From Halieaceae bacterium (GTDB lineage Bacteria; Pseudomonadota; Gammaproteobacteria; Pseudomonadales; Halieaceae): a stretch of DNA of 64,000 bases. Location of the stretch: assembly GCA_902547755.1 (NCBI GenBank), contig CACCPA010000008.1, forward strand, positions 1-64,000. Direction: 5' to 3'. The notes under the pieces were generated by a model. It did no database searches. It was not told the origin of the DNA and saw only the letters and a list, made by a program, of their open reading frames with translations. Made by a program: the position numbers and the translations under genes. Below are positions 1-64,000 of this stretch, one piece after another. The stretch's first letter is position 1, and each line of letters begins with the position of its first letter.

Positions 1-32
1 CGTGATGTTGGCTCTAAATGTGAGGGACGACG

Positions 33-320
33 ATGAAAAATGACCGCCTATCGGTGGCAAAAAAAAGCTATTTGACAAGCCTCAAAGACAAACTTAACCG
101 GCAATACCTCAGAGAAAAATCTGCTGAAACTAAGGCTGATCGGCGCTGGATCAATGGTTTTATGGCCGCCGGATACCACGGAGGTCTTATCACCCTATCT
201 GAACTCAAGCTGGAGTGTTTGTCCGCGTATAGGACCATCTACGAGAAGCGGATGGAACAAGCTGGTGAGATGCAACTCGAACGAAGACTGACAAAGCTTT
301 GCGAGGAATCGCTGGATTAA
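33..320 (+). CDS. Small basic hypothetical protein
   Basis: I do not recognise this 95-residue protein. It is rich in Lys and Arg, has no signal peptide or membrane segment, and looks helical throughout, with many charged residues. The ATG is preceded by GAGGGACGACG, a plausible ribosome site. It is the first of three closely packed small genes (next start 9 bases downstream) that lead into the zinc-finger/nuclease gene at 889, so the four may be one transcript. The region lies on the island side of the broken tRNA-Ser at 3521-3559. The upstream gene, if any, is outside the window. Confidence 0.55.
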   Translation: MKNDRLSVAKKSYLTSLKDKLNRQYLREKSAETKADRRWINGFMAAGYHGGLITLSELKLECLSAYRTIYEKRMEQAGEMQLERRLTKLCEESLD

Positions 321-329
321 AGGAGGAAG

Positions 330-554
330 ATGAACTTGGAGGAACGGCAACGACAAAAAGCACAGCTGGACTGGCGCTGGAAAAAGTTGAACCGGGTGCC
401 AATGATGTCGAAGGAATTTGACTGGCTTGAATGGGAGTTGCTCACCGACGATTATGCGGACTGGCATTGCGAGAGACCATCCATGCAAGGCGTCCTAACG
501 CGAATCCTAAAGAAGCGACGTGAGAAAAGAGAGACCGCCAATGGAAATCTTTAA
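330..554 (+). CDS. Small Trp-rich hypothetical protein
   Basis: This 74-residue protein is not recognised. It is basic at both ends, unusually rich in Trp (WRWKKL, DWLEWE, DWHCE), and has no membrane segment or signal peptide. AAGGAGG lies 7 bases before the ATG, a strong ribosome site, which makes it credible as a real gene despite its size. Its 3' end overlaps the start of the next gene by 14 bases, suggesting translational coupling. It belongs to the small-gene cluster before the treble-clef/nuclease gene. No function can be assigned. Confidence 0.55.
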   Translation: MNLEERQRQKAQLDWRWKKLNRVPMMSKEFDWLEWELLTDDYADWHCERPSMQGVLTRILKKRREKRETANGNL

Positions 555-840
555 AAAGGAATGGGGTCCCGAGGACGACCCAGACGGAACCATCATCAAC
601 GCTACAATATTGGATGACGGTTCATTGAAGATTGACGGTACTGATTATGGAAAGAGTGCTCGCGCCTTCAGCGGTGGCGAGGACTATGAATATGGTCTTC
701 ACATATCGGCCGATGATGTTCCAGCGTTTACCCTCGAACTACTGAAGAGAGCCTTCAATTTAAAGGGGCGAATCAGCTTCTCTACTATTAAAAAGATCTG
801 TAAAAACGCGAACATCGATATACAAGATTGGTACCTGTAA
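541..840 (+). CDS. Conserved-looking acidic hypothetical protein
   Basis: A 99-residue acidic protein. Its pattern is DGSLKIDG near residue 25, then a Gly/Glu/Tyr-rich stretch (GGEDYEYG), then DVPAFTLELLKRAF. This resembles a widespread family of small bacterial proteins of unknown function; I recall the pattern but not a family name. I chose the ATG at 541 over an upstream GTG at 520 because the pattern begins immediately after it and GAGAG lies just upstream. It overlaps the previous gene by 14 bases. Its acidic nature next to two basic small proteins could mean a partner or antidote role, but that is speculation. Confidence 0.6.
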   Translation: MEIFKKEWGPEDDPDGTIINATILDDGSLKIDGTDYGKSARAFSGGEDYEYGLHISADDVPAFTLELLKRAFNLKGRISFSTIKKICKNANIDIQDWYL

Positions 841-888
841 GGTCGGGCCCATGTTAACCAAATGCAGTGTAAGTGGAAGAAACAGGCT

Positions 889-2424
889 ATGCCGAAGAGA
901 GCGATAGACGAAACCTATAATCTCGCGGCAATGTTTCCTGATTTACTGGATGAGTGGAATACCGATGCTAATGCCGCGATCGGGATTTTCGCAGAGAAAG
1001 TCACACCGTACTCATATAAGAAAGCCCACTGGGCATGCAGGACTTGCGCTCACCAATGGCAAGCGCGGATATGTAATCGAACGAGAAAGAAATCAGGCTG
1101 TCCGGCCTGCTCTTCAATCGGCAAAGCCGCCAACTCTTCCAATAGTCTTGCTTCTTTGTTCCCAGGTATTGCTGATACATGGCACCCAACGCTGAATGGT
1201 TCCTTAACGCCATCGGACGTTAGATATGCTTCAAACAAAGAGGTCTATTGGCAGTGCAGTGACTATCCAGAACACGTTTTCAAACAGGGCATTGGGAAAC
1301 GGACCGGATATGGAAAGCCAACTTGCATGATTTGCTCGCGCCGATTAATCACTCCAGAAACGGCGCTCACTGCTACACACCCAGAATTGATTGCCGAATG
1401 GGACTTTGAAAAAAATCAACAACCTCCTGATACTTACTCGGCCGGCAGTACCAAAAAAGTTTGGTGGCGATGCAGTCGCTTTCCCGATGAGCACAGTTGG
1501 GAAGCGACGATAAAAAACAGGGCTATTAAGGGCTCGAGATGCCGATTCTGTAACAATCAAGGTTCAGAGCCGGAAATGCGTCTGCTAACTGAGCTTGAAT
1601 TACTTTTCCCCGGAATTCAGTATCGTGAACGTCTTCAGGGGGTAGAGGTCGATTTATATTTACCCGAGGAGCGCATTGCAATTGAATACGATGGCTCATT
1701 TTGGCATCGCGATGCCCAGTCGAAAGACCGCAAGAAAAACGATGAACTCAAAGCTCTCGGAGTTGACATCATCAGAGTGCGCCACGCACCGCTAGAAAAG
1801 TTGGGTTACTGCGACATAGTTGTACCCCACCCTGAGTTGAGTAAATCAGACTTAAACCAAGTCGTACGAATGATTACTCAACTGCGAAGTTCCTTGTCAA
1901 AATCGGAAATAGAAAATTATCTTCGATCGGCCTCTTTTAAAAATGACGATGAGTTTGTTGCCGCATGCGCTCGGATCCCGGGTGTCACGGAAAAGCATAA
2001 TGCCGCCACGAAAGCGCCCGAGCTTCGGGCGCTGTGGTCTGATAAGAATGAAATGCGTTTAGAAGACTTCTCCCACGGCTCGCACAAAAAGGCGTGGTGG
2101 ATTTGTGGAAATGTCGAGACTCATCCCGATTATTTACAATCTATCAAAGACAAGGTGAATGGGAGAGGTTGCCCCTACTGTACCGGCAAACTAGTGGCGC
2201 CAGAGAAGAGTTTTGGATTCAAGTTTCCCGATCTGGTTGCAGACTGGGATACGGAAAAAAACCAATTGTCTCCCTATGAAGTCACATACGGGTCCAAGAA
2301 ACGAATTTGGTGGAAATGCAGTGCGTGCAATCATTGTTATCAAGCCACGCCAAATAATAAGGGAAACGCGAAAACGGCATGTCCAGCATGTTCAAAATTG
2401 AGAATCCGACAACAAGATCTTTGA
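889..2424 (+). CDS. Five treble-clef zinc-finger modules with a central Vsr-like nuclease domain
   Basis: A 511-residue protein with a repeated module of about 65 residues: a Leu/Phe-Pro-[DEG]-[LI] start, a Trp near a D/N-rich turn, then [WY]W-x-C and a closing C-x2-C. Modules lie at about residues 11-75, 86-150, 160-222, 369-433 and 440-503. This fits the treble-clef zinc-ribbon family Pfam calls DUF4379. Between modules three and four (about 226-330) is a PD-(D/E)XK-type domain like Vsr/DUF559: an N-terminal Glu, VEVDLYLP, AIEYDGSFWH, then D-x2-K/R and DIIRVR. By inference it is a DNA-binding nuclease, perhaps in mobile-element defence or maintenance. The ATG at 889 has GGAAGA 7-8 bases upstream and is preferred over the ATG at 862. 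Three small genes precede it. Confidence 0.75.
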   Translation: MPKRAIDETYNLAAMFPDLLDEWNTDANAAIGIFAEKVTPYSYKKAHWACRTCAHQWQARICNRTRKKSGCPACSSIGKAANSSNSLASLFPGIADTWHPTLNGSLTPSDVRYASNKEVYWQCSDYPEHVFKQGIGKRTGYGKPTCMICSRRLITPETALTATHPELIAEWDFEKNQQPPDTYSAGSTKKVWWRCSRFPDEHSWEATIKNRAIKGSRCRFCNNQGSEPEMRLLTELELLFPGIQYRERLQGVEVDLYLPEERIAIEYDGSFWHRDAQSKDRKKNDELKALGVDIIRVRHAPLEKLGYCDIVVPHPELSKSDLNQVVRMITQLRSSLSKSEIENYLRSASFKNDDEFVAACARIPGVTEKHNAATKAPELRALWSDKNEMRLEDFSHGSHKKAWWICGNVETHPDYLQSIKDKVNGRGCPYCTGKLVAPEKSFGFKFPDLVADWDTEKNQLSPYEVTYGSKKRIWWKCSACNHCYQATPNNKGNAKTACPACSKLRIRQQDL

Positions 2425-2499
2425 TAAGAACTTTCCTCGTTTAAAACACTGCGTTTATGCATACGTCCAGATGGCGATTGTGAGTGGAATATGAAGGCG

Positions 2500-3162
2500 T
2501 CATTTAGGTCCGCCCTCAAGACGGATCCGAAGGTCGACAACAGCGTCGCAGAAGTCCTCTAATTCACTACTTCCTTCCATCATATCAGCCTGTTGTTTAT
2601 AAATTTCATGTGCGCCTCGAAGCGCCTCGATAGTCTTGTAGTCTGACGCGTCCGAAACTGTGGGCGCGTAGTCACCATAAAAGCTATGCTTTTTGAAAAG
2701 CGAATAAAGTTTCTCGGGATCGTAATGGAGATAAGGAAGCACGTTCAGATCAAGAGCCTCTTTTACAAAAGGCAAAGCCTCAGCAAGAACTTTATCAACA
2801 TCGTCTCGAAGTTTTGCGTCGATATCCCAGACCGATTCATCTGAGTAATCGCCTCGCGTCATTAAAAACTCAGCGGGTTCTAATTTATCTAAAAACGCTT
2901 TGACTAGTGACAAGATCCCAAGCTTTTCAGCTTCCTCTAAGTGGTATTGAAATCGTTCCCATTTATCTAGGTCACTAGCACCCCATCCTGCCAGAATGAG
3001 AGGATTCTTTAATCTGGTTTCTGGAACATTCACCTTGGGGTGGGCCTGCATGATCTTCGCGGCTCTAATCAGCTTGCATAGCTTTTCCCACGGTATGGGG
3101 AGAGGACAAACAACACCTCGAGTCTCAAGTTCCGAGATCAATGCATGTAAAGATTCTGACAA
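2500..3162 (-). CDS. Hypothetical protein, 220 residues, lone gene
   Basis: A soluble acidic protein that I do not recognise. It has no signal peptide, membrane segment, cysteine motif or recognisable catalytic pattern, and is mostly predicted-helical, Leu/Glu/Lys-rich sequence. The start is a TTG at 3162, supported by GGAGGA about 9 bases upstream; no ATG or GTG lies near. It is convergent with the zinc-finger/nuclease gene, with 75 bases between the stop codons and no clear terminator. It is the last gene of the accessory segment before the tRNA-Ser break. Confidence 0.55.
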   Translation of the reverse strand: MSESLHALISELETRGVVCPLPIPWEKLCKLIRAAKIMQAHPKVNVPETRLKNPLILAGWGASDLDKWERFQYHLEEAEKLGILSLVKAFLDKLEPAEFLMTRGDYSDESVWDIDAKLRDDVDKVLAEALPFVKEALDLNVLPYLHYDPEKLYSLFKKHSFYGDYAPTVSDASDYKTIEALRGAHEIYKQQADMMEGSSELEDFCDAVVDLRIRLEGGPK

Positions 3163-3349
3163 CTACTTCGTCCTCCAAACTAACGGCTAGACCTATTCCA
3201 CCAAGTAAATACTCCTGCCTCTATTCATTCAATAAAGATCGAGGGAATGCTTTGCGTCATCGTTAACCTTGACCTTATCTAAACCGTGTAAGTTGAAAAC
3301 AAGCTCCCGGGAAAGACAAAACCCTATCGACAGATAATGGGCTTCTTTT

Positions 3350-3371
3350 AAAAAAAAAGGGGGGGTGGGGG
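3350..3371. repeat. Homopolymer tract A9-G7-T-G5
   Basis: Nine A (3350-3358) run into seven G (3359-3365), then T and five more G. It sits in the non-coding end of the island. Such a tract is prone to slippage and to sequencing or assembly error, so exact lengths should be treated with care. No gene is in phase with it. Confidence 0.6.
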
Positions 3372-3382
3372 TACGAATAAAC

Positions 3383-3402
3383 TGGCTACACTTTTGGCTA
3401 CA
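3383..3402 (+). repeat. Two direct copies of TGGCTACA, 12 bases apart
   Basis: TGGCTACA occurs at 3383-3390 and 3395-3402, about 120 bases island-ward of the tRNA-Ser break. Short direct repeats of this kind near a tRNA-borne att site can be arm-type integrase or excisionase binding sites. Here that is only an inference, because no integrase gene is visible. Confidence 0.35.
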
Positions 3403-3520
3403 AAACCAAAGTTTTTAGAGGAATTTAGGAGTGAAGCGAGGAGTCGAAGAACCGCTCAAGACGCTTAGATTAATGTCTTATGGGGCCTAGCGACGCAAGG
3501 AAGTAAACATGAAATCAGAC

Positions 3521-3559
3521 TTAGCAGGGGAGCGCCTTCAGCCACTCGGCCACTTCTCC
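3521..3559 (-). pseudogene. 5' half of tRNA-Ser(GCU), truncated at the anticodon loop
   Basis: Read on the minus strand from 3559, the sequence opens GGAGAAGTGGCCGAGTGGCT and continues through the D-arm, the 5' anticodon stem CTCCC and the full loop CTGCTAA with anticodon GCT. The next base is G as expected. After that the expected stem GGGAG is lost and no variable arm, T-arm or 3' acceptor strand follows. The gene lies in the same direction as alaS, lysC and csrA, which is where tRNA-Ser(GCU) sits in E. coli and Pseudomonas. The break at the anticodon loop is a classic tyrosine-recombinase crossover site. As it stands it cannot make a tRNA. Confidence 0.85.
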
Positions 3560-3715
3560 GAATTTTTCTTCAATGACGCGAGAAAACAGCGTCATCATCG
3601 CGACTTTACGTTCTCGCCGCGCGGTGCGCGAGAGTAGCACAACCTAAAGCGCTTGCGATATCAGGTCCGCAAAAAATCCCGTGCAACATGGGCACACAAT
3701 AACGCCATCGTATTT

Positions 3716-4543
3716 TCAAGCTGCTCGGAAATAGGGTCTATCCCCAGCGATCGTCACCCGCTCCATTTTTCGGACCTGCGGAAAGTAATCCGAGCTCGCA
3801 AAATGCTGACAGGCGCGGTTATCCCAGAATGCCAATGATCCTGCTTTCCAGCGGAACCGACATTGGATTTCAGGGTCAGATGCGGTGCGATACAAGGTTT
3901 GAAGTAGCTCTTCGCTTTCAGCTTCATCCATTCCCTTGATATGACTGGTGAAGGCGTAGTTCACGTAAAGCACACTCGCGCCCGTCTTAGGGTGGGTTCT
4001 CACCACAGGATGCTCCATAACCGGATAGGTCTCGCGAAGCTGATCCGCCGTTTTATTGAGACGTCCAGCAAAAACCCGGGCGATATCATGAACCGCAGTT
4101 TTTCCGGCAATTTTTTCCTTCAAAGTGTCTGGCAACCGCTCATAGGCCTCTGACATATTCGCGAAAAGCGTATCGCCCCCAACTGCCGGCACCTCCACGG
4201 CCTTGAGGATCGAACCCAGTGATGGCTTTTCCCGCCACGTAACGTCCTAGTGCCAGGAATTCTCCCGCCCTTTCGAGTCAGGGCCATGGGCTATATGAAG
4301 TACCTCGGGGTTGTTCTGCCCTTTTGGCGTCGCTGGATGGATCTCTAGCTAACCAAACTGCCTCGCGAAGTGAATATGCTCCTCCTGATTGAGGGTCTGA
4401 TCTCGGAAAAATACAACCTGGTGCTTCAATAACGCGGCTCGTATGCCTGTCAACTGCTTCTGGGTCACCTCCCCGAGATCGACACCAGTGATTTCAGCAC
4501 CGATAAAGGGGGTCAAGGGTTCTATCGTTAGTTCAGAGGTCAC
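3716..4543 (-). pseudogene. TauD/TfdA-family dioxygenase with two in-frame amber codons
   Basis: The frame encodes 275 codons, normal for Fe(II)/2-oxoglutarate dioxygenases of the TauD family, and aligns along its whole length. It is interrupted by TAG at codon 65 (4351-4349) and codon 99 (4249-4247). No frameshift is present: FARQFG, amber, LEIHP, and later SWH, amber, DVTW. The second amber falls inside the iron-binding H-x-D motif. The distal His (ACQHFASSDY) and the C-terminal Arg (MERVTI) are intact. The GTG start has a strong AGGAGG site. This looks recently dead, since family members usually have Glu at the first position (one base from TAG) and Ser or Thr at the second. Substrate unknown; taurine or another sulfonate is only a family guess. 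Confidence 0.8.
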
Positions 4544-4683
4544 GGGCTCCTCCTGCTTGGCTTTTTATTATTGCTGTCGAGAGCAGACTAACGAAGGCGC
4601 TCAGTGATGTAAATCGAGCTCAACCGTAGCGACCTCTAGAAATGAAATACCGGCGCTTGGCCGATTGGATGGCGCCCGAGCCG

Positions 4684-4881
4684 CTATCTGGCGACTTTAT
4701 CATCCGCGCGCGAAGTGGGTGTCTCGTCATCCTTTTGCGCAAGCTCTTCACGATGGACAGATACATCTCGCGGGGCATCAACCCCTATACCAACTTGATT
4801 ACCTTTGACACCAAGAATAGTGACTGTGACATCGTCACCGATGACCAGCGACTAGTTAATCCGCCTTGTGAGAATAAGCAT
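4684..4881 (-). pseudogene. csrA: csrA (carbon storage regulator) with amber at codon 10
   Basis: Downstream of lysC on the same strand the frame reads MLILTRRIN, amber, [19 protein letters not shown], and on through GIGVDAP and VHREEL. This is CsrA/RsmA, an RNA-binding dimer that represses translation at GGA sites. The amber (4854-4852) replaces the usual Glu10, one base from GAG. The ATG has GGGAAG 7-8 bases upstream. No ATG, GTG or TTG follows in frame, so re-initiation is unlikely. The RNA-contacting VHRE Arg is kept, but the usual Arg in NQVRIG is Gly and the C-terminal tail is atypical, which suggests drift. Its place between lysC and tRNA-Ser is the standard one. A second csrA copy elsewhere is likely. 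Confidence 0.8.
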
Positions 4882-4923
4882 CGTCAACTTCCCTGTTTAT
4901 TAGACACAGGGTCAGACTACACC

Positions 4924-6165
4924 TCAGTCCTGCGCTTCTCCAGCCTGAGGTTGATCAAGCCCGAACGCTGAATGCAGCGTACGTACAGCCAACTCCAAGA
5001 ACTTCTCTTCGATAATCACTGAAATTTTGATTTCGGACGTGCTAATCATCTGCATATTGACACCTACTTCAGCCAGAGCTTTAAACATATTGGCCGCTAC
5101 GCCCGCGTGAGAACGCATGCCTACACCGACGACAGACACCTTGGCAATCTTGCTATCTGATCGCCATTCCAGTGCGCCAAGTTCAGCGATGTGTGATTCT
5201 AAAATGGCTTCGGCTTTTTCTAAGTCGCTGCGCGAGACAGTGAATGTAAAGTCCGTTTTTCCCTCATCGCCGACGTTCTGAAGAATAACGTCGACTTCGA
5301 TGTTCGCATCGCCGATGGGGCCCAATATCTGATAGGCAATACCGGGCGTATCCGGTACACCAATGACAGTGAGCTTTGCCTCATCGCGATTAAACGCAAT
5401 ACCAGCAATCGTTGGAGCTTCCATGGGATCGTCCTCATCTATTTTTATGAGGGTTCCTGGCCCCTCTTTGAAACTACTGAGTACCCGCAGTGGCACTTGG
5501 TATTTGCCTGCAAATTCGACCGATCTGAGCTGCAACACCTTCGAACCCATGCTGGCCATTTCCAACATCTCTTCAAATGTGATGCTCTCCAGTCGTCGAG
5601 CACCATCCACAATTCTTGGATCGGTCGTGTAAACCCCATCAACGTCGGTGTAGATCTGACATTCGTCCGCACCAACGGCAGCGGCCAAAGCAACCGCTGA
5701 GGTGTCAGAGCCACCCCGCCCCAATGTCGTCACCTCGCCGTTTGCATCAACACCCTGAAATCCAGCTACCACCACGACGCGGCCTCGATCGAGTTCAGCT
5801 CGGAGCCGACGATCATCGATACTTTGTATGCGCGCTTTGCTGTGAAAACTGTCAGTACGAATCGCGACCTGACTGCCTTTGAGCGAGAGTGCATCGATTT
5901 CACGCTTGTGAAGTGCCATCGCCAACAGCGCCATCGACACCTGTTCGCCGGTGGAAACGAGGACATCGAGTTCTCTCGGGCTTGGATTGGAGGTCAAATC
6001 GCGCGCCAACCCCAAGAGACGATTGGTTTCACCCGACATAGCCGACACGACAATGATCAGTTGATCACCGTCTGAGTGGTGCCTTGCAACTCGCTCAGCA
6101 ACGGCTTCTATTCGCTCTACCGAGCCAACAGATGTGCCACCGTATTTTTGCACGATCAGTGCCAT
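4924..6165 (-). CDS. lysC: Aspartate kinase
   Basis: A 413-residue enzyme that phosphorylates aspartate, the first step to lysine, threonine, methionine and diaminopimelate. The N-terminal kinase domain begins with KYGGTSVG (residues 7-14) and includes the GRGGSDTSA nucleotide-binding loop. Two ACT domains fill the last third (from about residue 265) and would carry allosteric control by lysine and/or threonine. Length fits the monofunctional class. It follows alaS on the same strand across a terminator-like hairpin and precedes the csrA pseudogene by about 40 bases. The lysine branch it feeds is well represented here (dapA, dapC, dapD, dapE). Confidence 0.97.
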   Translation of the reverse strand: MALIVQKYGGTSVGSVERIEAVAERVARHHSDGDQLIIVVSAMSGETNRLLGLARDLTSNPSPRELDVLVSTGEQVSMALLAMALHKREIDALSLKGSQVAIRTDSFHSKARIQSIDDRRLRAELDRGRVVVVAGFQGVDANGEVTTLGRGGSDTSAVALAAAVGADECQIYTDVDGVYTTDPRIVDGARRLESITFEEMLEMASMGSKVLQLRSVEFAGKYQVPLRVLSSFKEGPGTLIKIDEDDPMEAPTIAGIAFNRDEAKLTVIGVPDTPGIAYQILGPIGDANIEVDVILQNVGDEGKTDFTFTVSRSDLEKAEAILESHIAELGALEWRSDSKIAKVSVVGVGMRSHAGVAANMFKALAEVGVNMQMISTSEIKISVIIEEKFLELAVRTLHSAFGLDQPQAGEAQD

Positions 6166-6230
6166 AGTTAGTTGGGTCTATGCCGAGAAGCCGCGTATTA
6201 AACACGGTTTGGAGAATCATATAAAGACGA

Positions 6231-6251
6231 AAAGCCCCATATTGGGGCTTT
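6231..6251 (-). terminator. Hairpin between alaS and lysC
   Basis: AAAGCCCC and GGGGCTTT form a perfect 8-bp stem around a 5-base loop, 29 bases past the alaS stop. In the alaS direction the stem is followed by TTTCGTCTTT, a modest U-tract. It probably reduces read-through from alaS into lysC. Confidence 0.65.
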
Positions 6252-6279
6252 AATCATAGCTTCGACGATGTGCTTGTCC

Positions 6280-8880
6280 TCAGCTGAGCTGCTCGGCCAC
6301 CCACTTAGACAAGTCGGAAAGCGCAGGCTTTAAGGCTGTAACCTCAGTACCGCCACCTTGTGCCATGTCGGGTCTACCGCCGCCTTTTCCACCGACTCGA
6401 CCCGCAAACTCTCTCATAAGGTCACCGGCCTTCACGCGATCGGTTAAATCAGCCGTCACGCCGGCCACCAGGGATATCTTATCGCCGTCAACTGCGGCGA
6501 GAAGTACGACGCCCGAGCCGAGTTTATTCTTACAGTGATCAAGCGTCTGACGTAGCGTAGACGCATCAGCACCATCGACCACTGTTCCCAGCACCTTGAT
6601 GCCTGAAACGTCTTGAGCATCAGCTGTCAAATCGGCGCCTGCACCCGTCGCGAGCTTTTGCTTTAGTTGCGTGACTTGCTTTTCAAGTTCGCGAAGCTCC
6701 CTTCGGAGGCTGATCACTTTGTCTGCCGCATTGGCCGGCGAGCCTTTGACTGCATCGCAGATATCCGCAAGTACTCTGTCCGTTCTCGCGATATCTTCAA
6801 GTGCGCCCACGCCAGTAACCGCCTCGATTCGACGGACACCGGCGGCGACACCGCCTTCGCTCACCACTCTGAATACGCCAATATCACCGGTGCGTTCAAC
6901 GTGCGTACCACCACACAGTTCCACCGAAAAGCGGTCCGCACCCATCGTCAGTACGCGTACCTCGTCACCATATTTCTCCCCAAACAATGCCGTGGCGCCC
7001 GCCTCTCTAGCCGCCTCCATGTCCATCTCTTGGGTCAGTACCTCGGAGTTGCCTTGCACCTGGTCATTCACAATTTTCGCAACCTGCGATAACTGTTCAC
7101 CTGAAACGGCTTCTGCATGGGAGAAATCGAAGCGAAGCTTGTCAGCGTCAACCAGGGAGCCTTTCTGCTGAACGTGCTCACCCAGCACTTGTCTGAGTGC
7201 CTCATGCATCAGATGCGTCGCGGAGTGATTCGCTTTAATTCGTGTTCTCAGTGATTGATCAATGCTAGCCAAGACAGTATCGCCTGCAGTCAGTGCGCCA
7301 CTAACAACGACCGCATGGTGTAAATGATGGCCCTGTGCTTTCGTGGTGTCTCTTACCTCAAGCTTGGCAGAATCTGTCGTCAGATAACCGGTATCACCGA
7401 CCTGACCCCCGCTCTCGCCGTAGAAGGGCGTCCGGTCCAGAATAACGACAATCTCATCGCCCTCTTCAGCGCGCTCACAGGACTGTCCATCCTGGAAAAG
7501 ACCGCGGACAGTCGCCTGTGCTTGAACTTCGCTATACCCAAGAAACTCGGTTTCGCCATCCACATTAATCACATTGTTGTAATCAACTTGGAAAGAACCG
7601 CTCTCTTGCGATCGCTTACGCTGTTCCTGCATGGCCACTTCGTAGCCCTCGATATCGAGTTCGAGACCACGCTCTCTGGCAATGTCATTGGTCAGATCGA
7701 CGGGGAAGCCGTAGGTGTCATATAAGCGGAAAACGACGTCACCCGGAATTTGGGTGCCCTGAAGCGACGTTAAAGCCTCCTCGAGGATATCCATACCCTT
7801 ATCCAAGGTGCGCGCGAACTGCTCCTCCTCAAAAGCCAGCGCCTTGATGATTGTCGCCTCTTGAGCAACGAGCTCCGGGTAGGCCCCACCCATCTCCCGC
7901 ACCAAAGCAGGCACCAGTGCGGCAAAAAACGGTTCGATGGCACCGAGCTTATTACCGTGCCGAATAGCGCGACGCAAAATACGGCGCAAGACATAGCCTC
8001 TGCCCTCATTGCTGGGAAGAACGCCGTCAGAAATCAGGAATGCACACGATCTTAAATGATCGGCAACAACTCTGAGCGATGTGTGTGAATGATCTTCGAC
8101 CCCGAGGATATCCGCTGCCGACGCAATCAATGCCTTGAAAAGATCAATGTCGTAGTTGTTATGGACGCCCTGCAGTACAGCAGAAATTCGCTCGAGTCCC
8201 ATACCCGTATCGACCGACGGTGCAGGAAGGGGATGTAATTCGCCCGAACTGTCTCGGTTGAATTGCATAAAGACTAAATTCCAGATCTCGATGTAACGAT
8301 CCAAGTCATCGTTAGGTGAACCCGGAGGCCCACCGGGCACTTCAGGGCCATGGTCAAAGAAAATCTCGGACGACGGACCACAGGGTCCGGTGTCACCCAT
8401 TTGCCAAAAGTTGTCCTCGTCCAATCGGGACAGGCGATTAGGGTCGACACCAATCTCGTCGATCCAGATCTTTGCTGCTTCATCATCCGATATGTGGACT
8501 GTGACCCAGAGCTTTTCCTTTGGAAGCTTCAGATCTTCCGTTAAGAAGGTCCATGCAAATTGAATGGCATCGCGCTTGAAGTAATCTCCGAAACTGAAAT
8601 TACCCAACATTTCAAAGAATGTGTGATGACGCGCCGTGTAGCCCACGTTTTCAAGGTCGTTGTGCTTGCCCCCAGCTCTGACGCACCGCTGACTCGATGC
8701 AGCCCGGCTGTAATCGCGGATCTCGACTCCCAAAAACGTATCTTTAAACTGATTCATTCCCGCGTTAGTGAACAGGAGTGTTGGATCGTCGTGCGGCACC
8801 AGCGAGCTTGAGGCGACACGCGTGTGCCCTTGGCGCTCAAAATACGACAGAAACGCTTCTCGAATTTCAGCAGTCTTCAT
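6280..8880 (-). CDS. alaS: Alanyl-tRNA synthetase
   Basis: An 866-residue class II synthetase that charges tRNA-Ala and edits misactivated Ser and Gly. The N-terminal catalytic core ([26 protein letters not shown]) is followed by the tRNA-recognition region. The editing domain carries its zinc ligands: H552 and H556 in NHSATH, and C656 and H660 in CGGTH. The C-terminal oligomerisation/C-Ala domain ends with a Gly-rich segment ([15 protein letters not shown]) typical of AlaRS. Length is normal. The alaS-lysC-csrA order is typical of gammaproteobacteria. Confidence 0.98.
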
Positions 8881-8916
8881 GCGTGGATCTCAAAATTAGT
8901 AACGGGAGGTGCTCTG

Positions 8917-9273
8917 CTAGGCCAAGCCCGAAGCAAGCTCAACCTCTTTCATGTCTCGGCCAGCCAGGATATGTAGGTGTAAGTGGAATACCGTTTGGCC
9001 ACCACCTGCACCGTTATTAATGACCAAGCGGAACGCATCTGCGACTCCCAATTGGTCTGCAACTTTGCCAGCAACCACCAACAAATGACCGAGCAGCGAC
9101 TGATCTTCCTCACTCGCCATATTCAGCATAGGGATTGGCTTGCGGGGAATAATCAACACGTGGGTGGGCGCTTGCGGATAGATATCCTTGATCACGACAC
9201 ACAGATCGTCTTCATAGAGAAAATCGGTTGGGATTTCGCCACGCGTAATCTTTCCAAATATGGTGTCTTCCAC
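8917..9273 (-). CDS. HIT (histidine triad) family hydrolase
   Basis: A 118-residue HINT-like protein. It begins with the family pattern DTIFGKI...IPTDFLYEDD and ends with the histidine triad FHLHLHILAG, whose central His is the nucleophile for purine nucleoside phosphoramidates and aminoacyl-adenylates. It is the last of three closely spaced minus-strand genes (M23 peptidase, Trm112-like protein, HIT). The stop codon is TAG. Soluble cytoplasmic enzyme; its physiological substrate is usually uncertain. Confidence 0.93.
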   Translation of the reverse strand: MEDTIFGKITRGEIPTDFLYEDDLCVVIKDIYPQAPTHVLIIPRKPIPMLNMASEEDQSLLGHLLVVAGKVADQLGVADAFRLVINNGAGGGQTVFHLHLHILAGRDMKEVELASGLA

Positions 9274-9278
9274 GAGAT

Positions 9279-9470
9279 CTACCCCAACTTCTCGTCGGCT
9301 GTTAGCTGTCGTGCCTCGCCTTCCAGCAATACGGGAATACCATCCTTTACTGGGTAGGCAAGACCACTGGCTTTACAGACCAGCTCTTGTTTCGCTTCAT
9401 CATAATCCAAGGGCGCCTTGGTGACTGGGCATACCAAAATTTGCAGCAACTTTTTATCGAGCACGGGCAT
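9279..9470 (-). CDS. Trm112/UPF0434 family small zinc-ribbon-like protein
   Basis: A 63-residue protein of the YcaR/UPF0434 family: [14 protein letters not shown] near the N-terminus, then [20 protein letters not shown]. The family resembles Trm112, a methyltransferase-activating subunit. The usual second Cys of the first knuckle is Thr here (CPVTK), as in many bacterial members, so zinc binding may be lost. It lies 5 bases upstream of the HIT gene. Confidence 0.9.
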
Positions 9471-9508
9471 CTCCTCACTGAACCGCTAAGTATACGCGCT
9501 AATACTCA

Positions 9509-10330
9509 TTAGGGCATCGGGGGCACCAGTAACTGAGGATCAATTCGTTGATTGAACCAACTCATCCGCCAGTCCAGGTGCGGGCCTGTAGCACGTCCAG
9601 TAGCGCCGATGGCCCCAATCAGGTCGCCCACCTCGAGAACATCACCGACTTCAACATCGATTCGGCTCATGTGTAGAAAAGACGAGCTCAGGCCATAACC
9701 ATGATCCAGGATCACCGTGCCGCCACTATAGAAAAAATCGGGCTCAGCGAGTGTCACGAGACCCGGCCCAGGCGAATAGACAGGTGTGCCCGTGGGCCGT
9801 GCAATATCAACACCATAATGAGGGTTTCCTGGATTACCGTTGTAGAAGCGCTGACTGCCATAAACCCCGCTGATCCGTCCCGTCGCGGGCCACGACAAGC
9901 CAGTTTTGACTGCCTTCAAAAAGCCCTCGTTCTCGATGCGTCTTGATTTAGCGCTTTGAACTTTTTCTCGCTCACGTCGGATACGCTCTAACTGCTCTGC
10001 CGGAGGTGTCACCGTGCGCTGCGGTACACCCTCTACCCTCGAAATGCGGTATTCACGGGTGGCTATATTGAGCGAGCAAACCACATCCTCTCCGACGGTA
10101 AGATCCATTTCGTTCGGAGCATTTCGTCCCAAACCAACAACGAAGCTACCGTCAGGTAACACCGGCACATCGATGTTCTCGAAACGAACGGCGGTTCCAG
10201 GTATAACTTCTCCCCAAAGAAGGCCGCCCGGCTTGAACTGACCTTCAAGCTCGGGGCAGATGACCTCTTCCGACTGGACAAAAGCAGAACCAAACGCTGT
10301 CAATATGAAAATGAGTGAAGTTGCTCTCAT
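9509..10330 (-). CDS. Secreted M23-family metallopeptidase (LytM-like)
   Basis: A 273-residue exported protein. Residues 1-20 form a signal peptide (MRATSLIFILTAFGSAF). A beta-rich region and a charged, probably helical linker (EQLERIRREREKVQSAK) precede a C-terminal LytM domain. The zinc site appears as HYGVDIARPTGTPV, and SSSFLHMSRIDVEVGD provides the second metal/catalytic segment (HxH-like: FLHMS). It would cut or regulate cutting of peptidoglycan in the periplasm. First of a three-gene minus-strand cluster with the Trm112-like and HIT genes. Confidence 0.9.
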   Translation of the reverse strand: MRATSLIFILTAFGSAFVQSEEVICPELEGQFKPGGLLWGEVIPGTAVRFENIDVPVLPDGSFVVGLGRNAPNEMDLTVGEDVVCSLNIATREYRISRVEGVPQRTVTPPAEQLERIRREREKVQSAKSRRIENEGFLKAVKTGLSWPATGRISGVYGSQRFYNGNPGNPHYGVDIARPTGTPVYSPGPGLVTLAEPDFFYSGGTVILDHGYGLSSSFLHMSRIDVEVGDVLEVGDLIGAIGATGRATGPHLDWRMSWFNQRIDPQLLVPPMP

Positions 10331-10468
10331 GGTAAATTCTCGATAAAAATCCTGGTAGAAGTCCCAATAGTCGTTGGCTCAATGGTGTCTCAGTGACTGA
10401 CCTGAATCCAGCGTTGTTACGTTTTCTCTGTTGACCGGATCCACCAGCAAACACAGGTTTTGAAGTCA

Positions 10469-10966
10469 ATGTCACGATACCGTCCGCCCCGAGCCAAAGG
10501 CTCGCCTTACATTACCCCCGAAGGCATCGACCGATTGCGGGACGAATTAAACACGCTTTGGAAAGTTGAGCGACCAAAGGTAACCGCCACCGTGCATGCG
10601 GCGGCACTCAATGGTGACCGCTCTGAAAACGGTGACTATATTTACGGAAAAAAGCGGCTGAGGGAAATAGACAGTCGCGTCCGGTTTCTTCAAAAGCGAC
10701 TGGATGAACTTCAAGTCGTCGACACAAAGCCGTCGGATACAAATCGCATCTTTTTTGGCTGCTGGATCGGCCTCGAGGACGAGGAGGGAATAACCCACAA
10801 CTACCGTATCGTCGGCCCTGATGAATTTGATCTTAATCAAGGACTTCTGAGCTGTGATTCGCCTCTCGGCAGGGCGTTATTGGGCAAATTTGCGGGCGAT
10901 ACCGTGTATTTGAAAACCCCGGAAGGTGAAACGGAGTGGTACATCGACTCCATCACCTATGAATAG
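10469..10966 (+). CDS. greB: Transcript cleavage factor GreB
   Basis: A 165-residue GreA/GreB protein. The N-terminal coiled coil (about residues 15-80) carries the acidic tip in NGDRSENGDYIYGKKRLREID. The C-terminal FKBP-like domain has SPLGRALLGKFAGDTV. YGKKRLREID and the RYRPPR N-terminus indicate GreB rather than GreA. It rescues backtracked RNA polymerase by stimulating transcript cleavage. I use the ATG at 10469 rather than a TTG nine bases upstream because MSRYRPPR is the conserved start. It is divergent from the M23 peptidase gene. The stop is TAG. Confidence 0.95.
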   Translation: MSRYRPPRAKGSPYITPEGIDRLRDELNTLWKVERPKVTATVHAAALNGDRSENGDYIYGKKRLREIDSRVRFLQKRLDELQVVDTKPSDTNRIFFGCWIGLEDEEGITHNYRIVGPDEFDLNQGLLSCDSPLGRALLGKFAGDTVYLKTPEGETEWYIDSITYE

Positions 10967-11054
10967 CTAAATTTAATTAAAATTCACACCAACAAAAGCG
11001 ACATAACGGCCTTGGGACCAGACTGACAAGTGCTAACATCCCAAGAAGTCGTTT

Positions 11055-13931
11055 ATGCTCAACCCAGTTGGAGATCTGCCGTTGAATCGCAATGCTACTG
11101 ACGCTTTCAGCCACCGACACCTCGGTACCACACCGGTTCAACAAGAAGAAATGGCTCAAAGTGCGGGTTTCGAAAGTGTTCAAGAACTCATAGAAACAAC
11201 CGTCCCAGACAACATCAAACTTCAAACCGCCCTGAATGTACCACCCGCTCTTAGCGAGAGTGAAGCGCTGACAAAGCTCCGGCATTACGCGGATCAAAAC
11301 AAAGTGCTCAGAAGTTGTATCGGCATGGGTTACTTCGACACCATTACCCCGCCAGTATTGCTTAGAAATGTTTTTGAGAATCCGGGGTGGTACACGGCGT
11401 ACACGCCCTACCAGCCTGAAATCTCACAAGGTCGTCTGGAAACGCTGCTGACCTTCCAGCAAGTCATTATTGACCTAACGGGCATGCCGCTTGCCAACGC
11501 GTCACTACTGGATGAGGCCACTGCGGCTGCAGAAGCCATGACGCTCATGCAACGCATGAACCGAAAATCCAAATCAAAGCGATTTGTGGTTGCCAGTGAC
11601 TGTCACCCGCAGACCATTTCATTGGTTGAGACACGTGCTGAACCACTGGGTATCACCGTAGAGATCGTCGAGCCTGATGAACTGACTAATGTTACTGATG
11701 CCTTCGGTGTATTGGCCCAATACCCCGGAACCTACGGCGACGTTCGAGACCTCAGTGACATCATTGGTCACTGCCACAATGCAGGTGCACTCGTAGGTGT
11801 AGCCTCCGATTTGTTGGCGCTTACCCTCCTCAAATCACCGGGCGCCATGGGCGCCGATGTCGTTTTCGGAAACTCTCAACGATTTGGTGTCCCCCTGGGT
11901 TACGGAGGGCCCCATGCCGCCTTCTTTGCAACCCGTGACGAGTTCAAGCGCTCTATGCCCGGGCGCGTCATCGGCGTGTCGGTCGACAGCAAAGGGCGCC
12001 AGGCGCTCCGCATGGCAATGCAAACGCGCGAGCAACACATCCGGCGAGAGAAGGCGACAAGCAACATCTGCACGGCACAGGCCTTGCTCGCGATCATGGC
12101 AGGACTCTTCGCTATGCATCATGGCCCGCAGGGGTTACGGGGGATTGGTGAGCGAGTCCACCAGATGACGTCTTCGTTGGCGGCATCGCTTACCAGTGCT
12201 GGCTTTAACCTACAAAATGCATCGTGGTTCGATACGCTCTGTATCGAAGTTGATGACGCGGCGCAGGTCATTCAAGCGGCCGAATCGGCTGGCTTCAACT
12301 TCCGCGAAATTTCGTCAACCCGTATCGGAGTATCACTCGACGAGACAACGACGCACGAGGAACTTCGCGCGATTTGTAGGATTTTTGATGCTGAGCCCAC
12401 TGGCGGACGATCGGGCATTCCCTCGAAGCTGTTGCGTGAGATGGACTACCTAAGCCATCCACTGTTTAGCGACTACCGGACAGAGACGGAGATGCTTCGC
12501 TATCTCAAGCGTTTAGAGAACAAGGATATCTCGCTGACACGCGCGATGATTCCGCTCGGTAGTTGCACCATGAAACTTAACGCGGCTGCGGAGATGATCC
12601 CGGTATCTTGGCCTGAATTCTCCCGCATCCACCCGTTTGCTCCACAACATCAAGTGGCAGGCTACCGCGCCATGCTCGATGAGCTCACCGCGTGGCTTAC
12701 CGAGTGCACGGGCTATGACGCCATGTCGCTACAGCCCAATTCAGGGGCACAGGGAGAGTACGCTGGATTAATGGCGATCAGACGCTACCACCGGGCGCGG
12801 GGTGAATCACATCGGCATATATGTCTGATCCCAACATCAGCGCATGGAACGAACCCGGCGAGCGCGGTGATGGCAGGGATGACGGTTGTGTTGGTGAACT
12901 GTGATGACAGCGGTAATGTCGACATGGCTGACCTCAAAGCCAAAGCTGAACTCCACTCCACCGACCTCGCCGCAATCATGGTGACCTACCCGTCCACACA
13001 TGGGGTGTTTGAGACGTCGATCGTTGAGCTCTGCGAATTGATTCACCAGCACGGCGGTCAGGTTTATGTTGATGGCGCTAACCTAAATGCATTGGTTGGA
13101 CTCGCGGGTCCAGGTAAGTTTGGTGCTGACGTATCCCACCTAAACCTCCATAAAACGTTCTGCATCCCGCACGGTGGTGGTGGGCCTGGCATGGGGCCCA
13201 TCGGAGTCGGCAGCCATTTGGCACCACACCTGCCCTCATCGGTGGTCGCGCCCCTCAAAGGCCTGGATGCAACCAATAACGTCATTTCAGCAACGCCGTA
13301 CGGGAGCGCCTCGATTCTGCCCATTTCGTGGATGTACATTGCAATGATGGGTCCGGATGGCGTCACCGACGCCAGTCGCGTTGCAATCGTTCACGCCAAC
13401 TACATTGCCAGCCGTCTCAAAGGTCATTACGACGTCTTATATACGGGGAAAAAGGGCACTGTCGCCCACGAATGCATCATCGATATTCGCCCCCTCAAAG
13501 ACAGGACTGGAGTGACAGAGGAAGACGTTGCTAAACGACTTATCGACTATGGGTTCCACGCGCCCACCATGTCGTTCCCCGTCGCCGGTACACTAATGAT
13601 CGAACCGACGGAGTCAGAATCGTTGGCTGAAATCGACCGATTCTGCGACGCAATGTTGTCAATCCGTGGTGAAATTAGGGCGGTGGAGGAAGATCGCTCT
13701 GACCCCATTAACAACCCACTTAAAAACGCACCACATACACTGGACGAGGTCACCGCTGATCAGTGGGATCGCCCCTACGGCAGAGAACAAGCTGCATGGC
13801 CCGTGGCATCTTTGCGAGCCGATAAGTACTGGGCGCCCGTCAATCGAGTCGACAACGTTTACGGCGATCGCAATCTGATTTGCTCGTGTCCGAGCATCGA
13901 GTCTTATCTAGAACCCATAGAACCCGCTTGA
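11055..13931 (+). CDS. gcvP: Glycine dehydrogenase (decarboxylating), P-protein
   Basis: A 958-residue pyridoxal-phosphate enzyme that decarboxylates glycine and passes the aminomethyl group to the H-protein lipoyl arm. Both halves of the single-chain bacterial form are present. The PLP-binding Lys is at about residue 700 in [19 protein letters not shown], and the N-terminal half has the homologous fold ([18 protein letters not shown]). Length is normal. No gcvT or gcvH lies nearby, so the other subunits must be elsewhere. The 88 bases after greB are too short for a glycine riboswitch and show none. Confidence 0.97.
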
Positions 13932-13982
13932 TCCATTCTTAAAGGGCAAGTCCGAGGGAATTTTCCGACCTGTCCGTGCGAA

Positions 13983-14237
13983 TTACTGATCTTCGGGTAA
14001 TGGGGTTTGGTACAGCGCTTTCCACTCGTCGTAGGGCATCCCGTAAACACGTTCACGCGCATCGTCCTTCGACAGGTCTAATCCTGACTCGTTGCCCGCC
14101 TCTGCGTACCACTTAGATAGGCAGTTACGACAAAAGCCCGCCAGATTCATAAGGTCAATATTTTGAACATCAGTCCTGTCTTGAAGGTGGGATACCAAAC
14201 GTCGAAAGGCGGCGGCTTCCAGTTCAGTCTTGGTCAT
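13983..14237 (-). CDS. DUF1244 domain protein
   Basis: An 84-residue soluble protein matching the DUF1244 family. The hallmark is LQDRTDVQNIDLMNLAGFC followed by RNCLSKWY and, later, VYGMPYDEWK. Function is unknown; a structure of one member is a small helical dimer. Two Cys in GFCRNC are conserved in the family. It lies 2 bases after the Nudix lipoprotein gene on the same strand and converges with gcvP. Confidence 0.9.
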   Translation of the reverse strand: MTKTELEAAAFRRLVSHLQDRTDVQNIDLMNLAGFCRNCLSKWYAEAGNESGLDLSKDDARERVYGMPYDEWKALYQTPLPEDQ

Positions 14238-14239
14238 TA

Positions 14240-14695
14240 TTATCTCTCATTCATCAAAGTCTGAATGATATCGGCCTGATTCGCGTAGCGCCATTTGAGG
14301 TGTTGCAATAGTTCAGGTACATACCAGTCGGCATGCTGAATTTCGATAGGACGGGTTATCTCAATCTCACGTCCTGAAACTGCCTCACACCAGTAAAGTC
14401 GAAATCCATTGTCAAATTCGGCGGCTAAATCTCCGGCGCTCACCTGCACACCCGTCTCTTCCCAGGTTTCTCGCTCAGCGGCGCATTGTGCGGACTCATT
14501 AGTCTTTGTCGATCCGCCGGGCGGACCGTAAGTACCACCCATAATCTTCACGAGCAGCAGTTCGCCGTTGTCTACTGTCAAACAACCCGCGCTGGGAACG
14601 CCCATATCACCTGACGTTACAGAGCACGTTGGTTGTCGCGAACACGCCGACAACATGACTGCTGCAATCATAATTAGCATGCAAGACGCTTTCAT
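14240..14695 (-). CDS. Nudix hydrolase with lipoprotein signal
   Basis: A 151-residue protein with a complete Nudix box: G61, five residues, E67, seven residues, then R75-E-T-W-E-E-T-G-V83. Nudix enzymes hydrolyse nucleoside diphosphates linked to another group, with Mg bound by the box Glu residues. Unusually, the N-terminus is a lipoprotein signal (MLIMIAAVMLSAC; lipid-bearing Cys at 18, Ser at +2), which predicts an outer-membrane periplasmic location. Extra Cys at 24 and 38 could form a disulfide. DUF1244 follows immediately. The substrate cannot be guessed. Confidence 0.85.
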   Translation of the reverse strand: MKASCMLIMIAAVMLSACSRQPTCSVTSGDMGVPSAGCLTVDNGELLLVKIMGGTYGPPGGSTKTNESAQCAAERETWEETGVQVSAGDLAAEFDNGFRLYWCEAVSGREIEITRPIEIQHADWYVPELLQHLKWRYANQADIIQTLMNER

Positions 14696-14818
14696 AACAT
14701 CTCTCCCACAATGTCTCTCAAATATTGGCTCCGCGTCCGATACCCGAGCTTTTTTAATTTGGCGTGAGTCTGCGCTATATTTGAGGAGGCTTTAAGTAAA
14801 TAATTCCACAAATGACAC

Positions 14819-14848
14819 ATTTAGTGAAAAAATGCACTAAATTAGTGC
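14819..14848. promoter_or_regulatory. Overlapping palindromes, possible operator upstream of the Nudix lipoprotein gene
   Basis: ATTTAGTG (14819-14826) is repeated inverted as CACTAAAT (14835-14842), a perfect 8-base match with an 8-base spacer. The second arm also forms a near-continuous palindrome GCACTAAATTAGTGC (14834-14848). It lies about 125-150 bases before the Nudix start, in A/T-rich DNA between that gene and the dnaE stop. It has no U-tract on either side, so a protein-binding site fits better than a terminator. Inference only. Confidence 0.4.
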
Positions 14849-14931
14849 AAACAGCAAAGAGTGGCAGGTCTGTCGGGCGCCAAAGCGACCCCGCCAGCAG
14901 CAGTCAACGAGTACTTCGAGGAGAACATGTC

Positions 14932-17900
14932 CTATCGTTGGTAGATAACTTCCACTGACTCGTGGCCAACGAGTTCCTTAAGCTGATCAAGCAAGGTATC
15001 CGTTGGTGTGACACGCCACCGATCACCAAATCTGACCACTGCCGAACCGGCGGGCTGTCGGTACTCAACAATAATCGGGCAGTCTCCCGCGTGAGCGGAA
15101 AAGGCACGCTTCAACTCGGAGGCAACGCCACTTTGAATCGCATCGGGCCTTAAGCCCAGCTTCAGCTCCCTGACACGAGAGCTTCTTGCCTGCTCCAGTG
15201 TGGTGAACGATTTTGCTCTCAATGATAGCTGTCCGCGGAAATCATCGATTTGAAGACGGCCATCAGCGAGTACAATCTGATCCTTAACCAGCAAGTCGCG
15301 GTTCTGCTCGTAAACTTCGCTGTACGCAGTCGCCTCTATCTGTCCCGTACCATCATCAAGCTGCAGGACCGCCATCGTACCGCGCTGAGTCTTGACCAAT
15401 CTGACATCCACAATGAGTCCCGCGACCCATTGCTTACTTGCAGTGGTTAACTCCCTGATAGAGCGAGGAGAGAACTTTCGTACCTCTTGCTCAAATTCAT
15501 CCATCGGATGACCACTCAGAAAACTCCCGAGACTCTCTTTCTCGCCGGCAAGGATGTCTCTCAGCGTCCAGGAGCGCGCGCGCCTATGATCGCGATAGGG
15601 GTCGCCTGATCCTGAGGTCGGCACCACCTCCCCGAACAGATCACCCATGCCAGCGGCCTCATTTGCAGCGGATTGCTCTGCCGCTCTGAGGGCGTCGTCG
15701 AGTGCTGACATCAGTACCGAACGCTCAGCGCCGAGTTCATCGAGCGCGCCACTTTTTATGAGTGCTTCGAGTGCTCTTCGATTGACCTTGCGCGGATCCG
15801 TGCGACTACAAAGATCAAATAAGTCAGCAAACGGCTTTTCCTCGCGGGCGACTAATAGATCCTCGATTGGACCTTCACCCAATCCCTTAATGCCGCCCAG
15901 ACCATAAATAATGTGCCCTTCAGCGTTAACAGAGAAATGGTGCTGTCCCTCCAAAACGTTGGGGGCTCGCACGATTAATCCCATACGACGGCACTCATCG
16001 CGCAGCCCTAATAACTTGTCTGTGTTATCAATTTCCGAACTCATGACAGCGGCCATAAACTCAGATGGGTAGTGCCGCTTCAGCCAGGCCGTTTGATAAC
16101 TCACCAGTGCATAGGCTGCAGAGTGGGACTTGTTAAAACCGTAGCCCGCAAACTTCTCAACCAAGTCAAAGATCTTCATCGCAAGGGTCGGATCAACACC
16201 TTTGTCTTTCGCCCCTTCCTCAAAAACTGAGCGCTGCTTGGCCATTTCCTCCGGTTTTTTCTTACCCATGGCACGCCGCAACAGATCAGCGCCTCCCAGC
16301 GTATAGCCGGCGAGTTCCTGCGCAATCTGCATGACCTGCTCTTGGTAAAGAATAATCCCGTAGGTGGGCTCAAGAATGGGCTTCAACCACTCGTGTTGAT
16401 ACTGCGCGTCGGGATAAGAAACCTGCTCTCTCCCGTGCTTGCGATCGATGAAATTCTCAACCATCCCAGACTGAAGTGGACCCGGTCTGAACAAGGCGAC
16501 CAGAGCGATGATGTCCTCAAAGCAATCAGGTCTCAAATTCTTGATCAACTCCTTCATACCGCGGCTTTCGAGCTGGAATACAGCGGTCGTCTCAGCGCTC
16601 TGAAGTAGGCTGTAAACCGCATTGTCATCGAGGGGAATGTGATTAATGTCGACGGGCGACTCGATGTCAGCGCGCTTGTCAATCATCGCAACCGCCCAAT
16701 CGATGATGGTCAGTGTTCTGAGACCTAGGAAGTCGAATTTGACGAGACCGGCGTCTTCAACATCATTTTTGTCGTACTGCGTTACAAGACCTTGCCCTCC
16801 CTCGTCGCAGAACAAGGGTGAGAAGTCGGTCAGTTTTGAGGGCGCGATGACCACGCCGCCCGCATGCTTGCCCGCGTTTCGGGTAAGTCCCTCGAGCTGG
16901 ATCGCCATGTCCCAAATTTCTTGAGCGGCGCTATCCTCCTGTAAAAGATTAACTAGTTGCTCTTCCTGCTCAATCGCTTTCTCAAGCGTCATTCCCACCT
17001 CAAAAGGAATCAGTTTGGACATTTTATCGGCAAGCGCATACGGCTTATCCTGAACACGGGCGACATCACGCACGACCGCTTTCGCTGCCATTGTTCCAAA
17101 GGTGATGATCTGCGATACCGCATTCCTACCATAGGTATTTGCCACGTAATCGATGACTTCGTCGCGTCTGTCCATACAAAAATCGACGTCGAAGTCAGGC
17201 ATTGAAACGCGCTGCGGATTCAAAAATCGCTCGAACAGTAAATCGTATTCGATAGGGTCGAGATCAGTAATTTCGAGTGCATAGGCGACGAGAGAGCCTG
17301 CGCCCGACCCCCTCCCTGGCCCCACAGGGATACCGTTCGCTTTGCCCCAGCGAATGAAGTCCATCACCACCAGGAAATAGCCTGGAAAACCCATTTGATT
17401 AATGATGTCGAGTTCAAACTTCAGGCGGTCTCGGTACACCGACTCATCATCAACCTCGAGTACTACAAGGCGCTGTTCTAATCCCTCGTTTGAGAGGTTT
17501 TCCAAATGCTGTTCGATACTGACCCCATCGGGGGTAGGAAAGTCGGGCAGGTAGGCTTTGCCCAATTCAATCTCTACAGTGCACCGCTGCGCAATGTGAA
17601 CGGTATTCTCAATCGCTTCCGGGATATCTTGAAATAAGTCCGCCATCTCCTCGGGCGAGCGTAAATACTGTTGCTCGGAAAAGTGTCGAGGCCTTCGCGG
17701 GTCATTGAGTGTTCGACCATCGCCAATACATACTCGCGCCTCGTGAGCATCGAACTTATCAGGCGTCAGAAAGCAGACTTCATTGGTCGCCACCACGGGG
17801 CAATCTGTACTAGCCGCAAGTGTCACAGCGGCATGTAAATAATCTTCTTCGTATTCTCTACCTGTTCGCTGAAGCTCCAAATAAAAACGCTCAGGGAAGT

Positions 17901-18381
17901 GACCCATCCACCATGAGAGCGCCCGCTCTGCATCACTCTCCCTGCCAGCCAGTAGGTACTGCCCCACATCGCCGTGTCGGCCACCTGACAGTACCAGCAG
18001 CCCCTCGCTGTGTGACTCGATCCAGGCTCTACGGAGCAGAGGCCGACCAAGAATCTGACCCTCTTGATAAGCCCGAGAAATCAGGACGGTTAAATTTCGG
18101 TAACCCGCGTGATTTTGCGCGAGAAAGGTAATCTGACTGCGACGGTCATCGGCTTCGAGCAGCTCAAAGTCTGCTCCGACAATTAGCTTAACGCCCTCGC
18201 GCTCGGCTGCCTTGTAAGCTTTGATAAGACCAAAAAAATTATTTCTATCCGTTATTGCAACCGCAGGCATATCAGCCGAGGCCACAGACTTCATGAGCGG
18301 ACCTACCCGAACGAGCCCATCAATCAGGGAGTATTCGGAGTGAACGCGAAGGTGAACGAACGAGGTGGACATACCCATCAT
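14932..18381 (-). CDS. dnaE: DNA polymerase III alpha subunit
   Basis: About 1149 residues, normal for DnaE1. Order: PHP domain (VHLRVHSEYSLIDG), palm with the catalytic Asp triplet in PDFDVDF at about residues 395-401, fingers, tandem HhH, OB-fold (VRLVKTQRGTMAVLQLDDGTGQ) and the C-terminal tau-binding domain. It is the replicative polymerase core. Start choice: ATG codons at 18381, 18378 and 18372 follow AGAGG; one of these is far more likely than the TTG at 18396. It directly follows rnhB, as in many gammaproteobacteria. The stop is TAG. Confidence 0.97.
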   Translation of the reverse strand: MMGMSTSFVHLRVHSEYSLIDGLVRVGPLMKSVASADMPAVAITDRNNFFGLIKAYKAAEREGVKLIVGADFELLEADDRRSQITFLAQNHAGYRNLTVLISRAYQEGQILGRPLLRRAWIESHSEGLLVLSGGRHGDVGQYLLAGRESDAERALSWWMGHFPERFYLELQRTGREYEEDYLHAAVTLAASTDCPVVATNEVCFLTPDKFDAHEARVCIGDGRTLNDPRRPRHFSEQQYLRSPEEMADLFQDIPEAIENTVHIAQRCTVEIELGKAYLPDFPTPDGVSIEQHLENLSNEGLEQRLVVLEVDDESVYRDRLKFELDIINQMGFPGYFLVVMDFIRWGKANGIPVGPGRGSGAGSLVAYALEITDLDPIEYDLLFERFLNPQRVSMPDFDVDFCMDRRDEVIDYVANTYGRNAVSQIITFGTMAAKAVVRDVARVQDKPYALADKMSKLIPFEVGMTLEKAIEQEEQLVNLLQEDSAAQEIWDMAIQLEGLTRNAGKHAGGVVIAPSKLTDFSPLFCDEGGQGLVTQYDKNDVEDAGLVKFDFLGLRTLTIIDWAVAMIDKRADIESPVDINHIPLDDNAVYSLLQSAETTAVFQLESRGMKELIKNLRPDCFEDIIALVALFRPGPLQSGMVENFIDRKHGREQVSYPDAQYQHEWLKPILEPTYGIILYQEQVMQIAQELAGYTLGGADLLRRAMGKKKPEEMAKQRSVFEEGAKDKGVDPTLAMKIFDLVEKFAGYGFNKSHSAAYALVSYQTAWLKRHYPSEFMAAVMSSEIDNTDKLLGLRDECRRMGLIVRAPNVLEGQHHFSVNAEGHIIYGLGGIKGLGEGPIEDLLVAREEKPFADLFDLCSRTDPRKVNRRALEALIKSGALDELGAERSVLMSALDDALRAAEQSAANEAAGMGDLFGEVVPTSGSGDPYRDHRRARSWTLRDILAGEKESLGSFLSGHPMDEFEQEVRKFSPRSIRELTTASKQWVAGLIVDVRLVKTQRGTMAVLQLDDGTGQIEATAYSEVYEQNRDLLVKDQIVLADGRLQIDDFRGQLSLRAKSFTTLEQARSSRVRELKLGLRPDAIQSGVASELKRAFSAHAGDCPIIVEYRQPAGSAVVRFGDRWRVTPTDTLLDQLKELVGHESVEVIYQR

Positions 18382-18398
18382 TAAACCTCTTCTCAACG

Positions 18399-18980
18399 CT
18401 AAATCAAACGGGCAACAGGGCCAAAACTTCGTCGATGTATGGGGGTAACGCCGAGGCGCACGAGTGCGGAGAGATGTTGAGCTGTGGGATAGCCTTTATG
18501 CTTCGCAAGCCCGTAGCCCGGATATTCCTCATCAAGCTGGACCATCTCCCTGTCTCGCGTAACTTTGGCTAGAACGGAGGCAGCACTGATACACGGAATG
18601 CTGCCGTCACCACCCACAATTGCCTCCGCGGAAAATTGCCATGCAGGCAATTTATTGCCATCAACGAGCACGTGATCGGGCAGCGGCGATAGTGACTCGA
18701 CAGCCCGCTTCATTGCCGAGAGAGAGGCGTTGAGGATATTCAAACGGTCTATCTCCTCAACGCTGGCACGCCCGATCGACCAGGCCAATGCCGATGCCTT
18801 TATGTCATCAAACAACCGTGCTCGCTTACGCTCAGTCAATTTTTTAGAGTCATTCAATCCCTCGGGAATCGATGACCCCAAAATGACTGCAGCTGCCACA
18901 ACATCGCCGGCAAGCGGACCGCGGCCTACCTCGTCACAACCAGCTGTCCGGACCGGTGCCATTAGTCCTATCGCACTCAT
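18399..18980 (-). CDS. rnhB: Ribonuclease HII
   Basis: A 193-residue RNase HII that removes RNA (including single ribonucleotides) from RNA-DNA hybrids. The active-site acidic residues are visible: D16-E17 in [12 protein letters not shown], a third Asp in [10 protein letters not shown], and a fourth in [10 protein letters not shown]. The frame is open further upstream, but that part overlaps lpxB and lacks family similarity. The ATG at 18980 lies 4 bases after the lpxB stop and precedes the conserved domain. lpxB-rnhB-dnaE is a standard order. The stop is TAG. Confidence 0.96.
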
Positions 18981-18984
18981 GATT

Positions 18985-20127
18985 TCAGTCGGCATGATCC
19001 GCCAAGAGCTCCTCAATCGCATCCACAGATCGCGTCGCAAAATCGCTACCAATACGTGTACCCAACTCAGCAAAACGCAGTCGCTGCATATCACCGGCAG
19101 TGCCAAACGACTCAAGCACCGATTGGTATAAGTTATCGACTGTTGCCTCGCCTTGCAGGAACTCGGGAACAACAGATTCGCCTGCAATGATATTGGGGAG
19201 GCCTACAAACGGTGATGTCACCATCCTGCTCAGAATTTGCCAGGATAACCAGGCCATACGGTAGGCGATGGTAATGGGCCTGCCGATGAGCATCGCTTCC
19301 AGGGTCGCGGTACCCGACGCGCAGAGGATCGAGTCAGACGCCACCATCGCAAGTCGACTCTGCCCCTCAATGACGGAGAAACGATCATCCTCAATAGGCA
19401 TAAAGAGTTGTATTTGCTCTAGGCGTTCGAGAGATGCCGCAGGCACAACGACTTCAAGTTCGGTATCGGACGCCAATAATTTCATAACCACTTGCGTAAA
19501 TATGGGTCCTAAATGTTCTATCTCGCTAGCGCGACTACCGGGCATGCATACCAACACTTGTCCTTTTTGGGATAAGCCAAGGTATTTCCGTGCGGTTTCC
19601 TGATCAGGTAAAGCTGATAACTCCTCTATCAATGGGTGCCCCACCAAAGCAGCCCTGACTCCGTGCTGTTCGTAAAAATCTCTCTCAAACGGCAGCAGGC
19701 ATAGCATCAAATCGACCGCTTTCTTGATCTTTTGAATTCTTCCCGGGCGCCACGCCCAGACCGAGGGGCTAACTAGGTGAGCTGTTTTAATGCCTTTGTG
19801 CCGAAGTTTCTGCTCGAGCGCCAAGTTGAAGTCGGGACTGTCTATACCCAAAAAGAGCTGAGGCTGATGCTTGATCATGTGCTGCCCCACTGAACGTCGA
19901 ATGGACAGCAGCTCTGGCAACCGCTTGAGCGGCTCTACCAAACCGAAAACCGATAACCGCTCAATGTCATGCAGGCTTGTAAGCCCATGAAGGGCCATTT
20001 GCTCGCCGCCAATACCGGAAAACGATACATCACCATGGCGGCGCTTTAGCTCCCGTAGTAACGCGCCACCCAGAATATCGCCGCTCTTTTCACCGGCCAG
20101 GACACCGATGTGTAGCGATCGCCCCAT
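18985..20127 (-). CDS. lpxB: Lipid-A-disaccharide synthase
   Basis: A 380-residue GT-B glycosyltransferase (family GT19) that joins UDP-diacylglucosamine and lipid X to form the lipid A disaccharide at the inner membrane. Visible family segments are [14 protein letters not shown] at the N-terminus, [25 protein letters not shown] and [11 protein letters not shown]. Its ATG overlaps the lpxA stop (TAATG), indicating translational coupling. Confidence 0.97.
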
Positions 20128-20897
20128 TAGCGGACGATACCGCGCTCGGACGACTTTAAGGATTCAAGCAATGGTGTTATCTCGGGCGTATCGGTCGCCA
20201 TTTCTTCCAATCGCTCCATCGCGATCTCGAGTGTCAGGCCCTGACGGTATATCAGCTTAAATGCTCGGCGTAGGTCAGAGAGCGAGTCATCACTGAACCC
20301 GCGACGACGTAGACCTTCGGTATTGATGGTTCTCGCTTCAGCTGGACTCCCCGATACGGTGACATAAGCAGGCACGTCTTTACCAATTGCCGTACCCATA
20401 CCACTAAAGCTGTGAGCGCCAATTTTGCAGAACTGGTGAACCAAGGTATATCCCGACAAGATTGCCCAGTCGTCAACAACGACATGACCCGCCAACGCCG
20501 TATTGTTCACAAGAATCGTACGGTCCTTAACAACACTATCGTGGCCGATATGCACGTAGCACATAATGAGGTTGCTGTTTCCCACGTAGGTATCGCCTCG
20601 GTCCTGCACGGTACCTCGGTGAATCGTGACGTTCTCGCGTATGACGTTGTCGTTACCTATCGTGACTGTCGTAGGCTCGCCCTTATACTTTAAGTCAGGT
20701 GTGGCCTCACCAATCGAGCTAAATTGAAAGATGTGGTTCCTCGCTCCAATCTGGGTAGGCCCCTTGATCACTACATGGGGCTCGATAATCGTCCCCTCGC
20801 CGATAACGACGCCTCGACCGATGACGCTGTAGGGACCCACTGTCACGGAAGGGTGCAGATCAGCCTTGGGGTCAATAATGGCGGTGGGATGAATCAT
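20127..20897 (-). CDS. lpxA: UDP-N-acetylglucosamine acyltransferase
   Basis: A 256-residue left-handed beta-helix protein that starts lipid A synthesis by transferring a hydroxyacyl chain from ACP to UDP-GlcNAc. Hexapeptide repeats begin at IHPTAIIDPKADLHPSVTVG. The catalytic His lies in the segment YVHIGHDSVV. The C-terminal helical domain follows KIGAHSFSGMGTAIGKDVP. It lies 3 bases after fabZ. Confidence 0.97.
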   Translation of the reverse strand: MIHPTAIIDPKADLHPSVTVGPYSVIGRGVVIGEGTIIEPHVVIKGPTQIGARNHIFQFSSIGEATPDLKYKGEPTTVTIGNDNVIRENVTIHRGTVQDRGDTYVGNSNLIMCYVHIGHDSVVKDRTILVNNTALAGHVVVDDWAILSGYTLVHQFCKIGAHSFSGMGTAIGKDVPAYVTVSGSPAEARTINTEGLRRRGFSDDSLSDLRRAFKLIYRQGLTLEIAMERLEEMATDTPEITPLLESLKSSERGIVR

Positions 20898-20900
20898 CTT

Positions 20901-21332
20901 TTAGCGGTCCGCGCACAAGATAGTGGCTGTTGCTGCCGTTGCACCCTCGACCGACGCGCGAACATCAAACTTCCATATACCTCTTTTCTCGCTCACGATC
21001 GAGGCCTCAAGGGTGACTCGGTCACCAGGAACACAAGGTCGCTTGAACCTAAGTTTGTCGGTCCCTACCAGATAGTAGATAGACCCATCTTCTGGCGTTT
21101 TTCCCATGGTCGCGAAACCCAGAATACCCGCCGCTTGCGCCATCGCCTCAACGAGTAAAACACCGGGAAATACAGGATTACCGGGGAAGTGCCCATCAAA
21201 GTACGGTTCGTTAATACTAAGGTTTTTATAGGCCTCAATCGAGACGCCAGGATCAATCGACACGACCCGATCTACAAAGAGAAACGGGTAGCGATGAGGC
21301 AAATGACGGCGAATATCCTCAATATCCATCAT
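20901..21332 (-). CDS. fabZ: 3-hydroxyacyl-ACP dehydratase FabZ
   Basis: A 143-residue hot-dog-fold enzyme that dehydrates 3-hydroxyacyl-ACP in fatty-acid elongation. [17 protein letters not shown] carries the catalytic His; the catalytic Glu follows in [18 protein letters not shown]. Set between lpxD and lpxA, it competes with LpxA for hydroxyacyl-ACP, the usual clustering. Confidence 0.97.
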
Positions 21333-21344
21333 GATGTTGGTGTC

Positions 21345-22376
21345 CTATGAATTACGTTTAGCCTTTTCAGCCAAGGCTTTCTCCAACGCTTCAATGCGTT
21401 TAGCCATCTCGTTCAGTTTCTCGTAGCGAGCCGAATTCCGAGCCCAGTCTCGGGTCGGCATCAGGCCAGTACCAGAGGCGTAGTGACCAGGCTCTGTGAC
21501 GCTCCGAGAGACTCTTCCCTGCCCACCTATGTGAACATCGTCAGCAATCTCAAGATGCCCGGCAAAACCCGCCTGACCGCCGACTGTGCACCGCTCACCG
21601 AGCTTCGCACCCCCGGCAAACCCGACCTGCCCCGCAATGGCGGATCGCGCACCAATGGTGACACCGTGCGCGATGTGTACCAGATTATCGACGATGACAT
21701 CATCTTCAATCACTGTGTTGTCTAGCGCGCCACGATCAATCGCACAACCGGCACCAATCTCCACGCGATCGCCAATGGTGACGGCACCCAGCTGGAGAAT
21801 CTTCTCCCAGCCACTGTTTGTCGGTGCAAACCCAAAACCATCTGATCCAATCACCGTATTGGCATGAATCAGACACCCATGACCAATTGTGACTCCGTGA
21901 TACAAACGGACCCCAGATCGGATTTCAGTGGCATCACCAATTTTTACATCAGAGCCCACCCAGACATTGGGTCCAATCCAGGCGTTGTCGCCGAGGACCA
22001 CGCCACCCTCAAGCACGGCACCCGCATCTATGGTTACGTCCGTGCCCAGTTTCGCCGTCGTCGCGACAACTGCTGTCTCATGCACACGCCTTGACGGCTG
22101 CGGTCGGTTATCGAATAAGCGCGTTGCTCTCGCAAAATCAACATAAGGTTGGACGCTCAAGAGCACGGCACCCGTGTAGTCACCCACCCAATCCTGAGGG
22201 CAAATAACGGCGGTTACCGAAGACGAAGCGAGCTGCTTTGAAAACTTTTTTTGCGCCACAAAGGAGAGCTCTCCCTCCCCGGCAGAATCAAGAGAGGCTA
22301 GGCGGGACAACAAGGTTTCCGGATTACCACGAAACGGCAAATCCAGTGCCCTGGCGATGTCGCCTAGCGTCGGCAT
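21345..22376 (-). CDS. lpxD: UDP-3-O-acylglucosamine N-acyltransferase
   Basis: A 343-residue trimeric acyltransferase, third enzyme of lipid A synthesis. The N-terminal uridine-binding domain (residues 1-100) is followed by hexapeptide repeats and a C-terminal helix ([20 protein letters not shown]). The catalytic His is in [13 protein letters not shown]. It starts one base after the skp stop. Confidence 0.97.
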
Positions 22377-22377
22377 A

Positions 22378-22890
22378 TTACTCTTGTGGTAACTGGTTCA
22401 GCTTGTCAGTGACCTTCGCAGTAATGTTGTATGAAGGGTCAAAATGAATCACTGACTGCCCTGGAAGCAACAGCGCGATGTTATCTGTCTGGATTACCTC
22501 TCTCAGGACCTGCTGAGCCGCTGGCGCCAGCTCCTGGAGCACGCTCTGTAGGTTCTGCTGCTGAAGCGACTGAAGCTTTTTGACAACGTACTCAAGATCG
22601 GCATTCTTGCTCGCCAATTTCTGACGTGCAGCCACTTGCTCATCCTCACTCATCGCTGCCTGATCCCGCTGGAAATTTTGTACCAGCTTGTCAAATTCGA
22701 CCTTGAGGTTATCGAATTCAGCGCGATCCTCAGCAAACGCCTCGCTTGCCTCAAAATCACGAATTCGCTGCTGAGCTAGGTCCGTCTGAAGAATTGCTTG
22801 CTCTAAATCCACGACGGCAGTTCGGCCTTGCGCGTGCGCGACGGTCGATGCAATCAACAGTGCCATAACGGCGATCATACGGAACAACAT
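22378..22890 (-). CDS. skp: Skp/OmpH periplasmic chaperone
   Basis: A 170-residue exported chaperone. The signal peptide is [17 protein letters not shown]; the mature part starts with a beta strand ([12 protein letters not shown]), then long charged helices (residues 40-125) that form the tentacles holding unfolded outer-membrane proteins. It lies between bamA and lpxD, its usual position. Confidence 0.94.
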
Positions 22891-22914
22891 GTGGGTTAAC
22901 CTCCTGGTTAGTGA

Positions 22915-25548
22915 TTAGAATCCACGCCCCAGCGTGAATTGGAAAACTTCTCTGCGATCAGTCTCGCTGGCATTTAGCGGTCTGGCAAGCGCAAACGTCA
23001 AGGGACCAAAGCCGCTCAGCCAAGTGACGCCAACACCAACGGAATACCGGAGTTCATCGGCGTCGATACCGAAGCAGTTAATTTGATTTTGTCGGCAGTT
23101 GGTATTGAACACATTACCCACGTCAAAGAAGAACGCTGAACGAATGGAGCGTCGATCCTTTACGAAAGGCATGGGGAACAAAATTTCAGCGGAGCCCTCG
23201 ATTACCACGTTACCGCCAAAGGGATCAGCTCGACGCCCAAGGAAGACTTGCTGAGTTTCAATCGCACCTGTTTCCGGATTAACAATGTAACCAAAGCCCG
23301 TGCCATCTGGACCACCAATCTCGGTCGCCAAACCCTCTTCATCGACCGCTGTTGCAGCGAAGCCTGTTTGATAGAGCACGGGAGGCGTGCTTCTCGGACC
23401 AAGGGTATTTGTCTCAAAACCGCGGACACTACCAAAGCCGCCCGAGAAGAAGTGTTCGTAGAATGGCAGCTCAGTGGTCTCTCCATAGCCATCGCCGTAG
23501 CCCACCTCACCGCGCAAGTGGAATGTAAACTCGCGATAAATTGGAATATACATCTCACCTCGGTAGTTAACCTTGAAGAATTCAAGATCGGAACCGGGCA
23601 TCGACACCTGCGCTGAGAGTGAGTTAGACACACCACGTGTCGCAAGCTGACCACGGTTCAGTGTGGACTGAAGCCAAGAGCCTGTGATGGACCAGTTAGT
23701 AAAAGAATCCCCGTTTTGATCAAGGAAACCATCCGAGCGCAAAGTAGCAAGGGCTTCATTGGGTAAATCCGTAATCGAGAAAAGCTCTTCCGGGCCATCA
23801 TAAAGTCCGGTTGGCTGGCGGGTTGAAACATAATACTGTTCGACGCCCGGGATTAGTCGAGGGCTGGTACGGATCTCCTGCACCGCATAGCGGCCAGAGG
23901 TGATCTCGGTATCGGTAATGCCTACATTGAAGCCCAGCCGCTGCGTTTCGCTAATAGGATAGCCAAACGTCATCTGCGCACCCACGGTATCCGTCGTATA
24001 GCTCGCTACATTAATCTCAGAGAGATCTGTCTTTCGATAAAACAGGCTAAAGCCCCTACTCACGCCGTCCTCGGTGAAGTAAGGATTGCTGTAACTAATA
24101 CTTGCCAAACTTTGATAGCGCGACGAGTTCAGGTTAAGCCCAACTTGGCGCCCCGTTCCCATAAAGTTGTTCTGCTGGAGATTCAACCCGAGGATCAAAC
24201 CTGCCCATTGCGAGTAGCCCAAACTGCCGCCAATCGAGCCGAAGCTCTGCTCTTCAACAGTGAAATCAATATCGACCAGATCGTCGTAACCAGGCAGTTC
24301 GACCGTCTCTACTTCAGCGGTACTAAAGAATCCCAAGCGCTCGAGACGAATTCTCGACTGCTCAATTGCAGCGGATGAGGCTGGCGCAGCTTCCATCTGA
24401 CGCATCTCTCGCCGGAGTACGTTGTCAGCCGTACGATTATTGCCTTCGAAGTTGATGCGTCGAACATAGGTACGCCGACCCGGATCGATGAAGAACTTGA
24501 TGGACACTTCCGCGTCGCCATCACCCACTTCGGGGATGCCCGTTACTTTTGCAAAGTTGTAACCCTCGTTACCCAGGCGGCGCGTGAGGTACTCCTCCGT
24601 ACTCGTCACCAGTCGCTGCGAAAACACCTGTCCCTCGGCGACTAAGAGGAATCGCGATAGATCCTCCTCCGGCAATACCAAATCACCCGAAAGGTCGACA
24701 CCGGTGACGGTAAAGCGATCTCCCTCCACCACGTTGGCTGTGATGTAGACCGCGTCTTTAGCTGGTGAAACCGCAACCTGCGTCGATTCAATTTCGAACT
24801 GCAGATAGCCACGGTCCTGGTAATAGCTGGTGAGTGTCTCTAGGTCTGACTCGAGTTTCTCCTTGCTGTACTTGTCGGCGCTTGAGAAGAAGCTAAACAT
24901 GCCGCCGACCTGTAGCTCGAAGATATCCAACAAGGTCTCGTCGTCGAAAATCTCGTTACCGACGATATTGATGTGCTTGATCTTCGAAACGGTGCCCTCA
25001 TCGATATCGATACTGATTGATACACGGTTTCTCGGCTCTGGAATAACTTCCGTATCAATATTGGCGTCGTAACGCCCCTGAATAACGTATTGGCGAAGCA
25101 GCTCGAGTTGCATCCCGTCCAATGTCGAGCGTTGGAACACCTGACCAACGGCAAGTCCTGCGCCCTTTAGGCCGTCGAGCAGCGCCTCGGTTTCAATGGC
25201 TTTATTACCGTCGATAGTAATCTCGCTAATACTTGGTCGCTCAGCGACAGTAAGCACCAGCACATTGCCATCACGACCGACCGAAATATCGTCAAAGTTG
25301 CCCGTATAGAACAGGTTTCGAGAGATGGACCTGACAGAGGCGCCATCCACCACATCGCCAACACTGACGGGTAGCGCGGCAAACACACTGCCAGGCGCAA
25401 TACGTTGCAAACCTTCAACTCGAATATCCGCCACAACAAACGGCTCGATCTGCGCCGTCGCAGTCGGAACCGCAATGACTGACATCGCACCAAAGCTTAA
25501 GACCGCAACGAGCCTTGTGAACCAATTGTTATTGAATTTACGCACCAT
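22915..25548 (-). CDS. bamA: Outer-membrane protein assembly factor BamA
   Basis: An 877-residue Omp85 protein. It has a signal peptide (cleavage after TATAQ-like sequence near residue 32), five POTRA domains (about 35-430), and a 16-strand barrel ending in Phe. The L6 motif VRGFETNTLGPR is present. It is somewhat longer than the E. coli protein (810), with extra length in barrel loops such as the segment around RQPTGLYDGPEELF. It inserts beta-barrel proteins with BamB-E; bamC is in this window at 45639-46697. Neighbours rseP and skp are standard. Confidence 0.97.
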   Translation of the reverse strand: MVRKFNNNWFTRLVAVLSFGAMSVIAVPTATAQIEPFVVADIRVEGLQRIAPGSVFAALPVSVGDVVDGASVRSISRNLFYTGNFDDISVGRDGNVLVLTVAERPSISEITIDGNKAIETEALLDGLKGAGLAVGQVFQRSTLDGMQLELLRQYVIQGRYDANIDTEVIPEPRNRVSISIDIDEGTVSKIKHINIVGNEIFDDETLLDIFELQVGGMFSFFSSADKYSKEKLESDLETLTSYYQDRGYLQFEIESTQVAVSPAKDAVYITANVVEGDRFTVTGVDLSGDLVLPEEDLSRFLLVAEGQVFSQRLVTSTEEYLTRRLGNEGYNFAKVTGIPEVGDGDAEVSIKFFIDPGRRTYVRRINFEGNNRTADNVLRREMRQMEAAPASSAAIEQSRIRLERLGFFSTAEVETVELPGYDDLVDIDFTVEEQSFGSIGGSLGYSQWAGLILGLNLQQNNFMGTGRQVGLNLNSSRYQSLASISYSNPYFTEDGVSRGFSLFYRKTDLSEINVASYTTDTVGAQMTFGYPISETQRLGFNVGITDTEITSGRYAVQEIRTSPRLIPGVEQYYVSTRQPTGLYDGPEELFSITDLPNEALATLRSDGFLDQNGDSFTNWSITGSWLQSTLNRGQLATRGVSNSLSAQVSMPGSDLEFFKVNYRGEMYIPIYREFTFHLRGEVGYGDGYGETTELPFYEHFFSGGFGSVRGFETNTLGPRSTPPVLYQTGFAATAVDEEGLATEIGGPDGTGFGYIVNPETGAIETQQVFLGRRADPFGGNVVIEGSAEILFPMPFVKDRRSIRSAFFFDVGNVFNTNCRQNQINCFGIDADELRYSVGVGVTWLSGFGPLTFALARPLNASETDRREVFQFTLGRGF

Positions 25549-25628
25549 TTTATTCGCTTACTTTCCAGATAACTCGCTGATTTCAGTCGTCTTTGATTTC
25601 GTGTCTATGGCGAAAGCGCCGGAGTATC

Positions 25629-26987
25629 TCACAGTCGAGCCACATCGTTGTAGATGGCAAACACCATTAGCGTGAAAACTGCCAGCAATCCCACCTGATA
25701 ACTCATCACTTGAATCTGTTCGGGCACTGGACGCCCCAATAAGCCTTCCAGCGAATGAAAGACAATATGCCCACCATCAAGCACGGGAATGGGCAATAAG
25801 TTGATCGCTCCTAGTGAAATCGAGAGTAACGCAAGGAATGACAGCCATGTCGTAAAGCCACTCTCCGCCGTGCTAGCCGCGACTTGGGCAATGGCGATGG
25901 GTCCCGACAAGTTCTTGGTGGAGATCAAGCCTTGAATCATTTTCCACATTGACTCGAAGGTGAAGACAGTGAGCGCAAACGTTCTTTCAATGGCTGCCAT
26001 CAGCGCCTCAGCGGGGTTACGGCCCTGTCGTCTGATGCGGTCCTCAGGAATGTCAGGTATGACAACACCCATACCAACAGAACCAACCTCGGCGTCGGAC
26101 GTGCCGGTACTGCGGGGTACCACTGTCAATTCAATAGTCTGCTCATCGCGCTCGACAAGAACGGCTAATGATCGACCCGGTGACGCTCGCACAAGATCAA
26201 CCCATTGCGACCACGTTGAGATAGCCTGACCGTCGGCTTCAATAATAGTGTCACCAACCTCAAAGCTTGCCCTCATCGCTGGGCCACCCTCTACCAGCGA
26301 CCCAATGCTCGGCTGCAACGACGGGATACCCAGAGTCAAACCTAAGACTCGGGTTGGATCGGGCGCCTCCGCACCCCCTAGCCATCGATCAATCGGCAGC
26401 GCGAACGTCTGCTGTAGATCACTCAGCGCACTACCAACTGAAATATCAATGGTTCCGGTATCTCCTAAGCGCTTGAGTAACGCGAAGCGGACATTGGATA
26501 AGGTTTGCGTGCTCGTACCATCAACGGCGATTATCTGCTGGCCTTGCATCAGGCCCGCATCGTGAGCCACAGATCCCGGCTCAACTGCCTCAATAACAGG
26601 TGCTATGCCCGTTTCACCACGCAAAAACAAACCGAACAGGACCAGAATCGCCAGCAAGAAATTAGCTGCTGGCCCAGCAGCAACAATCGCCAACTTGTTT
26701 CGGACAGGTTGAGCGTTGAAGGACTCATGACGGTTTTGGGCCGTAACATCCTGACCTTCGTCTCGCTCATCCAGCATCTTTACATAACCACCGAGCGGAA
26801 TAGCGCAGAGCGCAAACTCTGTCCCATGCCTATCCACCCGCATGGCAAGTGGACGACCAAAGCCAAGAGCGAATCGCAAAACACGGACACCACAACGACG
26901 AGCAACCCAGTAATGCCCGTATTCATGAATGGTGACAAGGATTCCCAGCGTCACCAAAGCCATCACAATTGAAAACAACACCTGCAT
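25629..26987 (-). CDS. rseP: Site-2 protease RseP
   Basis: A 452-residue inner-membrane zinc protease that cuts anti-sigma factor RseA in the envelope-stress response. The zinc site is TIHEYGHYW at about residue 20; the third ligand is in LLPIPVLDGGHIV near the C-terminus. Two PDZ domains lie between (about 125-300), and four hydrophobic membrane segments are visible. It sits between dxr and bamA as in most gammaproteobacteria. Confidence 0.97.
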   Translation of the reverse strand: MQVLFSIVMALVTLGILVTIHEYGHYWVARRCGVRVLRFALGFGRPLAMRVDRHGTEFALCAIPLGGYVKMLDERDEGQDVTAQNRHESFNAQPVRNKLAIVAAGPAANFLLAILVLFGLFLRGETGIAPVIEAVEPGSVAHDAGLMQGQQIIAVDGTSTQTLSNVRFALLKRLGDTGTIDISVGSALSDLQQTFALPIDRWLGGAEAPDPTRVLGLTLGIPSLQPSIGSLVEGGPAMRASFEVGDTIIEADGQAISTWSQWVDLVRASPGRSLAVLVERDEQTIELTVVPRSTGTSDAEVGSVGMGVVIPDIPEDRIRRQGRNPAEALMAAIERTFALTVFTFESMWKMIQGLISTKNLSGPIAIAQVAASTAESGFTTWLSFLALLSISLGAINLLPIPVLDGGHIVFHSLEGLLGRPVPEQIQVMSYQVGLLAVFTLMVFAIYNDVARL

Positions 26988-27003
26988 CGGTCGTTGCGAC
27001 TCC

Positions 27004-28179
27004 CTACCCCGTCAACTCAGTCACAAAAGTACCGGCAATGTCTCGTGCCGCACTGTCGAGATCTTGGACCTCAATAAGGTTCGATGGTTCAGCAAGATCG
27101 ACTGTTTTTAGCGTGTGCTCTATCACCCTATCGATATCGGTGAATCGAACTCGCTCAGAGAGAAACGCATCGACTGCAATTTCATTGGCTGCACTGAACG
27201 CGCACATACCACCCGGTAACTCGATCGCCTCGTAGGCCAGACGCAGACATGGGAAAGCGGAGAGATTCGGCGCCTCGAAGTCCAGTCGACCGACCTTCAC
27301 CAGATCTAGCACCTCAACACCCGCATCAATTCGATCGGGCCATGACAAGCTGTAGGCAATCGGTGTCCTCATGTCGGGTTGACCTAATTGCGCAAGTACC
27401 GAACCGTCTACGTAGCGAATGAGCGAGTGCACAATGCTTTGGGGGTGAACGACAACCTCGATTTCTGAGGGTTTTCGATCGAACAGCCAGCAGGCTTCCG
27501 CTAATTCGAGACCCTTATTAACCAAGGTCGCCGAATCGACGGAAATCTTACGGCCCATCGACCAGTTGGGATGAGCACAGGCCTGATCTGGCGTCATCTC
27601 GGTCAGCTCAGAGCGACTCTTACCCCGAAATGGCCCTCCCGATGCGGTCAAAAGAATCTTCTCGACACGCTCCATCTGTGGCCGTGCCCGCGCGTCCGCA
27701 GGGAGGCACTGAAACATCGCGTTGTGCTCGCTGTCGACGGGCAGTAGTAGCGCGCCACCTTCGCGCACTGCGTCCATAAAAATACTGCCGGCACTAACAA
27801 GCGCCTCTTTGTTTGCCAGAAGCAACCGCTTCCCCGCGCGCGCGGCAGCGAGCGCAGCGGACAGCCCCGCAAAACCAACAATTGCAGCCATCACCGTGTC
27901 GACATGCTGGGATTCAGCAAGCACTATCATCGGCGCTTCACCCGCGTGAACTGTTGTATCGACAACGCCTGCGAGCCGGCGCTTAAGCTCAGCAGCAGCA
28001 TCGGCATCAAACATCACCGCATGCACAGGTTTGTGTTCAGTGCAGAGGACAACCATTGCCTCGACGGATCGGTTAGCGGCCAGCGCATAGGCGCGATACT
28101 GCTCAGGATGGCGGGCAATAACATCCAAGGTACTCAAACCAATCGAGCCCGTTGCACCCAGCAATAAAATGTTTTGCAT
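27004..28179 (-). CDS. dxr: 1-deoxy-D-xylulose-5-phosphate reductoisomerase
   Basis: A 391-residue NADPH- and metal-dependent enzyme of the non-mevalonate isoprenoid pathway. The NADPH loop is LLGATGSIGLSTLDV at the N-terminus; LLLANKEALVSAG and PVDSEHNAMFQCL are the catalytic and metal-binding segments, followed by the flexible loop NWSMGRKISVDSATLVNKG. Its ATG overlaps the cdsA stop (TAATG). The product feeds undecaprenyl phosphate made by uppS two genes upstream. Confidence 0.97.
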   Translation of the reverse strand: MQNILLLGATGSIGLSTLDVIARHPEQYRAYALAANRSVEAMVVLCTEHKPVHAVMFDADAAAELKRRLAGVVDTTVHAGEAPMIVLAESQHVDTVMAAIVGFAGLSAALAAARAGKRLLLANKEALVSAGSIFMDAVREGGALLLPVDSEHNAMFQCLPADARARPQMERVEKILLTASGGPFRGKSRSELTEMTPDQACAHPNWSMGRKISVDSATLVNKGLELAEACWLFDRKPSEIEVVVHPQSIVHSLIRYVDGSVLAQLGQPDMRTPIAYSLSWPDRIDAGVEVLDLVKVGRLDFEAPNLSAFPCLRLAYEAIELPGGMCAFSAANEIAVDAFLSERVRFTDIDRVIEHTLKTVDLAEPSNLIEVQDLDSAARDIAGTFVTELTG

Positions 28180-29021
28180 TAGGCGTATCCGACCAGAATC
28201 AACGCAAGAGCGAAGAACGGCGCTGCGCCACAGATACTGTCGAGACGATCGAGAAGCCCACCGTGCCCGGGCAATAGCGATCCCGAGTCCTTACACCCAC
28301 TCTCGCGCTTAAACATGCTTACCGTTAGATCACCCAGCACCGATGACCCACCGCAGAAGAGACTGATTAAGAAAACTTCAACCAGGTGGATATGCGCATA
28401 CTCCGGCGGCAGGAACCACCAAACGGTAGCACCCAAGATGAAGACCGCCAGCAAACCACCCCACAATCCCTCAATGGTTTTTGCCGGGCTGACGTCAGGC
28501 GCAAGCGGGTTTTTACCCAATGCATGGCCGATAACGTAGGCACCGATGTCTGCCACGGCCACGGTTAGCACAAACAAAATAACCAGAAGCCAACCTTGCT
28601 GTAATCCCAATAGGAACGTGAGAGACAGCCAACCCGCGCCCAGAAAGAAGATCCCCATGACGCCGCGCACCACAGAGGAGCGCCAAAGCACCGATAGTTT
28701 TGGGTAACTCAGGACGAGAAAAGCAGTGGCCAACCACGCAAAACAAGCAATGCCCAATACCGGGCGCATTGATACCGCATCAGACGTGATATCAGGAGCA
28801 TAGACGCTTGTGTAATAGAGACAAACGCCTAGGAAGAGAGCTACAAGAAACGAACGCAGCAATCGCGATGACCACCCTGCCAGAGCCGCCCACTCCCAAG
28901 CACCGGCTGCTGCAATAGCCAAAAACAACAGCGAAACGGACTCGGGCGATAGCTGCATGAGCGCCAAAATAAGTCCGCCGACCAGAAGCAAGGCCGTATA
29001 GATTCGCTTCTCGAGCATCAT
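28179..29021 (-). CDS. cdsA: Phosphatidate cytidylyltransferase
   Basis: A 280-residue membrane enzyme forming CDP-diacylglycerol. It has about eight hydrophobic segments. The family signature is at the C-terminus: SMFKRESGCKDSGSLLPGHG then GLLDRLDS. It overlaps uppS by 4 bases (ATGA), implying coupled translation. Confidence 0.96.
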   Translation of the reverse strand: MMLEKRIYTALLLVGGLILALMQLSPESVSLLFLAIAAAGAWEWAALAGWSSRLLRSFLVALFLGVCLYYTSVYAPDITSDAVSMRPVLGIACFAWLATAFLVLSYPKLSVLWRSSVVRGVMGIFFLGAGWLSLTFLLGLQQGWLLVILFVLTVAVADIGAYVIGHALGKNPLAPDVSPAKTIEGLWGGLLAVFILGATVWWFLPPEYAHIHLVEVFLISLFCGGSSVLGDLTVSMFKRESGCKDSGSLLPGHGGLLDRLDSICGAAPFFALALILVGYA

Positions 29022-29758
29022 GCTGAAGCCTCGGCAGGACGTCCGCCATAACGACGTTCTCTAGAAGAGAAATGGCTGATAGCCACATCGAGTTCGTTCA
29101 CAGTGAAATCCGGCCACAGCGTATCGGTAAACCAGAGTTCAGCGTAGGCAAATTGCCAGAGCAGAAAATTAGACAGACGCCATTCGCCACCGGTTCGTAT
29201 ACACAGGTCGGGGGCGGGTTGGTCCGCTAGTGACATGCGAGAGCTAAGCAGCTGCTCATTAATATCGTCAGCATTGATGCGGCCACCAGCGACATCCTTA
29301 GCAAGAGAAGCGGCCGCCGAACTCACATCCCAACGCCCCCCATAATCGAGAGCCAGCACCAGAGTCGCCTCAGTATTATGCTGAGTGGCCTCTTCTGACT
29401 GCTCCAAAAGCTTCGCAATTCTGGGACTCAGTCGGTCACGCCGGCCAATAAATCGGATCCCGACGCCGTCTGCAGCCAGCTCTTTTATTTCGCGCCGCAG
29501 GTATCGCGATAGCAGAGCCATCAATGCACGCACTTCGGTCTCAGGTCGCTGCCAATTCTCACTAGAGAAGGCAAATAAGGTGAGGGTTTTCACGCCACGG
29601 TCACGGCAAGCGTACATTAGAGGTTTTACGATATCGGCACCCGCTCTATGACCAATAGGTCCAGGAACACCATGCTTCTTCGCCCAGCGGTTGTTGCCAT
29701 CCATAATGATGGCGATGTGCTGGGGGACCTTATCGGTGGTGTTGACGGGAAGATTCAC
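29018..29758 (-). CDS. uppS: Undecaprenyl diphosphate synthase
   Basis: A 246-residue cis-prenyltransferase making the C55 carrier for cell-wall and LPS synthesis. HIAIIMDGNNRWAKKHG holds the catalytic Asp and the P-loop; LTLFAFSSENWQRP and the C-terminal DLCIRTGGEWRLSNFLLWQ complete the conserved set. Confidence 0.97.
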   Translation of the reverse strand: MNLPVNTTDKVPQHIAIIMDGNNRWAKKHGVPGPIGHRAGADIVKPLMYACRDRGVKTLTLFAFSSENWQRPETEVRALMALLSRYLRREIKELAADGVGIRFIGRRDRLSPRIAKLLEQSEEATQHNTEATLVLALDYGGRWDVSSAAASLAKDVAGGRINADDINEQLLSSRMSLADQPAPDLCIRTGGEWRLSNFLLWQFAYAELWFTDTLWPDFTVNELDVAISHFSSRERRYGGRPAEASA

Positions 29759-29777
29759 TCTGTCACCACGCTCGTAA

Positions 29778-30335
29778 TCAGATTTCCATCAAATCAGCTT
29801 CTTTGACACCCAGCGCAGCATCGACCTTCTCCACGTAAGTATCGGTCAGCTTCTGAATTTGGTCCTGACCACCACGCTCTTCGTCTTCCGAAATTTCTTT
29901 TTCTTTAACCAGATCCTTCAGCATGCCGTTGGCATCTCGTCGCGCATTACGGATGGAGACACGCGCCGACTCGGCTTCCGCTCTCGCCTGTTTGATGTAA
30001 CCCTTGCGCGTCTCTTCAGTGAGCATCGGCATGGGAATGCGAATCACATCACCTGCCGTCGATGGGTTGAGACCCAAGTCACTTTTCATAATGGCTTTTT
30101 CGACGTCTGGGGTGATGGATTTATCGAAGACACTAACAGCTAAAGTTCTAGCATCTTCAACGTTGATGCTAGCCATTTGCTTTAAGGGTGTTTCGGCCCC
30201 GTAGTAGTCGATTCGGATGCCATCCAGAATACTGGGGTGCGCGCGGCCCGTTCTGATTTTATTGAAGTTCTGGCCCAGCGCCTCGAGCGACTTCTCCATT
30301 CGCTCTTCGGCATCTGTTTGTATGTTATCAATCAT
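29778..30335 (-). CDS. frr: Ribosome recycling factor
   Basis: A 185-residue factor that, with EF-G, splits the post-termination ribosome. Hallmarks are [20 protein letters not shown] near the N-terminus and, at the C-terminus, [19 protein letters not shown]. It is the last translation gene of the rpsB-tsf-pyrH-frr run. Confidence 0.98.
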
Positions 30336-30378
30336 GTTTTTCTCCTGATTGATCCGTCACGCCCTGCCCAGAGCTCAA

Positions 30379-31101
30379 TCAACGAATCAACGTCCCTTCG
30401 GAACCGCCCCTCACGATACTCAATAAGGCGCCTTTCATCGACATATTAAATACGCGAACCGGCATTTGGTGATCTCGGACTAAACAAATCGCGGTTAAAT
30501 CCATGACACCCAATTTCTTATCCAGTACTTCGTCATAGGTCAAGGCTTCATATTTGACCGCTGATGAATCCTTCATTGGGTCGGCGTTATAGACACCGTC
30601 TACTTTCGTCGCCTTCAGCACCACGTCCGCCTCTACCTCAATGCCTCTGAGACAGGCCGATGAGTCAGTGGTGAAAAAGGGATTACCTGTTCCCGCCGAG
30701 AAGATCACAACGTCACCCTGTGACATAGCGCGGATAGCCTTTCGGCGATCGTAATGATCGACGACACCACTCATCGGTATTGCCGACATGACTTGTGTCG
30801 CAATGTTTGAGCGCTCTAGAGCGTCACGAAGTGCAAGGGCATTCATCACAGTGGCAAGCATTCCCATGTGATCGCCGGTAACACGATCAAGTCCGGCCGA
30901 TTGCAAGGCCGCACCTCGGAAGAGATTGCCTCCTCCCACTACAAGGCCCACCTGAACACCAATACCGACCAACTGACCGATCTCCAGGGCCATTTGATCT
31001 AACACCTTGGGATCTATGCCAAAGGATTCATCGCCCGTAAGAGCCTCTCCGCTGAGCTTGAGTAATATGCGCTTATAGACTTTTTCAGTTGCCATCATCA
31101 C
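30379..31101 (-). CDS. pyrH: UMP kinase
   Basis: A 240-residue hexameric amino-acid-kinase-fold enzyme that phosphorylates UMP. Visible segments: [26 protein letters not shown], and [19 protein letters not shown]. Placement between tsf and frr is standard. Confidence 0.97.
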
Positions 31102-31107
31102 TCCTCA

Positions 31108-31157
31108 GGAAACTGCGCCGCTGCTTATGATATAGCGGCACGGATCGATTAGTTTCC
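31108..31157 (-). other. Two-tier hairpin in the tsf-pyrH gap
   Basis: GCCGCT (31117-31122) pairs with AGCGGC (31134-31139), and outside it GGAAACT (31108-31114) pairs with AGTTTCC (31151-31157), the latter overlapping the tsf stop. No U-tract follows, so an mRNA processing or stability element is more likely than a terminator. Visual pairing only; no folding energy was computed. Confidence 0.35.
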
Positions 31158-32015
31158 TAATTGAGCTGCAACCTCTGCAGCAAAATCGACCTTCTCAACT
31201 TCGATACCCTCGCCCACCTCAAATCGAGTGAATCCGGTAATCGTGGCACCAGCCGCTTTGACCAATTTACCAACGGTCGTATCGGGGTCCTTTACAAAGG
31301 CTTGCTCTGTCAGACTGTTTTCAGACAGATACTTGCGAACACGGCCATCAATCATCTTCTCAACGATTTCTGGTGGCTTGCCTGAGTCTGCAGCCTGCGC
31401 CGCGTAGATCTCTCGCTCTTTTTGCAACAGCTCATCGGGCATGTCCGCAGGTGAAACAACAGCGGGGTTCACAGCTGCAACGTGCATGGCGACATCTTTC
31501 GCCAGTTCTTCGTCACCACCGGCCAGCTCAACCAAAACGGCGATGCGGTTGTTACCGTGGACATAACCGCCGACAACGCCGTCCGCAGCTGAAACAACAC
31601 CAATGCGGCGCACAGAAATATTCTCGCCAATCTTTTGAACCAGCGCCTGACGGGCATCCTCGATGTCACCGCCAGCGACCGCCGCAACGTCATCAGTTTG
31701 AAGCTCAACCGCCTTGTCCATAACCTGAGCTACGAATCCGGCAAAGTTCTCGTCTCGTGCTACGAAGTCGGTCTCACTGTTCACTTCACCAATAACACCT
31801 GACTTGCCATCTGCGGCAATTCGAATTGCCACTACACCGTCTGCGGCCGTTCGGCCCGCTTTCTTTGCAGCCTTCATACCGCTGGACTTTCGCAGCTCCT
31901 CAATAGCCACTTCAATATCACCACCGGCAGCAGCCAATGCTTTTTTGCACTCGAGCAAACCAAGGCCGGTTCGTTCACGCAATTCCTTTACTAATGCAGC
32001 AGACATTTGTCCCAC
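31149..32015 (-). CDS. tsf: Elongation factor Ts
   Basis: A 288-residue guanine-nucleotide exchange factor for EF-Tu. The N-terminal UBA-like domain is [19 protein letters not shown]; the core contains [14 protein letters not shown], which contacts EF-Tu. Length is normal. It lies downstream of rpsB, separated by a terminator. Confidence 0.98.
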
Positions 32016-32061
32016 CCTTTATAACGTCTTGATAACTGTCCCCAACGGGGAATGGTCATGT

Positions 32062-32086
32062 AAAAAAAAGCCGCGCGAAGCACGGC
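32062..32086 (-). terminator. Intrinsic terminator/attenuator between rpsB and tsf
   Basis: On the minus strand GCCGTGC and GCGCGGC form a 7-bp stem (one G-U pair) with a 3-base loop, followed by eight T. It starts 14 bases after the rpsB stop and should end most rpsB transcripts, lowering tsf expression relative to S2. Confidence 0.8.
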
Positions 32087-32099
32087 CTGTTGTTTGAGC

Positions 32100-32879
32100 T
32101 TATTCCGCGTCGCCCGTTTCTTCTGGCGCCGCTTCCGTGTCTGCGGCCTCAGCTTCGACCACTTCAACAAACTCATCGACCACAGGAGCCTCTGACGATG
32201 CACCCTTACCAGCCATGACCGCATCAGCGACTGCCGTGACATACAGCTTGATGGCTCGAATGGCGTCATCGTTACCGGGGATAACATAGTCAACACCGTC
32301 TGGATTGCTATTAGTGTCTACAATGCCAATAACAGGAATACCCAGCTTGTTCGCCTCGGTAATCGCAATACGCTCGTGGTCAACGTCAACCACAAATAAC
32401 GCATCTGGCAAGCCGCCCATATCTTTAATACCACCAATAGAACGATCGAGCTTGTCTTTGCTGCGACTGCGCATCAGCGCTTCTTTCTTGGTGAGCTTGG
32501 CAAACGTACCGTCTTGTTCCTGCGCCTCTAGATCACGCAAGCGCTTAATCGACGATCGAATGGTCTTGTAGTTGGTCAGCATACCGCCGAGCCAGCGATG
32601 ACTGACGTAGGGCATACCGCAACGTGTCGCGTGCTCTTCAATAATCTTGCCCGCAGCGCGCTTAGTGCCAACGAACATGATCTGGTTTTTGTTCTCAGCC
32701 AACCGGCGAATGAACCCCAGAGCGTCATTGAACGCAGGGACAGTGTGCTCGAGGTTGATGATATGAATTTTGTTGCGCGCGCCGAAAATGTATTGATCCA
32801 TCTTCGGGTTCCAGAAGCGAGTTTGGTGGCCAAAGTGCGCGCCGGCCTGCAACAACTCACGCATGCTTACTTGTGTCAT
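32100..32879 (-). CDS. rpsB: 30S ribosomal protein S2
   Basis: A 259-residue ribosomal protein. Family segments include [20 protein letters not shown] at the N-terminus, [16 protein letters not shown], and [18 protein letters not shown]. The last 30 residues form an acidic Glu/Ala-rich tail ([15 protein letters not shown]), a common variable extension. Confidence 0.98.
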
Positions 32880-32927
32880 AACTTGTCTCTAAGTTGGGTT
32901 TACCTTCCGCTCTCTCATGATGTCCAA

Positions 32928-32939
32928 CTGGTTTCCCAG
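32928..32939 (-). promoter_or_regulatory. GAAA-tetraloop hairpin in the rpsB leader
   Basis: On the rpsB strand CTGG-GAAA-CCAG forms a perfect small hairpin with a GNRA loop about 50 bases before the start codon. The rpsB leaders of gammaproteobacteria carry a conserved structure (Rfam t44) through which S2 represses its own synthesis. This hairpin is a candidate part of it, by position and inference. Confidence 0.45.
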
Positions 32940-33003
32940 CACCCGGCATCCTGTGCACAGAGGGCGTGCTTATTTACTCCCGCTATTTACGGAAGCGGCG
33001 CGC

Positions 33004-33032
33004 TTTATAACATAGGTGACACCCGGCCTGAA
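33004..33032 (-). promoter_or_regulatory. Candidate rpsB promoter with GC-rich discriminator
   Basis: On the minus strand TTCAGG (33032-33027), a 17-base spacer and TATAAA (33009-33004) are followed by GCGCGCCGC. A GC-rich discriminator is typical of ppGpp-controlled ribosomal promoters. The -35 box is weak. The rpsB leader would be about 120 bases. Confidence 0.45.
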
Positions 33033-33116
33033 GCCTTTCGCTGTAATATCTGCCTAGGAGTGCGGTAAACTGCCGAATTAATCCCTTTTTAAAAGCAACA
33101 GTCCGGAAAAGTAGAC

Positions 33117-33899
33117 GTGAGCACCGTATCAATCAAAACCGACAATGACATCGCTGGGATGCGTGAGGCGGGACGACTCGCCGCTGAAGTACTGGAGATG
33201 ATTGAGCCTCTCGTTGAGCCTGGTATTTCGACCGGAGAGCTTGACCGGATTTGCCATGACCATATCGTGAACGTGCAAAAAGCGATTCCTGCACCACTCA
33301 ACTACAAGGGTTTTCCCAAGTCTATTTGTACTTCGGTGAACGATGTCATCTGCCACGGCATTCCGTCAGACAATAAAGTCTTGAAACAAGGAGACATCAT
33401 CAACATCGATGTCACGGTCATTAAAGATGGGTGGCATGGCGATACCAGCATCATGGTACCCGTGGGAAAGGTCGCTCCGCACGCAGAGCGGCTTATGAAA
33501 GTCACTCAAGAATGCCTCTACAAGGGGCTTGCTTTGGTCAAACCGGGAGCGCGTCTAGGAGATATTGGGCAGGTCATACAGCAATACGCGGAGTCCTCGT
33601 ACTATTCGGTGGTAAGAGAGTACTGCGGACACGGCATTGGAAAGGTATTCCATGAGGAGCCACAGGTTCTGCATTACGGTCGTGCGGGCACCGGCATGGC
33701 GCTCGAAAAAGGAATGACATTCACGATCGAACCCATGATCAACGCAGGTAAAAGACATACCAAGCTGAATACCCGTGACGGCTGGACCGTGACCACACGA
33801 GACGGACGGCTCTCCGCACAATGGGAGCATACAATCGCTGTCACTGACGATGGTTGCGAAGTGCTTACCCGGCGATCAAATGAGAACTTGCCCTTCTAA
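33117..33899 (+). CDS. map: Methionine aminopeptidase, type I
   Basis: A 260-residue metalloprotease that removes the initiator Met. Metal ligands are in INIDVTVIKDGWHGDTS (two Asp), GHGIGKVFHEEP (His), TIEPMI (Glu) and SAQWEHTIAV (Glu). The start is GTG at 33117 after GGAAAAG. It is divergent from rpsB, as in E. coli and Pseudomonas, and precedes glnD. Confidence 0.97.
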   Translation: MSTVSIKTDNDIAGMREAGRLAAEVLEMIEPLVEPGISTGELDRICHDHIVNVQKAIPAPLNYKGFPKSICTSVNDVICHGIPSDNKVLKQGDIINIDVTVIKDGWHGDTSIMVPVGKVAPHAERLMKVTQECLYKGLALVKPGARLGDIGQVIQQYAESSYYSVVREYCGHGIGKVFHEEPQVLHYGRAGTGMALEKGMTFTIEPMINAGKRHTKLNTRDGWTVTTRDGRLSAQWEHTIAVTDDGCEVLTRRSNENLPF

Positions 33900-33989
33900 T
33901 GAATTGCCGCTCGTAGGTTGATCACGATTTTGCTCCGAAAACACGACTTAACCGTAATTACAGTCACTTATCGACGCAACAATCACGCC

Positions 33990-36599
33990 ATGAATTCAAA
34001 AGCGCTGACAACTTTGGTTTCACAGCTTCGCCGAGATCTCGGCGACACAGCCGATGTTATTGGCCAACAGTTCGATCCCAGTGCGCCCGTCACACCCTTA
34101 CTGGAACACCGTTGTTCTGCCGTAGATCAGACCCTGACACAGCTCTGGAATGCCTGCGATCTAGACGAAACGAACACCGCGCTCATTGCGGTCGGTGGCT
34201 ACGGCCGCGGCGAACTCTTCCCGAGTTCCGATATCGATGTACTCATACTGCTTGGACAGCCCGATACCAGTGTTGATGCGCAGTTAAGTGTTTTTGTTAG
34301 TTCGCTGTGGGATCTAGGACTAAAGATTGGGCACAGTGTTCGCTCGATCGATGAGTGTCTAGCGCTCGCAGCTGATGACATTACTGTCATGACGACACTT
34401 CTGGAAACGCGCCTTCTCACAGGTCCTGCGACGATATACAACACGCTGCTCGACGAATTGGATGAGCGAGACATCTGGAAGAGCGGTGCTTTTTACACGG
34501 CAAAACTCGAAGAGCAGACCCAGCGGCATGAGAAATATGGACTCACGGGATATAGCCTTGAACCCAACGTGAAGTCCTCTCCGGGCGGGCTTCGGGACAT
34601 ACAAGTCATCGGATGGATTGCGAAGCGGCACTTCGGTACTGCCTTGGAGCAGCTCCCGACAGGGGAGTTTCTCACCGAGCAGGAGCTCGATTTACTGGTG
34701 AGCGGTCAGGAATTCCTCAGCCGAGTCCGCTTCGCTTTACACCATTTAACCGGTCGGGATGAGGACCGGCTATTGTTTGAGCATCAGCAGACGCTCGCTC
34801 GCCAATGGGGGTTTGAAGACGAGGGAAAACTGGCTGTCGAGCAGTTCATGCAAGCCTACTTCCGAAATGTTCAGGCGGTGTCTCACGTATCGGCCTTGTT
34901 GATCGATATCTATCAGAAAACGCTGCTGCAGGCGGAGACTTCGTCTTCAACTGTGATCGACGAGGACTTCGAGCTAATCGACGATCGCATATCAGCGCGA
35001 CACGCCACGGTATTCAAGCAGAACTCCTCCAATCTACTCCGGTTGTTTGTCGTTATCGGACGAGACAAACGAATCAAACGAATCGACCCCCAAACCACCC
35101 GACTATTGCGAGCATCGGCCGACCTCATTGATGAGGCCTTTCGTGACGACCCCATCAATCGACGTCTTTTCCGAGATGTACTGTCGTCGCCCTTCTCTAT
35201 GACCAAGCAGTTGCGGCGAATGCTGCGTCACGGCGTCCTAGGGCGTTATCTACCCGAGTTTGAGCAAATTGTGGGGCAGATGCAGTTCGATATGTTCCAC
35301 ACCTACACCGTTGATGCGCACACAATGCAGGTCATCGCCAATAGCCGCCGGTTCTTAAGAGCCGACTACACTGACCGATTCCCCGTGACCACGCGAATTG
35401 CGCAGCGATTGCGAAACCCGCTGCTGCTGTTTGTTGCGGCGCTTTACCACGATATTGGAAAAGGACGAGGCGGCGATCACTCTGAACTTGGTGGGGTCGA
35501 TGCGCGATTGTTTTGTGAGCGTCACTTCTTTGATGAACCCGACACCGAACTTGTCGTTTGGCTGGTAAAGAATCACCTGTTTATGAGCTCATTCTCTCAA
35601 AAGAGGGACATTTCAGATCCGCGCGAAATTCAGCGGTTCGCAGAGCATATGTCGACCGAGGAGCGCCTAGATTACTTATTTACGCTGACCGTTGCGGACA
35701 TTAACGGAACCAACCCCGAGCTTTGGAATGCATGGCGCAGCTCTCTACTACGCTATTTGTATACCGAGACTCGACGAGCCTTGAGACGCGGTCTCGCCAA
35801 CCCGTTGGCGCGCGAGGATGTCATTGCCGCCACCAAGAAGGCGGCAGCACATCTCCTCGAGTTCCGAGGCTTCCTCGATGACGAACTCGACGCCATTTGG
35901 GCCGCTCGAGGTAATGACTACTTTTTGCGAGAGCGACCTGAGGACATTGCCTGGCATACGGAGTCGATCGCCGATTTTGAAAGCAATGGTGCGCCGCTGA
36001 TATTGCTCAAGCAGTCATCAGAGTCGTTGATCGCCAACGCGACCCAGATTTTCGTGCACACCGCCAATGCTTCAAACGTATTCTCTCGAGTCTGCGCGGC
36101 GTTAGAACTCCTAGATCTCAGTATCAACGATGCCCGTATTTACTCCGGGACTGATGGCGCAACGCTGGACACATTCTTTGTATTAAAAGCCGATGGCAGC
36201 CCGGTTGATAGCGATCCCGACACACTGCATCTCATTGAAACAGCCATTTTTGAGGCGCTGACAGCGACATCAATAAGCACCAATCAGCAGCGTATTACCC
36301 GAACCTTGCGATCGTTCTTATCACCGACTGAAATCACGTTTATTGAGGATGAAGGCCGCAATCTGACGATTATGGAAATCAGTTCACCCGATAGGCCTGG
36401 CTTGTTGGCTCAGATTGGTCAGATTTTGGATCGCAGTAATATCGCGATCCAAGCGGCGAAGATTCAAACCCTTGGCGAGCGTGTGGAAGATGTGTTTTTC
36501 CTCACCAATTCAGAGGGTGATCGTCTAAACAACGACGCGACCTGCGAGGCCTTGCGCATCGAACTATGTGAGGCTCTGGATAAGGATATTGCCGCGTGA
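33990..36599 (+). CDS. glnD: PII uridylyltransferase / uridylyl-removing enzyme
   Basis: An 869-residue bifunctional enzyme that adds or removes UMP on PII according to glutamine, linking nitrogen status to GlnE and NtrB. The nucleotidyltransferase motif VGGYGRGELFPSSDIDVLIL lies near residues 67-87; the HD domain that removes UMP has YHDIGKGRGGDHS near 485; two ACT domains at the C-terminus sense glutamine. I use the ATG at 33990. The frame extends to a TTG at 33918, but that has no properly spaced ribosome site. The stop overlaps the dapC start. Confidence 0.96.
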   Translation: MNSKALTTLVSQLRRDLGDTADVIGQQFDPSAPVTPLLEHRCSAVDQTLTQLWNACDLDETNTALIAVGGYGRGELFPSSDIDVLILLGQPDTSVDAQLSVFVSSLWDLGLKIGHSVRSIDECLALAADDITVMTTLLETRLLTGPATIYNTLLDELDERDIWKSGAFYTAKLEEQTQRHEKYGLTGYSLEPNVKSSPGGLRDIQVIGWIAKRHFGTALEQLPTGEFLTEQELDLLVSGQEFLSRVRFALHHLTGRDEDRLLFEHQQTLARQWGFEDEGKLAVEQFMQAYFRNVQAVSHVSALLIDIYQKTLLQAETSSSTVIDEDFELIDDRISARHATVFKQNSSNLLRLFVVIGRDKRIKRIDPQTTRLLRASADLIDEAFRDDPINRRLFRDVLSSPFSMTKQLRRMLRHGVLGRYLPEFEQIVGQMQFDMFHTYTVDAHTMQVIANSRRFLRADYTDRFPVTTRIAQRLRNPLLLFVAALYHDIGKGRGGDHSELGGVDARLFCERHFFDEPDTELVVWLVKNHLFMSSFSQKRDISDPREIQRFAEHMSTEERLDYLFTLTVADINGTNPELWNAWRSSLLRYLYTETRRALRRGLANPLAREDVIAATKKAAAHLLEFRGFLDDELDAIWAARGNDYFLRERPEDIAWHTESIADFESNGAPLILLKQSSESLIANATQIFVHTANASNVFSRVCAALELLDLSINDARIYSGTDGATLDTFFVLKADGSPVDSDPDTLHLIETAIFEALTATSISTNQQRITRTLRSFLSPTEITFIEDEGRNLTIMEISSPDRPGLLAQIGQILDRSNIAIQAAKIQTLGERVEDVFFLTNSEGDRLNNDATCEALRIELCEALDKDIAA

Positions 36600-37783
36600 A
36601 TCCAGGTATGCAAACACTTCACCCCTATCCGTTCGAGAAGCTAGCTGATCTGACTCGCGACGTTATACCCAGCGATCTCCCTCGAATCGCATTAACCATA
36701 GGCGAGCCAAAGCACCAGCCGCCTGCACATGTCCTCGAAGCCTTGATATCGGCCATCGAAGAGCTGGCGAAATACCCAACCATTGTTGGCCTTGCGGAGC
36801 TAAGAGAGACCATCGCGGGATGGGTAGAGCAGCGCTTTGGCACGCGAGCGCTGGATCCAAGCAGCGAGGTGTTGCCGGTTAATGGGACTCGCGAAGGGCT
36901 ATTTGCCATAGCCCAGGCACTGGTCACGCCGGGGCGGGAAGGTGCTGTGGTGATTCCCAATCCGTTCTATCAAATTTACGAAGGCGCCGCCCTCTTAGCG
37001 GGTGTGCAGCCAACTTTGATCGCGTCAGACCATTCAACTGGCTTTTTAGCGAATTACCGAAACCTCTCGGAAGATGATTGGGAAGCCTGTCAAATGCTCT
37101 TCCTCTGCACTCCGGGAAATCCATCGGGAGCCGTCTTTCCTGAGGGCGAGCTTCACTGGCTGATTCAAAAAGCCATAGAACACGATGTAGTTTTGATTAG
37201 TGACGAATGCTATAGCGAACTCTACTACGATGAGGCAGCACCACCCGTCGGACTGCTCCAAGCGGCAGAGAGCCTCGGAAACCCAGATTTCAAGCAGTGC
37301 TTGGCGTTCCACAGTCTATCTAAACGCTCAAATTTACCCGGCCTCCGCTCAGGGTTCGTTGCTGGTGACGCTGCATTGATTCGTGAGTTTCGTCGCTATC
37401 GGACCTATCATGGCTGTGCCATGCCGATACACCATCAGCTAGCCAGTATTGCAGCCTGGTCGGACGAGTCTCACGTCGTGGAAAACCGAGCGCTCTACAG
37501 AGCGAAGTTCGATTCGGTCAATGATGTGCTCGCGTCCGCCTTAAACACCCGCATTCCCGAGGCTGGGTTTTACCTATGGCCGAAGACACCAACCAGTGAC
37601 ACCGAATTTGCCCGCACCCTACTCGAGCAAACCAATGTGGCTGTTCTTCCGGGTAGCTACCTTGGCAGAGACGTGGGCGGCCATAATCCAGGTAGCGATC
37701 ATGTGCGAATGGCACTCGTCGCCACTCACCAAGAAACGCTTGAGGCTGCTGAACGAATTGCTCATTTTATGGGGCGCGGTTAA
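36596..37783 (+). CDS. dapC: N-succinyldiaminopimelate aminotransferase
   Basis: A 395-residue class I PLP aminotransferase. It begins LHPYPFEKLADL, the DapC pattern, has VNGTREGLFAIAQAL and PNPFYQIYEGAA, and binds PLP through the Lys in FHSLSKRSNLPGLRSGF. It makes N-succinyl-LL-diaminopimelate between DapD and DapE, both nearby. The GTG start overlaps the glnD stop (GTGA), so translation is probably coupled. Confidence 0.94.
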   Translation: MNPGMQTLHPYPFEKLADLTRDVIPSDLPRIALTIGEPKHQPPAHVLEALISAIEELAKYPTIVGLAELRETIAGWVEQRFGTRALDPSSEVLPVNGTREGLFAIAQALVTPGREGAVVIPNPFYQIYEGAALLAGVQPTLIASDHSTGFLANYRNLSEDDWEACQMLFLCTPGNPSGAVFPEGELHWLIQKAIEHDVVLISDECYSELYYDEAAPPVGLLQAAESLGNPDFKQCLAFHSLSKRSNLPGLRSGFVAGDAALIREFRRYRTYHGCAMPIHHQLASIAAWSDESHVVENRALYRAKFDSVNDVLASALNTRIPEAGFYLWPKTPTSDTEFARTLLEQTNVAVLPGSYLGRDVGGHNPGSDHVRMALVATHQETLEAAERIAHFMGRG

Positions 37784-37789
37784 GAGCTC

Positions 37790-38455
37790 ATGCCCCGAAA
37801 TCTTCTCAAATCTGAGCGCATTGAATTCATCGACCGTAGACTTGATGAGCTTTACCCCGATCCCCCTGTACCGCTCGATCATCAGGATCCTTTCACCCTG
37901 CTCGTAGCAGTGCTCTTGAGTGCTCAGTGCACTGATGAACGAGTCAACCAGGTCACACCTTCGTTGTTCCAGCTTGCAGACAATCCCTTCGAGATGGCGG
38001 GACACAGTGCCGATGCGATCCGCGAGATCATTAAGCCGTGCGGCCTTTCGCCCCAGAAATCAAAAGCGATTCGCCGTTTGAGTGAAATTTTGACTGAAGA
38101 GCACGGTGGTGAGGTACCGCAGGACTTTGATGCACTCGAACGACTTCCGGGGGTTGGCCATAAAACGGCAAGTGTTGTCATGGCGCAGTCCTTTGGTGTA
38201 CCCAGCTTCCCCGTGGATACGCACATTCATCGGCTAGCTCAGCGCTGGGGACTCACTCGCGGGCGCAATGTCGTCGAAACCGAGCGTAACCTCAAAAAGG
38301 TGTTTCGCAAAGATCGCTGGAATGAATTGCACCTTCAGATCATTTTTTACGGACGAGAATTTTGCACGGCGCGCGGGTGTAACGGTCTGGTCTGTGAAAT
38401 CTGCACTACCTGTTACCCGGATCGTAAGCATCCGAAAAAAGTGAACAAACCTTGA
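37790..38455 (+). CDS. nth: Endonuclease III
   Basis: A 221-residue DNA glycosylase/AP lyase for oxidised pyrimidines. The HhH is LERLPGVGHKTASVV with the catalytic Lys; the catalytic Asp is in FPVDTHIHRL. The C-terminal Fe-S region is FCTARGCNGLVCEICTTCYP. Its Cys spacing (C-x4-C-x4-C-x2-C-x2-C) differs from the usual C-x6-C-x2-C-x5-C, so the cluster would be bound by an alternative set. It is embedded in the dap gene run, 6 bases after dapC. Confidence 0.93.
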   Translation: MPRNLLKSERIEFIDRRLDELYPDPPVPLDHQDPFTLLVAVLLSAQCTDERVNQVTPSLFQLADNPFEMAGHSADAIREIIKPCGLSPQKSKAIRRLSEILTEEHGGEVPQDFDALERLPGVGHKTASVVMAQSFGVPSFPVDTHIHRLAQRWGLTRGRNVVETERNLKKVFRKDRWNELHLQIIFYGREFCTARGCNGLVCEICTTCYPDRKHPKKVNKP

Positions 38456-38471
38456 CCCTTAGGACCCTCGT

Positions 38472-38819
38472 ATGACGGCAAATCTGTACGGCATTCCAAC
38501 CTGCGACACGGTTCGCAAAGCACGCAAGTGGCTCACCGATAATGGCATCGATCATCAGTTTATTGACGTGAAAGAAAATACGCCCCCTAAATCTCAGGTA
38601 GATCACTGGGTCGCGTCGTTGGGCGCCGCTAAGATGGTGAATAAGCGAAGTACCACCTGGAAGAATCTATCTGATGCGCATCGTGCCGAAGCTGAGACCG
38701 GTGACACAACGGCGGTACTACTGGCCAATCCCACGTTAATTAAGCGCCCGGTGCTTGAGTACGGAGACGTCCTCGATGTTGGCTTCAGTGTCGACGCTTA
38801 CACCCACTATTTTCAGTAA
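38472..38819 (+). CDS. ArsC/Spx/MgsR-family protein (YffB-like)
   Basis: A 115-residue thioredoxin-fold protein. YGIPTCDTVRKARKWL contains the single Cys of the family, and IKRPVLEYG is the conserved cis-Pro segment. E. coli YffB is its neighbour-conserved relative (yffB-dapE). Despite the ArsC fold, arsenate reductase activity is not expected; a glutathione-dependent thiol role has been suggested for the family. It lies between nth and dapD. Confidence 0.88.
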   Translation: MTANLYGIPTCDTVRKARKWLTDNGIDHQFIDVKENTPPKSQVDHWVASLGAAKMVNKRSTTWKNLSDAHRAEAETGDTTAVLLANPTLIKRPVLEYGDVLDVGFSVDAYTHYFQ

Positions 38820-38845
38820 TAACCTCAGAGTTAGGAGATAAATAC

Positions 38846-39859
38846 ATGGCGGATACGCTCCATGGTTTTGGCTTAGGCGTCGCCTCAAAGAATAATCGAG
38901 GGGAGATTCTGGATGTTTATTACCCGGCACCTCTGGCAACTATCTCGGGAGAGCTGGCTTCGGCTCTCGACGGCGTAAGCGGTGAGATTAATGCAGCTGC
39001 AACCCGGTCACTAGCAACTGATCTCAAAGCAGCAGGACATACACCACTGGCGGCTGTTGCCGAGAGAATAGCCGGCTCGGATAAGGCGATTGTTGCCTCT
39101 TCACTAGCAGACAATGCACCGCCAACATCAGTGGGAGATGCCTATCTCAAACTTCACCTGCTCTCACATCGGCTAGTGAGGCCACACGGGACGGATCTAT
39201 CCGGTATCTTCGCCCTGCTACCGAACGTGGCGTGGACCGATGAGGGAGCAATCGACTTGGACGAACTACCCGAGCGGCAATTGACAGCGCGGCTATCCGG
39301 GAAGGTATTGGAAGTATCGAGCGTTGATAAATTCCCGAAGATGACCAATTACGTTGTACCCGCGGGTGTAAGGATCGCTCACAGCGCGCGCGTACGATTA
39401 GGCGCCTATCTGGGTGCAGGCACGACGGTGATGCATGAGGGATTTATCAATTTCAACGCAGGTACCGAAGGGCCTGGCATGGTTGAAGGTCGCATATCCG
39501 CTGGCGTGATGGTGGGTAAAGGCTCTGATTTAGGGGGCGGATGCTCAACCATGGGCACCTTGTCCGGTGGAGGCAACATCATTATTTCCGTAGGTGAAGA
39601 GTGCCTCATTGGCGCCAACGCGGGCCTGGGTATACCTCTGGGTGACCGATGCACGATCGAAGCGGGGCTATTCGTGACTGCAGGAACGAAAGTGGCAGTG
39701 CTCGATGATGCACGCAAGATTGTTGAGACCGTGGCGGCGCGAGACTTGGCAGGACGGTCAGACCTTCTGTTCCGACGCAACTCACTCTCAGGTTCGGTAG
39801 AATGCCTCACCAACAAAACCGCCATCGAATTGAACGAAAGTTTGCATGCCAACAATTGA
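38846..39859 (+). CDS. dapD: Tetrahydrodipicolinate N-succinyltransferase
   Basis: A 337-residue acyltransferase of the longer Pseudomonas-type DapD. It opens [23 protein letters not shown], and the C-terminal half is a left-handed beta-helix ([32 protein letters not shown]). It succinylates tetrahydrodipicolinate in lysine/diaminopimelate synthesis. GGAGAT lies before the ATG. It overlaps dapE by 14 bases. Confidence 0.95.
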
Positions 39860-40991
39860 TACAGAACACGCAGCCATCACGCTGACAAAAGAGCTCATTA
39901 AGCGACAGTCAGTGACGCCAGACGACGATGGCTGTCAGCCCTTAATGGCTGAGCGGCTTGAAAAACTGGGATTCACCTGTGAGTCACTGCCTGCAGAGGA
40001 AGTCCTCAACCTCTGGGCCACGCGTGGCTCTAATGGCCCTACTCTCGTTTTCGCGGGTCATACCGATGTGGTGCCACCTGGTCCGCTAGAGCAATGGGAC
40101 AGCGACCCCTTTGTCCCAACAGAAAGAGACGGGGTGTTGTATGGTCGGGGGGCTGCGGACATGAAAGCGAGCTTGGCTGCGATGGTGGTCGCTACCGAAT
40201 CGTTCGTCACTCGTCACCCGGATCACAAAGGACGTATTGGGTATCTGATTACAGCGGATGAAGAGGGACCAGCAATGCACGGTACGCGTTATGTGGTCGA
40301 AACGCTGAAGTCGCGTGGCGAGACCATCGACTGGTGCGTGGTCGGAGAGCCCTCGAGCACGGCAACATTGGGCGATATCGTCAAAAATGGACGACGCGGT
40401 TCTATCAACGCAACGCTAATCATCAAAGGCCAGCAAGGCCACATCGCCTACCCACATCTTGCCGACAATCCCATGCACAAGGCATTTTCTGTCTTGAACC
40501 AACTGTGTGAGATCGAATGGGATCAGGGTAATGAATTTTTCGATCCTACCCGACTTCAGTTCTCGAATATTCAGTCCGGTACGGGCGCCACTAATGTCAT
40601 ACCGGGCGAACTAACCGCAGTGTTTAACTTGCGCTTCTCAACGGAAACCAATGCTGAGGCGATCAAATCGCAATGCGAAGCCGTGCTGGACGATAGCGGC
40701 GTCGACTATGCGATCGATTGGCAACTCAGCGGTAATCCGTTTTTGACCGAACCCGGCGACTTGGTTGATGCAGTGCGCGAGAGTATTGCCGAGACCACGG
40801 GAGTTACTGCGACTTTAAGCACAGGTGGTGGTACGTCAGATGGTCGTTTTATCGCAACCATGGGTAGCCAAATCATAGAGCTAGGCCCTATCAATGCGTC
40901 AATCCATCAGCGAAACGAGCATGTGTTGATTGATGACATTCCCAAGCTTGCCCGCATCTACGAGTGCATTATGGAACGACTGCTCACCTAG
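39846..40991 (+). CDS. dapE: Succinyl-diaminopimelate desuccinylase
   Basis: A 381-residue M20 metallohydrolase. Metal ligands: [12 protein letters not shown] (His, Asp), [10 protein letters not shown] (bridging Asp), [12 protein letters not shown] (catalytic and ligand Glu) and the late His in NASIHQRNE. It releases succinate to give LL-diaminopimelate. Last gene of the glnD-dapE run; converges with the gene at 41009. Confidence 0.96.
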
Positions 40992-41008
40992 ATTTGGTCC
41001 GCCTCGAA

Positions 41009-41494
41009 CTAGATCTGTTCCATCGAAAGAAAGTCCAAACGCGCACTTGGGACCGCCGTCCTGAGACCCTCAACCAGAACTCGAAAATAGGCTTCCGATG
41101 CATCGCTCCATACATCGGCCACCGGAGGCTTGAGAAAGACCCAGCGGAGCTCGGGATTTAACGACAGCGCCGCTTCTAGAACCCGAGTGATTCCAACAAT
41201 CTGCGCGCTTAAATAATCAGAGGCACTTCGCGTATAGCCAGTTTCACTGGTGACGAATTCAAACGCCTGCAATTCACAAAGTATGCGTGTGGGTGGGTCG
41301 TTTTGCCGAAGCCAGTCAAGCAGTCTTGACTGGCCCTCTACAGACCCCAGCTCCAGTTGTAGCGAAGTCGACCTTGTGTCAGCCAATACGGTGGGCAAAC
41401 GAGTCACCTGAACCACCCCTCCGTCAGTGGCAGTCAATTGCGATATCAAATCCGACGACAGTTTGTCACCGACGTATAAACAGCGCTGGGTCAC
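41009..41494 (-). CDS. Hypothetical protein, possibly a degenerate Rossmann/SDR-like fold
   Basis: A 161-residue protein with no secure family. The second half (SAQIVGITRVLEAAL, then YFRVLVEGLRTAVPSARLDFLS) resembles the end of short-chain dehydrogenases, but the active-site Y-x3-K is absent and there is no Gly-rich loop, so enzyme activity is doubtful. Its ATG overlaps the rsmJ stop (ATGA), so it is co-translated with rsmJ. Confidence 0.6.
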   Translation of the reverse strand: MTQRCLYVGDKLSSDLISQLTATDGGVVQVTRLPTVLADTRSTSLQLELGSVEGQSRLLDWLRQNDPPTRILCELQAFEFVTSETGYTRSASDYLSAQIVGITRVLEAALSLNPELRWVFLKPPVADVWSDASEAYFRVLVEGLRTAVPSARLDFLSMEQI

Positions 41495-42264
41495 CTGCCA
41501 TTCCCCTTTGGTTTTACCATGACGTCAAATCGAACCGTTTTACTCGTGATACTGTGAGAAGGCTTAACATTACCCAGTGCCCGGGCTTTGACGGGTCGCT
41601 TGATCACAACTCGCTCAACTGGCTGAGCCATCGCCCACATAAATAAATCCTCGGGATCGTTTGCCGCGGAGCTATCCGCATGTAGCGCCTGAACAGTGGC
41701 CAAGTCCTTCTTCACCGCAGCGGTTTTGCCACGCTCAGGAAACATGGGGTCAATGTAAATCACATCGAAGCCCTCAACCGCTTGCTGACGGCTATCCCCG
41801 CAAAGCACCCGCATGCGACTTGCCGCCTCAACCACTTTGTCGTTGGCGCTCATAAGCGCTAACTCGCGCGCCTGTTCCAGGAGATAACACAGGGGCACAG
41901 ACTGTTCTGACAGAGCGACCGAACAACCGAGGTCTGCCAGCACGAAAGCGTCGCGTCCCAACCCAGCGGTTGCATCAAATACCTTAGGCCGCTTCTCACC
42001 CTTCACACCGATCGCGCGACCCAATGGCTCGTTGTGGCCGGATTTTCGACGATAGAGCATGTCAGCAGAAGAAAAGTCGATGTAAACCGGTCCCAGCCGA
42101 GGGATTTGCAATCGTTGCAGCCACGAACGATCCGTATCGATGACCAACGCAACACCGGAATCCAAATGATCTGCAATGGCAACAAACTCGAGATTCAGCG
42201 TCTCTGCCACTGACTTCGCTCGAACTTGAACTCCCCTCGACGCAGGCGCGACAACACAACTCAC
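41491..42264 (-). CDS. rsmJ: 16S rRNA (guanine1516-N2)-methyltransferase
   Basis: A 257-residue SAM-dependent methyltransferase. LYRRKSGHNEPLGRAIG is the RsmJ N-terminal hallmark; FDATAGLGRDAFVLADLG is the SAM-binding motif I; IYIDPMFPERGKTAAVKKDL carries the DPMF catalytic motif. It modifies G1516 of 16S rRNA. It abuts the cyclase-like gene upstream. Confidence 0.92.
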   Translation of the reverse strand: MSCVVAPASRGVQVRAKSVAETLNLEFVAIADHLDSGVALVIDTDRSWLQRLQIPRLGPVYIDFSSADMLYRRKSGHNEPLGRAIGVKGEKRPKVFDATAGLGRDAFVLADLGCSVALSEQSVPLCYLLEQARELALMSANDKVVEAASRMRVLCGDSRQQAVEGFDVIYIDPMFPERGKTAAVKKDLATVQALHADSSAANDPEDLFMWAMAQPVERVVIKRPVKARALGNVKPSHSITSKTVRFDVMVKPKGNGR

Positions 42265-43331
42265 TAGCGATTTCTCATGCCTAATGCGAGCGCTAAGCCC
42301 TCTAACTCGATAGCAAAGCCAACGTTATGCGCACCCTGACTCATACCATGTTTATCGGTCACTTCGATTAATCGCTCCTGAGATTGACTTGCGGGCCAAG
42401 ACTCGAATCGAATATCCGACAGCTGCTTTTCATCGATTCTTAATCCCGACATATCCAAGAGTTCGTCGCGTGAATAACGCAAAAATTCGGCCAGACCCAC
42501 AGGCGTATCGACATCCGGCAAAGTCGCAGTGAAGTCACCGATATGAATGCCCGCGGGGGGCACAGAATCGATCAAGCGCGCCAACTTGATCGTGACATCA
42601 CCGACGATGTAACTGAAAACGGTGGGGTTAATGCCCTCGGCTTGTGACAGCTCGTAATGGCTCCCAATGTGGAACGCCGAACGCAGGGTGGGTACCGTGC
42701 CGACCTGAGATTTCTCTTGAGCAACGGCGTTATCTATTAAAACCAATAAGAAAAATGTCAGCAGATCAACGTTTGGGAACGCGCCAAGATCTCGGTTCCA
42801 TACGTAATAACCGTCACCCGTTGTGGTTCGTGCGAAGTTGACTTCAAATCCCTCTCGTTTAAGTTTCGAATAGGCTGAGTTCATGGAGTAAGACAGGCTG
42901 TTGAGTTGACTCGCCTGTTCAAAGGGTCGGAAAAGCGAGAAATCCGCAATGTCGAATAATGCGACCGCGCGACTTTCCTCATGACCTAAGCTATATCGCT
43001 TAATTATCTCATCAATTATCTCGATGGATGCCTCACCAGTATGTAATGGCGAATCCAGCTTGATAAAACTGGGCTCCACGCCCAAGCGACCTGCGTTTTC
43101 GAAAATTTCGTCATGGGCCTTGAAGCGAGAACCCGAAATGAGTTGACGGATAAAGTCCTCATTGTGTTGGCCTTCGCCCGAGGGATGATTGGGCGACGTA
43201 AAGTTACCCAGAAAATAGTGCGGAACAACGATAGTCAGCAGACCATTGGGGTCAAACGCCCAACAAAGAACAATGCTTTGGCCCAGTCGCCATTGCTTTT
43301 TCAATGTTGCCTCTAGCTGATCCAACGCCAT
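42264..43331 (-). CDS. Divergent class III nucleotidyl cyclase-like protein
   Basis: A 355-residue soluble protein. Residues 122-265 show the order of class III cyclase homology domains: AVALFDIADFSLF (first metal Asp, D127), RTTTGDGYYVW (second metal Asp, D173), then SYIVGDVTIKLARLIDSVPP, matching the usual GDxVNxAARL helix (R252), and GIHIGD. The substrate-specifying Lys and Asp are not obvious, so whether it makes cAMP, cGMP or nothing is open. The N-terminal 110 residues resemble no sensor I know. It lies immediately upstream of rsmJ. Identification rests on motif order only. Confidence 0.6.
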   Translation of the reverse strand: MALDQLEATLKKQWRLGQSIVLCWAFDPNGLLTIVVPHYFLGNFTSPNHPSGEGQHNEDFIRQLISGSRFKAHDEIFENAGRLGVEPSFIKLDSPLHTGEASIEIIDEIIKRYSLGHEESRAVALFDIADFSLFRPFEQASQLNSLSYSMNSAYSKLKREGFEVNFARTTTGDGYYVWNRDLGAFPNVDLLTFFLLVLIDNAVAQEKSQVGTVPTLRSAFHIGSHYELSQAEGINPTVFSYIVGDVTIKLARLIDSVPPAGIHIGDFTATLPDVDTPVGLAEFLRYSRDELLDMSGLRIDEKQLSDIRFESWPASQSQERLIEVTDKHGMSQGAHNVGFAIELEGLALALGMRNR

Positions 43332-43439
43332 GGTTTCGTCCTGCTACCTAAAACGGCGAAATGCGCTTGTCCCGCGACACACGCCTCGAACTTCAACGCC
43401 TCCGCTGGCATCATACCGTCTCAGCACACGGATTTCGTC

Positions 43440-44003
43440 ATGCTTCCGATTTTGTACTCATCGCAGACTCTTTCAAGCTTCACCGCACGCTGGCGCCGCG
43501 GCTATCGATTGATTGTTTCGGTGCTTCTAGCGAGCGGACTGGCGAGCTGTGGGAATCTCGACCAGTACGACATTACGCTGAACGATCGGACGCTTTACAC
43601 GCCCAGGGAATTGTTTGAGGATTACTACCTTCCCGACATTGCGCTGAGTAATTGCGTCACCCAGGCCATCGAAGATAGCCAGGTATTCGTGGCAGGCGGC
43701 TTGGAAGTGCTGAGCTGTTCAGAGGCTGGCATCGAGTCTTTATCGGGCCTGTCTCGCTTTAGTGGGCTCAAACGTCTGAAGTTGACGGACAATAACATTC
43801 GCAACCTCGTCGAGCTGTCGAAGCTGACGCAACTCGAAGAGCTGCGACTCGAGGGCAATGACATAGTGGATATTGTGCCGCTGACCGTTCTTCCAAGCCT
43901 GAATCTTGTCTCGCTTGAAGACAATCCGGCATTGCAGTGTCACAGCCTTGCTCGCTTCCGCGGCGGGGTTGAGGTTATCGCACCAGAGCATTGCTCGTCG
44001 TGA
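43440..44003 (+). CDS. Leucine-rich-repeat lipoprotein
   Basis: A 187-residue protein. A basic start and hydrophobic stretch (GYRLIVSVLLASGLASC) end in a lipobox, so it should be lipidated; the region before the lipobox is long, and the start may be internal. Residues 90-170 hold about four LRR units (LSGLSRFSGLKRLKLTDNNI, LSKLTQLEELRLEGNDI and following) of the U2A/internalin-like type. Two Cys may close the cap. It would mediate protein contacts in the periplasm; partner unknown. Its stop overlaps the acyltransferase start. Confidence 0.7.
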   Translation: MLPILYSSQTLSSFTARWRRGYRLIVSVLLASGLASCGNLDQYDITLNDRTLYTPRELFEDYYLPDIALSNCVTQAIEDSQVFVAGGLEVLSCSEAGIESLSGLSRFSGLKRLKLTDNNIRNLVELSKLTQLEELRLEGNDIVDIVPLTVLPSLNLVSLEDNPALQCHSLARFRGGVEVIAPEHCSS

Positions 44004-44905
44004 CCTACTGGATTTACCGAGCGATTGCCTCGCTGCCACTTTCGATTTCCTATCGAATTGCGCGAGTTCTCGCATGCCTCACTGAGCGCGTGTTCAAGTA
44101 TCGCCTTACCACGGTAGATCACAACCTTAGGCGGTCCTTTCCCGATCAGTCCGAAGCTTGGTATGCGACCACCAGGCACCGCTTCTACCAACAATTCGCT
44201 GACGTAACCGTTGAGGCCATGTATGCCTGGCGCATGCCTCGGAACGAGCTAGAAGAACGAATGACCATTAGCGGCTGGGAGCCACTTATCTCAGCAGAAG
44301 ACGAGTCACCCAAACCCGGCATTTTATTGTCGATCCATCACAACAACTGGGAGTGGCTAACACAACGCGCGAGTGCAGCGGCAACCGCACCGCTAGATGG
44401 TGTTTACAAGCCGCTGCATGACCGTGGCGCAGATCGCTTCGCTCTGGAGTCGAGAGGTAAATGGGGTGCAACGCTGGTCACGATGAAAGGTGTCAGTCGA
44501 CACGTACTAAAGAACCGACGCACTCCGAGAGTCCTCGCCTTACTTGCAGATCAGTCGCCCGGGAAACGCGAGGCGATTCACTGGACGCAATTCCTGAACC
44601 AAACCAGCGCATTCTTCATAGGGCCCGCGACTTTAGCCCGTCTCACAAAATATCCGGTGTACTTTGCGCGGACACAACGGTTGTCTCAAGGCCACTACCA
44701 CGCTGAACTCCTTACAATCTGTGCAGAGCCGGGCACGATGAGCGAAAGCGAGCTCATCGAGAAATACGTTGCCTTAGCTGAAGAGACGATTCGTCTGCAG
44801 CCAGAGAGCTACCTATGGACTAATCGACGATGGAAGCTGGAGCCGCCTCAAGCCACCTTGGAGACGGCACCGGACGCGTCAGAGGAAATCCAATCAAACC
44901 CCTGA
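44000..44905 (+). CDS. LpxL/HtrB-type lysophospholipid acyltransferase family protein
   Basis: About 301 residues. A hydrophobic N-terminal segment anchors it to the inner membrane. LLSIHHNNWEWL carries the H-x4-E catalytic pair of the lipid A late acyltransferases; LALLADQSPGK and FFIGPATLARLTKYPV are further family motifs. By family it acylates lipid A or a related glycolipid, but its paralogue identity (LpxL versus LpxM versus other) is not decidable here. I use the GTG at 44000, which overlaps the LRR gene stop (GTGA); a TTG at 43991 is the alternative. The 3' end overlaps the opposing MBL gene by 58 bases. Confidence 0.85.
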   Translation: MTYWIYRAIASLPLSISYRIARVLACLTERVFKYRLTTVDHNLRRSFPDQSEAWYATTRHRFYQQFADVTVEAMYAWRMPRNELEERMTISGWEPLISAEDESPKPGILLSIHHNNWEWLTQRASAAATAPLDGVYKPLHDRGADRFALESRGKWGATLVTMKGVSRHVLKNRRTPRVLALLADQSPGKREAIHWTQFLNQTSAFFIGPATLARLTKYPVYFARTQRLSQGHYHAELLTICAEPGTMSESELIEKYVALAEETIRLQPESYLWTNRRWKLEPPQATLETAPDASEEIQSNP

Positions 44906-45639
44906 CTTTGCGTCGCGTAGATCACATTCATCTCGGTGCGCTGAATAAGCGGACCTAATAAAGCCGAAACGGCATTGACAGAATTATTCTGCTCGGAAAT
45001 ATGCGCAGCGATGACTGTGCCAGGAACAGACTCCCCCATTGCCTCAAGCATCCCAAGCGCCTGGTCATTGTTGAGGTGCCCAAAGTCACCCGACACTCGA
45101 CGCTTCAGAGCAGCCGGATAAGGGCCACGCCGGAGCATCGCGAGGTCATGGTTGAACTCCAACAAAAGCAGATCACAGCCCTCGTAGGCGCGCTGCACAT
45201 GCGCCGACACCATGCCCAAGTCAGTCAGGACACCCACGCGCTGCGCAGCGTGTTTGAATACGTATTGAACCGGTTCTTTCGCATCGTGCGGCACCGTGAT
45301 CGCGGTTACTTCAATATCACCAATAGCAAATTCCGAGTCACTCTCGATCTCAACGATGGTTCGGGCTCCCACTAGTTTGCCCGATGTCAGTGTCCCGTGA
45401 GTCGCATAAATAGGAGCGCCAGCAGCTTTCGATACAGCGGCAACGCCACCTATGTGGTCAGAGTGCTCGTGGGTGACCAAAATGGCATCGATATCAGCGA
45501 TATCAACATTGATCTGATCAAGACGAGATAGCATCTCGCGTGTCGGGAAGCCACAGTCTATGAGTAGCGTAGTCTCTTCACTGGCGACGAGTGTCGCATT
45601 TCCCTTGCTGCCTGAGCCAACCGATGCGACTCGAAGCAT
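44848..45639 (-). CDS. MBL-fold metallohydrolase (YycJ-like)
   Basis: A 263-residue metallo-beta-lactamase-fold protein. It begins RVASVGSGSKGNATLV, has the metal motif VTHEHSDHIGG and later FNHDLAMLRRGPYP with GDFGHLNNDQA, the pattern of YycJ/WalJ-type phosphodiesterases or exonucleases. Its ATG overlaps the bamC stop (TAATG). It probably forms an operon dapA-bamC-MBL, common in this group. Confidence 0.88.
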   Translation of the reverse strand: MLRVASVGSGSKGNATLVASEETTLLIDCGFPTREMLSRLDQINVDIADIDAILVTHEHSDHIGGVAAVSKAAGAPIYATHGTLTSGKLVGARTIVEIESDSEFAIGDIEVTAITVPHDAKEPVQYVFKHAAQRVGVLTDLGMVSAHVQRAYEGCDLLLLEFNHDLAMLRRGPYPAALKRRVSGDFGHLNNDQALGMLEAMGESVPGTVIAAHISEQNNSVNAVSALLGPLIQRTEMNVIYATQSQGFDWISSDASGAVSKVA

Positions 45640-46697
45640 TACGTGATATTGCCCTGCAGGAGCGTAAGAAGGCCTTGTTGTTCCAACTGTCCGATGGGCT
45701 GACCGTCCGATCCAAGGATGTGAATCGTGACCTGCGAGGTGTCTTCCGTGGTCAACTGCACTTGAAACTCCTGACCAATGAGCGGGTCATCGCTGTCACT
45801 ACCACCAAGCCAGCTAAACCAGCCACCGTCTTCCTCGCCGTCAGGGCCAAGGTATGTAACGTAGAACAATCCCGCGCTGCGGTTCTTATCGTCCAATCGG
45901 AAGCCCGCGTCGGTAAAGCCTTTCTCGGTTGCCGCCCAGGCACGATTAAATGGCAGATCCAGTCGTAATCGAGCGCCGCTGCTTGACTCCTCCATTGCGA
46001 TACGACCCGCGCCGGTCATCGCTTGCTCAGCCATCATAGACACAGGCGCTGACTCGGCACTGTTAGCAATGAACTGGGCAATATTACGCAGCATGGTCTG
46101 CTCAAGCTCAGTATCATCAGAGTTCTGTGGCCAGCTTGTGAGATCTAGATCCTTGGCAACGTTCTGCTGCAATACGTGCAACTCGGACGTGTTTCGCTGT
46201 ACACCCGAATCAACCCTAAAGCGGAAACGCGATTCGAGACTTTTGTTCTCAAGCATCACAAAAGCGGTGTCGATTAGTCCGCCAGAGGCGTCGACACTGG
46301 CGACATCAATGCCGCTACTGACCAAGAAGGCCCGCACCTGTGGCCAGAGCTGTCCAGGCGCAACATTAACCACAGCCCAGTTGCTCTCACCTAGACGCTG
46401 CAAACGAACGGCATCCAACTGGGAGCCCGCAGTTAAGGGCGCTGGACGAGGCGCCTTTCCGGTCACAGGAATCGCAAGATTCACTGCCACCTCGGGAATA
46501 GGATAGGCCTGCTGAATAGCACCGGAATTCAAATCACCAGGAACGGTGATCGCGTCGGCCTCGATGGCATTCTCGTAGTCACCGGATAACTCGGATTCTG
46601 TCTCCCACGGAATGATCTTGCTGGTATCAGGCAGCAGGCTGCAACCTGACAAGCCAACCACAGCAATGAGAAGTACCAGTGTTTTTAGTTTAAACAT
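45639..46697 (-). CDS. bamC: Outer-membrane protein assembly factor BamC
   Basis: A 352-residue lipoprotein: signal MFKLKTLVLLIAVVGLSGC with lipid Cys at 19. The unstructured N-terminal part (YENAIEADAITVPGDL) binds BamD in E. coli; two helix-grip domains follow. It lies after dapA, overlapping by 13 bases, as in E. coli (dapA-bamC/nlpB). Confidence 0.9.
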   Translation of the reverse strand: MFKLKTLVLLIAVVGLSGCSLLPDTSKIIPWETESELSGDYENAIEADAITVPGDLNSGAIQQAYPIPEVAVNLAIPVTGKAPRPAPLTAGSQLDAVRLQRLGESNWAVVNVAPGQLWPQVRAFLVSSGIDVASVDASGGLIDTAFVMLENKSLESRFRFRVDSGVQRNTSELHVLQQNVAKDLDLTSWPQNSDDTELEQTMLRNIAQFIANSAESAPVSMMAEQAMTGAGRIAMEESSSGARLRLDLPFNRAWAATEKGFTDAGFRLDDKNRSAGLFYVTYLGPDGEEDGGWFSWLGGSDSDDPLIGQEFQVQLTTEDTSQVTIHILGSDGQPIGQLEQQGLLTLLQGNIT

Positions 46698-47557
46698 TCG
46701 TCAATCGCCTTTGTCACTTCCCCCTGAAACTGCGCTGACAATGGCGTGAGCGGCAATCTCATGGTGGGCTCGATCAGCCCCATATAGCCCATAGCATACT
46801 TGACCGGAATGGGATTTGGTTCAAGGAACAATGTTTGATGCAGTCGCTGAACTTTTTGATCGGCAGCACGCGCGGCCGGCATATCACCCGCTAATGCCAA
46901 GCCACACATCTCAGCCATTTCTGCGGGCGCCACATTGGCGGTAACCGAAATACATCCCTTAGCACCAGCCTCAAGTAAATCGCAGGTAGTGCCATCGTCA
47001 CCCGAGTACACGGCAAACCCCTCAGGCAGGGACTGGATAAGCGCGGCACCACGCTCAATATCACCCGTCGCATCCTTCAAGCCAACAATGTTCTCAATCT
47101 GACTGAGCTGAAGAATAGTTTCATTCGCAAGGTCACAGCCCGTCCGTGAGGGCACGTTGTAGAGGATGATAGGAAGATTGATCGCACCTGCTACCGCCGA
47201 GAAGTGCTGGAAAATCCCCTCCTGGGTCGGCCGGTTGTAATACGGAGTCACCAACAAGGCACAGTCTGCGCCGGCTTCTGCTGCCGCGACGGTCAGTTCT
47301 ACGGCCTCTAATGTCGAGTTAGATCCGGTGCCAGCCATGATGGGGATGCGCCCGCCCGCATGACTTACACCGAATCGAATCACTTCTCTATGTTCTGGGT
47401 GACTCAGTGTCGATGCCTCACCGGTTGTACCCACTAACCCCAGTGCCGCAGTACCATTTTCGATATGAAAATCAATAAGCCGCTCTAACGTCCGCCAGTC
47501 AACATCACCGGAATCGGTCATAGGTGTTACCAGCGCGACTATGCTTCCGGTTATCAT
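46685..47557 (-). CDS. dapA: 4-hydroxy-tetrahydrodipicolinate synthase
   Basis: A 290-residue TIM-barrel aldolase condensing pyruvate with aspartate semialdehyde. GTTGEASTL binds the substrate carboxylate; YNVPSRTG has the catalytic Tyr and IVGLKDATGD the Schiff-base Lys. I use the ATG at 47557 (CTGGAG 7 bases upstream, canonical MITGSIVALVTPM start) rather than the longer frame from 47611. Confidence 0.97.
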   Translation of the reverse strand: MITGSIVALVTPMTDSGDVDWRTLERLIDFHIENGTAALGLVGTTGEASTLSHPEHREVIRFGVSHAGGRIPIMAGTGSNSTLEAVELTVAAAEAGADCALLVTPYYNRPTQEGIFQHFSAVAGAINLPIILYNVPSRTGCDLANETILQLSQIENIVGLKDATGDIERGAALIQSLPEGFAVYSGDDGTTCDLLEAGAKGCISVTANVAPAEMAEMCGLALAGDMPAARAADQKVQRLHQTLFLEPNPIPVKYAMGYMGLIEPTMRLPLTPLSAQFQGEVTKAIDECLN

Positions 47558-47599
47558 CGGCGTACTCCAGCGATGGGAAAATTCGAGGTGAGGGTCAAC

Positions 47600-48163
47600 A
47601 TGATCGCGCAATTATCCATTTCGAGAGCAGTTTCACAACCGGAATTACGCAACCCGCGACAGCTGATTGCGGTGTTTGTTCTCTTTGTGACTAGTCTGAC
47701 AGCGCCGACCGTCCTGAGTTCAGAACTTGAACTCCAAATTCGCCCACTAACCGCCATCGATAAGCACTACATGGCAGAGCAGCGGCAGACCGTCGAGAGT
47801 CTTGCCAATCGTCTTGGGCGACGCCTATCAGGGGTTACCGTGCGGGATCTCGAAACACTTCAGAGAATCATCGATCTGCGCTGGATCGACAGTGAAGATG
47901 TTCAAACTCAACAGGCGATGGGTATTGTTTTTGGCGACTTATTGGCCAATGAGCTTGATTTTCACTGGGTGGTTTATCGCGATCGCGCGGGCAGATCGCG
48001 CGCACTTAGGTACCGCGATCAAGAGATCTACGTCTTCCCGGTCACGATGCTTTCTCGGCGGCTGTCGGCGAGTGCCCCACTGTCGGTGAGTGACTTATTT
48101 GACGAGCAATTGAAACGACAACGTCAGAAGCTTCCGGGCGCTCGTTGGATGCCACAATCGTAA
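47600..48163 (+). CDS. DUF3806 domain protein, exported
   Basis: A 187-residue protein of the DUF3806 family: GVTVRDLETLQRIIDLRWID, then DVQTQQAMGIVFGDLLANEL and WVVYRDRAGRSRALRYR, ending FPVTMLSRR. A hydrophobic segment (LIAVFVLFVTSLTAPTVLSS) suggests export or an anchor after a long n-region. The ATG at 47600 has GAGGTGAGGG upstream and is preferred over the ATG at 47573. It is divergent from dapA with only 42 bases between starts. Function unknown. Confidence 0.85.
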   Translation: MIAQLSISRAVSQPELRNPRQLIAVFVLFVTSLTAPTVLSSELELQIRPLTAIDKHYMAEQRQTVESLANRLGRRLSGVTVRDLETLQRIIDLRWIDSEDVQTQQAMGIVFGDLLANELDFHWVVYRDRAGRSRALRYRDQEIYVFPVTMLSRRLSASAPLSVSDLFDEQLKRQRQKLPGARWMPQS

Positions 48164-48201
48164 CTAGCACATAGAGTCAGCGGGGGCAGAAATAGCTCAG
48201 A

Positions 48202-48921
48202 TCAAAGAGAATCCCGATCTGGAAAAGAAAAGTCTCGCTGGTACGTAATCACACCATCAACCCACATTGCGCGGTGTTTGGCACCCTCGACGGATCGATT
48301 GCCGGATTGATAGCCCGCGTCTCCCGGATACAACATTACGACATCCTCCGGATCGTCGGTGCAGACCTTGGGGAAAAAATAGGGTGGGATCCGGCGATGT
48401 GCGGTAGCAACTGCGGCATCTACTGACCGATGCTGAGATAAGTCGATCAAACTCACAACGGTCGGTGGCGGTAGCCGCAATTTACCAGCTTGATGTTCAG
48501 CCACTGCGTCCTCGGGACGCACCCATCGAGCTTCCACCATTTCCTCACCGTCAACACTCACCGAGGCAACCTCAGGCAACTCAGCAACGAAAAACCAGGT
48601 CGCAAACCGGCGCTTCATTCCTGCCGGTGTGAGCCAGTGAGAAAAGTGTGTCAGCGCCGCAACCGGAAGCAGAACATCAGCCTCTTCTTGTAACTCGCGA
48701 ACTGCTGCAGTCTTTACCCGGTCAAGCTCAGAGGGTCCATGGTCGTCCTCATCCACCTTGCCGCCCGGGAACATCCAAACATCCGCCATGTTGCGGGCAT
48801 TGGAATTTCGCTTGAGCAATAGGACCTCGGGCCCTGAGGCAGAAGGACGCAATAATAGGACCGTCGACGCTAGGACAGCGCGATCACGCTCTACGAGCGA
48901 CAACGATCCATCAATAGCCAT
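48202..48921 (-). CDS. Nudix hydrolase (NUDT19/CoA-pyrophosphatase-like)
   Basis: A 239-residue cytoplasmic Nudix protein. LLLKRNSNARNMADVWMFPG precedes a Nudix box with an insertion: GGKVDEDD, then RELQEEADV, where Ala replaces the usual Gly of REUxEExGU. This layout matches the NUDT19-like group that includes CoA-diphosphate hydrolases. It overlaps the end of sppA by 11 bases. Confidence 0.85.
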   Translation of the reverse strand: MAIDGSLSLVERDRAVLASTVLLLRPSASGPEVLLLKRNSNARNMADVWMFPGGKVDEDDHGPSELDRVKTAAVRELQEEADVLLPVAALTHFSHWLTPAGMKRRFATWFFVAELPEVASVSVDGEEMVEARWVRPEDAVAEHQAGKLRLPPPTVVSLIDLSQHRSVDAAVATAHRRIPPYFFPKVCTDDPEDVVMLYPGDAGYQSGNRSVEGAKHRAMWVDGVITYQRDFSFPDRDSL

Positions 48922-50725
48922 GGTTGCAGTCTAAGCACTGCAGATAGACATGCTTGGGATCCTTCAACTGCGTCATCATCATCAATGGCTCATGCATAGG
49001 CACCAACCACGACATGGCGGATCCCAACGCTTGCGGCAGTGATACACCAAAACTGCTTCCCAGCTCCTCTAGTAATAACTGCTGAGGGGTTATCGGTGTA
49101 CCAAAGCGCTTGGCCTCGTAATCCTCCACTTTGGCAAGCGCCGCCGCGGAGGCAATGGCGTCGTCAAGACTGCCCAGCTGATCTACGAGACCAATCTCCT
49201 TGGCTTGACGCCCAATCCAGACCTTTCCTCCCGCGATCGCATCGACTTCTTCAACCGTCATATGTCGCGCGGTGGCAACCATACTCAGGAACTCTCGGTA
49301 GATTCCGTCAACAACCGCCTGGAAAATCCGCTGCGAGTTCTCATCGAGTGGACGCGAGGGATCTAAACTGCCTGCCATCATTGTGGTGCCAACGCCGTCA
49401 ACCGTAGCGCCAACGTAATCGAACACACCTTCAAAGGTGGGAAACGCCGAGAAGACACCAATGCTGCCTGTGATCGTCGATGGCATCGCCCAGATCTCAT
49501 CTGCAGCTGCCGCAACCCAGTAACCGCCCGATGCGGCGGCACCACCCATAGAAACGACGATAGGCACACCGTCAGCTGCGATAGCGTCGACCTTGGCTCG
49601 GATCACCTCTGACGCAAATACGCTGCCACCACCCGAGTTAATGCGAAGTACGATAGCAACCGCATCAGCCTCATCAGCCCGCTCTAACTGCTCTACCACC
49701 GTATCGCTACCTGCCGATCCTTGAAAACTGTCGCCGGGCACCAATGTGCCCTCGATCGGAATGACGGCAATGAGCGGCTGCTCTTCACTCTCAAACGGAT
49801 CTCGAATATCGCTCACATAGCGCTTGAGACTCACAAGCTGGATATCGCCATCTTCATCACGTGCGTCAACAATCTCGGTCACGCGCTCTTCGAGTTCATC
49901 GCCATAAACTAGCTCATCGACATAGCCCTCTTGCAAAAAGACCTCCGCCAGATCACCACCATTTGCCTCAAGCCTTCCCGGGAAATCGTTGACAAAGGCC
50001 GTCACTTCGCCCGGAGATTTGTTGCGCCCTTTTTCGACAAGCGTCGTGTAATCGTCCCACAAGCTGTTCAGCCACTTACCCACAACTTCGCGCTCCTGCG
50101 GTGACATGTCGTCTCGCATGTAGGGCTCCACCGCCGATTTATTTTCGCCCGCTCGGAAAATATGGAAATTGACCTTTATGTTTTCGAGAAATTGCTTCAG
50201 ATAGGTGCGGTAAACACCAAAACCCATCAGGCTGATACCGCCCTCTGGATGCAGAAATATAGTGTCTGCTTGTGATGCGAGGAGGTACTGGGATTGCGTG
50301 AAGTAGTCTCCGATCGCAACGATAGGCTTACCGGTCTCTGAAAAACGATCCAGAGCTTCGATAATTTCCATCGACTGACTTGTGGAGGGGCCCGCAAGAT
50401 TCTCTAGATCGAGGACAATCGACGTGATGCGATCATCATCCGCTGCCGCATCGATACCTTCTATTAGGGTTGAGAGTAAGGTTTCGCCTGCAAGTTCATC
50501 GGCGAACAAGGCGTCAAGCGGCTCAAGAGGTGTGCGATCCTCGACCAATCGCCCGGTCGGCGCTATTAACAGCCCAGCGCTCTCAGGCAGTGACTTGGGT
50601 GCATTTTCAGAAACGCTGATCGATAGCGCTGCGACGAAAATCACGACAAACATTAGCGGCACCAGGACCGTGATGACCTTACTGATACCGGCCAGGATAC
50701 GCCAAATGGTTCTAAGTAAATCCAT
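48911..50725 (-). CDS. sppA: Signal peptide peptidase SppA, 67K type
   Basis: A 604-residue inner-membrane serine protease with an N-terminal membrane segment (VITVLVPLMFVVIFVAALSI). The duplicated ClpP-like fold supplies the general-base Lys from the first half (AGENKSAVEPY) and the nucleophilic Ser from the second (SMGGAAASGGYWVAA). It degrades cleaved signal peptides. DUF2069 and wrbA precede it. Confidence 0.94.
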   Translation of the reverse strand: MDLLRTIWRILAGISKVITVLVPLMFVVIFVAALSISVSENAPKSLPESAGLLIAPTGRLVEDRTPLEPLDALFADELAGETLLSTLIEGIDAAADDDRITSIVLDLENLAGPSTSQSMEIIEALDRFSETGKPIVAIGDYFTQSQYLLASQADTIFLHPEGGISLMGFGVYRTYLKQFLENIKVNFHIFRAGENKSAVEPYMRDDMSPQEREVVGKWLNSLWDDYTTLVEKGRNKSPGEVTAFVNDFPGRLEANGGDLAEVFLQEGYVDELVYGDELEERVTEIVDARDEDGDIQLVSLKRYVSDIRDPFESEEQPLIAVIPIEGTLVPGDSFQGSAGSDTVVEQLERADEADAVAIVLRINSGGGSVFASEVIRAKVDAIAADGVPIVVSMGGAAASGGYWVAAAADEIWAMPSTITGSIGVFSAFPTFEGVFDYVGATVDGVGTTMMAGSLDPSRPLDENSQRIFQAVVDGIYREFLSMVATARHMTVEEVDAIAGGKVWIGRQAKEIGLVDQLGSLDDAIASAAALAKVEDYEAKRFGTPITPQQLLLEELGSSFGVSLPQALGSAMSWLVPMHEPLMMMTQLKDPKHVYLQCLDCNHGY

Positions 50726-50728
50726 GTT

Positions 50729-51717
<989 letters not shown>

Positions 51718-51816
51718 CTACCTCTCAACAACTACTTTACACCCGTGACACATTAGCATGCCCACAGGCGAGTTGAGAGCGCGCTATACTGCGCCTGTAA
51801 ATAAAGGTGGGTCAAA

Positions 51817-52230
51817 ATGCGGTTAGCGCTGGTTTTTCTATCAGGTCTCGCGCTCCTCGGCTGTTCGAGCGAGCCGACCAGCATCGTGTCAAGCCAATGG
51901 AACGTCATCAATTACTGGGCCATTTGGTGCAAACCCTGTCGAGAAGAGATACCTGAGCTAAATCAACTGAATCAAGTTGAAAATGTGGTGGTCCTCGGCG
52001 TGAACTTTGATGGCAAAGTTGGCGAGGCACTGATCTCAGACGCCGTTGATCTCGGAATTGCCTTTGACGTCATTGATGATCCCGCGTCTAACTTGAACAT
52101 CTCGCGTCCGTCCGTTCTCCCCACCACCCTCGTTTTATCTCCAGAGGGCACACTCGTCGCGACGCTGGTTGGGCCGCAGACAGCGGAATCAATCATGGCG
52201 TACATCGACCTAGAGAAAAGACCAAAATAG
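51817..52230 (+). CDS. TlpA-type thioredoxin-fold lipoprotein
   Basis: A 137-residue protein. The lipoprotein signal MRLALVFLSGLALLGC gives lipid Cys 16. The redox motif is WAIWCKPCREE, and the cis-Pro segment is VLPTTLVLSPEG. It is expected to reduce or isomerise disulfides in the periplasm, or to serve cytochrome c maturation. AAGGTG lies before the ATG. It is transcribed away from wrbA. Confidence 0.87.
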   Translation: MRLALVFLSGLALLGCSSEPTSIVSSQWNVINYWAIWCKPCREEIPELNQLNQVENVVVLGVNFDGKVGEALISDAVDLGIAFDVIDDPASNLNISRPSVLPTTLVLSPEGTLVATLVGPQTAESIMAYIDLEKRPK

Positions 52231-52234
52231 GGGC

Positions 52235-52262
52235 AAAAAAAACGCCGGCTAAAAAGCCGGCG
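52235..52262. terminator. Intrinsic terminator shared by convergent genes
   Basis: CGCCGGCT (52243-52250), loop AAAA and AGCCGGCG (52255-52262) make a perfect 8-bp GC-rich stem. On the minus strand it is followed by eight T, so it strongly terminates transcription coming from the QueD-like gene. On the plus strand the U-tract is poor, but the stem still follows the thioredoxin-like gene by 12 bases. Confidence 0.85.
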
Positions 52263-52416
52263 AATTAAAGGAGCCACTCAAATCGGGAGATGATGTCTCA
52301 TCTGACCCTCAGATGTTTCCCTCGCGCTGCCCCCGCGGCAACGCCATCTGCTGGATAATTAGTAAGAACCCAGCCAAATCGAAAAGTTCAAAAAAAATGT
52401 GAATTTTTTTGTTTTT

Positions 52417-52899
52417 TTATTCAGCAGTCCAAGTGGCAGACCCTGATTGGCCGCTGCCCGAAGAAACCGTCAACTCAACCTCGATCAGATCCGGGTCATT
52501 TTCGGCAGTTAGCAGCTCGTTGAGCAACAGATGGGAGAGCTCCTCAACCGTGACGTTGGCGATGGGCAAGACCCAGGTTTCATCCGCAGGGAATTTCAGT
52601 ACCTTGCCGTCAAATGTGGCGTGAATCTCGTCACCCACCGTTTCAAGCGTTTGAAAGGGCGAAAACTCAGGTAACAGCATGTACTCATCGTACTTATCGC
52701 AAAGTACCTTTATGCGACGCTTATAGACGTTGTAGTCAGCGGAAAATCCGTTATTGCCCATCTTGGCAACGATACGCGCGGATACGAAGTAATTGTGACC
52801 ATGCAACCGCTCGCGCTCCGTCGCGGAGAAAATGGTGTAGTGCGCAGAAGAAAATTTGTGCGCCTCTTTTGCAACATGAAGCGTCGTCAATCGTGTCAC
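52417..52899 (-). CDS. QueD/PTPS-family protein lacking catalytic Cys and His
   Basis: A 160-residue T-fold protein of the 6-pyruvoyl/6-carboxytetrahydropterin synthase family. The zinc ligands are kept: H20 in FSSAHYTIF, H33 and H35 in LHGHNY. But the catalytic Cys four residues before HGH (CGRLHGH in QueD) is Arg here (ERERLHGH), and the Asp-His pair is D71-E72 (YDEYML). It therefore probably does not act as a standard QueD. Glu residues beside the Cys position recall PTPS-III, where Glu replaces Cys. Neighbours are an SDR and a queuosine-precursor-type transporter on the other strand. Confidence 0.8.
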   Translation of the reverse strand: MTRLTTLHVAKEAHKFSSAHYTIFSATERERLHGHNYFVSARIVAKMGNNGFSADYNVYKRRIKVLCDKYDEYMLLPEFSPFQTLETVGDEIHATFDGKVLKFPADETWVLPIANVTVEELSHLLLNELLTAENDPDLIEVELTVSSGSGQSGSATWTAE

Positions 52900-53045
52900 T
52901 CAAATACCCTTTGTCTACTAACCTGCTGACTCATACGCGGCACCGTCACCGCCAGACTCAGTGCTGGCACTCTCTGCTTGCAATCCTAGCCGATTAGACC
53001 CGCGTAGGATAACCTGCGCGTAAACAAGAGGTTCCTATCACCAGC

Positions 53046-53753
53046 ATGCAAAAAACAGCCATCATAACGGGCGCGAGCTCGGGAATCGGTGCTGCAACTG
53101 CCGAACAATTTTTAGCTCGCGGTTACTCCGTGATCAATATCGCCCGACGGCCCAGCCCAGTTCAGGGCGTCATCAATATAGCCGCCGATCTCAGCACCGA
53201 TAACGGAGCCGTGGATGCGGCACAGGCCTGCATCGCACATTTACCGGCTGAATCCAGTGAGGTGGCGCTTATCCACAACGCATCACTGATGCTGAAAGAC
53301 AGCGCGCAGTCCTGTGAGACAGAAGCGATCATCCGCGTCCTCGCTGTTAATGTCCTTGCAGTGAATACCTTAAATCGCCGGTTGATGACCCACATGGCAA
53401 CAGGCTCTAGCGTAATTTTCGTCGGATCGACGTTGTCAGAAAAAGCCGTCGCGGGAGCTTACAGCTATGTCGTCAGTAAGCATGCGCAACTCGGGCAAAT
53501 GCGGGCAACCTGCCAGGATTTGATTGGATCTGGCATTCATACGGCCATGGTTTGCCCGGGGTTTACTGACACTGAAATGCTGAAACAGCATTTAGGTGGC
53601 GATACCGATCTCATGGTTGAAATAGGCTCGCAAAATGGCTTTGGGCGCCTCATCAAGCCGGAGGAGATAGCGGGCGTTGTGACCTGGGCTCACGAGAGCC
53701 CCGTCGTAAATGGGTCGGTTATTCACGCAAATTTAGGGCAGATAGAACATTGA
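53046..53753 (+). CDS. Short-chain dehydrogenase/reductase
   Basis: A 235-residue classical SDR. TGASSGIGAATAEQF is the cofactor loop, LIHNASLM the NxAG-like strand, and Y-x3-K is in AYSYVVSKHAQLGQ. The RR after the second beta strand (NIARRPSP) favours NADPH. Size and N-terminus are like sepiapterin/pteridine reductases, and it is divergent from the PTPS-family gene, but the substrate is not established. It overlaps the next gene (TTGA). Confidence 0.85.
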   Translation: MQKTAIITGASSGIGAATAEQFLARGYSVINIARRPSPVQGVINIAADLSTDNGAVDAAQACIAHLPAESSEVALIHNASLMLKDSAQSCETEAIIRVLAVNVLAVNTLNRRLMTHMATGSSVIFVGSTLSEKAVAGAYSYVVSKHAQLGQMRATCQDLIGSGIHTAMVCPGFTDTEMLKQHLGGDTDLMVEIGSQNGFGRLIKPEEIAGVVTWAHESPVVNGSVIHANLGQIEH

Positions 53754-54517
53754 GTACCGTCGTGGATGCTGCGCTCACCGAGCGTCGGGAGCGTGTTTTT
53801 TTAGTACTGGCTGGTGTCTTCCTGTCAGCCATGACATTGCTCAATGTCATCGGTATCACAAAATTTATACAGCTCGGCCCCTTCGCCCTGGCTGTTGGCG
53901 TCCTGCCCTACCCCATTACCTTTTTATGTACGGACTTGGTCAGTGAACTCTATGGAAAAAAACGAGCAAACTTTCTGGTAACCGTAGGGCTGTTTATCAA
54001 CGGCTTCATTCTGCTGGTAATGACTGCAGGCCAGTATGTGACATCGGTCGATCCCAGCAACATGCCGCCTTGGCAGATTTTAAAGCTAGCAGCGCCCGTA
54101 GCCCTCCCTCAGGGTGGCAGTCTGGAGGGCAACGTCGAACTCTTCTCAGTGATGTACGCCATGACGAGTGGTGCAGTCACCGCGTCTATGGTTGCTTACA
54201 TCACCGCGCAATACTGCGACGTGCAGCTGTTCCATTTCTGGAAACGTGTCACCAAAGGTAAGCACCTTTGGATTCGGAATAACTTCAGTACGCTTTTGAG
54301 TCAGCTGGTCGACTCCGTGATGGTGGTTACCGTGACATTTGGCGCCGTGTTCTATCGGGGTGAGATGACGCTATCTACACTCCTTGTTTTGGTCGCTAGC
54401 AACTACGGTTTTAAAGCGACTGTCGCACTGCTGGACACAATTCCGCTCTACATGCTCGTTGCTAGACTTCGTAGCTACCTTCAACTCGGCCCCGATGAAA
54501 TTGCCGCGGCCGAATAA
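53750..54517 (+). CDS. Queuosine precursor transporter family protein (YhhQ/VUT)
   Basis: A 255-residue membrane protein with about six hydrophobic segments. The family motif PYPITFLCTDLVSELYGKKRA is present at about residues 52-72, as is RNNFSTLLSQLVDSVMVV. YhhQ imports the queuosine precursors preQ0/preQ1. The TTG start overlaps the SDR stop; a GTG four codons downstream is the alternative. Proximity to a QueD-family gene supports a pterin/deazaguanine theme. Confidence 0.88.
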   Translation: MSTVVDAALTERRERVFLVLAGVFLSAMTLLNVIGITKFIQLGPFALAVGVLPYPITFLCTDLVSELYGKKRANFLVTVGLFINGFILLVMTAGQYVTSVDPSNMPPWQILKLAAPVALPQGGSLEGNVELFSVMYAMTSGAVTASMVAYITAQYCDVQLFHFWKRVTKGKHLWIRNNFSTLLSQLVDSVMVVTVTFGAVFYRGEMTLSTLLVLVASNYGFKATVALLDTIPLYMLVARLRSYLQLGPDEIAAAE

Positions 54518-54532
54518 GCGCTGCGTCGTCGG

Positions 54533-55222
54533 TCAAAGACCGAGGAGCTTCAAAAACGGAATAGTAGGCGGTCGTTTTTCCACCAGCGTCGACTCGTCAA
54601 TGGTAGCAATAACACTCACCGCATCCAGGGGTCGACGCTGAATTCGCATCGTAAGGTAGCGCGCAACATCATCGCTAAGTAGCAAACCGCGATCATGCGC
54701 CAAATGACTAAGCAGTCGCTCGAAATCATCCAATTCCCAGGCAGGCAGTTTGAAGGTGGTCAATAACGAGAGTCTCGATTTGAGATCAGCAAGTACGTTC
54801 TTCAAACCAGTGGGCGACTGAGTTGCAGATGCAAGAAATGGTGTACCTGTTTCTGCACATCGGTTGTAACAGTGGAACAACGCCTCTTGCCACGAACAAT
54901 GCCCATCGATGAGGTGGATATCATCGACAACCACCATGGTGTCGTTCTCCGCATGTTCCAACACCGCCTCAGGTGGGTAGTCGAGCAAGGATTCCATGGG
55001 GAGGTAACGCGTACCGGGCTGAGCGGCACAGCAAGCTTGCAGAAAATGACTCTTTCCTTGCCCCTCGGACGCCCACAGGAAGAAACCAGTTCCACCCTGA
55101 TCCAGCAGTCCCCTAGCGAAGCTCTCGACCTCACCGGTTACCTCGCGAGATACCCAATGACTCCAGGTGGCGCCAGGATTCACCGATATAGGCAGGACCA
55201 ACTGCGCTGATCGACCACTCAT
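54533..55222 (-). CDS. hda: DnaA regulatory inactivator Hda
   Basis: A 229-residue AAA+ protein related to DnaA domain III. The N-terminal clamp-binding motif is AQLVLPI; Walker A is ASEGQGKSH and Walker B is MVVVDDIHLI. With the sliding clamp it stimulates ATP hydrolysis by DnaA after initiation. It lies 9 bases after the perM-like gene, as in Pseudomonas. Confidence 0.92.
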   Translation of the reverse strand: MSGRSAQLVLPISVNPGATWSHWVSREVTGEVESFARGLLDQGGTGFFLWASEGQGKSHFLQACCAAQPGTRYLPMESLLDYPPEAVLEHAENDTMVVVDDIHLIDGHCSWQEALFHCYNRCAETGTPFLASATQSPTGLKNVLADLKSRLSLLTTFKLPAWELDDFERLLSHLAHDRGLLLSDDVARYLTMRIQRRPLDAVSVIATIDESTLVEKRPPTIPFLKLLGL

Positions 55223-55231
55223 AAATCAGAC

Positions 55232-56329
55232 TTAGTCCGCGTTGTAGACGTCAGTAGAAAGATAGGCGTCAACAAGACGTCGACCAAATACCAGCAAGAC
55301 CGCTGCCACAGGGAGTGCAACCAATACGCCCGTGAAGCCAGCTAACTGCCCACCAGCCATCAGCGCGAAAATCACGGCGACAGGATGGAGCCCTATTCGA
55401 TCCCCAATCAGGATGGGCGTGAGAAGAAAGCTCTCAATCAGCTGACCGATGACAAAGACGGACGCCAACAAACCCAGCGCTAGCGGATCGAGTCCGAACT
55501 GGAAGTACCCCACAATCATTGCACTACCAATACCAATCACCGCGCCTGCGTAAGGAATCAGGGCAGCCACCCCTGCCATTAAGCCCAGCAGAACAGCGTA
55601 ATTCAGTCCTACCAGCCAGAGACCAAAGCTGTACATGAGCGCCTGCGCGCCCATAATGACGAACTGTCCACGAACAAATGCCTCGAGCACACCGTGGGCC
55701 TCCGCGACAGATTCCGTCACGTTGGTCATCCATGCGCGCGGTACAAGCTTTAGAAGGCCTGCCATCATAAGGTCCCAATCGCGCATTAGATAAAAGGCCA
55801 CAACGGGAATGAGCGCGAGATTGAGAATGCCGGCGATCAGCGACAGACTCGACGTCGTCACTTTCTGAACAACCCCGCCGGTTACTTGCCCGACAGACTG
55901 CAAGTGCTCGGACAGGCTGGTTTGCCAATCGATGGTCGGCAATGAAACTGGACTCAGATTCAGCTGAGACTGTAATTTCGGTAAGGCAACTTCAGCGACC
56001 CACCGATACGCATCGGGAATCGCTGCTGCCAATTGAGATAACTGCTGTATGAGAACCGGAATCACGACCGCGGCGATAATGACAAGGATCGCCATTAACA
56101 AAGCAAAAACCAAAGCGACTCCGCTGGCGCGGGTGAAGCCACGTGCCTCGAGCCGGTCTACAAGAGGATCACCCAAGTAGGCAATCAGCGCACCGACCGC
56201 AAAGGGCATCAAGATGTCTCTCAGCTGCATGAATAGGAGTAGCACCAACACAGCGACAACGAGTACGGGTAACCATCGCAAGGTGCTGGACTGCGCAGTC
56301 GGTTGGTCTGTCACTGAATGCTCTCCCAT
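55232..56329 (-). CDS. AI-2E/PerM family membrane transporter
   Basis: A 365-residue protein with two N-terminal hydrophobic hairpins, a soluble central segment (about 75-155), and five or more C-terminal membrane segments ending GFTGVLVALPVAAVLLVFG. This matches the AI-2E/PerM family; the substrate is not known. It overlaps the DUF2066 gene by 19 bases. Confidence 0.9.
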   Translation of the reverse strand: MGEHSVTDQPTAQSSTLRWLPVLVVAVLVLLLFMQLRDILMPFAVGALIAYLGDPLVDRLEARGFTRASGVALVFALLMAILVIIAAVVIPVLIQQLSQLAAAIPDAYRWVAEVALPKLQSQLNLSPVSLPTIDWQTSLSEHLQSVGQVTGGVVQKVTTSSLSLIAGILNLALIPVVAFYLMRDWDLMMAGLLKLVPRAWMTNVTESVAEAHGVLEAFVRGQFVIMGAQALMYSFGLWLVGLNYAVLLGLMAGVAALIPYAGAVIGIGSAMIVGYFQFGLDPLALGLLASVFVIGQLIESFLLTPILIGDRIGLHPVAVIFALMAGGQLAGFTGVLVALPVAAVLLVFGRRLVDAYLSTDVYNAD

Positions 56330-57360
56330 GTAAGGTCTAGTTGTGCTCGATTAGTTGCTGATTGCACACGCAACCTTGAGCGACTTGGAATGAGTCGAGC
56401 AACCTCCTCCGCTGAAGAGACCCCGACAACGCGGTAGGTCAGCGTGTTCTGGCCCACTGAGTCGATACGCAGTTCAACCAACTCTGCCAACTGTTTGAAC
56501 ACGGTTGATACTGCCCGGTAGTCAGCAAACGAGCTGACCCCGCGCACCGTAACGGCGATGGCATCTGATACTTCGAACTGCTGCAGTGTCACGGCTAATG
56601 AGTTGCGCATAGCATCAACAGCAAGATCGACACCCACATCCCAGATGCCGTTCAAGTCGCTGAGGCGCATCTGTTTGTGCATCTCGCCATCGGGCCCGAC
56701 GTAATGCCAATCAACGAGTTTGCTGCCGTCGCTCAAATCGATCCAACGACCCACCAGTGAATGTTCAGAACCATAGCGGCGTGACCCTTGCCGAATCCGG
56801 TCGAAATCTCGAGTCCAAAGCGCGTTAACGGGCACTGTTGCCGCATCTGTCAGATCCAGCAATGGGAATCGCGCTTCAACCCCACGGGCCTCGAAGCGCT
56901 CGATGGACGGCACCAGTAAATCCACATCATCGGAGCGAGCCGCGAACCGTCGCGAGAAGGGCTCATCCAGCGCCACCCATACCACAACGGGTGGTCTGCG
57001 TTGCTCCCAGTACGGAACCGACTCATCCCTAAACAGGCTTCGAACGAATGCGTCATCGAACTCCAGGAAGACGACATCGCCTTCCTCGTCCTCACGATAG
57101 CTGTAGAGCAGCACATGTTCTTGTGCACTGCCCACGGCCTCTCGAAATGCTGCCTCATCGAGAATAGCCTCATTGCCTGAAACCTTTATCAACAGCCGCG
57201 TCAATCCCTCCCGAGCTGCATGCGATAGCTCAGCACCTCCTCTATCCGCAACGGCGACCTGCTCAGAGAAAAAACTATCTTGAGCCGCTGAAGTTGTAGG
57301 CAGCGCGAGCCACCCAAAAACCAGCGCAAGAGGAAAAAACTGTCTGTAAAAAAGTCTCAT
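56311..57360 (-). CDS. DUF2066 domain protein, exported
   Basis: A 349-residue protein with a signal peptide (FFPLALVFGWLALPTTSAAQ). The family core includes LTRLLIKVSGNEAILDEAAF and, later, VVVWVALDEP. Function unknown. The order DUF2066-perM-hda, divergent from purM, is conserved in Pseudomonas and relatives. Confidence 0.88.
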   Translation of the reverse strand: MRLFYRQFFPLALVFGWLALPTTSAAQDSFFSEQVAVADRGGAELSHAAREGLTRLLIKVSGNEAILDEAAFREAVGSAQEHVLLYSYREDEEGDVVFLEFDDAFVRSLFRDESVPYWEQRRPPVVVWVALDEPFSRRFAARSDDVDLLVPSIERFEARGVEARFPLLDLTDAATVPVNALWTRDFDRIRQGSRRYGSEHSLVGRWIDLSDGSKLVDWHYVGPDGEMHKQMRLSDLNGIWDVGVDLAVDAMRNSLAVTLQQFEVSDAIAVTVRGVSSFADYRAVSTVFKQLAELVELRIDSVGQNTLTYRVVGVSSAEEVARLIPSRSRLRVQSATNRAQLDLTWESIQ

Positions 57361-57448
57361 ATAACGAGTTTAACAGCGAAAGTTGTCTCGGTCGCTTTCC
57401 TCTCACTTTGCCAGCGAGTAACCTTCTCGCCGTGATGAGAGGCCAGCT

Positions 57449-58489
57449 ATGACACACGAACAAACATCCCCTGGTTTGACCTATAAAGATGCAGGCGTTG
57501 ATATCGATGCTGGGAATGCATTGGTCGATCGCATCAAGCACGTTTCAAAAGCGACCCGACGGTCTGAAGTCTTAGGAGGATTGGGAGGCTTTGGTGCGCT
57601 TTGCGAGATCCCAAAGGGCTACCGAAGCCCTGTCTTGGTATCGGGTACTGACGGGGTTGGTACTAAACTCCGTCTTGCCATGCAGCTGGGCAGGCACAAC
57701 ACCATCGGCATCGACCTTGTCGCCATGTGCAGTAACGATATTGCCGTGGTGGGAGCCGAACCGCTGCTTTTCCTCGACTATTACGCCACCGGTAAATTGA
57801 ACGTTGATGTAGCGGCCGATGTCATCGAGGGCATTGGTAAAGGGTGCGAGCTCGCGGGTGCAGCGCTTGTCGGCGGTGAAACAGCTGAAATGCCGGGCAT
57901 GTATGAAGGCGACGACTACGACCTTGCCGGATTTTGCGTTGGTGTCGTGGAAAAAAATCAGATTATCGACGGTCACAAAGTTGCACCGGGAGACAAGATC
58001 ATTGCGACTGCCTCATCAGGACCGCATTCAAACGGGTATTCGTTGATCCGAAAGATTATCGAGGTGTCCGGTGCTGACCTGTCAGCGCCCTGCGGTGAAA
58101 CGACTTTGGCCGATGCGCTGATGGCTCCTACAGAGATTTACAACAAACCTCTTCTTGCACTTCAGCGGGAAATAAAACCGCATGCACTAGCGCACATTAC
58201 GGGGGGTGGTCTGTTGGAAAATATTCCTCGCGTGCTGCCTAACGGTTGCTCGGCCGTCCTCGATAAACAAACCTGGGAGCTACCCCCTGTCTTCAAGTGG
58301 CTGGCTACAGCGGGTGGTGTTGCTGAAGAAGAGATGCATCGAACCTTCAACTGCGGCATTGGCATGACCGTCATCGTAGGTCCCAGCAAGGCGGAGGCTG
58401 CCCTTCAGTTGCTCTCAGATCAGGGTTTGAATTGCTGGGAGCTCGGTACCATCGCTGAAGGTACGGGCGTCGTGGAGTTCGCTTCTTGA
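57449..58489 (+). CDS. purM: Phosphoribosylformylglycinamidine cyclo-ligase
   Basis: A 346-residue ATP-dependent enzyme making aminoimidazole ribotide in purine synthesis. [20 protein letters not shown] is the family start; [30 protein letters not shown] and [13 protein letters not shown] are conserved. Length is normal. Its stop overlaps the purN start. Confidence 0.98.
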
Positions 58490-59148
58490 GTTCGATCTCC
58501 GAAAAGAGGATTTCGATTCTCATTTCGGGGCGCGGCTCCAACATGGAGGCTTTCCTAAAAGCTGAGCGCCGAGGCGTGCTGAGCGGACAGGTGGTGCGTG
58601 TGATTAGCAACCGTCCGGACGCAGCCGGCCTCGCAACCGCATCGGACGCAGGCGTAGCCACCACCGTTGTTGATCACACCTTGTATGAATCGAGGGGAGC
58701 CTTTGACGCAGCGCTTGCAGAGGCGGTCAAGCAAGACAATCCCGATGTGGTCGTTCTTGCCGGCTTCATGCGCATCCTCACGCCGGTATTCATCGATGCC
58801 TTTGTGGGGAAACTAGTGAACGTTCACCCATCTCTGTTGCCTAACTACCCAGGACTGAACACGCATCAGCGCGCCATCGATAATAGTGACAGGGAAGCAG
58901 GAGCAACAGTGCATTACGTCACCAACGAAATCGACGGGGGACCACCCATTTTGCAGGTCAGCGTACCGATCGAGTCTGGTGATGATTCAGACTCACTTGC
59001 CGCTCGAATATTGGACTTCGAGCACGTTATTTTCCCCGAAGCGGTCAATTGGCATCTACAAGGTCGGTTAGTCCACGAGGCAGACGGCGCCTATCTAGAC
59101 GGCAAAAAGTTGCCCCCGACCGGCTCGCTCTGGGAATGGCAGGCATGA
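58486..59148 (+). CDS. purN: Phosphoribosylglycinamide formyltransferase
   Basis: A 220-residue enzyme transferring a formyl group to [22 protein letters not shown] is the start of the fold; the catalytic Asn and His are in [15 protein letters not shown], and the Asp in [13 protein letters not shown]. The start is a TTG at 58486 overlapping the purM stop (TTGA); no ATG or GTG lies between it and the conserved core. Confidence 0.97.
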
Positions 59149-59915
59149 GATCGCGGTTATTCCCTACCACCGTAGCAGGGCACGTCGCAGGTCTTTTTTT
59201 ATGTTGTCTCGTCAATGGCCTGGCTTGGGCCAAGGAAGCTAATTTCTCAGAGACGCCGGCGGATAAGACGCAGGCCGTATCGTCGCTACGAACCTTCGAT
59301 GCACTTTATAAAACATCAGCCCTCGGAATGACCCTCGACCTGAAACGATCGCTGACTCAGGCGGGTGACACCTACACACTGAGCAGCCGCGGCAAAAACA
59401 TGCTGATCAATATGAACGAATCTGCCGATTTTCGAATCGTTGACGGCGCAATTGAGGGCATTCGCTTCGACTCTAAAGTCAAATCACTCAAAACGAACAA
59501 ACGCGCTGTTCGCTTCGATCAGTCGGCTGGGGTTATCGATAGCATGAAGCGCGGCGACTGGACGCAGCATCCGTGGGAGCCCGGCGTCTTGGACCGTTTT
59601 TCACAGCAGCAACAGCTCCGCCTGACGCTACTTGGTGAGGAAGAACCGCCAGAGACGTTGGAATTTAGGGTGGTTGACGGCCCCAAAGTGAGCGACAAAC
59701 GCTGGCAACGACTGCCCGATGAAGTAATCGAAACACCCTTAGGTCAAATCAACACAGTCAAATACCGAGCGGTTCACACCAACCCCGACAAGCGAGCTTC
59801 AGAAATATGGCTTGCACCCGAGCTTGATTACCTGATGGTCAAGACCATTCATGTCGAGCGATCTTCAACGGTGAAGGTGACGATTAAGTCTCTAAACTGG
59901 CTGGACGGCGCGTAA
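59145..59915 (+). CDS. DUF3108 domain protein, exported
   Basis: A 256-residue protein with a signal peptide (HVAGLFLCCLVNGLAWA) and a beta-rich mature part (FDALYKTSALGMTLDLKRSL; IWLAPELDYLMVKTIHV) typical of DUF3108. The ATG at 59145 overlaps the purN stop (ATGA) and starts a proper signal peptide, so the longer frame from 59049 is rejected. Function unknown; the purM-purN-DUF3108 order is conserved. Confidence 0.88.
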   Translation: MRSRLFPTTVAGHVAGLFLCCLVNGLAWAKEANFSETPADKTQAVSSLRTFDALYKTSALGMTLDLKRSLTQAGDTYTLSSRGKNMLINMNESADFRIVDGAIEGIRFDSKVKSLKTNKRAVRFDQSAGVIDSMKRGDWTQHPWEPGVLDRFSQQQQLRLTLLGEEEPPETLEFRVVDGPKVSDKRWQRLPDEVIETPLGQINTVKYRAVHTNPDKRASEIWLAPELDYLMVKTIHVERSSTVKVTIKSLNWLDGA

Positions 59916-59962
59916 GTATCCGCGGAGCTTTCTATAAAAACTCGCTGTAGACGCCCGTTATC

Positions 59963-60529
59963 CTAGGTCTTTGGCAAGGTAACGCCCGTTTGTGCCTGGT
60001 ACTTACCACCGCGATCGGCATAGCTAGTCTCACAAACCTCATCGGATTCGAAGAACAACATTTGAGCAACGCCTTCGTTGGCGTAGATCTTCGCTGGCAG
60101 TGTTGTGGTGTTCGAAAACTCGAGCGTCACATGGCCTTCCCACTCGGGCTCAAGCGGTGTGACGTTAACGATGATGCCGCAGCGCGCGTAGGTGGACTTG
60201 CCGAGACAAACCGTCAACACATTTCGTGGAATGCGAAAGTATTCAACGGTCCGCGCCAAAGCGAATGAGTTGGGTGGTATCACGCAAACATCACTTTCAA
60301 CGTCAACAAACGAATCGTTATCAAACGCCTTGGGATCAACCGTTGCCGAATTGATATTCGTGAAGACCTTGAACTCGCGCGAGCATCGGACATCGTAGCC
60401 GTAACTTGATGTCCCGTAAGAGATCAACTTCTCCCCGTGTTTGTGCCGGACCTGCCCTGCCTCATACGGCTCGATCATTTTATGTTGCTCCGCCATACGA
60501 CGAATCCAGAGGTCTGATTTGATGCTCAC
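59963..60529 (-). CDS. dcd: dCTP deaminase
   Basis: A 188-residue trimeric enzyme converting dCTP to dUTP for dTMP synthesis. [16 protein letters not shown] and the catalytic segment [20 protein letters not shown] (Glu) are present, along with the C-terminal [12 protein letters not shown]. It lies 30 bases after the mrp gene. Confidence 0.96.
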
Positions 60530-60559
60530 ATTTGCTCCTAAATCGCTTTTTCTAACGAC

Positions 60560-61375
60560 CTACTCAGTCATACTAATTGTGGGGGCTCTCGGCGCCTCGC
60601 TCCCGCTCAGCGTCGCCATAACAGCTGCTGCTGCTTCACGATACGCAGCTGCGACCGAACCGTCCTTATCGACCGCGGATATCGGCGCTCCGGCGTCACT
60701 GGTTTCCCGAATAACACGCGACAAGGGAATATTCGCAAGAATCGGTGCTTCGTATTCATTTGCCAAAGTTTGGCCACCATCACTGCCAAAAACAGGGTCT
60801 TCATGGCCGCAGTTACTGCAAGTATGGATCGCCATATTTTGGACCATACCGACGATCGGCACCGACACTTTCTGAAACATCTCGATCGCTCGGCGCGCAT
60901 CAATGAGGGCTATGTCCTGTGGCGTGGTCACAACAACTGCACCGGCCAGACGAGTTCGCTGAGAGAGCGTTAGCTGGATATCGCCCGTACCCGGTGGCAT
61001 ATCGACAAACAAGACATCGAGCTCACCCCAGCGCGTCGACTCAATCATCTGCTGTAACGCACCACTCGCCATCGGTCCGCGCCACACCATGGGTGTTTTT
61101 TCTCTGGTGAGAAATGCCATCGACATGGCACTGACACCATGCGCCTCAATGGGGATAAAAAATTTTTCTTCGATAACGTCGGGCATGACACCGTCGGCAA
61201 TGCCCAGTAGGCGCGCCTGACTCGGGCCATAGATGTCCGCATCGAGGAGACCTACCTGGTAACCAAGCTGAGCTGCAGCCACAGCGAGGTTCGCTGAGAC
61301 AGTCGATTTGCCGACACCGCCCTTACCAGAAGCGACCGCGACGATGTATTTGACTGCGCCTACGCCTTGACTCAC
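60560..61375 (-). CDS. Mrp/ApbC-type Fe-S carrier ATPase
   Basis: A 271-residue P-loop protein of the Mrp/NBP35 family. The deviant Walker A is ASGKGGVGKSTVSANLA and the Fe-S CxxC is HTCSNCGHED. It is shorter than E. coli Mrp (369) because the N-terminal MIP18/DUF59 domain is absent; upstream sequence does not encode it. It is expected to carry 4Fe-4S clusters to apoproteins. Divergent from metG. Confidence 0.93.
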   Translation of the reverse strand: MSQGVGAVKYIVAVASGKGGVGKSTVSANLAVAAAQLGYQVGLLDADIYGPSQARLLGIADGVMPDVIEEKFFIPIEAHGVSAMSMAFLTREKTPMVWRGPMASGALQQMIESTRWGELDVLFVDMPPGTGDIQLTLSQRTRLAGAVVVTTPQDIALIDARRAIEMFQKVSVPIVGMVQNMAIHTCSNCGHEDPVFGSDGGQTLANEYEAPILANIPLSRVIRETSDAGAPISAVDKDGSVAAAYREAAAAVMATLSGSEAPRAPTISMTE

Positions 61376-61517
61376 TGCTATTCCCCGCCGAAAAGCGGCG
61401 AGTATATCTCAGCCTTCCGCCGACAGGGACACAAGACAGTTAACCAGACCAACCTTGGTACTGAAAAGACTGTGAACAAATGACAAGCGCTGTTCCGGCA
61501 TGACGGGGGAAGCTACA

Positions 61518-63188
61518 ATGGCGCCCGATTCATCATCGGACCCCCGTTTTATGTCGTCGCGCAAGATTTTGGTTACCTCAGCACTACCCTATGCAAACGC
61601 TCCATTGCACTTGGGGCATATGCTCGAGCAGGTACAAACCGATATATGGGTCCGTTTTCAGCGCTCGCGAGGCCATCATTGCCGATACGTCTGCGCCGAT
61701 GACGCGCATGGCACGGCGATCATGTTGTCGGCTGAAAAACAGGGCGTAGCACCCGAGACTCATATTGCCAATATCAAGGCACTGCACGAGGCCGACTCAG
61801 CGGGATTCCATATCTCATTTGACAATTATCACTCGACGCATTCGCCTGAAAACCAAGCTTGGTCGGAGACCATTTTCAAACAGCTTGAGGCCAATGATCA
61901 CATCGCGATCCGCAGTGTGGTGCAAGCCTTCGACGAAGCCAAGGGGTTGTTTCTGGCTGACCGATTTATCAAAGGCACCTGTCCCAAATGCAAAACACCC
62001 GATCAGTACGGCGATAACTGTGAGGCCTGCGGCGCCACGTACGCACCAACTGACGTGATCGATCCTGTCTCAGCGCTTTCTGGGACAACGCCGGTAGAGA
62101 AAGCGTCTGATCACCTGTTTTTCCAGTTGAGCCAATTTCAAGATCTACTCGCTGATTGGGTAAGTGGAGACCAGCTGCAAACACCCATCGCGAACAAGCT
62201 TCGAGAGTGGATTGATGCAGGTCTGCAGGATTGGGACATATCACGCGACGCGCCCTATTTTGGCTTCGAGATTCCCGGTCACCCGGAGAAATATTTTTAT
62301 GTCTGGCTCGATGCACCCATTGGGTACATTGCCAGCCACCAGAATCTCTGCGACCGCACCGGTGAGGACTTCGATAGCTATTGGCAGCCAGGCGGTGACA
62401 CCGAGCTCTACCATTTCATTGGCAAAGACATCATCAACTTCCATGGTCTGTTCTGGCCAGCCATGCTCGCAAGCGCAGGACTTCGGCAGCCTTCAGCAGT
62501 ATTCGCACATGGATTCCTGACGGTAGATGGCACAAAGATGTCGAAGAGCCGTGGCACCTTCATCATGGCCTCGACGTATCTAGAGCATCTGGATGCTGAG
62601 TACCTACGGTATTACTTTGCGGCAAAGCTGAGCTCCAGCGTCGATGACATGGATCTCAGTCTCGAAGATTTTGTTCAGCGAGTGAACTCTGACCTCGTCG
62701 GGAAGGTAGTCAACATTGCCAGCCGATGTGCTGGCTTCTTGCGCAAGCGATTCGATAATCAACTCAGTGATACCTGCAGCGAATCCGAGCTCCTAGGAGA
62801 CCTGATTGCCGCGGGTGACAAGATTGCCAGTCTCTACGAAGCCCGAGACTTCCAGCGTGCCATGCGCGAAGTCATTGCCGTTGCCGATCGCGCTAACCAG
62901 TTCATCGATGATAAAAAGCCATGGGTCATGGCAAAGGAAGAGGGACGAGAACAAGACGTTCAAGACGCCTGTTCCGTGGGCATCAACTGTTTTCGAGTAC
63001 TAATGACTTATTTGAAGCCAGTACTGCCTGTGATGGCAGAGAAAAGCGAGGCGTTTTTGGGTCTGTCACTTGACTGGACGGAGCTAAATGCACCTCTCGA
63101 AGGTCACACGATCAACAATTTTTCACCGCTCATTCAGCGAATTGACCCAGATGCGGTTGCTGCGATGGTCGAGGCAAGTGAAGCGTAA
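61518..63188 (+). CDS. metG: Methionyl-tRNA synthetase without C-terminal tRNA-binding domain
   Basis: A 556-residue class Ia synthetase. [16 protein letters not shown] is the HIGH region; the zinc knuckles [18 protein letters not shown] follow; the KMSKS loop is [12 protein letters not shown]. The anticodon-binding helical domain is complete, but the C-terminal Trbp111-like domain of the 677-residue E. coli form is missing. The ATG at 61518 follows GGGGGAAG; an ATG at 61551 ([12 protein letters not shown]) is the alternative, without a ribosome site. It is followed after 90 bases by rnfA. Confidence 0.95.
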
Positions 63189-63278
63189 GACAATCTTTCC
63201 ACACTGTCAGATTGCCTCGATATTCCTTACTATAGGGAACGGATGAATGAGACAGGCAAAAAAGCCTGCAGGAGCAAC

Positions 63279-63857
63279 ATGCTAGGGGACTTCGCGGTAC
63301 TGCTAATCGCCGCCGTACTGGTCAATAATTTTGTTTTAGTTCAGTTCCTGGGCCTCTGCCCATTTATGGGTGTGTCTAACAAACTGGACACAGCCATAGG
63401 CATGTCCGCGGCTACGACTTTCGTATTAACGCTCGCTTCTGTATGTAGCTTCCTAACGTATCGCTACTTGCTTGAGCCACTTGATTTAACCTACCTACGC
63501 ACACTTTCATTCATCCTTGTGATTGCCGTCGTTGTGCAGTTCACGGAAATGGTTGTTCGAAAAACAAGTCCGCTACTGCATCGCGTACTCGGCGTATATT
63601 TGCCGCTTATAACAACCAACTGCGCCGTATTGGGCGTGGCACTCCTCAACATCAACCAAGCGCACAACTTCATGGAAAGTCTTATCTATGGACTGGGCGC
63701 TGCACTGGGCTTTTCCCTGGTACTCGTATTGTTCGCGGCTATGCGCGAGCGACTCGTGGTAGCTGACGTACCAGAGCCATTCCAGGGCGCAGCGATCGGT
63801 ATGATCACGGCGGGACTGGCATCGCTCGCCTTCATGGGCTTCGCGGGACTTGTGTGA
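63279..63857 (+). CDS. rnfA: Electron transport complex subunit RnfA/RsxA
   Basis: A 192-residue inner-membrane subunit of the Rnf ion-translocating ferredoxin:NAD oxidoreductase (Rsx in E. coli). Six hydrophobic segments; [20 protein letters not shown] and [13 protein letters not shown] are hallmarks, including the Cys pair that holds an Fe-S cluster. The ATG at 63279 has GGAG 6 bases upstream and the conserved start; the longer frame from 63243 is rejected. Its stop overlaps the rnfB start (TGATG). Confidence 0.95.
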
Positions 63858-64000
63858 TGCTCGAGGTCATCGTTGGCAATCCTATTCTTCTCGCTCTGGC
63901 TGCGCTGGTGGGCATGGCCATTTCGTTTGGTGCCTTGCTCGGATTCGCTGCCGTTCGCTTCGAGGTGGAAGGCAACCCGCTCTCTGATCAAATCAATGCC
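63857..64000 (+). CDS. rnfB: Electron transport complex subunit RnfB/RsxB, 5' part
   Basis: The first 48 codons are inside the window, cut by its right end. A hydrophobic N-terminal segment (LLALAALVGMAISFGALLG) is followed by FEVEGNPLSDQINA, the conserved lead-in to the RnfB cluster-binding domain. The ATG overlaps the rnfA stop, so the two are co-translated. Confidence 0.9.
   Translation, partial: MLEVIVGNPILLALAALVGMAISFGALLGFAAVRFEVEGNPLSDQINA

Follow-up and report, generated by a model that had tools for sequence, protein, structure and literature searches.

A tRNA-Ser(GCU) gene in a Luminiphilus genome very probably split and rebuilt in its 5' half by one integrative element, with a second element at its 3' end

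We analysed a window comprising the first 64 kb of contig C8 from a Luminiphilus MAG (2.09 Mb, 53 contigs, 72% complete). This stretch holds the 5' half of a tRNA-Ser(GCU) gene. We consider it very likely that an element with a tyrosine integrase (element A) split this gene in its 5' half and rebuilt it with a 5' half of its own, and that another element (element B) took the 3' end. The attP of element A would consist of tRNA positions 1-40 flanked by arm-type TAGCC pairs, and the crossover would fall within the 5' half, with the anticodon stem-loop as the most likely place. After integration, one end (window 3520-3559) would hold the native 5' half together with its upstream region, and at the other end the 5' half from the element would be fused to the rest of the native gene, giving the full tRNA at C18:3582-3672. 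Element B would have inserted conventionally at the 3' end of this tRNA, leaving a 14-nt 3' fragment followed by the native downstream flank. We infer the order of these events, as well as the exact crossover base and the promoter discussed below.

A lone 5' half in the window

On the minus strand, 3559-3520 corresponds to positions 1-40 of tRNA-Ser(GCU): the sequence starts with the acceptor stem's first base and runs one stem base past the anticodon loop. From 3519 downwards the sequence is unrelated to tRNA-Ser(GCU) and no 3' half follows the stump. This bears out the initial annotation, which had described a 5' half ending at the anticodon loop (minus strand, 3559..3521) without a 3' half, and extends the exact match through position 40. 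ARAGORN called no tRNA within the 64-kb window and a 3' half was also absent further along, while nothing in the window reached an Rfam gathering score and a known RNA at the break (e.g. a group I intron) was not found. The displaced native 5' half (3520..3559, minus strand) is 100% identical over positions 1-40 to the intact copy at C18:3582-3672 and would form the core of attL.

The initial annotation pointed to csrA as the direct neighbour of tRNA-Ser(GCU) in E. coli and Pseudomonas; here a TauD/TfdA dioxygenase gene (3716..4543, minus strand) stands between csrA and the half. This gene is broken by two in-frame TAG codons (4349-4351 and 4247-4249); PF02668 matches both pieces, and the five relatives compared all have an open frame. 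The csrA gene (4675..4881, minus strand), the only one found in the assembly, has an in-frame TAG at codon 10. An intact chromosomal flank, collinear with the uninterrupted locus of the relative G019, starts with lysC (4924..6165, minus strand), with alaS next. The csrA gene of G019 is likewise degenerate; that some members of the genus may have lost this global regulator is possibly worth a look. While csrA and TauD carry stops, the adjacent promoter-like block and the 40 nt of the stump are unchanged, as might be expected of a functional relic whose native upstream region gives rise to a 5' tRNA half or to a small RNA that extends into the element. However, an unchanged 40-nt attachment core is also expected after recent integration and requires no function, and we regard such a relic as most improbable.

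An intact copy next to a tyrosine integrase

A tRNA search of the whole assembly gave 29 matches, 28 of them above the cut-off, and the sole tRNA-Ser(GCU) that ARAGORN recognised among these loci is intact, at C18:3582-3672. Stump and intact copy share an exact block of 41 bp (window 3520-3560 = C18:3581-3621, E 2.7e-15) made up of tRNA positions 1-40 and one flanking base. When the first 6 kb of the window are compared with the first 20 kb of C18, no other common stretch reaches 14 bases. A tyrosine integrase gene (integrase A; C18:2314-3498) is whole, encodes 394 aa and ends 83 bp upstream of the intact tRNA; its product has a PF00589 domain (E 1.3e-19) together with arm-binding and SAM-like N-terminal domains. 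Directly after the intact tRNA lies the gene for a second, different integrase (420 aa).

A look to the left of the window had been proposed. Nothing there can be read because the window starts at the first base of C8, but the far end was found on C18. The earlier suggestion of a tRNA rebuilt at the far end, by an element carrying a replacement 5' half, agrees with what we see there: the intact copy stands 83 bp behind the integrase gene and is followed, past the second element, by the native downstream genes. An intact tRNA-Ser(GCU) with its own csrA elsewhere, which would have spoken against this, was not found, the only csrA being that of the window. The possibility, also raised, that the interrupted gene was the only copy holds within the 72%-complete assembly but is not provable for the missing part. 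In three single-contig genomes of the genus (G005, G030 and G077) there is one copy each at at least 97% identity, with the next match at 85%.

With the cut-offs used, no other genome among 57 of the genus or 293 of the order gave a full-length match to integrase A, and neither a free attP nor a close integrase relative was found in the viral contigs of IMG/VR. In a phage collection 2,445 records match integrase A, all below 60% identity, with 15 matches listed at 28-30%.

The empty site and the ends of element A

We take positions 1..3519 of the window to be one end of element A, cut by the start of C8, on the basis of GC content, a genus-unique ORF and absence from the G019 locus. In windows of 1000 bases, GC is 45-48% within 1-3500 versus 50-55% for 3501-12000, and none of the five ORFs tested at the C8 end has a match in the empty-site locus of G019. 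The ORF at 2500-3162 is present in one of the 57 genus genomes, the window's own, and the ORFs tested, one per end of element A, are absent from the other 56.

In G019, a single contig carries the uninterrupted order alaS-lysC-csrA-TauD-tRNA-Ser(GCU)-2OG oxygenase-AMP ligase. In the window's genome, C8 carries alaS-lysC-csrA-TauD-half, and C18 carries intact tRNA-(element B)-2OG-AMP ligase. The comparison with a relative lacking the island, as had been recommended, thus shows an empty site whose left part corresponds to C8 and whose right part corresponds to C18. This synteny, the GC content at the left end of C8 and the genus-unique ORFs indicate that the lone half is the native 5' half, and that the rebuilt tRNA therefore consists of the element's 5' half and the native remainder. 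The deletion or rearrangement that had been offered as a source of the lone half is not needed. The layout of the G019 empty site would place the stump upstream of the tDNA in the same orientation, C8 and C18 being separate contigs.

C8:1-3519 and C18:1-3581, which are not joined in the assembly, would be the two ends of one element; if so, element A is at least 7.1 kb long, as both contigs end inside it. No tie between the cargo of the two ends was found through relatives. The cargo at the C8 end includes a 520-aa protein (862..2424, plus strand) with five DUF4379 zinc-finger stretches (PF14311, E 3.9e-75) and a Vsr/DUF559-like nuclease region, the latter from weak DUF559/MTES_1575 and weak Vsr matches and from PHROG HNH/homing endonuclease families. 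A 220-aa protein (2500..3162, minus strand) gave no family in searches that included Pfam and PHROG, and three small ORFs (33-320, 330-554 and 520-840, within 33..840, plus strand) have no Pfam or PHROG match.

Arm-type sites and a recurring junction

A TAGCC-N7-TAGCC pair at 3384..3400 (minus strand), +120/+132 after the half, probably represents integrase arm-type sites of the P' arm. There are two exact matches to this pattern in the window, versus 0.06 expected; the other, at 23486, is inside an unrelated gene. A TAGCC pair is also present at -69/-57 before the rebuilt tRNA on C18. The predicted sites thus lie on both sides of the core, as in a classical lambda-type attP.

The same junction anatomy is found in a separate Luminiphilus MAG (G024; JAQWUD010000031.1, L123). 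Its 40-nt stump is identical, lies 48 bases beyond the csrA match and is followed by TCT as here, by a TAGCC pair at +119/+131 (+120/+132 here) and by the same C-run and T-run. The score of the attL alignment was reached by none of 300 simple shuffles, which do not keep the C and T runs. An intact tRNA-Ser(GCU) was not found in the G024 assembly. A misassembly or chimeric contig at window position 3520, which the initial annotation had also considered, might be suspected in a MAG where C8 and C18 both stop inside the island. Against this, the junction recurs in G024 and similar lone halves occur in records of named strains, e.g. Litoreibacter and Jannaschia, and we consider such an artefact highly unlikely.

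The displaced half appears to have kept the core of the native tRNA promoter, TTGTGCTACTCTCGCGC (3626..3642, minus strand), since a similar block is present in relatives. The block, TGTG.TA..CT-CGC, lies at most 95 nt upstream of the tRNA in nine other native-side genomes (G004, G005, G007, G009, G018, G019, G027, G030 and G035), occurs as a variant in G033 and was not found in G023 or G024. The upstream sequence on the element side differs from the native one and is partly conserved among the remnant-bearing genomes described below. Judged from the geometry, element-derived sequence would now have to drive transcription of the rebuilt tRNA. A consensus scan found no sigma-70-like site before either the stump or the rebuilt tRNA, so that promoter replacement is deduced from the geometry.

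A second element at the 3' end

A 14-nt 3' fragment (tRNA positions 78-91) is found at C18:12112-12125, 8.4 kb downstream of the tRNA, and the sequence after it is 83% identical to the native downstream flank of G016. Since the fragment is followed by a native-like flank, element B (C18 about 3673-12111, ~8.4 kb) is an ordinary 3'-end integrant. It encodes its own integrase, a prohead protease-capsid fusion and an AAA_25 protein that shares 54% identity with an AAA_25 protein of element A. The stump (1-40) and the 3' fragment (78-91) together omit positions 41-77, and two insertions are therefore needed: both ends of one tRNA gene have been replaced, by two elements. In G028, too, integrases flank the tRNA on both sides: an integrase A remnant precedes it and another integrase follows. 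With its AAA_25 protein and prohead protease-capsid fusion, element B (L030:5854-10075, C18) may be a capsid-forming phage satellite.

The absence of a 3' half after the stump could also be explained if the 3' half of the tRNA had been deleted and element A carried a complete tRNA-Ser(GCU) as cargo to cover the loss, as in tRNA-dependent lysogeny, for which such tRNA-carrying phages exist (available text of PMC10865867). However, the intact tRNA leads through element B to the displaced 3' fragment, the native flank and the downstream genes, and its 3' part is therefore that of the native gene. In addition, the common block is the whole 5' half, versus a core of ~10 bp in the tRNA-dependent lysogeny described in that text (PMC10865867). 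The cargo explanation is contradicted by the synteny with G019 and largely refuted, and we give it very little weight beside the rebuilding of the native gene by element A.

Survey of the genus

We searched 57 genomes of the genus, found an intact or nearly intact tRNA-Ser(GCU) in 36 and mapped one locus of each. At 17 of the 36 loci, csrA lies upstream within about 1.4 kb without a fragment or an integrase. Six have a 22-nt 5' fragment and a hairpin-rich unit between csrA and the tRNA, and in seven the tRNA is directly preceded by integrase A, whole in the window's genome (G000) and a remnant in the others. The remaining six are of other kinds or cut (G002, G016, G018, in which the tRNA is inverted, G066, G068 and G076). 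The other 21 genomes yielded no intact copy; among these, G024 has the stump alone and the contig of G027 ends 21 nt into the tRNA.

The remnants, carried by six of the 35 other loci, are C-terminal stretches of the integrase at 65-77% identity (G001, G017, G028, G034 and G074) or 35% (G020). Their frames measure 40-115 aa versus 400 in G000 and stop 54-92 bp before the tRNA. Both arm sites, some of them degenerate, are found in G000, G001, G017, G028 and G034, and a single one in G020 and G074. A degenerate piece of the 5' half (positions 14-35) remains after csrA in G028. The picture suggested by these sequences is one of old 5'-side insertions that would have lost their inner parts and kept the stretch adjacent to the tRNA. 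We dropped G001, at first a candidate for a complete 28-kb single-contig island, as an example of an intact element: the ORFs between looked ordinary by eye, and G001 has a stump of the 22-nt hairpin-unit type.

A broader reading of the genus, to which we give about equal chances of being right or wrong, is that transcription of this essential and apparently single-copy tRNA in Luminiphilus has repeatedly been taken over by 5'-restoring elements in a way that is not easily reversible. With the native promoter left behind at the stump, the end of the integrase gene, the arm sites and about 80 bp would stay fixed before the tRNA well after the remainder of the element decays (six genomes with remnants, one with the whole integrase). 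The gene in the window's genome would then be a mosaic of three sources, with the 5' half and upstream region from element A, a native middle, and the 3' tip and downstream region from element B.

The hairpin-rich unit, found in the csrA-tRNA interval of six Luminiphilus genomes, consists of the first 22 nt of tRNA-Ser and about 100 nt of hairpins (L103:92-246, L196:2109-2232 and L195:1104-1226, minus strand; L197:5799-5953, L098:6610-6736 and L202:7489-7642, plus strand). It was matched in six of 14 genomes searched, only beside tRNA-Ser(GCU) or its stump. Two-sided changes keep five of its 30 predicted pairs, G059 has three 5' fragments, and no Rfam family fits the one copy tested. The inverted intact tRNA-Ser(GCU) of G018 (L106 8814-8904, minus strand) is inverted relative to csrA-TauD.

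Comparison with known systems

In the available text on Islander, 159 of 3,919 islands have 5' fragments versus 3,760 with a 3' fragment (PMC4383910), so the 5'-restoring kind is known but uncommon. The 5'-fragment islands resemble the present case in having a tyrosine integrase and an intact tDNA with a displaced 5' fragment upstream (PMC4383910, available text). We find an intact tDNA (C18:3582-3672), a fragment that reaches its 5' end (C8:3520-3559) and a tyrosine integrase between them, where "between" rests on the G019 synteny. The length range set by Islander is 2-200 kb, against a lower bound of 7.1 kb for element A if C8:1-3519 and C18:1-3581 belong together. In contrast to what that text describes (PMC4383910), the 3' end of the tRNA has also been replaced here, and the genus displays repeated use of the 5' side and decayed integrase remnants. 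Together with the part of the review seen (PMC8371274), this minority class in Islander leads us to view the finding as a well-resolved new case of a known minority class.

According to the same part of the review, rebuilt bacterial tRNAs are read by their original promoter with very few exceptions, and pTN3-like archaeal integrases use the tRNA 5' half, a situation seldom met in bacteria (PMC8371274). As in the pTN3 type, attB here would be the 5' half of the tRNA and the rebuilt gene would be read from the element's side. In the pTN3 type, however, the integrase promoter reads the tRNA and integration splits the integrase gene (PMC8371274, part seen), whereas the integrase gene here is whole (394 aa) and ends before the tRNA, rather than being interrupted as in suicidal integration. 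In tRNA-dependent lysogeny, the integrating element likewise becomes responsible for an essential tRNA, but a separate phage tRNA gene complements and none is rebuilt (PMC10865867, available text); here the gene itself is rebuilt, and a full tRNA stands at the att junction. Conventional integration at the tRNA 3' end is what element B has done, whereas element A replaces the 5' half and the promoter side. Nothing on 5' halves was found in the available portions of PMC9897764 and PMC11476347. Neither a two-sided replacement nor a run of integrase remnants before a tRNA was met in the portions of the literature searched, where phrases with prime signs are unsearchable and absence is unprovable.

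The locus is a clear example, open to checking, of how the uncommon 5'-restoring mode would make a mobile element the promoter donor of an essential tRNA. A single genus displays the empty site, the stump, the rebuilt gene and decayed remnants together, and it provides a natural test of tRNA expression under promoter replacement. Finders restricted to displaced 3' fragments would miss the 5'-fragment class.

Lone 5' halves beyond the genus

GTDB species genomes were scanned for copies of the tRNA-Ser(GCU) 5' half in which the next two bases are G and a non-G base. Of the 13 loci recovered, one is an intact tRNA (Hartigia), one belongs to the Luminiphilus record and 11 are lone halves from alphaproteobacteria, a group to which we assign the named strains with these halves. 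Among these 11, an intact copy lies downstream on the same contig and in the same orientation in Litoreibacter (3.9 kb) and Jannaschia (21 kb). Two others (Kandeliimicrobium and strain F11138) have it on the same contig in the opposite orientation, a layout that the simple scheme does not give. The intact copy is on another contig in five of the 11, and none was recognised in two. Litoreibacter (L120) is an independent, compact and complete case, with half, integrase, Septu-type PtuB and PtuA genes and rebuilt tRNA within 4 kb; the bases upstream of its rebuilt tRNA resemble the native ones.

When the ORF beside the half was tested at 10 loci (without L115 and L121), an integrase was found in L114, L120 and L124 and a weak match in L117, with none in the other six. 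Just inside the lone-half end, three alphaproteobacterial elements carry homologous proteins of 780-820 aa (L118:789-3188 and L122:927-3275, plus strand; L116:411-2864, minus strand) that are 75-78% identical in the two pairs compared and belong to no Pfam or NCBIfam family. We had considered these ORFs of ~800 aa beside the three halves as large integrases, an idea for which Pfam and NCBIfam gave no support.

In two alphaproteobacterial genomes, L119 (6251-6294, plus strand; 7576-7665, minus strand) and L118 (3275-3314, minus strand; 4916-5005, plus strand), half and intact copy form opposite-orientation pairs with a spacing of 1.3-1.6 kb. In the MAG COS2_bin_10, one contig (L175) carries a pair of tRNA-Ser 5' halves that point the same way and are separated by 5.6 kb (4006-4046 and 9690-9729, both plus strand), perhaps reflecting two successive 5'-side insertions.
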